Shown one piece after another: positions 1-23,065 of a DNA stretch of 23,065 bases (position 1 is its first letter; each line of letters begins with the position of its first letter). The position numbers and the translations under genes were made by a program. Below the pieces are notes generated by a model that was not told the origin of the DNA, did not search any database, and saw only the letters and a program-made list of their open reading frames with translations. The DNA comes from a virus, in IMG/VR virus record IMGVR_UViG_3300046096_000040, positions 1 through 23,065 of that record; one strand, written 5' to 3'.

Positions 1-372
1 GAGATTAAAGAGAGAGGTATTGATAAAAACAACGCTAAAGAAGTTGTAGATGGTGTCGTAGATGTAATGGTCACTGCACTAGGTTTGATGCAAAAGCTAG
101 AGCATCTTGGTGTAGATATGAACAAGGCGATGCGAGACACTGCCTATAATAACTTCACAAAGTATCCTTCCGATGAACGTACTGCCATTGAAACTGCACA
201 AAAGTACGAAGAAGAGGGTGTCCAAGTTACAGTTGAGTATAAATCTGACTTTGAATTATTTGTAATCAAGAACATGAAAGACAAGATTATGAAACCCGTT
301 GGTTTTGAGAGTAATGATCTAAGCAATTGCATTCCAGAAGATTTGCTGCTGAATGGTTTTAAGGAGGATTGA
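1..372 (+). CDS. MazG/PRA-PH-like NTP pyrophosphohydrolase, 5' end outside window
   Basis: The frame is open from base 1, so this is the last 123 codons of a longer gene; the ATG at 67 is internal. The visible N-terminal part has an all-alpha MazG-type look: a helix with acidic residues (VVDGVVDVMVTALGL) followed by an Asn-Asn and Lys-Tyr-Pro segment (NNFTKYP), as in phage phosphoribosyl-ATP pyrophosphohydrolase-like (MazG superfamily) proteins. Family members hydrolyse (d)NTPs or related nucleotides to monophosphate and pyrophosphate with Mg2+ held by helix acidic residues. The last 60 residues form a basic tail region without a motif I recognise. The stop TGA (370-372) lies just after the AAGGAGG that serves the next gene, so the two are translationally coupled. 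Family call is by eye; substrate unknown. Confidence 0.6.
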   Translation, partial: EIKERGIDKNNAKEVVDGVVDVMVTALGLMQKLEHLGVDMNKAMRDTAYNNFTKYPSDERTAIETAQKYEEEGVQVTVEYKSDFELFVIKNMKDKIMKPVGFESNDLSNCIPEDLLLNGFKED

Positions 373-374
373 AT

Positions 375-965
375 ATGAGTTTAAATTTGAGTTTAAATAG
401 TATTACAATTGGCAACAGGAGTTATACACCTGTTGAAGATGACTCATCAAGTGCTCCGTCCTGCAGGGATTGTTCATTTCGTAATGATGATTACCGTTGT
501 GAAAAAGCTAATGAGTTAATTAAGTGCTATCTAGAAGGTGTGCATTTTGTACCAGCATCAACAGTAACAAAAGTAGATTTACGTTCAGATACACAACAGA
601 TGCAAGACTGGCAACCTAATAATACTGTTGCCCTAACTGAAAATCAACCGGTAGGAACTAAGTACGATCAAGATAAGTTGCAATACAGCTTAATTCCTCC
701 TTATGCTCTAGAACAAGTCGCTAAGAATCTTACGGTTGGTCTAAAGAAGTACAAAGAGCGCAATAACTGGAAGAAAGTAGAAGGTGCACAGCAGCGATAT
801 CTAGATGCCCTTTATAGGCACTTAGAGGCCCATAGAAGAGGTGAACTGCATGATCCTGATAGTAGCGTACCGGATATGCCTCATATGGCTGCAGTGGCTG
901 TTAATGCAATGTTCTTGCTAGAATTTATGCTAGACCCTGAACTTAATACAAAGGATAACCAATGA
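375..965 (+). CDS. DUF5664 / dATP-dGTP diphosphohydrolase-like protein with N-terminal Cys cluster
   Basis: The frame allows a TTG at 369, but the ATG at 375 is preferred because AAGGAGG (361-367) lies 7 bases before it. That gives 196 residues. Residues about 28-60 carry four cysteines (C30, C33, C42, C51) in a pattern that could bind a metal. Residues about 92-186 match the DUF5664 family (Pfam name: dATP/dGTP diphosphohydrolase, N-terminal): GTKYDQDKLQYSLIPP, then a helix ending in VGLKKYKERNNW, RHLEAHRRGE, and H-x-A-x(3)-A-x-NA-x-FLLE. Family knowledge points to hydrolysis of purine dNTPs in phage nucleotide-pool control. It sits directly behind a MazG-like gene and ahead of ribonucleotide reductase, which fits that role. 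Which nucleotide it acts on cannot be read from sequence. Confidence 0.7.
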   Translation: MSLNLSLNSITIGNRSYTPVEDDSSSAPSCRDCSFRNDDYRCEKANELIKCYLEGVHFVPASTVTKVDLRSDTQQMQDWQPNNTVALTENQPVGTKYDQDKLQYSLIPPYALEQVAKNLTVGLKKYKERNNWKKVEGAQQRYLDALYRHLEAHRRGELHDPDSSVPDMPHMAAVAVNAMFLLEFMLDPELNTKDNQ

Positions 966-1120
966 TAGTTTTACAAGTAATTAGCTTCATTTTATTATTA
1001 TTTTTAATTGGACTTGTATATCTGTCTTGCGTGAAAATGACAAAAGAAATTAACAACCTTATTGATGAAAATAATTCTGACAATGATCAAGACAACCTTG
1101 ATTTAACCAATAAGCAGTGA
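962..1120 (+). CDS. small single-pass membrane protein, 52 aa
   Basis: The ATG at 962 overlaps the stop of the preceding gene (ATGA), and the frame ends with TGA at 1118-1120. The product has a hydrophobic N-terminal stretch of about 20 residues (VLQVISFILLLFLIGLVYLS), a Cys and Lys just after it, and then an acidic, Asn/Asp-rich tail of about 25 residues ending in NKQ. This reads as a membrane anchor with a short cytoplasmic or periplasmic tail. I see no known family. The stop-start overlap with an upstream gene supports real translation. Its last bases also form part of the next promoter. Possible roles, such as superinfection exclusion, are guesses. Confidence 0.55.
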   Translation: MIVLQVISFILLLFLIGLVYLSCVKMTKEINNLIDENNSDNDQDNLDLTNKQ

Positions 1121-1126
1121 TATAAT
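1098..1126 (+). promoter_or_regulatory. sigma70-type promoter with extended -10
   Basis: The -35 box TTGATT (1098-1103) and the perfect -10 TATAAT (1121-1126) are separated by 17 bp. TGA immediately before the -10 makes an extended -10 (TGN). Transcription would begin near 1133, about 25 bases ahead of the ATG at 1158. The site overlaps the last codons of the small membrane gene. The initial bases (AGGACT) resemble those after the promoter before nrdB. Confidence 0.7.
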
Positions 1127-1157
1127 AGGACTCCAGTTTATTCTGAAAGGCAGTAAA

Positions 1158-1568
1158 ATGAATAAAAAACCAACAAGACCAAATGCAATTGTAGCATTAT
1201 GTATTATCTCCGAATCAGAAATTGCTAAAGTAATGCCAAATTACACTAACAAGTTTGAAGACAGGGAGGAAGAATTTAAAGAGTTCCTTTATTCGTTAGG
1301 AATGAACGTCAATCGACCATACCAACGACAAGATGGTTTACAGCATAGAAATCGTTTCAATGAAACTGTAGTGTGCAGTCGATGGGTCGGGGAGGAACGT
1401 CTAGATGAAGCTTGGGTAAATAGCGGATATGCCAGTCGTGCAGCTATTGACAAAGCTAGTGGAAGTAAATTAACAGAAGATATTTATCGTGCTAGGTATG
1501 AAACAGAAGATGCTCAGCAAATGCTAGAATCAAGAGATAAATACGCAACAACAACAGAGGAAGACTGA
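1158..1568 (+). CDS. uncharacterised 136-aa phage protein
   Basis: The ATG at 1158 is preceded by GAAAGG (1145-1150) at a good distance and lies just downstream of a strong promoter, so it is the first gene of a transcript that probably runs into nrdA and nrdB. The protein is hydrophilic and charged, with a hydrophobic strand near the N-terminus (NAIVALCIIS), a Tyr/Arg-rich middle (VNRPYQRQDGLQHRNRF) and a Glu-rich C-terminus. I see no membrane segment, signal peptide or catalytic motif, and do not recognise the family. Its stop (TGA 1566-1568) directly abuts the ATG at 1569, and its last codons carry the GAGGAA ribosome site for that ATG. Confidence 0.7.
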   Translation: MNKKPTRPNAIVALCIISESEIAKVMPNYTNKFEDREEEFKEFLYSLGMNVNRPYQRQDGLQHRNRFNETVVCSRWVGEERLDEAWVNSGYASRAAIDKASGSKLTEDIYRARYETEDAQQMLESRDKYATTTEED

Positions 1569-1607
1569 ATGCAAATTAAAAAAGACTATTCAAAAGATTC
1601 ATTATAA
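1569..1607 (+). pseudogene. nrdA: original nrdA start, closed after 12 codons
   Basis: The ATG at 1569 follows the previous stop directly (TGAATG) and has GAGGAA (1557-1562) at 6 bases, the best ribosome site near nrdA. It encodes MQIKKDYSKDSL and then TAA (1605-1607). As I recall the family, short phage-type NrdA proteins begin with this kind of sequence (x-DYSKD-x-L), followed by about 7-8 residues and then an (R)LK-x-x-YM segment. Here RLKESYM is encoded from 1610 in another frame. The start therefore seems separated from the body of the gene by a small deletion of roughly 15-20 bases, or by a sequence error. Confidence 0.55.
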
Positions 1608-1627
1608 AACGACTAAAAGAATCTTAT

Positions 1628-3343
1628 ATGAAAGATGATGAACAATCACCTCAAGATAGATTCGCTTTTGTATCAGAATCTTTCGCTACAGATGAAGCAC
1701 ATGCTCAACGTTTATATGAATATGCTTCAAAACATTGGTTATCGTATTCAACACCGATTCTGTCTTTTGGTAGAAACAAGCGTGGTTTACCAATTAGCTG
1801 CTATTTAAATTTTCTAGATGACACGTCTGAGGGTCTGGTAAACAACTTATCTGAAACCAACTGGTTATCAATGATGGGTGGTGGTGTAGGTGTACACGTA
1901 GGTATTCGTGGTTGCGATGATAAATCTGCAGGTGTGATGCCACACTTAAAAGTATATGATGCATCTAGCTTGGCTTATAAGCAGGGTACGACTCGGAGAG
2001 GATCATATGCCGCCTATCTAGATATTAGTCACCCCGATATTACACAGTTCCTAGAGATGCGTAAACCAACAGGTGATCAGAATATGCGAACTCTTAATCT
2101 AAATCATGGTGTAAATATCAGTGATAAATTTATGCAAATTATTGAACGTTGTATGGTTGATCCTATAGCAGATGATTCTTGGGAGCTTGTACAACCACAC
2201 AGTGGTAAAGTAACTGAAGTTGTATCTGCCAAAGCACTCTGGATGAAGTTGCTTGAGTTGCGTATGCAAACGGGTGAACCATATTTGTGGTTTATTGACA
2301 GAGCAAATGAAGGTTTACCTGAGTATCAAAAGAAACTTGGTTTGAAGAATCACGGTTCTAATTTATGCAGTGAGATTTCACTGGCAACATCAAAAGAACG
2401 TACAGCGGTTTGTTGTCTCAGTTCGTTAAACTTGGAATATTTTGATGATTGGAAAACAGATACACAATTTATTCCTGATGTATTAGAAATGCTGGACAAT
2501 GTTATTGAATACTTTATTCAGAATGCTCCTGATGAAATTGCAAGAGCCAGATTTAGTGCAATACAAGAGCGAAGCGTAGGTGTAGGTGCTTTGGGCTATC
2601 ATGCTTATTTACAAAAAAATAACATTGCATTTGAAGGCGCATTAGCTAAAAGTACAAACATGCGAATGTTTAAACATATCAGATCGCAGCTTGATGATGC
2701 AAATGAGAAACTTGCTTTACTTCGTGGCCCTTGTCCAGATGCAGCAACTATGAATGTAATGAAGCGTTGTAGTCATGTAATGGCTGTAGCACCTAATGCA
2801 TCAAGTTCTATTATTATGGGTAATACATCACCTAGCATTGAGCCTTATTCAGCAAATGCTTATCGTCAAGACACTACCTCTGGTGCATTCTTAAATAAGA
2901 ATAGATTCTTAGATAAGATCATTAAAGATGAAGCATTGAAACATGAAGAATCTTGGTACGATGATACATGGGCAAGTATTATTGCAGATGATGGTTCTGT
3001 GCAGAATCTTGAATGGATGGATCAATACACTAAAGATGTATTTAAAACTGCAGCTGAGATTGACCAACGTTGGATTATTGAGCAAACATCTGACAGACAA
3101 CAGTTTGTAGATCAGGCGATCAGCACAAACTTATTCTTTAGACCAGATGTTAGTGTAAAGTATTTACATGCCGTTCACTTTCAAGCTTGGAAACAAGGAT
3201 TAAAATCTTTGTATTACGTTCGCAGTTCTAAACTACGTAAAGCTGATAAAGTTGGTCAGAAGGTTGAGCGCAAACGAATTGAGGATGAAATCGACATGTC
3301 AGCATTAGTTAACAACGAAACTTGTTTAGCTTGTGAAGGTTGA
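1628..3343 (+). CDS. nrdA: class Ia ribonucleoside-diphosphate reductase large subunit (NrdA), N-terminus displaced
   Basis: This is the catalytic subunit that reduces NDPs to dNDPs together with NrdB. As read from ATG 1628 it has 571 residues. It lacks the ATP-cone domain of cellular NrdA (761 residues in E. coli), as short phage forms do, so dATP shut-off of overall activity is probably absent. Catalytic residues are present: C58 in GLPISCYLNF and C262/C263 (redox pair), the thiyl-radical site N245, C247, E249 in SNLCSEIS, the radical-transfer Tyr pair in SLYYVRS near the C-terminus, and the terminal C566-x-x-C569 that exchanges with thioredoxin. The PNASSSIIMGNTSPSIEPY loop is intact. The frame is open from 1580 and RLKESYM upstream of 1628 fits NrdA, but the true start at 1569 is in another frame. 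The ATG at 1628 has only a weak A/G-rich site (AAAAGAA), so re-initiation after the stop at 1605 would be needed. Confidence 0.9.
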   Translation: MKDDEQSPQDRFAFVSESFATDEAHAQRLYEYASKHWLSYSTPILSFGRNKRGLPISCYLNFLDDTSEGLVNNLSETNWLSMMGGGVGVHVGIRGCDDKSAGVMPHLKVYDASSLAYKQGTTRRGSYAAYLDISHPDITQFLEMRKPTGDQNMRTLNLNHGVNISDKFMQIIERCMVDPIADDSWELVQPHSGKVTEVVSAKALWMKLLELRMQTGEPYLWFIDRANEGLPEYQKKLGLKNHGSNLCSEISLATSKERTAVCCLSSLNLEYFDDWKTDTQFIPDVLEMLDNVIEYFIQNAPDEIARARFSAIQERSVGVGALGYHAYLQKNNIAFEGALAKSTNMRMFKHIRSQLDDANEKLALLRGPCPDAATMNVMKRCSHVMAVAPNASSSIIMGNTSPSIEPYSANAYRQDTTSGAFLNKNRFLDKIIKDEALKHEESWYDDTWASIIADDGSVQNLEWMDQYTKDVFKTAAEIDQRWIIEQTSDRQQFVDQAISTNLFFRPDVSVKYLHAVHFQAWKQGLKSLYYVRSSKLRKADKVGQKVERKRIEDEIDMSALVNNETCLACEG

Positions 3344-3351
3344 TGTATAAT
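3322..3351 (+). promoter_or_regulatory. promoter before nrdB
   Basis: TTGTTT (3322-3327) and a perfect TATAAT (3346-3351) are separated by 18 bp, overlapping the end of nrdA. The TG before the -10 abuts it directly, so it is not a canonical extended -10. The expected start (near 3358) falls inside the left arm of the hairpin that follows. Confidence 0.55.
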
Positions 3352-3352
3352 A

Positions 3353-3372
3353 GGGACTGCTTCGGCAGTCTC
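3353..3372 (+). promoter_or_regulatory. UUCG hairpin between nrdA and nrdB
   Basis: An 8-bp stem (GGGACTGC with GCAGTCTC, one G-U pair) is closed by a TTCG tetraloop and followed by a weak pyrimidine run (TTTCTATTT). It can act as a weak terminator or a 3' stabiliser for the nrdA message. A transcript from the overlapping promoter would contain only part of the stem, so the complete hairpin belongs mainly to read-through RNA. The SD (AAAGGA) of nrdB lies about 12 bases after it. Confidence 0.65.
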
Positions 3373-3392
3373 TTTCTATTTAAAGGATATAA

Positions 3393-4364
3393 ATGAAAAC
3401 GAAATTAAAACTTACAGATCAACGAAATTACTTCAAACCGTTTAGCTACCCTTGGGCATATGATGCTTTCTTAATGTCTGAAAAGATGCATTGGTTACAT
3501 ACTGAAGTACCAATGATTGAAGATGTTAATGACTGGAAGAATAAGCTTACGGAAAGCGAAAAGCAATTCTTAACACACATTTTTCGGTTCTTTACACAAG
3601 GTGATATTGATGTAGCTGGAGCTTATGTAACAAATTACTTACCAAACTTTCCTGCACCTGAAGTACGGATGATGCTTTCAAGTTTTGCTGCACGAGAAGC
3701 TATTCACGTGGCATCATATTCTCATCTAATTGAGACTCTAGGTATGCCAGAGACTACCTATAATGAGTTTCTGCAGTACGAAGAAATGAAAGCTAAACAC
3801 GACTACATTGAATCATTTATCGTGCAAGATGAAAGATCAAAAGCTCAACAGATTGCAGTGTTTAGTGCGTTCACAGAAGGTATGCAACTGTTTAGTTCTT
3901 TCATTATGTTATTGAATTTTGCGCGTTTCGGTAAAATGAAAGGCATGGGACAAATTATTGTCTATTCAATTGCAGATGAATCTCACCACACCGACAGCAT
4001 GATTAAGCTGTTTAGAGAGTTTGTAAAAGAGAATAAACATATTTGGAATGATGAATTAAAATCTCAACTATATACCATTGCAGAAACCATGGTTAAGTTG
4101 GAAGACAAGTTCATTGATCTTGCTTTCGGTGTAAATGAAATGCAGGGACTAACTAAAGAAGAGGTTAAAAGTTATATTCGCTATATTGCAGATAGACGAC
4201 TAATTTCTCTAGGTTTGAAGGGTATTTTCAAAGTTAAGAAAAATCCATTACCTTGGGTTGAAGGAATGCTAGGAACTACTCATACTAATTTCTTTGAACA
4301 GAGAGTAACTGATTATGCTAAAGGTGCTTTGACGGGCGATTGGCAAGATGTTTGGGCTAAATAA
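3393..4364 (+). CDS. nrdB: class Ia ribonucleotide reductase small subunit (NrdB)
   Basis: This ferritin-like subunit holds the di-iron centre and the tyrosyl radical used by NrdA. The protein has 323 residues, slightly short of the roughly 375 of E. coli NrdB. All ligands can be placed: D71 (TQGDIDVAG), E102 and H105 (AAREAIH), E162 (FTEGMQLF), E196 and H199 (ADESHHTD). Y109, four residues after H105, is the expected radical tyrosine, so this is a tyrosyl-radical type and not an R2c-like form lacking it. The ATG at 3393 has AAAGGA upstream. The C-terminus (YAKGALTGDWQDVW) would dock on NrdA, and ends in an aromatic-rich tail. A promoter and hairpin sit just upstream; the thioredoxin gene follows after 14 bases. 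Confidence 0.95.
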   Translation: MKTKLKLTDQRNYFKPFSYPWAYDAFLMSEKMHWLHTEVPMIEDVNDWKNKLTESEKQFLTHIFRFFTQGDIDVAGAYVTNYLPNFPAPEVRMMLSSFAAREAIHVASYSHLIETLGMPETTYNEFLQYEEMKAKHDYIESFIVQDERSKAQQIAVFSAFTEGMQLFSSFIMLLNFARFGKMKGMGQIIVYSIADESHHTDSMIKLFREFVKENKHIWNDELKSQLYTIAETMVKLEDKFIDLAFGVNEMQGLTKEEVKSYIRYIADRRLISLGLKGIFKVKKNPLPWVEGMLGTTHTNFFEQRVTDYAKGALTGDWQDVWAK

Positions 4365-4378
4365 ATGAAAGGAAACAA

Positions 4379-4621
4379 ATGAAAAATCTAGTAATCTTTA
4401 AGGCCCACTGGTGTAAAACTTGTGGACCAATGGTAAAAGTAGCTCAAGCTGCAAATCTTGGAATTCCAGTTAGCACTATCGACATTGATGCTGATCCTAC
4501 AGCTACAACTGAGTTTAACATCCGTGGAGTACCTACCCTATTACTCATGGATGATATACAGGTTGTAAAGCGCCACACAGGTTCTATGACAGCTAAACAG
4601 CTTGAAGAGTTTTGTGCATAA
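4379..4621 (+). CDS. short thioredoxin-like protein
   Basis: An 80-residue thioredoxin-fold protein with the active site WCKTCGPM (C12 and C15) and the cis-proline segment GVPTLLLM at about residues 50-57. It is shorter than cellular thioredoxin (about 105-109 residues), which is usual for phage copies. It most likely re-reduces the C-terminal cysteine pair of the adjacent NrdA. The WCxxCGP motif argues for thioredoxin and not glutaredoxin (CPYC type). The ATG has AAAGGA 6 bases upstream, and the gene ends 18 bases ahead of the terminator that closes this block. Confidence 0.9.
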   Translation: MKNLVIFKAHWCKTCGPMVKVAQAANLGIPVSTIDIDADPTATTEFNIRGVPTLLLMDDIQVVKRHTGSMTAKQLEEFCA

Positions 4622-4639
4622 AGTATAGACAAAAAGAAA

Positions 4640-4673
4640 ACCCCGTAAGTTCCAACTAAGGAGCCTACGGGGT
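4640..4673. terminator. bidirectional Rho-independent terminator between convergent blocks
   Basis: An 8-bp stem (ACCCCGTA with TACGGGGT) plus a 3-bp upper stem (TCC/GGA) is followed on the + strand by ATTTTTATTT, and on the - strand by the complement of AAAAAGAAAA. It therefore has a U-tract in both directions. It ends the nucleotide-metabolism transcript and the lysis transcript, whose last gene stops at 4678. Confidence 0.9.
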
Positions 4674-4677
4674 ATTT

Positions 4678-5169
4678 TTATTTGCGGTAATTATCTAGCT
4701 GCTGTTTTACGGTATCATACTGCCTATAGCAAGCATTAAGATGCTGCTTTAGTTCTTCTGCATCTTTAGCAACTCCAAGAGAGATTTGTGCATGATCTGC
4801 AAATAATCCTTCTGAAGTAGTTCCTCTGGTGCTTTTTGCATTACTGGAATCTGAGGTAATATTGCTTGCGGTACTTGTACTGTTTGCACTGGTTGAATAG
4901 TGCTGCAAGCTTGCAAGAGCAGTACTGTACTGACGAGTAATATCTTTAATCTTAGCATCTTTTTCCTTTAGTATAGCGGTAGTGTCATCCCTGATATTGC
5001 ACTCAAATCTTAGACTTCTTGCATTAAGTTCTTGAGCTAACTTATCGTATTTTACTTGCTGAGTAGCAACTGCTTTATCTACTGCAGTATTAACCTGCCA
5101 AGTATGCACTAGGAATAGTCCAGCTAGTATAGAAATAATTACTACAATTTTTATTAATATTGTTTGCAC
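4678..5169 (-). CDS. Rz: Rz-like inner-membrane spanin
   Basis: The i-spanin links to the o-spanin Rz1 to fuse inner and outer membranes in the last step of lysis. A GTG start at 5169 is chosen: AAGGA (5176-5180 on the complement) lies 6 bases before it, giving 163 residues that begin directly with the membrane segment (ILIKIVVIISILAGLFLV). The frame continues up to a TTG at 5214 that would overlap the endolysin by 16 bases but lacks a good ribosome site. After the membrane helix come a long Ala/Lys/Glu-rich coiled coil, a Ser/Thr-rich linker (about residues 95-125), and a second helical segment with two Cys in the protein. An Rz1 frame is nested inside, as in lambda. Confidence 0.85.
   Translation of the reverse strand: MQTILIKIVVIISILAGLFLVHTWQVNTAVDKAVATQQVKYDKLAQELNARSLRFECNIRDDTTAILKEKDAKIKDITRQYSTALASLQHYSTSANSTSTASNITSDSSNAKSTRGTTSEGLFADHAQISLGVAKDAEELKQHLNACYRQYDTVKQQLDNYRK
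4749..4958 (-). CDS. Rz1: Rz1-like outer-membrane spanin lipoprotein, nested in Rz
   Basis: A 69-residue protein read in a different frame wholly inside Rz. It has an ATG at 4958 with AAGGA upstream. The signal peptide ends in a lipobox LQAC with Cys18 as the lipidated residue and Ser at +2, which directs lipoproteins to the outer membrane. The mature part has many prolines at first (TIQPVQTVQVPQAILPQIP), typical of Rz1, then a helical tail. With 52 mature residues it is within the usual o-spanin size. The nested arrangement, lipobox and neighbours together make the call secure although the sequence itself is poorly conserved in this family. Confidence 0.9.
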   Translation of the reverse strand: MLRLKILLVSTVLLLQACSTIQPVQTVQVPQAILPQIPVMQKAPEELLQKDYLQIMHKSLLELLKMQKN

Positions 5170-5198
5170 ACTAAATCCTTGATTTATTATATAGCACG

Positions 5199-5696
5199 TC
5201 AGTTTCCTATACAAGTATTATATTCTTCTTTTCTGCGCTTAGTTAATCCCGGTAAAGGGTTACCTTTGAACCTATCCCACTTTAATATCTCTTGACAAGC
5301 ACCTTCATAGTCATAAGCGATTAGCTTCTTAACTAGAGTACTTTTACAAAATGCATTACTGCCAATATTGTAAGTAAGCGATACATAAGCGTCAAACTCA
5401 TATTGATGCATTGGTACAGGAGCACAGCGTTTAACAGCCTCTTCAAATACTTCTACATGCTCACCAAGGCGCTTTAAAGCCGCTACAGGGTTAGTTCGTT
5501 GGTTGGGTGCTACCCTAGTACCATCAGCGTTAGTTGTGCTTCCAAAACCAATTGTTAAAACGTCAGAACCTGCAGCAGTAACTACTGGTATGTATGCAGT
5601 TTCACGATAACCTTCATGAGAAGCAATACCGATTAAACCACCGCCGGATAACACCAGCGCAGCAATAACTGTTCTTGTTTTATTCGTTTTATTCAT
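5199..5696 (-). CDS. SAR-type endolysin, GH24 lysozyme-like
   Basis: This muralytic enzyme cleaves peptidoglycan glycan strands. The 165-residue protein begins with a Lys/Arg-containing head and a weakly hydrophobic Gly/Ala/Ser-rich segment (residues 9-26) without a clear signal-peptidase site, as in signal-arrest-release endolysins that are secreted by the host and freed when the membrane is depolarised. The catalytic Glu is E28 (SHEGYR) and the TIGFG segment at 48-52 supplies the Thr. The position equivalent to Asp20 of T4 lysozyme is Pro37, with D45 the nearest Asp, as in the sub-family with an A-Y-x-P pattern. The ATG at 5696 overlaps the holin stop (ATGA). Three Cys could act in a disulfide switch. 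Confidence 0.9.
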   Translation of the reverse strand: MNKTNKTRTVIAALVLSGGGLIGIASHEGYRETAYIPVVTAAGSDVLTIGFGSTTNADGTRVAPNQRTNPVAALKRLGEHVEVFEEAVKRCAPVPMHQYEFDAYVSLTYNIGSNAFCKSTLVKKLIAYDYEGACQEILKWDRFKGNPLPGLTKRRKEEYNTCIGN

Positions 5697-5899
5697 TCTA
5701 CATCCTTTTGTGCAATAAGTCTAGATACAAAAGCACCGAATACTGCAATAAAACTTAATATAGCAAAAGTACCTCTATCAAAGTAATCGAAGAATAATGG
5801 AAGAATAACTTCACTAGCTGATAATATTCCAGCTAACATAATAAACTTTATACTCCAAGCTTTCTTTATAATATCTTTCCAATTACTGTATAGCTTCAT
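5693..5899 (-). CDS. holin, two membrane segments
   Basis: A 68-residue protein with a short basic N-terminus (WKDIIKKAWS), a membrane helix at about 17-36 and a second at about 43-62, and a charged C-terminus (AQKDVE). The pattern WK...KAWS followed by LSASEVILPLF and a later ARL/SRLIAQK is one I know from small phage holins of lysis cassettes. It would form the membrane lesion, here probably depolarising the membrane and so releasing the SAR endolysin. It starts one base after the stop of the XhlA-like gene and overlaps the endolysin start by 4 bases. Confidence 0.8.
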   Translation of the reverse strand: MKLYSNWKDIIKKAWSIKFIMLAGILSASEVILPLFFDYFDRGTFAILSFIAVFGAFVSRLIAQKDVE

Positions 5900-5900
5900 A

Positions 5901-6128
5901 TTACATACCTATAATCATTTTTAATACATTGGTAACACCCATTGACTGGGTAAGAACTACCAGTACAGCACCCATAGCTAAGTACTTAATTTGATTCAAA
6001 GTCTTTTCAATACCAGTTAAAGAATTACGTAAATCAGTAGAGATATCCTGAAGTTTTTTAAGTTCATCAGCATGATCTTCCACTTTTAGCTCCAATTTAA
6101 TTACACGGTGTTCAATTTGTTCTGACAT
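5901..6128 (-). CDS. XhlA-like membrane protein of the lysis cassette
   Basis: A 75-residue protein with a long charged amphipathic helix (residues 1-45, heptad-like Leu/Ile spacing) followed by one C-terminal membrane helix (YLAMGAVLVVLTQSMGVTNVL). This is the layout of the haemolysin XhlA family, which works with a holin in several phages. It may be a second holin or a regulator of the holin downstream. The ATG has GAAGG at a normal distance. It is the first gene after the promoter at 6190-6218, so it leads the lysis transcript. Confidence 0.7.
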   Translation of the reverse strand: MSEQIEHRVIKLELKVEDHADELKKLQDISTDLRNSLTGIEKTLNQIKYLAMGAVLVVLTQSMGVTNVLKMIIGM

Positions 6129-6159
6129 ACTATTACCTTCAAAATACTATAATGCAAAT

Positions 6160-6179
6160 AGGCCACCCGAAGGTGACCT
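6160..6179 (-). promoter_or_regulatory. UUCG hairpin in the leader of the lysis transcript
   Basis: On the - strand an 8-bp stem (AGGTCACC with GGTGGCCT, one U-G pair) closes a TTCG loop. The pairing is complete only on the - strand, since the + strand has a C-A mismatch, so it is meant for - strand RNA. It lies at about +4 to +24 relative to the predicted start and 30 bases before the SD of the first lysis gene. The sequence after it (ATTTGCATTATAG) has no strong U-tract, so it is more likely a 5' leader element than a strong terminator, though it may also reduce read-through from the tail genes. Confidence 0.7.
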
Positions 6180-6189
6180 GTGTTAATAC

Positions 6190-6218
6190 ATTATATCATT
6201 ATATCTGATATAAATCAA
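6190..6218 (-). promoter_or_regulatory. promoter of the lysis cassette, extended -10
   Basis: On the - strand TTGATT (6218-6213) is followed after 17 bp by TATAAT (6195-6190), with TGA just upstream of the -10. A second TATAAT (6203-6198) lies only 9 bp from the -35 and is not well spaced. Predicted start near 6183. This arrangement is the same as the promoter at 1098-1126. It would drive the lysis genes separately from the tail genes. Confidence 0.75.
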
Positions 6219-6229
6219 GAGTAATTATA

Positions 6230-7069
6230 TTAGATTTCTTCTAGACTTACAGAGCCTGAATATAGAGAATAAAACTGATGAGTCAGTGCTGATAGATTAT
6301 TCATCTTTGCATAAATCTGATAGTTTTGCTCTTTTACAATATCTGTATCTTCTGGAAACATGGAGACAAACACTGGTTTGCGAAGACCGTTACCTCTTAA
6401 AATACTTAAGAATCTATTCCTATCATTTTCTACAATAGAGCTTAAACTAAAACTCATGGTCTTATGAATAGTACCATTTGAAGTGATTAAGTTACCGGAT
6501 TCTGACCTTTTCTGTTCGCTAGTGTCTAGATATCCAAGAGAAACACCAAACTCAGCATTGATTTGAGGTGACCAATAATCTCCACAAACTACTCTGCTAA
6601 CTTCAAGATAACCTGCAGGATTAGTTGAATCAGAGATAATAATCTCCATCTTCTTGGCCGAAGTCGATGCAAACCAGCTTCTAGCATAAGTTCCACCACC
6701 ATAATTATACGCATTTACACTTAGTGAAATATTGGATAAACCACCCCATAAATCAGTTGGCGTATATGCCCCTGCATTAACAGCACCAGTATCTAGTACG
6801 GGAGTACTATCACCTGCGTTAGTATAAAGCTTGACTTGAATTGTAGCAGATGATGTTAAGTTACAAAAAGGTAATAGCACACAAGAAACAGATTGGGCAT
6901 TAGACCACGTAGCTGTAACAGTAGCTGTTGTTGAAGTTGACCTCCAGACTAGACCTTTTTGCTCTTTTTGCAAATTAGTGACAGGGAATCCACTTGTTGT
7001 TGAAGATGCAGTTAGAGTAGAAGAATCTACTACGTTATCATAAAGTATTCTGAGATTATTTTGAGGCAT
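6230..7069 (-). CDS. tail structural protein with beta-sandwich-like N-terminal half
   Basis: A 279-residue protein rich in Ser, Thr and small residues in its first 170 residues, with alternating hydrophobic strands (VWRSTSTTATVTATW, VSCVLLPFCNL, IQVKLYTNAG) that suggest a galactose-binding-like beta sandwich. The second half has more charged residues and a segment RNRFLSILRGNGLRKPVFVS seen in phage tail proteins of this sort. I know it only as a common phage structural protein near the tail fibre; a role in adsorption or at the tip is inferred. The ATG has AAGGAAA upstream, 8 bases from the preceding stop. It is the last morphogenesis gene before the lysis promoter. Confidence 0.6.
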   Translation of the reverse strand: MPQNNLRILYDNVVDSSTLTASSTTSGFPVTNLQKEQKGLVWRSTSTTATVTATWSNAQSVSCVLLPFCNLTSSATIQVKLYTNAGDSTPVLDTGAVNAGAYTPTDLWGGLSNISLSVNAYNYGGGTYARSWFASTSAKKMEIIISDSTNPAGYLEVSRVVCGDYWSPQINAEFGVSLGYLDTSEQKRSESGNLITSNGTIHKTMSFSLSSIVENDRNRFLSILRGNGLRKPVFVSMFPEDTDIVKEQNYQIYAKMNNLSALTHQFYSLYSGSVSLEEI

Positions 7070-7077
7070 AGATTTCC

Positions 7078-7383
7078 TTAAGCATTATCACGCTCTTGTG
7101 CTGTTTGCATATACAAGCTATAGAGAGCCTGATATAGTTGAGCGTGAGTCATTATTTGACCTGTATTGGTGCCATCAGTATTTAATAAAGGAAAAACTTC
7201 ATTTTCCGAAAACTGTTTTCCACAACCTTGGATATACTCCTTAAAATCAGCACCTTCTAAATTATAAACTTTCTCTTCTTGAAAGAATATAGTTTTATCT
7301 TGTCCTAGTTGATTAGAAATTTGCACCGTATGGCATCGCTGCCATGTTGTACCCGTAACATCGGACTCTTTATAGTTACTCAT
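7078..7383 (-). CDS. small tail-region protein, 101 aa
   Basis: An upstream start at 7416 is possible, but the ATG at 7383 is preferred: AAGGAT lies just before it and it begins 8 bases after the fibre stop. The product (MSNYKESDVTG...) is mostly hydrophilic, with a beta-rich first half (RCHTVQISNQL, DKTIFFQEEKVYNL) and a helical C-terminus (AQLYQALYSLYMQTAQERD). No membrane segment or catalytic motif is visible. By position between the fibre and the next tail protein it may be a fibre chaperone or a small tip protein, but I do not recognise it. Confidence 0.6.
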   Translation of the reverse strand: MSNYKESDVTGTTWQRCHTVQISNQLGQDKTIFFQEEKVYNLEGADFKEYIQGCGKQFSENEVFPLLNTDGTNTGQIMTHAQLYQALYSLYMQTAQERDNA

Positions 7384-7391
7384 GTTTATCC

Positions 7392-9266
7392 TTAAATTAA
7401 TGAAACTTGTTTCCAAGTTGTTCCGTTATGGAAATATAGTAAAGTACCTACTACGCATAAAGCTCCAAGAATAGCACCTTTAGTCGGTAAAGCACCTGTT
7501 GGGTTTAAGTACAAAGGAGCACTGGTTGTTCCACCATAAAAAGCACCACCAAAGTAGTTTGTTGATCTACCTTCAACAGCAACACCGTTTCCAGTTGATG
7601 TATTCCCACCTCGTAATGCTGGATTAGTCGAAGATGTATTATCAAAATCTCCAGCAATACCGTTAGTGTAGTTAGACGCAAATACTTGGCCTGTGTTAGC
7701 GTTAACACCCAATGTCAGACCACCGCTGGTATTATAACCCATTAAAGCTTGCTGATAGGATGGTCCACCCATTACAAGTCTTGCACCAGATGTTCCTGTT
7801 TGAATTACACCCCCTGTAATGGTGAAAGTAGAGCCATCCCAAGTCATACTAGTTGTTGAAGACCCAATACTGAATTTATAAGTTGTTCCACTATAGCCAA
7901 GGAAAAAACCAGTTCCAGTGTTGTATGCTGTTTGACCACCTCTAACATATCCTGTAGTACCAATAATTAGTGTACCAGTATCTGTGGTGATTGCAGAAAG
8001 AGAACCCACTTTTAAGTTTGACAAATACGGTACATTCCAAACGGTATTTCCAGTTGCTGGACTGTATATACCATCTGATTGATATACTGACTCACCAGCA
8101 ACAATTGAAGGCGCGGTGGCTTGCCACACCGTACCACTGCCCCAAGAACCATTTGGAGGAAATGACGCGCTACCTGTAGTTGTAATCGTAGTTGGTGTAG
8201 AGGATAGAGAGCTTAGAGTTGTTTTTGTATAGCAAATCCTAGAAGATGATCCTGTAGTACCTGTTGGACCCGGATCGCCTGTAGCACCAGTTTTGCTCTT
8301 AGCAATTGTGTATATGATATTATAAGACAGTGCATTGTACGCAGCCGTTACAGTAAAACTTTCTTGGTTGCTTGTCCAACTAGCTCCACTTAAAACTAGC
8401 TCGCCTGTAGAAGCGTTTACAGTTAAAGTCAAGCCGTTCTTGGTAGTAGTGCCACTATAAGTTACACCAGTAGTTAATACAACTCCACCTTTATATAATC
8501 TTGCACTATTTCCAGTTGGTAAAGTATAACCTGTACCATCATTAGCAGCAAATACAACATCTGCATCGCTTATCAAATCCATCAATACCGCATCATTACC
8601 TCGTTTACTTTTTACAATCGTATATGTTGCTGTATACGCAGTACTATTATGTGTAGCTGTTAAAGTAAAACTCTCTTGATTACTTGTCCAACTGGTGGCA
8701 CTTAAAGTGATAACCCCTGTAGTGTTACTTATAGTCAGTGTAAGTCCATTTTGTGTGGCAGTACCGCTATACACTACACCACTTGATATGACTGATCCAC
8801 CACTATACAGCTTTAAGCTATTTCCAGTCGGGAGTATATAGCCTGTTCCATCTGCTTCAGTAGCAACAGCATCATTTTCACTTACTAAATCTGCAAATAC
8901 TGCAGCAGCACCACTTGTTACTTTTGATATTGTAAGGTTAGAACTATAAGTTGTACCAAGATATATTAATGTTGCACGAACAACTGCAGTATCAGAAGTT
9001 AAATCTGATGCGTTTACTAACCAAGAATTTCCTGACTGACCAGCACTGGAAATAGTTCCTGAAACTACAGACCATGTAACAGTACCTATCAATTGGCCTG
9101 CAAGTTTAGCAACAATATTATAACTCGTAGGTGCAGCTACACCATTAGAATCTATATTAAATACAGGTGCTGCACTCGAAAAATAAATATAATTATTAGG
9201 TGAACTCAAGAGTCTTACAGTAGCTGACTGTAATAGAACGTCTTTGTCATTTATAACAGTAGCCAT
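7392..9266 (-). CDS. tail fibre / tip protein with Ig-like repeats and a short collagen-like segment
   Basis: A 624-residue Ser/Thr/Gly-rich protein, likely a host-recognition fibre. An N-terminal domain (1-117) resembles in outline two tandem 104-residue domains at about 118-221 and 222-325, which share TGY-x-LPTGNS, NGLTLT and SWTSNQESFT; these look like Ig-like beta domains. A short collagen-like Gly-x-y run (GATGDPGPTGTTG, 327-339) follows, usual in trimeric phage fibres. The C-terminal half is beta-rich and repetitive, ending with TLLYFHNGTTWKQVSLI, a fibre-end motif. No chaperone domain is seen. The ATG overlaps the stop of the upstream hub gene by one base (TAATG), so the two are coupled. 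Confidence 0.8.
   Translation of the reverse strand: MATVINDKDVLLQSATVRLLSSPNNYIYFSSAAPVFNIDSNGVAAPTSYNIVAKLAGQLIGTVTWSVVSGTISSAGQSGNSWLVNASDLTSDTAVVRATLIYLGTTYSSNLTISKVTSGAAAVFADLVSENDAVATEADGTGYILPTGNSLKLYSGGSVISSGVVYSGTATQNGLTLTISNTTGVITLSATSWTSNQESFTLTATHNSTAYTATYTIVKSKRGNDAVLMDLISDADVVFAANDGTGYTLPTGNSARLYKGGVVLTTGVTYSGTTTKNGLTLTVNASTGELVLSGASWTSNQESFTVTAAYNALSYNIIYTIAKSKTGATGDPGPTGTTGSSSRICYTKTTLSSLSSTPTTITTTGSASFPPNGSWGSGTVWQATAPSIVAGESVYQSDGIYSPATGNTVWNVPYLSNLKVGSLSAITTDTGTLIIGTTGYVRGGQTAYNTGTGFFLGYSGTTYKFSIGSSTTSMTWDGSTFTITGGVIQTGTSGARLVMGGPSYQQALMGYNTSGGLTLGVNANTGQVFASNYTNGIAGDFDNTSSTNPALRGGNTSTGNGVAVEGRSTNYFGGAFYGGTTSAPLYLNPTGALPTKGAILGALCVVGTLLYFHNGTTWKQVSLI
8292..8915 (-). repeat. 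two tandem 312-bp repeats inside the fibre gene
   Basis: The segments 8604-8915 and 8292-8603 encode successive 104-residue copies. Shared residues include TGY-x-LPTGNS-x-x-LY and SWTSNQESFT. The DNA copies have diverged noticeably (for example TTCCAGTTGGTAAAG against TTCCAGTCGGGAGTA), so the duplication is old or the copies are under separate selection. Confidence 0.85.
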
Positions 9267-10798
9267 TAAATAAGTACCTCCAAAGTAATAAATCCTTTAT
9301 CCCAATCAATTTCAGAAGAGATTATTTGTGAAGCAACACCATTTTCTAAGTTAAATCGTTTATGCTTCACTGTAACCATGTCTCCCAGTTGTAACTGCAA
9401 ATATTTACTTGTAGTTGTAAAACGATAAACATATCTTTGAGAACTCCACAAGTTAACAAGTCTAATAGCTTCGGCAGTAACTTCACCATTAGCATCTGTT
9501 AATAGTAGTGTATTTTTTTGTTCTGGTAAAGAATTTAATTTAAACAATGCTTGTGCTGTTGTATTTGTGTGTGTCTTGCTCAACCATTCTTTAGCCATTA
9601 TATCTTTATGGTCAGACGGAATGCCTGTTAAGAGTTTATCTTGAATAGTCCAATTTTTACAGAAGCCTAGTTTACTTGTAGCCATAATATTTGGTTTTTG
9701 GCTAACAGCGAAACTATTTTGAATAATATAATCATCAGTAATAGTTTCTGTACCCGTTGAAGGTATTGTTACTTTTAATAGTTTTAATAAGCCGTTTCTA
9801 GATGCACACAATTGAGCACCTATACTACTAGCTAATTCTTGACAAATATTAATTAGATTGTCCTTACCACTGATAAATATTCCTATTTTCTGAGGATTAT
9901 TTGTTTCAAAAGAATTAAAATTCACTAAGTCAATATCACTATCCGTAATTGAACCTGCAATTAATGGGTTGCCAAAGTCTTTAATAATTCTCTTAATTGT
10001 AGATGCAATAGTATTATTATAAGTTGGATTTTTATCTCCTTGCACAGAACATGTGACAGCGCCTGCTGGATTATTTAATAACTTAAAAGTACCTTTTGTT
10101 AAATCTACAGTATATCCAGAAGATGGTGCTAAAGGTACACCGTTATCTCTAACTTCGATAATTGATTCTATTGGTCCATCATGTACCATAAACTCTAGCA
10201 TTGTTGGATCAATCAATAATGGAGTTATGTTGAAAACTTCTCCAAATACAAGAGGCTTAACTTGCTCTTTATTTGGATTATCGTATATCAATGTAGGTAC
10301 AATAGCACCATGAAAATAATTACCAAGAAGTTCTGCTGTAATAGGAGTATTTAATTTCTCCATGATATCTCTTAATTGGATATTAATTGTGTCTTTATCA
10401 CTTGAACTAACATCTGCGATAATACCTGAAAAAACCTTAGTAAAATTACTTCTTGTAAATGTAGGATCGCCTATGTAGATATTTATAGGCCTACCTTGCC
10501 ATGCTGCACTTAGCCAACTATCATAACTACCATCAGTATTATCAATAGAGATATCTCCATAACTCAATGATCCTTGACCATCTAATCCTAAATTCTCTGT
10601 GAATTTAACAGTTGTTTTTAATACAGGGAGATACGTTGTATTTGCAGGAGCATCCGTACTACCTGTTGCATATTGTAAGTTACTGAGGTAGATTGCAGTT
10701 TCAGTTCCTGATATGTTAGCAGAAACTTCTACAAGCATACAACGAATTGCTGTAGGGTCTTCTAGCCAAGCTTGAAATTGATCGTTAGTTAATGCCAT
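9266..10798 (-). CDS. tail hub / baseplate-like protein after the tape measure
   Basis: A 510-residue protein immediately after the tape measure. It opens with a short helix (NDQFQAWLED) and a beta-rich region with paired turns (GLDGQGSLSYGDISIDNTDGSYDSW, shown in part), a segment NIYIGDPTF...FSGIIADV, and a C-terminal part with LQLGDMVTVKHKRFNL and DKGFITLEVLI. Length, position and beta-rich make-up suit a distal tail or hub protein (Dit/Tal class), but no peptidase motif is visible. This is a structural call from context. AAAGGA precedes the ATG; the gene ends over the fibre start. Confidence 0.65.
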   Translation of the reverse strand: MALTNDQFQAWLEDPTAIRCMLVEVSANISGTETAIYLSNLQYATGSTDAPANTTYLPVLKTTVKFTENLGLDGQGSLSYGDISIDNTDGSYDSWLSAAWQGRPINIYIGDPTFTRSNFTKVFSGIIADVSSSDKDTINIQLRDIMEKLNTPITAELLGNYFHGAIVPTLIYDNPNKEQVKPLVFGEVFNITPLLIDPTMLEFMVHDGPIESIIEVRDNGVPLAPSSGYTVDLTKGTFKLLNNPAGAVTCSVQGDKNPTYNNTIASTIKRIIKDFGNPLIAGSITDSDIDLVNFNSFETNNPQKIGIFISGKDNLINICQELASSIGAQLCASRNGLLKLLKVTIPSTGTETITDDYIIQNSFAVSQKPNIMATSKLGFCKNWTIQDKLLTGIPSDHKDIMAKEWLSKTHTNTTAQALFKLNSLPEQKNTLLLTDANGEVTAEAIRLVNLWSSQRYVYRFTTTSKYLQLQLGDMVTVKHKRFNLENGVASQIISSEIDWDKGFITLEVLI

Positions 10799-10819
10799 AT
10801 ATTCCTTTATAACGCATTA

Positions 10820-10849
10820 ATAACCTACTGCAGTTAAACAGTAGGTTAT
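10820..10849 (-). promoter_or_regulatory. strong hairpin directly after the tape measure stop
   Basis: An 11-bp perfect stem (ATAACCTACTG with CAGTAGGTTAT) with an 8-base loop starts 3 bases after the tape measure stop codon. On the - strand no U-tract follows, so it is not a standard terminator for this direction; the T-rich side faces the + strand. It may stabilise the 3' end of a processed tape measure message or tune expression of the hub gene, whose ribosome site lies about 15 bases downstream. Confidence 0.7.
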
Positions 10850-10852
10850 CTT

Positions 10853-13800
10853 TTATTTAAGTTTTACACTTTCGCGTACTTTTGAATTCCAATTAGATTC
10901 TTTAGAAGTATTACTGATTGTAGTATTGATACTATCAGCATTGCGTTGTTGAGCATCCAGATTAGAAACAACAATTGTAGCAGTTTCTTTAGACTGTTGG
11001 TCACGAAGTTCAACTATTTCTTGTCTTAGATTTCTGATTTCAGCTACTAATACAGAGTTAGTTGCATTCCTATCACTTAAGCTTTGGAAAAGTCTTGCGT
11101 TATCTGCGGCAGGTATGATTCGTTCACCTTTGTGAATTTGTGCATACATGTCATCAGGAACATAGTTCGTACCTTTAGCAAAAGCTGGTAAACCGTAAGG
11201 TGTGAAATAGTCAAGAATGCTTTGCTGACTAGTACCCATTATCTGAGCTAGAGTTGCAGAGCTTAACTTCCACTCACCTACAAGTTTAGCGTACAATGAT
11301 TTTACCATGTCTGCTTCAACTTCTGGACTTACTCGTCCTTCAGCCATACCATACATTTGATAGTGATATTTTGCAAACTCATCCTGAGACATGCCATAGG
11401 AGTTCTGAGAATATGCTGCAGCTACATCAGGATTCATTGCAAAATAATCCTTAGCAGCAGTTTGATTCATCCAACTTTCAACATCAGTTTTGAACTGAGA
11501 TAAAGAACTTGAACTTCCTTGTGCTCCATAAACAACATCACCTGATACAAGAGCACTACCTAACTGAGAAGCAGCAGCAGGAGCGAGAGAGTTTGCTAAA
11601 CCCTGTGCAGCAGCTAAGTTATTTATGGCATCGGCTACAGACAAAACACTTGTATTAATCAAACCCAATGCACTCAGTTGCTTTTGAGCATCAGTTACCT
11701 GAGCATCCAAAGCTGATGCAGTGCTAGTTAGAGCCTCTTGAACATAGTTGAAGTCTTGAGTGTATTGTGCTGAACTAGCATTATACATGCGAGAAGCTTC
11801 TAGGAATGAACTAGATGCACCCTGTAGTTGACTCAAAGCACTATCTCTTCTAGCTATCTCTTCTGGTGTAGTAGCTGGACCTGTAGCAGCAGCTAATAAT
11901 GCATCAAACTGAGCAGATGCTTCTCTGTATTGCTGTTCAGGAGTTAATGTTGTTTGAGAACCCAACAGCAATGACTGACTGTACTGTCTTAATGATTCTG
12001 CATAATTTTTCAGATTAGTTATGGTAGATTTTAAAACGTCACCTTCTCTATTACGAGCAGCAGTTAATGCATCTTGTGCAGTTCTGACATCTTCCAATGC
12101 AAAAATATATGCTTGAGCACTTTGAAGAGCAGGGTCAGTAGATGCAAGAATAGATGCTCTTTGAGAAGCTAAAATTTGAGAATCTGTTCCTGTCAGTTCT
12201 AGAATTTGTTGCTTCATATCCTCAATAGCACCGACAGCAGAACTAGCTGCTGGTACTAAGTCAGCGAAACCGTATTGAAGTGCTAACAAATCAGCTACAA
12301 GTTGATCATCACCAGCAGCTCGTGCAGATGTAACCAACGCTTTAAATCCTTCACGAGACTTGGGAAGTTCTAATCCTAGTTCACTAAACGCAGTTGTCAA
12401 ATCAGTAGTTAGGTTATTGATCTTTTCAGTATCACTGAAAAAGTTTTCATAGAAGAACCCCATTGCTTGATTGAAACCTTCGATACCGCCAAAGAGGTCA
12501 ACGAAACCTTGTGCAGCGTCAATTGAAGATAATTCTAACTTATAAGTTTCAAAGCCTAGCTTTTTAAAGGCACCGTTAATTCCACCCATGAAGGTTGAAA
12601 GTCTAGTCAACGCTTGGACGTTAGTTTCATTCTCTCTGCGATAACCACTAGTACCAATAACAGCTTTAGCCATAGATTCTTCAATCTTGGCAAACTCTTC
12701 TTGATATTTCTTAGTAGCATCTTCAGGAGATAAACCCATTAGATCAATAGCAAATCTTTGTGTAAAATCTTTAATAGCATCTGAACCAAAACCTGCTGTT
12801 TCAGCAAGTTCCATTACAGAACTCTTAATTAATCTAAAATCAGATGCAATAGCACTGCGGTCAGCTTCTTCTAATACAGAAGGTGTATATTTATCACTGC
12901 GAAGCCATCCGCCTTTTTCAAAAGTATAACGATTACCTTCAAAACCGGAAGCACCACCTAGTGTACCTTCGATACCTATACCAGCTAATTTTCTACCGAA
13001 TGTTCTATTGAATGCACCACCAGCTAAACCACCAAGAGCAGCCCCTAATGGACCTGCAATAGCCATACCAATTGCTGTCCCAATATTAACAGCAGAATTA
13101 CCAGATGCGCCTCCCATTGCTGAGTAGCCACCTGATACAGCACGACCACCGTATACACCGGCTAATACCCCGGCTACTGGAGCACCATATGTAGCACCTA
13201 GATTATAAGATGTTGATGTTGCTAGACCACCTGACTGCATACCAGCTAGAGGGCCAAAACCGTTAGCTACACCAGCACCAAAAGCACTTGCTTGAGAAGC
13301 AATGGAAGCACCACCAATAGTTAGACCAGATAAACCACCAGTAGCTGCACTACCTGTAGCAGAGCCAGCGAATGAACTTACAGCATCACCACTAGAACCA
13401 CCAACAAAACTCTGAATTAGATTACCTAGTGTAGCATCGACCAAAGCTTTAACTACAATTGTAATTGGCTTTTTAAGTTCAGCTACTACTAGATCACGTA
13501 GTTTTTTACTACCAGCTTTACCACCTTCGAATAGACCTGTGATTGTAGCGTCAGTTAAACCATTAGAAATAATATCATATTGCTTTTGCATTTCAGCAGC
13601 GAAGTCATTTGCAATTTCGGTGTTGATATTTTTGGCTCTGTCTGCAAATCTTTGGTAAGCCTGCGCCTGAAGTTCGGCAATATCTTGACCATTGTTCAAG
13701 CTTGTCAGTTTACTAATATCGGCTAATTCTTTAGCTAGAAGAACTTCTGCTTGTCTTGTCTTGATAGCTTTCTTTCGTTCTGCATCAGTTTTACCAATTA

Positions 13801-16417
13801 GACTACCTTGAAGAATTAACTCGTCAGATTCTTCTTTAATTACTTTGTTTAAAGCAACAGAGTTATCAATTGCAGCAATCATAGCGTCATCTCTTTTAGC
13901 CTGAAGCTTTGTATATTCATCATATATTTGTTTTTGAATAACTCTCTGTTTTGTTAGCTCGTTTGCAACTAACTCTTCAGCATGCGCCTGCTCTAAAGCA
14001 TTAGCAATTTTGATTCTTTGACTTTCAGGATAATTCTTAAAATCAGGGTCAGAGAAAATATCTAAAGCTAATTTTTGTGCTTTAGTATACTCTTCCTGCT
14101 CTTTAGTCGCAGCATTGGTTAGAGAATAAACCCTAGATAAGTATTTTTCAGACTCTTTGAGTAATCTCAATTGTTCTTTTTCAGCATCAGTCTTTGGAGT
14201 TTTTTCTTTTTCTTTCTTGATCCTATCTTCAATTTCTTTTGCTGCTGCTCTATTTGCAACTCTCTGAGATTCTGTTATGGTGAGTGTTTCTTTTTCTGCC
14301 TTGTTTCTATTTAAAATACTAGCAATAAGTTTATCTTGTTCTTCTCTTGCTGTAGCAGCGGCAACCTTCATTTGGTCACCAATTCTTGCTGCACCTGCAA
14401 AATCACCAGTCATTACAGCCTTGATTTGTGAAGCAATTCCTGAAATTTCTGCACCGGTCTGCTTAAGAACATACCAAACTTCTGCTACAATAACAGAGAT
14501 AGTCTCCCAAGCTGTTCTGAAAATAGCAATCATTGTGCTACTTTTTAAGAAGTCGTATAGAGCTTCACCTGCTTTGCTAATTCCTGTCTTAATATCTAAC
14601 CACAGTGTTTGTAAAGGGTCTAAATTGTTTTTCATTCGCCTAACTACTTCAGCGTTTGAATTACTTAAAGCCTCTTGAGCTATTCTGGCAGCTTCAGCAT
14701 TGTCACCAGCTTTAACAGCAGCCTCAGCTTGTAATATAGTTTCGGCTGTAACATTGCCTGTACTCTTGGCTAATTTAATTAAACCTTCGACTGGTTTTTC
14801 AGCAATGTCAGCAAAAGCTTTAACTGTATCTTTACTTGCAATACCTACATATTTTTGTATATCTTGTGCGGATTTGATTATTTCTTTCAGAGGCATATTT
14901 GCATCAGCCCCCGTACTGGCAAATTCAGCAATTATACGCATCGCATCCATTGTACCAACACCAACATCATTCATTGCCTGAGCATACTTAATCGCACCAT
15001 CAGTTGACATTCCTAGTGCAGCACCAGACATGGATAAAGATTTTGTTAACTCTTTCTCAGCAGCAGCCACCTTAGTGTACTCAACAGCAAGTGCAGCAAT
15101 TGCGGTAATAACAAATATCAATCCAACCTTACCTGCAGCCATAGAAGCTACTTTCAAGTTATCAAATGCTTTTGCATTAGCTTCTACATTACCAGTCATT
15201 GCAGCAAAAGAAGAACTTGCTAAAGAGATAGGTAAACCAATAATAGCTTGACCTGCTGATTTAACAGCATTAACAAAGAAGCCACCAATAGCTTGGCCTG
15301 TTTGCACAAATGAAGTTGCAATCTGCGTAGCTGCACCAGCCATAGCTTTTTCTAGCTCTTTGCCACTAGCACCAGCTTGTTGAATAGCACCACGAATCTG
15401 ATCACCTTGTTGGATCATAACGAGTAGTGGGTTCATGCCGGAAGCCAAGGAAATACCAACGTCACCCATCTGAACGGAAATAGCACGAGCTAAGTATTGT
15501 AGTTTATCTGCTTGTTTTTTCTCAGCTACGCCTTCAAATTGTTTTTTCACATTTGCTAGTTTAACAGCAGCTTCGTCTGAAGACATACCTGTTTGACGTA
15601 GAGCTTTTTCATATTTGACTAAAGCATCGGTGGACTGCTTATCTAATGCTTTATTAGTTTCAGACAAAGCTGCTGCCAGTCTGGCATCTACATCGGCTAC
15701 ATATGCTGTAGCTTTTGCAGCATCATTTTGTGCTTTGATTTGAGCTTTCATACCGTTGGTACGAGCATCATTAGCTTGGTTGATTTGTCTGCTCATTTGC
15801 ACAATTTGTTCGTATTCAGCGGCAAGACCATCTAGGCTTTTACCTTCAATGCCGTACAAAGCAATTAATCTTTCTTTTTCACGAGCAAGATCAATCATCT
15901 GTTTTTCAGTCAAACCTAAATTTTTATTAAATAGGTTAGTAACTTCACTTGTTGTCTTGTACTCATTCTGAAGTTTTTGCATCAAACCAATGCTCTTATC
16001 GAATGGATCGCCACCGATTAAAGTACGTTGAGTTGTAAGAGTCTTATTCAATGCAAGCATTTCATCATCTAATGCACCGGCAGCTTTTGCTGTCGCTAAG
16101 ATAGAAGATTGTCCTTTTGAGTTACCTTGAGCCATGTACTCAAGAATAAGATTTTGACGCTCTAGTACGCTATTTGACTTGCCAGTAGCTTGAACACTTT
16201 TAGTCTGTGCTTGTTCTAATTTTACTTGTGCTAAGGCAGCTTTAGCGGCAGCTTCTTCTGCTTTAGATAATTCCTTACTTGTCTTTGCAGACTCTTTAGT
16301 AAATTCCTGCATTGGCTTATTGAGTTTAGATACGGAAGTACCTAATGCTTCAATTTGTTTTGCAGCTTCTTCTAACTGCTTCGTGTCCACTACGAATTTA
16401 AGTTCGGCTAAATCCAT
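10853..16417 (-). CDS. tail tape measure protein
   Basis: At 1854 residues this is the longest gene. Tape measures set tail length and are carried in the tail lumen; using the usual 0.15 nm per residue the tail would be near 280 nm (inference). Residues 1-300 are coiled-coil-like, Ala/Lys/Glu-rich. A TMP_2-type core at about 311-345 reads MGDVGISLASGMNPLLVMIQQGDQ (in part). Hydrophobic segments follow (about 380-450, including KVGLIFVITAIAALAVEY), and a Gly/Ala-rich stretch lies in the middle. Near residue 1660-1700 there is the NPDVAAAY...YGMAEGRVSP motif, then LPAFAKGTNYVPDD and a final coiled coil. The ATG has GGAG upstream. No transglycosylase or peptidase domain was recognised. Confidence 0.95.
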   Translation of the reverse strand: MDLAELKFVVDTKQLEEAAKQIEALGTSVSKLNKPMQEFTKESAKTSKELSKAEEAAAKAALAQVKLEQAQTKSVQATGKSNSVLERQNLILEYMAQGNSKGQSSILATAKAAGALDDEMLALNKTLTTQRTLIGGDPFDKSIGLMQKLQNEYKTTSEVTNLFNKNLGLTEKQMIDLAREKERLIALYGIEGKSLDGLAAEYEQIVQMSRQINQANDARTNGMKAQIKAQNDAAKATAYVADVDARLAAALSETNKALDKQSTDALVKYEKALRQTGMSSDEAAVKLANVKKQFEGVAEKKQADKLQYLARAISVQMGDVGISLASGMNPLLVMIQQGDQIRGAIQQAGASGKELEKAMAGAATQIATSFVQTGQAIGGFFVNAVKSAGQAIIGLPISLASSSFAAMTGNVEANAKAFDNLKVASMAAGKVGLIFVITAIAALAVEYTKVAAAEKELTKSLSMSGAALGMSTDGAIKYAQAMNDVGVGTMDAMRIIAEFASTGADANMPLKEIIKSAQDIQKYVGIASKDTVKAFADIAEKPVEGLIKLAKSTGNVTAETILQAEAAVKAGDNAEAARIAQEALSNSNAEVVRRMKNNLDPLQTLWLDIKTGISKAGEALYDFLKSSTMIAIFRTAWETISVIVAEVWYVLKQTGAEISGIASQIKAVMTGDFAGAARIGDQMKVAAATAREEQDKLIASILNRNKAEKETLTITESQRVANRAAAKEIEDRIKKEKEKTPKTDAEKEQLRLLKESEKYLSRVYSLTNAATKEQEEYTKAQKLALDIFSDPDFKNYPESQRIKIANALEQAHAEELVANELTKQRVIQKQIYDEYTKLQAKRDDAMIAAIDNSVALNKVIKEESDELILQGSLIGKTDAERKKAIKTRQAEVLLAKELADISKLTSLNNGQDIAELQAQAYQRFADRAKNINTEIANDFAAEMQKQYDIISNGLTDATITGLFEGGKAGSKKLRDLVVAELKKPITIVVKALVDATLGNLIQSFVGGSSGDAVSSFAGSATGSAATGGLSGLTIGGASIASQASAFGAGVANGFGPLAGMQSGGLATSTSYNLGATYGAPVAGVLAGVYGGRAVSGGYSAMGGASGNSAVNIGTAIGMAIAGPLGAALGGLAGGAFNRTFGRKLAGIGIEGTLGGASGFEGNRYTFEKGGWLRSDKYTPSVLEEADRSAIASDFRLIKSSVMELAETAGFGSDAIKDFTQRFAIDLMGLSPEDATKKYQEEFAKIEESMAKAVIGTSGYRRENETNVQALTRLSTFMGGINGAFKKLGFETYKLELSSIDAAQGFVDLFGGIEGFNQAMGFFYENFFSDTEKINNLTTDLTTAFSELGLELPKSREGFKALVTSARAAGDDQLVADLLALQYGFADLVPAASSAVGAIEDMKQQILELTGTDSQILASQRASILASTDPALQSAQAYIFALEDVRTAQDALTAARNREGDVLKSTITNLKNYAESLRQYSQSLLLGSQTTLTPEQQYREASAQFDALLAAATGPATTPEEIARRDSALSQLQGASSSFLEASRMYNASSAQYTQDFNYVQEALTSTASALDAQVTDAQKQLSALGLINTSVLSVADAINNLAAAQGLANSLAPAAASQLGSALVSGDVVYGAQGSSSSLSQFKTDVESWMNQTAAKDYFAMNPDVAAAYSQNSYGMSQDEFAKYHYQMYGMAEGRVSPEVEADMVKSLYAKLVGEWKLSSATLAQIMGTSQQSILDYFTPYGLPAFAKGTNYVPDDMYAQIHKGERIIPAADNARLFQSLSDRNATNSVLVAEIRNLRQEIVELRDQQSKETATIVVSNLDAQQRNADSINTTISNTSKESNWNSKVRESVKLK

Positions 16418-16482
16418 TTTATTCTCCTAGTATGGATGTACAATTCTATATTTATCATCTATATGAAATAACAAATATAGAA

Positions 16483-16510
16483 GCTCTGATTTACCTGAGT
16501 AAACCAAAGC
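16483..16510 (-). promoter_or_regulatory. hairpin (attenuator-like) between tail chaperone and tape measure
   Basis: On the - strand a 12-bp stem (GCTTTGGTTTAC with GTAAATCAGAGC, two G-U pairs) with a TCAG loop begins 6 bases after the T stop codon and is followed by a U-rich stretch (TTCTATATTTGTTATTTC). It could be a partial terminator that lowers tape measure message relative to the tail tube and chaperones. A weak promoter-like pair (TTGTTA, 18 bp, TATAGA) lies downstream of it, before the tape measure start. Confidence 0.65.
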
Positions 16511-16516
16511 AACTTT

Positions 16517-16912
16517 TTATTTCTTAGAGGATTTCTTACGTTCTGCTTCAGCTTCTTTTGCATAAGCTTGCATTGCTTCGTTATCAAATAGCTTAATTAA
16601 ATTAACTTCCCAATCCTCTGGTTGTATTTCCATTAAATCAAAATAAGCTTTAATCTCTGTATAAGGTATTGGATTAACACCAAAGCCATTTGAACCTCGT
16701 GCGTTGTGCAAATCAATAAACCATTTCCAGACTTGGAGACAACTTTCAGGTAGCTCGATAATATCTTCAAGCTCTTTAGGTTTTACACCTGTTTGCCGCC
16801 AGACCGATAGTAATTGATCTTTCAAAGTAGAACCATCTTTAGACCTCTTATTGAAGCCGAACTCTTGTTTAGCAAAAGCTACAGCTTCTTCAATATCACT
16901 CTGATCGAAAAT
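16517..16912 (-). CDS. T extension of the tail assembly chaperone (read by +1 frameshift from G)
   Basis: This frame is open from 16912 to 16517 and has no good start of its own; the first possible start is a TTG at 16825 without a clear ribosome site. It overlaps the end of the G frame and lies one base forward of it, so a +1 shift (or -2) makes a G-T fusion of about 263 residues, the counterpart of lambda gpGT. The T part begins near DQSDIEEAVAFAKQEFGF and includes WRQTGVKPKELEDIIELP, WKWFIDLHNARG and a basic tail KKSSKK. In lambda the T domain recruits tail tube subunits to the tape measure. Location directly ahead of the tape measure supports the role. Confidence 0.8.
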   Translation of the reverse strand: MFDQSDIEEAVAFAKQEFGFNKRSKDGSTLKDQLLSVWRQTGVKPKELEDIIELPESCLQVWKWFIDLHNARGSNGFGVNPIPYTEIKAYFDLMEIQPEDWEVNLIKLFDNEAMQAYAKEAEAERKKSSKK

Positions 16913-17309
16913 TCAGGATTTGACCTGATTCCTCCATCACAGCATCTTTAATCCATGAATATTCTTTAAAGATTCGTTCTGCATTTTCTTTTGTGAAAGG
17001 AACATCTTTACCATTCTCGGTAATATTTTCCCAACCAATTACTCGCACAACAGCAGATTCAATACTGAGTTCTTCAGCTTCTTCAAGCGTCATATCCTCA
17101 ACGTCTTTACCTCTGCGTTTAGCTTGTTGTTCACGTAGCTTAAACTCAGCATACTTCTTACGAGCAAATGCTTTTACAGTCTTGGATTGATCACCACGAA
17201 CTGTAATAAATACTCCAGTTGCTTCACCAGTGCCGGGAAGCTTTAATTCAAATTTGTAGCCTACTTCGGCAATCTCTGTATAGTTATGATTTTTCAGATC
17301 GAATTTCAT
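16896..17309 (-). CDS. tail assembly chaperone G
   Basis: A 137-residue, charged, soluble protein. It has a beta-rich N-terminal part (YKFELKLPGTGEATGVFITVRG) and a helical, Lys/Glu-rich middle (VKAFARKKYAEFKLREQQAKRR), and ends with GQILNFRSE. The first part resembles phage chaperones that sit between tail tube and tape measure, the lambda G position. The ATG has AAGGAAA upstream and its own promoter (17345-17373), placed after the tail tube terminator. A programmed frameshift near its last codons produces the G-T form. It would bind the tape measure during tail assembly and is not part of the virion in lambda. Confidence 0.85.
   Translation of the reverse strand: MKFDLKNHNYTEIAEVGYKFELKLPGTGEATGVFITVRGDQSKTVKAFARKKYAEFKLREQQAKRRGKDVEDMTLEEAEELSIESAVVRVIGWENITENGKDVPFTKENAERIFKEYSWIKDAVMEESGQILNFRSE
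16905..16913 (-). other. putative +1 frameshift site (TTT-C before rare CGA)
   Basis: In the G frame the codons here are AAT TTT CGA. The T frame is blocked by TGA at 16915-16913 and the G frame stops at 16898-16896, so the shift must take place within about 15 bases. TTT-C lets a Phe tRNA move one base forward from TTT to TTC, its better codon, and the next zero-frame codon CGA is typically slow. This fits a +1 mechanism; lambda itself uses -1. Confidence 0.6.
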
Positions 17310-17344
17310 AATATTTCCTTTCTATTATTGTTAATGAAGTAATG

Positions 17345-17373
17345 ATTATATCATATTATTAGAATAAAAGCAA
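17345..17373 (-). promoter_or_regulatory. promoter for tail chaperone and tape measure, extended -10
   Basis: On the - strand TTGCTT (17373-17368), a 17-bp spacer, and TATAAT (17350-17345) preceded by TGA. The predicted start near 17338 gives a leader of about 30 bases. It lies directly after the tail tube terminator, which shows that the chaperone and tape measure genes are transcribed as a separate unit. Confidence 0.75.
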
Positions 17374-17390
17374 TACCTGCAAAAACAAAA

Positions 17391-17415
17391 ACCCCAAGGC
17401 TTTTGACCTTGGGGT
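17391..17415 (-). terminator. Rho-independent terminator after the tail tube gene
   Basis: A 9-bp GC-rich stem (ACCCCAAGG with CCTTGGGGT) with a 7-base loop is followed on the - strand by TTTTGTTTTTG. It ends the tail tube transcript 21 bases after its stop codon. A promoter follows at once, giving a clear unit boundary. Confidence 0.9.
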
Positions 17416-17435
17416 GTATCTTCAATTAGTCTTGA

Positions 17436-18650
17436 TTAAACTAGAGTTGAATCTTGAATTTGAATAGTGGTAGCTGGTAGACCAGCGGCAATATCAGCAT
17501 TTAACAGTGCTTGGAAGCTTGTAGAAGCTACTAACCCGAGTTCACCGTCATCCTTGTTGAAGCTACCTAGCTTAACTTTAGGCAATGTGAAAGTCAAGAA
17601 ATCAGCATTAGCTTCAGAACCAGTTGTCAAAGCGAATACAATAGATACTGCAGTTTCATCATCAAAGTAGTTACGGAAAGTAGCATCTTGGAAGTAAACG
17701 CTTAGGTTACCTGTACAACGAATACGACCTAAGAAAATCTCAGCTACTGAGTTTGAACCTACAGCAGTTGCGTTTTCCATAGCACGTTCTACAGTAAAGT
17801 CAGCACTAGTTACTAGAGCAACAGGCAGACCATTAACAATCATAGCACCGTTTACAGCAGCAAAGATACCGTTAGTACCTTGAGCAGTAGGGCTAGTGAA
17901 ATACTGCGTAGTACCTTTAGAGCTTAGGTCTTTACCCATGAAGCTAAAATCAACAGTAGTTAGACCAGTTGCAGGAAGTTGAACGTTCATAGAACCGACT
18001 CGCAAACCAGTAAATACTTCTGATTGTGAAATGTCTTGGAACCATTGCTCAATAGTGTAAGAGTCTTCAGTGTGACCAGTAGCAGGAACGAATGTTTGCT
18101 TACCAACAACAGTAGCTGTTACAGAAGCAATAGGACCTTCAGCAGTTAGTGCAGAACCGTTTAGAACTTGAACAGTAATAACAGAACTTGTCATACTCAA
18201 GATCAATAGGTTTTTAGCTACGTTGGTAGTTGCTAAACCAGCACCTGTTAAACGAATGACAGAGCCTACTTTTAGACCGTTTGATAGCCAATCACCAGCA
18301 GCACGAGTGATAGTCCATAGAGTGCCAGAACCAGCAGCAATCGTTACTGAAAGGCTTGATACAGCAGTTACAGCAGCAAAGTCCTTAGCAACTAGAGACT
18401 GCATAAAGTCTGAATATGAGTTAGGTGATAGTTCACCACTTAGAGTACCATCAGCACTACGAACACCATGTCGGAAGTCAGCTAGTTGACGGTCAGTACG
18501 AATTTCATTTGATTCGTAAGTTTCTTTTGTTAAGTTAAAGTCAGCAGTTACACGACGAACTTGTTTACCACCTGTGGCTCCAGCTAGTGTACCCCAAGTT
18601 GACTCTTTTTTGTATGCTACAACTTTTGCTGTACCTTTAGAAATTGCCAT
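17436..18650 (-). CDS. major tail tube protein
   Basis: A 404-residue protein that matches the phage tail tube family in position and in sequence: an N-terminal GTAKVVAYKKESTWGTLAGA, then ESNEIRTDRQLADFRHGVRSADGTLSGELSP, shown here in pieces, which is typical of tail tube subunits (Phage_tail_tube). The middle (about 90-190) is a Ser/Thr/Val-rich segment that may be an added Ig-like domain, since simple tail tubes of this group are nearer 250-300 residues. The C-terminal part has beta strands ending in LVASTSFQALLNADIA and TIQIQDSTLV. GGAG precedes the ATG. A terminator follows the stop, which suits a protein needed in hundreds of copies. Confidence 0.9.
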   Translation of the reverse strand: MAISKGTAKVVAYKKESTWGTLAGATGGKQVRRVTADFNLTKETYESNEIRTDRQLADFRHGVRSADGTLSGELSPNSYSDFMQSLVAKDFAAVTAVSSLSVTIAAGSGTLWTITRAAGDWLSNGLKVGSVIRLTGAGLATTNVAKNLLILSMTSSVITVQVLNGSALTAEGPIASVTATVVGKQTFVPATGHTEDSYTIEQWFQDISQSEVFTGLRVGSMNVQLPATGLTTVDFSFMGKDLSSKGTTQYFTSPTAQGTNGIFAAVNGAMIVNGLPVALVTSADFTVERAMENATAVGSNSVAEIFLGRIRCTGNLSVYFQDATFRNYFDDETAVSIVFALTTGSEANADFLTFTLPKVKLGSFNKDDGELGLVASTSFQALLNADIAAGLPATTIQIQDSTLV

Positions 18651-18675
18651 AATATTTTCTCCATTAAATTTAAAT

Positions 18676-18691
18676 TACATTTGCAAATGTA
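18676..18691. repeat. 16-bp perfect palindrome in the leader of the tail tube gene
   Basis: TACATTTGCAAATGTA is a perfect 16-bp inverted repeat lying 26 bases upstream of the tail tube ATG, in a 69-base intergenic gap. It may be an operator or a small RNA hairpin (6-bp stem, TGCA loop). No convincing promoter was found beside it. Confidence 0.6.
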
Positions 18692-18719
18692 CTGAATTGA
18701 GGGGTCAGCAAACCTTAGA

Positions 18720-19127
18720 TTAGTTAGAATAAACTTCTGCTACTAATTCAATTAATACAGGACATGCAATCATCCCTGAAGCGATTGTTGTACCTGCTAC
18801 TTGAGGTGTACGCAATACATGAATATGTACGTTACCTTCAGTAAATACAGTGCCTTTTTTAAAGTGCTCTCTTACAAGCTCTGCTCTATTAATAACTTCA
18901 GCAGTTCCTTTATTTGTAGGAGCTACTACAAAGACCTGCATACTTACAATCTCACGATGAAATCCAGTACCTAGTACAGGGTCTTGTGGAGATCGAATTG
19001 TAAATTGCACTCGTTGGTACATACTTGCAGGAGGCTCAAAAGTAACTCCTTCATAAGCTGTAGTAACACTAGGTGTTAGAGTTGCAAGTCTTCTTTCTGC
19101 TGCTCTTTTTACTTGAATAATTGCCAT
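18720..19127 (-). CDS. tail terminator protein
   Basis: A 135-residue protein matching the DUF4128 / tail terminator-like group (lambda gpU position) that caps the tail tube and joins tail to head. It begins with a helix (KRAAERRLATL), has the strand EGVTFEPPASMYQRVQFTI, then a segment REIVSMQVFVVAP and a helix with RAELVREHFKKG, and closes with PVLIELVAEVYSN. Its ATG overlaps the stop of the neck gene by one base (TAATG), implying coupled translation, and the tail tube follows, in standard order. Confidence 0.8.
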   Translation of the reverse strand: MAIIQVKRAAERRLATLTPSVTTAYEGVTFEPPASMYQRVQFTIRSPQDPVLGTGFHREIVSMQVFVVAPTNKGTAEVINRAELVREHFKKGTVFTEGNVHIHVLRTPQVAGTTIASGMIACPVLIELVAEVYSN

Positions 19128-19654
19128 TAACTTGCCTTATAATATTCGTCCAGTGAAGATGCGTAGATACCGTAAATAGCATGTAAAGTAGGTTCCATGA
19201 TACCGTTTGGTGCTTGTGCTGAGTAGCCACCCTCTAGTGAACCAAACTTAGGTAATGTCCAACCCTCAGAAGCAACATACCTTACACTGTTCATGATATA
19301 AACATCTTCACCTAGTTTATAATTTCTACTATCTGATTGTGCGTTATCTTTAATATTCTGAGCACCAGAATCTTGAGCACGTTCAGGAAAGATAATTCTA
19401 GTTGGTGCATCAAAAGATATTGTCCAGCCGCCTTTAGCAGAACCTACTTCTGGAGGTAAAACCATAAGTCTAGAACGAATGTTATACATCCATTCATTAT
19501 TCTCTGTGATAGTTCCAATTGGTGTATTATCAATGGCCTCTACAGTCACTTTATAAGCAAACAGTTGCACCATACCTTGCATCTTACGAACAGCTTCTTC
19601 GTGGAACTTCTTTAGGCTTTGTTCTAGTTTTGAAGTATCGCAAGTAATCTGCAT
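19127..19654 (-). CDS. neck / tail completion protein (HK97 gp10 / lambda Z position)
   Basis: A 175-residue protein with an N-terminal helix (KLEQSLKKFHEEAVRKMQGMVQ), the motif AIDNTPIG, an exposed loop with GGWTISFDAP, a conserved-looking NAQSDSRNYKLGEDVYIMNSVRYV (in part), and QAPNGIMEPTL near the end. This is the layout of HK97-gp10-like neck proteins that link the head-closure ring to the tail. The ATG has AGAGG upstream and starts 1 base after the previous stop. The gene order (adaptor, head closure, neck, tail terminator, tail tube) agrees. Confidence 0.8.
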   Translation of the reverse strand: MQITCDTSKLEQSLKKFHEEAVRKMQGMVQLFAYKVTVEAIDNTPIGTITENNEWMYNIRSRLMVLPPEVGSAKGGWTISFDAPTRIIFPERAQDSGAQNIKDNAQSDSRNYKLGEDVYIMNSVRYVASEGWTLPKFGSLEGGYSAQAPNGIMEPTLHAIYGIYASSLDEYYKAS

Positions 19655-19655
19655 A

Positions 19656-20012
19656 TTAACCTCTTACAGCTAAAATCTTGTATAAAATTACAAGACCATC
19701 AGCAGCGTGTTCTGTAACAGAATCAACAGTGTATGTTTTGGAGCTAAAAGTGATCTTGTCAGTAGCAGTTGGTACAAAAGATAAACTGTTATTAGCTAAG
19801 TAAAATACAGCAGAATCTTTACCGATCATGCTTGGGTAATTATATTGATTAGCTCTGATGTGTTTTTTGTACATTTTAACTGAATATGAAGTTTCAGTAT
19901 TAGTTGCACTACTAGTTTCTATGTTATACGTACCTTCAGTTACTACAGAGTAAGTGCAGGTTTTACCATGCGTATTAATCGCTCTGAGTGCTATAGCTAG
20001 ATATCTATCCAT
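19656..20012 (-). CDS. head-closure (stopper) protein
   Basis: A 118-residue, beta-rich protein: a short helix (YLAIALRAINTHG), then strands such as CTYSVVTEGTYNIE, TSYSVKMYKKHI and KITFSSKTYTVDSVTEHAADGLVILYKI, the latter part resembling head-closure proteins of siphoviruses. Position between the adaptor and the neck protein is the expected one for the Hc1/FII slot. AAAGGA precedes the ATG. The call depends mostly on gene order and fold pattern, less on a strong sequence signature. Confidence 0.65.
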   Translation of the reverse strand: MDRYLAIALRAINTHGKTCTYSVVTEGTYNIETSSATNTETSYSVKMYKKHIRANQYNYPSMIGKDSAVFYLANNSLSFVPTATDKITFSSKTYTVDSVTEHAADGLVILYKILAVRG

Positions 20013-20026
20013 GTCAAATCCTTTGG

Positions 20027-20431
20027 TTAAATACCGAATGAACTTGGACGGTAAGTGAAGGTTTCAGAGGTGGGTTGCTTGACGATGTTGTTATCTAGGT
20101 TGCTATCGTTAGAGAGCATGTCCTGCTTTGATATCCCACCAGCATAACCTTGTACTTTTTCGTAAAGAGAATTAAGGTCAGGATTCTTGATGTATAACTG
20201 CAAAGCTTGCATGTAATTACGGGCGGCTGCTGACCCTTTGATGCTGAATACATCGACAACAGAATCATCACGCATTGAGAGCTTAAGCATGATACTTTTA
20301 GCTGCATCCATAGCTGCTCTGCGTACTACATAGTCGTTCTTACTTAGGAAATAAATATATTCATCATCCGACATGATGGGTAGTTCTGGTGACGTATCTC
20401 CGAGTTCGTAGCGTAAAGCTTGAATTGTCAT
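20027..20431 (-). CDS. head-tail adaptor (connector) protein
   Basis: A 134-residue mainly helical protein starting TIQALRYELGDTSPELPIMSDDEY, then helices with VRRAAMDAAKSIMLKLSM and RDDSVVDVFSIKGSAAARNYMQAL, and a GYAGGISKQDM near the end. I know this N-terminal pattern (LRYELGDT, DDEY, AALDAAK) from adaptor (Ad1) proteins that bind the portal in siphoviruses. It would be the first ring after the portal. AAGGAAA serves its ATG and sits across the stop codon of the endonuclease gene, 9 bases upstream. Confidence 0.75.
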   Translation of the reverse strand: MTIQALRYELGDTSPELPIMSDDEYIYFLSKNDYVVRRAAMDAAKSIMLKLSMRDDSVVDVFSIKGSAAARNYMQALQLYIKNPDLNSLYEKVQGYAGGISKQDMLSNDSNLDNNIVKQPTSETFTYRPSSFGI

Positions 20432-20440
20432 TGTATTTCC

Positions 20441-21265
20441 TTATGTTCCATGTCTGTCGGTGTAACCTGCACCATTAGCATTTAATTGTTCTATTTGTTC
20501 TTTTCGCCATTGACAAGCTAGACGGAAAGCTTCTTCTTTACCGTACTTTGAGATGCTGAAAGATTTAGATAATATTATACCTTTCATGTCCGTTACAGAT
20601 GCACGGTATGTACCCTTCATACCACCCGATATTCCTGTCATACCTGTCGAATTTCTTTTATCAATTTTTAAATTTCTTCTGTTTGCTTCATGAGAGACTT
20701 GTCTGAGGTTTGCCAAAGAATTATCTGATGGGTTTCCGTTTATGTGATCAATTATTTTTAAACTATCAATTGTTTTATTAGCTAAAAGATAAATAATCCG
20801 GTGAACTTTTACACCCTTTCGTTCATGTGTTATGTGCCAAGAACCATCTGCACTTTTTACACCAGCAATAGAGTCTTTAGGATTACTTAACGAGCAATAG
20901 TTTTTACCAGCATACACATCAATTTTAAATCTCAACCCTGATGGACTACTTTCATCTATGTAAAATTTTTGATTGAAAGTATCATAATCAAGTTCTTTAG
21001 TTGTAGATGATGACGTAACTAGGTTAACAAGAGAACTTTTATATTCTTGTATAACTTCTGTCTCTAATTTAAGAGCCTCTTCCTTACTAAGAGAATCTTT
21101 GATAATTTCTACAATAAATCCACCAGCCTCTTTAACTACTTTATTCCAAGCTTTTAATTTTCTTGTTGCACAGTAAGGTCTTTTTAAAGTACCTTGTCCT
21201 GCATAGAAAATTTCATTATTATCTTTACGTCTGTGTAAGTAAACACAGTATTTATTATCTTGCAT
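20441..21265 (-). CDS. free-standing homing endonuclease: GIY-YIG + HNH + AP2
   Basis: The ATG at 21265 is chosen (GGGAG 6 bases upstream) over a GTG at 21286; this gives 274 residues. Residues 6-26 (YCVYLHRRKDNNEIFYAGQG) are a GIY-YIG motif with Y9, Y21, G23, R29 and a later helix Glu at E68. Residues about 102-190 are an HNH_3 domain with H155, D173-H174 (IIDHINGNPSDN), and N186 in NLR. Residues about 208-262 are an AP2-like DNA-binding domain (GMTGISGG ... YRASVTD ... RLACQWRKEQ). Two nuclease types in one chain is uncommon. It interrupts the usual capsid-to-adaptor spacing, with its own promoter and folded leader, as expected for a mobile nuclease gene. Capsid and adaptor look intact, so this is an intergenic insertion. 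Confidence 0.9.
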   Translation of the reverse strand: MQDNKYCVYLHRRKDNNEIFYAGQGTLKRPYCATRKLKAWNKVVKEAGGFIVEIIKDSLSKEEALKLETEVIQEYKSSLVNLVTSSSTTKELDYDTFNQKFYIDESSPSGLRFKIDVYAGKNYCSLSNPKDSIAGVKSADGSWHITHERKGVKVHRIIYLLANKTIDSLKIIDHINGNPSDNSLANLRQVSHEANRRNLKIDKRNSTGMTGISGGMKGTYRASVTDMKGIILSKSFSISKYGKEEAFRLACQWRKEQIEQLNANGAGYTDRHGT

Positions 21266-21282
21266 AATTTCTCCCGAAATCT

Positions 21283-21346
21283 CCACTAAAAGACAATTAG
21301 CAGGACGGTGGATAGTCGTCTTTTCGGTGGGCCAACCTAGCTAATT
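21283..21346 (-). promoter_or_regulatory. leader RNA able to form an H-type pseudoknot before the endonuclease start
   Basis: On the - strand, stem 1 pairs AATTAGC (21346-21340) and GG (21337-21336) with CC (21304-21303) and GCTAATT (21301-21295). Stem 2 pairs CCAC (21330-21327) and AAAAGAC (21324-21318) with GTCTTTT (21294-21288) and GTGG (21286-21283). The arm order is S1, S2, S1', S2', which is a pseudoknot, with S1' and S2' touching and able to stack. The SD (GGGAG, 21275-21271) follows by 7 bases. A competing pair CCGAAA/TTTCGG (21327-21322 with 21279-21274) would reach into the SD. Control of endonuclease translation is inferred. Confidence 0.6.
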
Positions 21347-21348
21347 TT

Positions 21349-21409
21349 ATCTAACATTAATCCTGAATTATAACACATTAAATGTTACAACGCAAGACTA
21401 ATGTTAGAT
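21349..21409 (-). repeat. 11-bp inverted repeat bracketing a promoter, with a nested palindrome
   Basis: ATCTAACATTA (21349-21359) and TAATGTTAGAT (21399-21409) are perfect inverted repeats centred at 21379. Inside, ACATTAAATGT (21375-21385) is an odd palindrome centred at 21380. All four half-sites share ACATT/AATGT. The promoter elements lie between the arms, so the array resembles operator sites for a symmetric DNA-binding protein; a large hairpin is the alternative. Confidence 0.75.
21367..21395 (-). promoter_or_regulatory. promoter of the homing endonuclease gene
   Basis: On the - strand TTGCGT (21395-21390), a 17-bp spacer and TATAAT (21372-21367), with TGT before it as an extended -10. 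The predicted start near 21360 leads to a leader of about 95 bases. It is enclosed by the inverted repeat at 21349-21409. Confidence 0.7.
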
Positions 21410-21425
21410 GCCTCAGTTAAGAGGC
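21410..21425 (-). promoter_or_regulatory. small GCCTC/GAGGC hairpin
   Basis: GCCTC and GAGGC (21425-21421 and 21414-21410 on the - strand) form a 5-bp stem with a 6-base loop. Its arms match the core of the larger hairpin at 21443-21464, so an alternative pairing between the two is possible. Confidence 0.5.
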
Positions 21426-21442
21426 GATCTAAAGTTACATCA

Positions 21443-21464
21443 GAAAGCCTCCGAAGAGGCTTTC
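21443..21464 (-). terminator. UUCG hairpin right after the major capsid stop codon
   Basis: A 9-bp stem (GAAAGCCTC with GAGGCTTTC) closes a TTCG loop on the - strand, beginning 2 bases after the capsid stop. No U-tract follows (TGATGTAAC), so termination would be partial; message stabilisation is equally likely. The core of 20 bases is flanked by the direct repeat CATCAG (21438-21443 and 21464-21469 on the + strand). Confidence 0.65.
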
Positions 21465-21465
21465 A

Positions 21466-22479
21466 TCAGTTGGATGACGTGAGTTGCAACACTGCTTGAG
21501 GTCTGCGAACCAGATGAATAAAATTAGACTCAGATTGAATCTGAATTTCTACATCTTTAGGATCACGGAAGGTGAAGACGTATGCCTCTTCTCCTAGCGT
21601 GTTCACATGGCTGAAGCGGTTAGCTGGACCATAGTAAGAGATGAACATATCGCTAGTACCGGCAGGTAGAGCATAAGCTTCACCAGCAGGGATTAGAGCA
21701 GCGCCATTGTAGCTACCACGGTACTCAATAAATGTGGCACCGCCATGTACGAAACGACGATACAAGCCAGAACCTAGACGGTTACGTAGTGGCTCTTGAG
21801 TGCTACTGTAATACTTGTAAGCTTCCTTGATGGTTGCATGAGAGATCAACTTAGCAAAGAATGTTGGTGAGCAAAGAATAACTACATCATTTACGACTTC
21901 ACCGCTTTGGATGTTATCTTGAATAGTTGCAATAACTTGTTCAATTTTAGCAGTTAGATCGGTAGTGGTAGTGCCTAGTACAAAGTCAACGCTAGTACGG
22001 GTGATACCAAAATCAGAATAGTAGTTCGCTGCGATAGTGCCGTTAGGAGCCCAAGCAGCACCTTGAGTAATAGCATAAGCACGAGCATACTCAGTAGTGA
22101 TAGCGTGATTGCGGCGAATGCGCTCTAGTTTACGAGCAACAACAGCAGCTTCAGTTTCAGCAGCATCAGCAGAGCCGTATGCGCGTTTTCCCTGAATATC
22201 TTCAGGCTTAATAGCGTCGTCTAATGGGTAGTGACCTAGTGGGAATGAACGTAGTGAACGGGTGTCGTTCTTGTTCATGGTATTACGAGCACCACGTACT
22301 TGGTCAACAACTAGACCTAGAGTACCTTCATTGGATTCTACAGTAATAGAATTCTGAGCGACTGACTCATTGCGGAAGATACCTAGCTCATTAATGAGGC
22401 CAAAGGTGTTAGGTACGAGTAATAGTTCTTGTGTATAATCAACAAGTTCAAATGGTTTTTCGAAGCTACGAGTTTGCAT
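21466..22479 (-). CDS. major capsid protein (lambda gpE family)
   Basis: At 337 residues it is the size of lambda gpE (341). Characteristic segments include the N-terminal LVDYTQELLLVPNTFGLINELGIF, shown in part, SFPLGHYPLDDAI followed by PEDIQG, the helix with VARKLERIRRNHAITTEYARA, and the C-terminal VHLVRRPQAVLQL-type ending (NFIHLVRRPQAVLQL). The HK97 fold is inferred from the family (Pfam phage major capsid protein E). No protease cleavage site or truncation was seen. AAGGAAA precedes the ATG, 40 bases from the decoration gene. Codon use and start context are like the tail tube, consistent with high expression. Confidence 0.93.
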   Translation of the reverse strand: MQTRSFEKPFELVDYTQELLLVPNTFGLINELGIFRNESVAQNSITVESNEGTLGLVVDQVRGARNTMNKNDTRSLRSFPLGHYPLDDAIKPEDIQGKRAYGSADAAETEAAVVARKLERIRRNHAITTEYARAYAITQGAAWAPNGTIAANYYSDFGITRTSVDFVLGTTTTDLTAKIEQVIATIQDNIQSGEVVNDVVILCSPTFFAKLISHATIKEAYKYYSSTQEPLRNRLGSGLYRRFVHGGATFIEYRGSYNGAALIPAGEAYALPAGTSDMFISYYGPANRFSHVNTLGEEAYVFTFRDPKDVEIQIQSESNFIHLVRRPQAVLQLTSSN

Positions 22480-22519
22480 TATAATTTCCTTATTTTATTG
22501 TTCGGTAATCTGTTGGATA

Positions 22520-22915
22520 TTAAACTGCATCGTTGCAGAGAATACCCTTGGCTTCTAGAGCAGCGTATACAGCAGCTTTTTCAGCATCTAGGTTGTATGT
22601 AGCATCTAGAATTAGACCGGCTTTAGATACGATAGCAGGACCACGCACTAGGCATAGCACCTTAGTATCAGTAGTAGCAGCTACGGTTTGTTCAACCATT
22701 ACGATAGCGTCAGCAACTTCTGAACCATCGTTAGCAGTTTGTACTGCAATTTTGTACTTACCGTCAGCGGTAACTTTACCTAGAACAGTACCGGGAACTA
22801 GAGTAGCTGCAGTGCCGTTATAAGTAACGGTTAAGCGGCAGTATGCAGACTCAGGGAAGAGTTCTTGCTTGACAACGTTAGAAAGACGCTTGGCTTCTGT
22901 TGCGATTAATGGCAT
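22520..22915 (-). CDS. head decoration protein (lambda gpD-like)
   Basis: A 131-residue protein in the standard slot before the major capsid gene. It has an N-terminal disordered-like stretch (EAKRLSNVVKQELFPESAYCR), then a beta-rich body with VPGTVLGKVTADGKYKIA, a match to the HDPD family, a strand KVLCLVRGPAIVSKAGL and a C-terminal helix (AEKAAVYAALEAKGI). Such proteins form trimers that stabilise the expanded capsid at the local three-fold axes. The ATG has AAAGGA upstream. Very Ala/Val-rich, as in known members. Confidence 0.85.
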   Translation of the reverse strand: MPLIATEAKRLSNVVKQELFPESAYCRLTVTYNGTAATLVPGTVLGKVTADGKYKIAVQTANDGSEVADAIVMVEQTVAATTDTKVLCLVRGPAIVSKAGLILDATYNLDAEKAAVYAALEAKGILCNDAV

Positions 22916-22931
22916 ATTATATTTCCTTTTA

Positions 22932-23065
22932 TTACTTAGTTAGTTGCTTGGCTTTAAGTAATTTTGCCACAGCAGATTCTTTAACAACGGTTTCTTCTTG
23001 AGTTGAAGCACCTTTTTCTACGAACATCTCAGATGCGTCTACAGTTGCTACCATAGATTGCATAG
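22932..23065 (-). CDS. C-terminal end of a head gene (protease/scaffold slot), 5' part outside window
   Basis: On the - strand the frame is open from the window edge to TAA at 22934-22932. The visible part is 43 residues starting MQSMVATVDASE and ending VAKLLKAKQLTK, hydrophilic, with a helix rich in Lys and Ala. In lambda-type gene order this slot holds the capsid protease/scaffold (C/Nu3). That is inferred from position alone; no catalytic residues are in view, and the ATG visible near the edge may be internal. Confidence 0.45.
   Translation of the reverse strand, partial: MQSMVATVDASEMFVEKGASTQEETVVKESAVAKLLKAKQLTK

What the first reader, a model, noticed from the sequence alone, without database searches (positions are those of the whole stretch)
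21283..21346. Possible pseudoknot leader controlling the homing endonuclease
Seen: two stems of 9 and 11 bp interleave as S1-S2-S1'-S2' with no base between S1' and S2', just ahead of the SD; a third pairing (CCGAAA/TTTCGG) would compete and touch the SD. Two interlocking stems of this length in 64 bases are unlikely by chance (not computed). Known: expression of phage homing endonucleases such as I-TevI is held down by RNA structure over the ribosome site. Inference: a folded switch, or a small structured RNA with its own role.
Basis: partly seen in the sequence, partly recalled or inferred. Interest (0 to 1): 0.6.

Follow-up and report, generated by a model that had tools for sequence, protein, structure and literature searches.

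The report
Phage leader RNA before homing endonuclease
The flagged stretch is a known but unexplained phage RNA (int-alpA) that sits at the start of a homing-endonuclease message; comparing over 170 relatives shows that one of its loops can pair either with a harmless spacer or with the ribosome site, and another loop is built to stick to a second copy of itself, so it looks like a widespread, possibly dimer-sensing, on/off switch for phage protein synthesis.

Summary
On the minus strand, 21347-21280 is a member of Rfam RF02996 (int-alpA; 39.5 bits, cut-off 35.8), directly ahead of a GIY-YIG/HNH/AP2 homing endonuclease (ATG 21265). The supported fold is a three-way junction (P1, P2, P3) plus a different pseudoknot: the P3 loop L3 pairs with D1 just past P1 (z 36; replicated in three collections). 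In most members L3 can also pair with D2, at the Shine-Dalgarno site. Elements lie at promoters and 25-50 nt before a start codon (133/172, 7.6% at random), mainly of DUF1376 replication proteins and HNH endonucleases. So it is a cis translation leader, not obviously the sRNA Rfam types it as. The related phage DC31 lacks leader and endonuclease together, so they form one cassette. New: P2 loops are self-complementary far beyond chance (0/2000 shuffles, two collections) and sometimes the retroviral kissing loop GACG. This predicts RNA homodimers. Switch direction, ligand and dimer function are untested; in the window itself D2 is weak.

The parts
21280..21347 (-). int-alpA RNA (Rfam RF02996), whole model 1-71
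   Evidence: 39.5 bits, gathering 35.8, E 4e-5 for the window
21340..21346 (-).
   Evidence: pairs 21301-21295; P1 covaries across 176 elements
21295..21301 (-). P1 3' arm GCUAAUU
   Evidence: as above
21338..21339 (-). junction J1/2 UA, conserved
   Evidence: kept in CM-found members whose P2 differs
21326..21337 (-). P2 hairpin GGU[UGGCCC]ACC; loop 21334-21329 holds the palindrome GGCC
   Evidence: third P2 pair covaries; P2 loops self-complementary family-wide
21321..21325 (-). junction J2/3 GAAAA, conserved
21304..21320 (-). P3 hairpin GACG[ACUAUCCAC]CGUC; L3 = 21316-21308
   Evidence: four pair types at P3 positions; GACG/CGUC, GAACU/AGUUC, GAACG/CGUUC, GAGG/CCUC in homologous HEG leaders
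21302..21303 (-). junction J3/1 CU, conserved
   Evidence: mean T 0.44 over linkers; TTTT in 48 of 176 only, so not a regular terminator
21282..21286 (-). D1 GUGGA, pairs with L3 UCCAC (21312-21308): true pseudoknot
   Evidence: L3-D1 z 36 over 164 elements; hold-out z about 20; 6 of 6 pairs with double changes, 0/500 shuffles
21267..21280 (-). P4 hairpin AUUUC[GGGA]GAAAU with the SD in its loop
   Evidence: in the minimum-energy fold; P4 arms covary family-wide, 10.07 vs 8.93, sd 0.16
21271..21275 (-). Shine-Dalgarno GGGAG (D2 position; weak UCC/GGA match to L3 here)
   Evidence: sequence; L3-D2 z 14.7 family-wide; only -3.3 kcal/mol in the window
20441..21265 (-). homing endonuclease (weak GIY-YIG, HNH_3, AP2), ATG start
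   Evidence: Pfam HNH_3 7.9e-12, AP2 1.5e-7, GIY-YIG 6.5e-4, the last two just below cut-off
21367..21395 (-). promoter-like TTGCGT-17-TATAAT (TG one base before the -10 box); predicted start about 21360
   Evidence: sequence (the -35 box has only 3 of 6 consensus bases, so the tool's scan does not list it); upstream region 91% identical in DC31 up to the RNA's 5' end; TATAAT-like hexamers enriched just upstream of family members
20441..21346 (-). inferred inserted cassette: leader RNA plus endonuclease
   Evidence: absent between MCP and next gene in Limnohabitans phage DC31; similarity stops at the RNA's 5' end and resumes at the next gene's SD

Best explanation
The feature is an int-alpA (RF02996) leader RNA that acts in cis on translation of the homing endonuclease behind it. 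Shown by comparison: P1, P2 and P3 form a three-way junction with conserved UA, GAAAA and CU joints; the P3 loop L3 pairs with D1 just downstream; in most members L3 is also complementary to a second, near-repeat segment D2 that lies at the Shine-Dalgarno site in the loop of a small hairpin P4; leader and endonuclease are missing together from a related phage. Inferred: L3 holds either D1 (SD free, translation on) or D2/SD (translation off), so D1 is a decoy that competes with the SD for L3. Inferred with less confidence: the self-complementary P2 loops let two transcripts kiss, and dimer formation biases the L3 choice, so that expression depends on transcript dose. In this window D2 is weak, so here the SD may instead be limited by P4 or by the competing S2/CCGAAA pairings.
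For: RF02996 match. L3-D1 and L3-D2 permutation tests, discovery, GTDB hold-out with null control regions, third set collected without P2-loop sequence; formal pair count with all six pseudoknot pairs doubly changed and 0/500 shuffles. Start codon 25-50 nt downstream in 133/172 against 7.6% at random positions; TATAAT-like hexamers peak 10-19 nt upstream. Downstream DUF1376 22/113 and HNH_3 13/113, at most 1/112 each among random ORFs of the same loci. Empty site in DC31. Same leader at the same site in L004, L005 and P26059A although the endonucleases are only 79, 43 and 35% identical. A second endonuclease of the L004 phage has its own copy. P2 self-complementarity z 22, none with other leader regions except a weak 2.8 with the linker.
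Against: No expression or probing data. Rfam types the family as sRNA. The direction of the switch cannot be read from sequence. A short-L3 subfamily ahead of primases lacks the L3-D1 pairing.
Confidence: 0.7

Rival explanations
1. One reading: S1 and S2 form the functional pseudoknot, with CCGAAA/UUUCGG as a competing switch arm over the SD.
For: Both stems exist in this sequence; S2 plus P4 is the minimum-energy nested fold.
Against: No covariation of the S2 analogue in 176 elements (z 1.9); AAAAG-linker pairing above P 0.5 in 2 of 176; S2 weaker in five homologous HEG leaders; interleaved stems in 2% of shuffles.
Confidence: 0.06
2. Trans-acting small RNA, as Rfam types it: the junction is a stand-alone transcript ended by P1 plus a U tract, and L3 targets other mRNAs.
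For: Rfam type 'Gene; sRNA'; pyrimidine-rich linker after P1.
Against: TTTT in only 48 of 176 linkers; start codon at a fixed short distance in 133/172; L3 covaries with its own downstream leader.
Confidence: 0.1
3. A riboswitch: the conserved joints UA, GAAAA and CU plus the L3-D1 pseudoknot form a pocket for a small ligand or host protein that decides between D1 and D2.
For: Joints stay fixed while stems vary freely; aptamer plus SD-site expression platform is the usual layout; found in phages of Pseudomonadota, Bacillota and others. Not exclusive of the best explanation.
Against: Downstream genes share no metabolite theme; nothing points to a ligand; a strained junction alone could explain the fixed joints.
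Confidence: 0.2
4. Guide RNA of the HNH nuclease, as in OMEGA/HEARO systems.
For: RNA adjacent to an HNH gene.
Against: No RuvC or other RNA-guided nuclease domain found; the same RNA precedes DUF1376, Rha, integrase and other genes.
Confidence: 0.01
5. Small self-cleaving ribozyme that trims the message.
For: Compact junction with invariant unpaired bases and a pseudoknot.
Against: No known ribozyme model matched; the P3 loop-D1-D2 covariation and start-codon spacing are explained by translation control instead.
Confidence: 0.03

Closest known systems
Rfam RF02996 int-alpA RNA
   Same: Matches the whole model above the cut-off; same P1/P2/P3 junction and joints.
   Different: Rfam calls it an sRNA and models only P1-P3; here it leads a homing endonuclease and shows L3-D1, L3-D2 and P4, which the model does not contain. 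The name suggests an int/alpA context, which is not the context here.
RBS-sequestering RNA hairpins of T4 I-TevI, I-TevII, I-TevIII, segB and Aeh1 mobE (PMC2988022)
   Same: RNA structure at the SD of a phage homing endonuclease, inferred to limit its translation.
   Different: Those are hairpins that bury the ribosome site (for I-TevI only on early and middle transcripts); this is a conserved junction-pseudoknot shared with non-endonuclease genes, with the SD in a loop and alternative partners.
Translational riboswitches with pseudoknots over the SD
   Same: Aptamer-like conserved joints, pseudoknot, SD-site expression platform.
   Different: No ligand known; L3 has two competing targets in tandem; no metabolic gene theme.
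Retroviral dimerisation loops (HIV-1 DIS palindrome, MuLV GACG tetraloop; PMC5874298, PMC7357161)
   Same: Hairpin loop that is self-complementary while its sequence varies; long loops show one or two unpaired bases before a 6-nt palindrome, and GACG tetraloops occur.
   Different: No evolutionary relation; dimerisation is predicted here, not shown; the window's loop has a 4-nt GGCC only.

Membership tests
Rfam RF02996 int-alpA | score at or above the gathering threshold over the full model | tested here: met
   39.5 vs 35.8 bits, model 1-71
Rfam RF02996 int-alpA | three-way junction with joints UA, GAAAA, CU | tested here: met
   all three present at 21339-38, 21325-21, 21303-02; P1 and P3 supported by compensatory changes
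Rfam RF02996 int-alpA | acts as a trans sRNA (Rfam type) | not testable with these tools
   only indirect: no regular terminator, fixed distance to a start codon
Rfam RF02996 int-alpA | context between int and alpA (name only, from memory) | tested here: not met
   lies between MCP and a structural gene, ahead of a homing endonuclease; not a structural criterion, so membership stands
T4-type RBS-sequestering endonuclease hairpin | stable stem that buries the SD | tested here: not met
   SD is in the loop of P4, 5-6 bp
T4-type RBS-sequestering endonuclease hairpin | structure absent from a late transcript started inside it | tested here: inconclusive
   the only clear promoter seen lies upstream of the whole element
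Riboswitch | specific ligand binding changes the fold | not testable with these tools
   no probing data
Kissing-loop RNA dimer | self-complementary hairpin loop conserved as such | tested here: met
   26/42 and 28/38 distinct loops with a palindrome of 4 or more, null 10.4 and 10.7, 0/2000; self z 22; but the common UUAGCG class has only a 2-nt GC core
Kissing-loop RNA dimer | dimer forms in solution | not testable with these tools
   needs native gel or SEC
OMEGA/HEARO guide RNA | partner is an RNA-guided RuvC/HNH nuclease | tested here: not met
   GIY-YIG, HNH_3, AP2 only

The most novel reading that the evidence does not exclude
int-alpA RNAs are dimer-sensing translational switches: two copies of a phage leader kiss through palindromic P2 loops, and dimerisation shifts the P3 loop between its decoy D1 and the ribosome site D2, so that phage and mobile-element genes (replication initiators, antirepressors, integrases, homing endonucleases) are translated according to how many copies of their own transcript are present, with no protein or metabolite needed.
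Probability: 0.35. Interest if true: 0.88.

Novelty: new variant of a known kind. Interest (0 to 1): 0.7.

Why it matters
int-alpA is named in only one paper of the open-access full-text library searched. The data give it a location (5' end of messages), a complete fold with two competing targets, a gene census and a testable mechanism, in an element found in 70 of 301 genomes sampled from one bacterial family. If the P2 palindromes mean dimers, it would be a widespread natural mRNA leader that counts its own copies, built with the same loop types that retroviruses use to pair their genomes. It also suggests that homing endonucleases travel with their own translational control.

Tried and rejected
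S2 as the conserved second stem: no covariation. CCGAAA/UUUCGG as a general switch arm: only in the window and L004. Intrinsic terminator or sRNA end: U runs in a minority of linkers. P2 loop pairing with another part of the leader: tested against L3, upstream, D1/D2 and coding (z -0.0 to 0.8), linker 2.8. GACG as the universal P2 tetraloop: true of the CM-found 4-nt loops (8 of 8), but a pattern without loop sequence shows that UUAGCG/UAGC is commoner, so I dropped 'universal'. Energy of the window alone: z -0.57 and +0.96, uninformative. D6E/AP45 as a second empty site: AP45 lacks both RNA and HNH gene, but the junction is blurred. Weinberg et al. 2017, the presumed source of the motif, could not be read. 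The first chance count required maximal stems and missed the window's own pair; replaced.

Full report
What is there. The window is a 23 kb phage fragment related to Limnohabitans phage DC31 and Curvibacter phage P26059A. On the minus strand the order is decoration protein D, major capsid protein (Phage_cap_E, ends 21466), a promoter-like sequence, the flagged RNA, and a 274-aa homing endonuclease with HNH_3 and AP2 domains and a weak GIY-YIG domain. The mechanical GTG start at 21286 lies inside the RNA; ATG 21265, five bases after GGAG, is the better start.

Identity. cmscan finds one Rfam family in the window, RF02996 int-alpA, at 21347-21280 minus, 39.5 bits against a cut-off of 35.8. Its fold is a three-way junction: P1 AAUUAGC/GCUAAUU, joint UA, P2 GGU[UGGCCC]ACC, joint GAAAA, P3 GACG[ACUAUCCAC]CGUC, joint CU.

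Which fold is real. Homologous endonuclease leaders were found in IMG/VR (L004, L005, L093, L112) and in P26059A. P3 reads GACG/CGUC, GAACU/AGUUC, GAACG/CGUUC and GAGG/CCUC in these, with compensation; S2 falls from -14.0 kcal/mol to between -6.6 and -10.1. Over 176 distinct elements the S2 analogue shows no covariation (z 1.9), while P1 and P3 positions use up to four pair types. Interleaved 7+7 stems occur in 2% of dinucleotide shuffles of the 64 nt. In the window alone, nested folding does choose S2, so S2 may exist as a local competitor in this one RNA, but it is not the conserved structure.

The pseudoknot. Each P3 loop was scored against its own downstream segment and against those of other elements. 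Discovery set: L3-D1 14.68 against 8.62 (sd 0.23), L3-D2 12.55 against 9.14 (sd 0.23), n = 84. GTDB hold-out: 14.09 against 8.94 (sd 0.25) and 12.98 against 10.30 (sd 0.24), n = 76, with coding and upstream control regions null. A third set, collected with no P2-loop sequence in the pattern, gives 15.1 against 9.65 (sd 0.44), n = 43; some loci overlap the first set. Elements are not fully independent, so the z values are descriptive. A formal count on eight aligned elements gives 6 of 6 pseudoknot pairs with changes on both sides, 0/500 shuffles and a collapse on sliding. In the window L3 UCCAC pairs with D1 GUGGA. D2 is a partial repeat of D1, about ten bases on, at the Shine-Dalgarno purines, often in the loop of a hairpin P4. 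In the window P4 is AUUUC[GGGA]GAAAU and D2 is weak.

Cis leader. Of 172 elements 133 have an ORF of at least 60 aa starting 25-50 nt downstream; random positions on the same strand give 7.6%. TATAAT-like hexamers peak 10-19 nt upstream of the core, 57 against about 8 per bin. Downstream genes are DUF1376 replication proteins (22 of 113), HNH_3 nucleases (13), NUMOD, AP2, Rha, KilA-N, antirepressors, primases and integrases; random ORFs of the same loci give at most one of 112 for DUF1376 or HNH_3. RF02996 occurs in 70 of 301 genomes sampled from the family of one Comamonadaceae genome and 3 of 299 in a Bacillota sample centred on the Parageobacillus genome. It also occurs in named phages: GF-2, Tyrion, Ab105-2phi ahead of Rha, D6E ahead of an HNH gene, and E. 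coli prophages.

A cassette. In DC31 the intergenic region after the capsid gene is 91% identical to the window up to the RNA's 5' end, and similarity resumes at the SD of the next gene; RNA and endonuclease are both absent. The simplest reading is that leader and endonuclease were gained together (or lost together). The relative L004 carries a second int-alpA copy ahead of another GIY-YIG-like endonuclease, named from its sequence only.

P2 loops. P2 loops vary widely in sequence and length but are self-complementary: 26 of 42 distinct IMG/VR loops and 28 of 38 GTDB loops hold a palindrome of at least four (null 10.4 and 10.7; 0 of 2000 shuffles each), and 14 of 34 loops of seven or more bases hold one of at least six (null 1.6). 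L3 loops show the opposite tendency. P2 loops match themselves (z 22) and no other part of the leader beyond a weak 2.8 with the linker. Elements found by the covariance model with a 4-nt loop all have GACG (8 of 8; the model itself slightly prefers it), a tetraloop that forms homodimers by two base pairs in murine retroviruses (PMC7357161, PMC5874298). An unbiased pattern shows that a UUAGCG loop, with only a GC core, is also very common. Homodimerisation by kissing loops is therefore a prediction with good statistical support and no experiment.

How it probably works. Transcription starts near P1; P2, P3 and P1 fold first, L3 captures D1 as it emerges, and D2/SD follows. L3 on D1 leaves the SD free; L3 on D2 covers it. 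Dimerisation or a bound factor would shift this balance. The order of events and the sign of the switch are inference. T4 endonucleases are known to be held back by RNA structure at the ribosome site (PMC2988022), so limiting the endonuclease is a plausible benefit, by another device.

Limits.

Noticed in passing
window 21371-21387 and 21350-21410, minus: Operator-like inverted repeats around the promoter: TAACATTTAATGTGTTA in the spacer/-10 region and CTAACATTA...TAATGTTAG flanking it. The outer repeat changes with compensation in L004 (CTAACGTAA...TTACGTTAG) and is present in DC31; the inner one occurs exactly once in the window.
   Followed up: partly
L016, L064, L089, L107, L122 (primase-like genes): A short-L3 subfamily lacks L3-D1 pairing; instead CUCGGAAU downstream could pair with AUUCCGA at P2/J2-3. 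Possibly a different wiring of the same device.
   Followed up: no
L138 1199-1300 (Pseudomonas phage VB_PaD_phPA-G): An int-alpA leader is followed by ATGAGTTATGAC at the usual distance where no gene is annotated; the record has a gene on the opposite strand there. Possible missed or mis-stranded gene.
   Followed up: no
L004/L009 contig IMGVR_UViG_3300048573_000149: One phage carries two homing endonucleases, each with its own int-alpA leader with different P2 (one with a GACG tetraloop).
   Followed up: partly
window 1628-3343: Ribonucleotide reductase large chain of 571 aa with only a partial N-terminal domain match; P26059A annotates an alpha subunit of about 900 aa. Possibly shortened or split.
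   Followed up: no
RF02996 in L005, L012, P26059A, D6E: Clear members score 28-35 bits, below Rfam's cut-off of 35.8, so the family is under-counted and its sRNA label may need review.
   Followed up: partly
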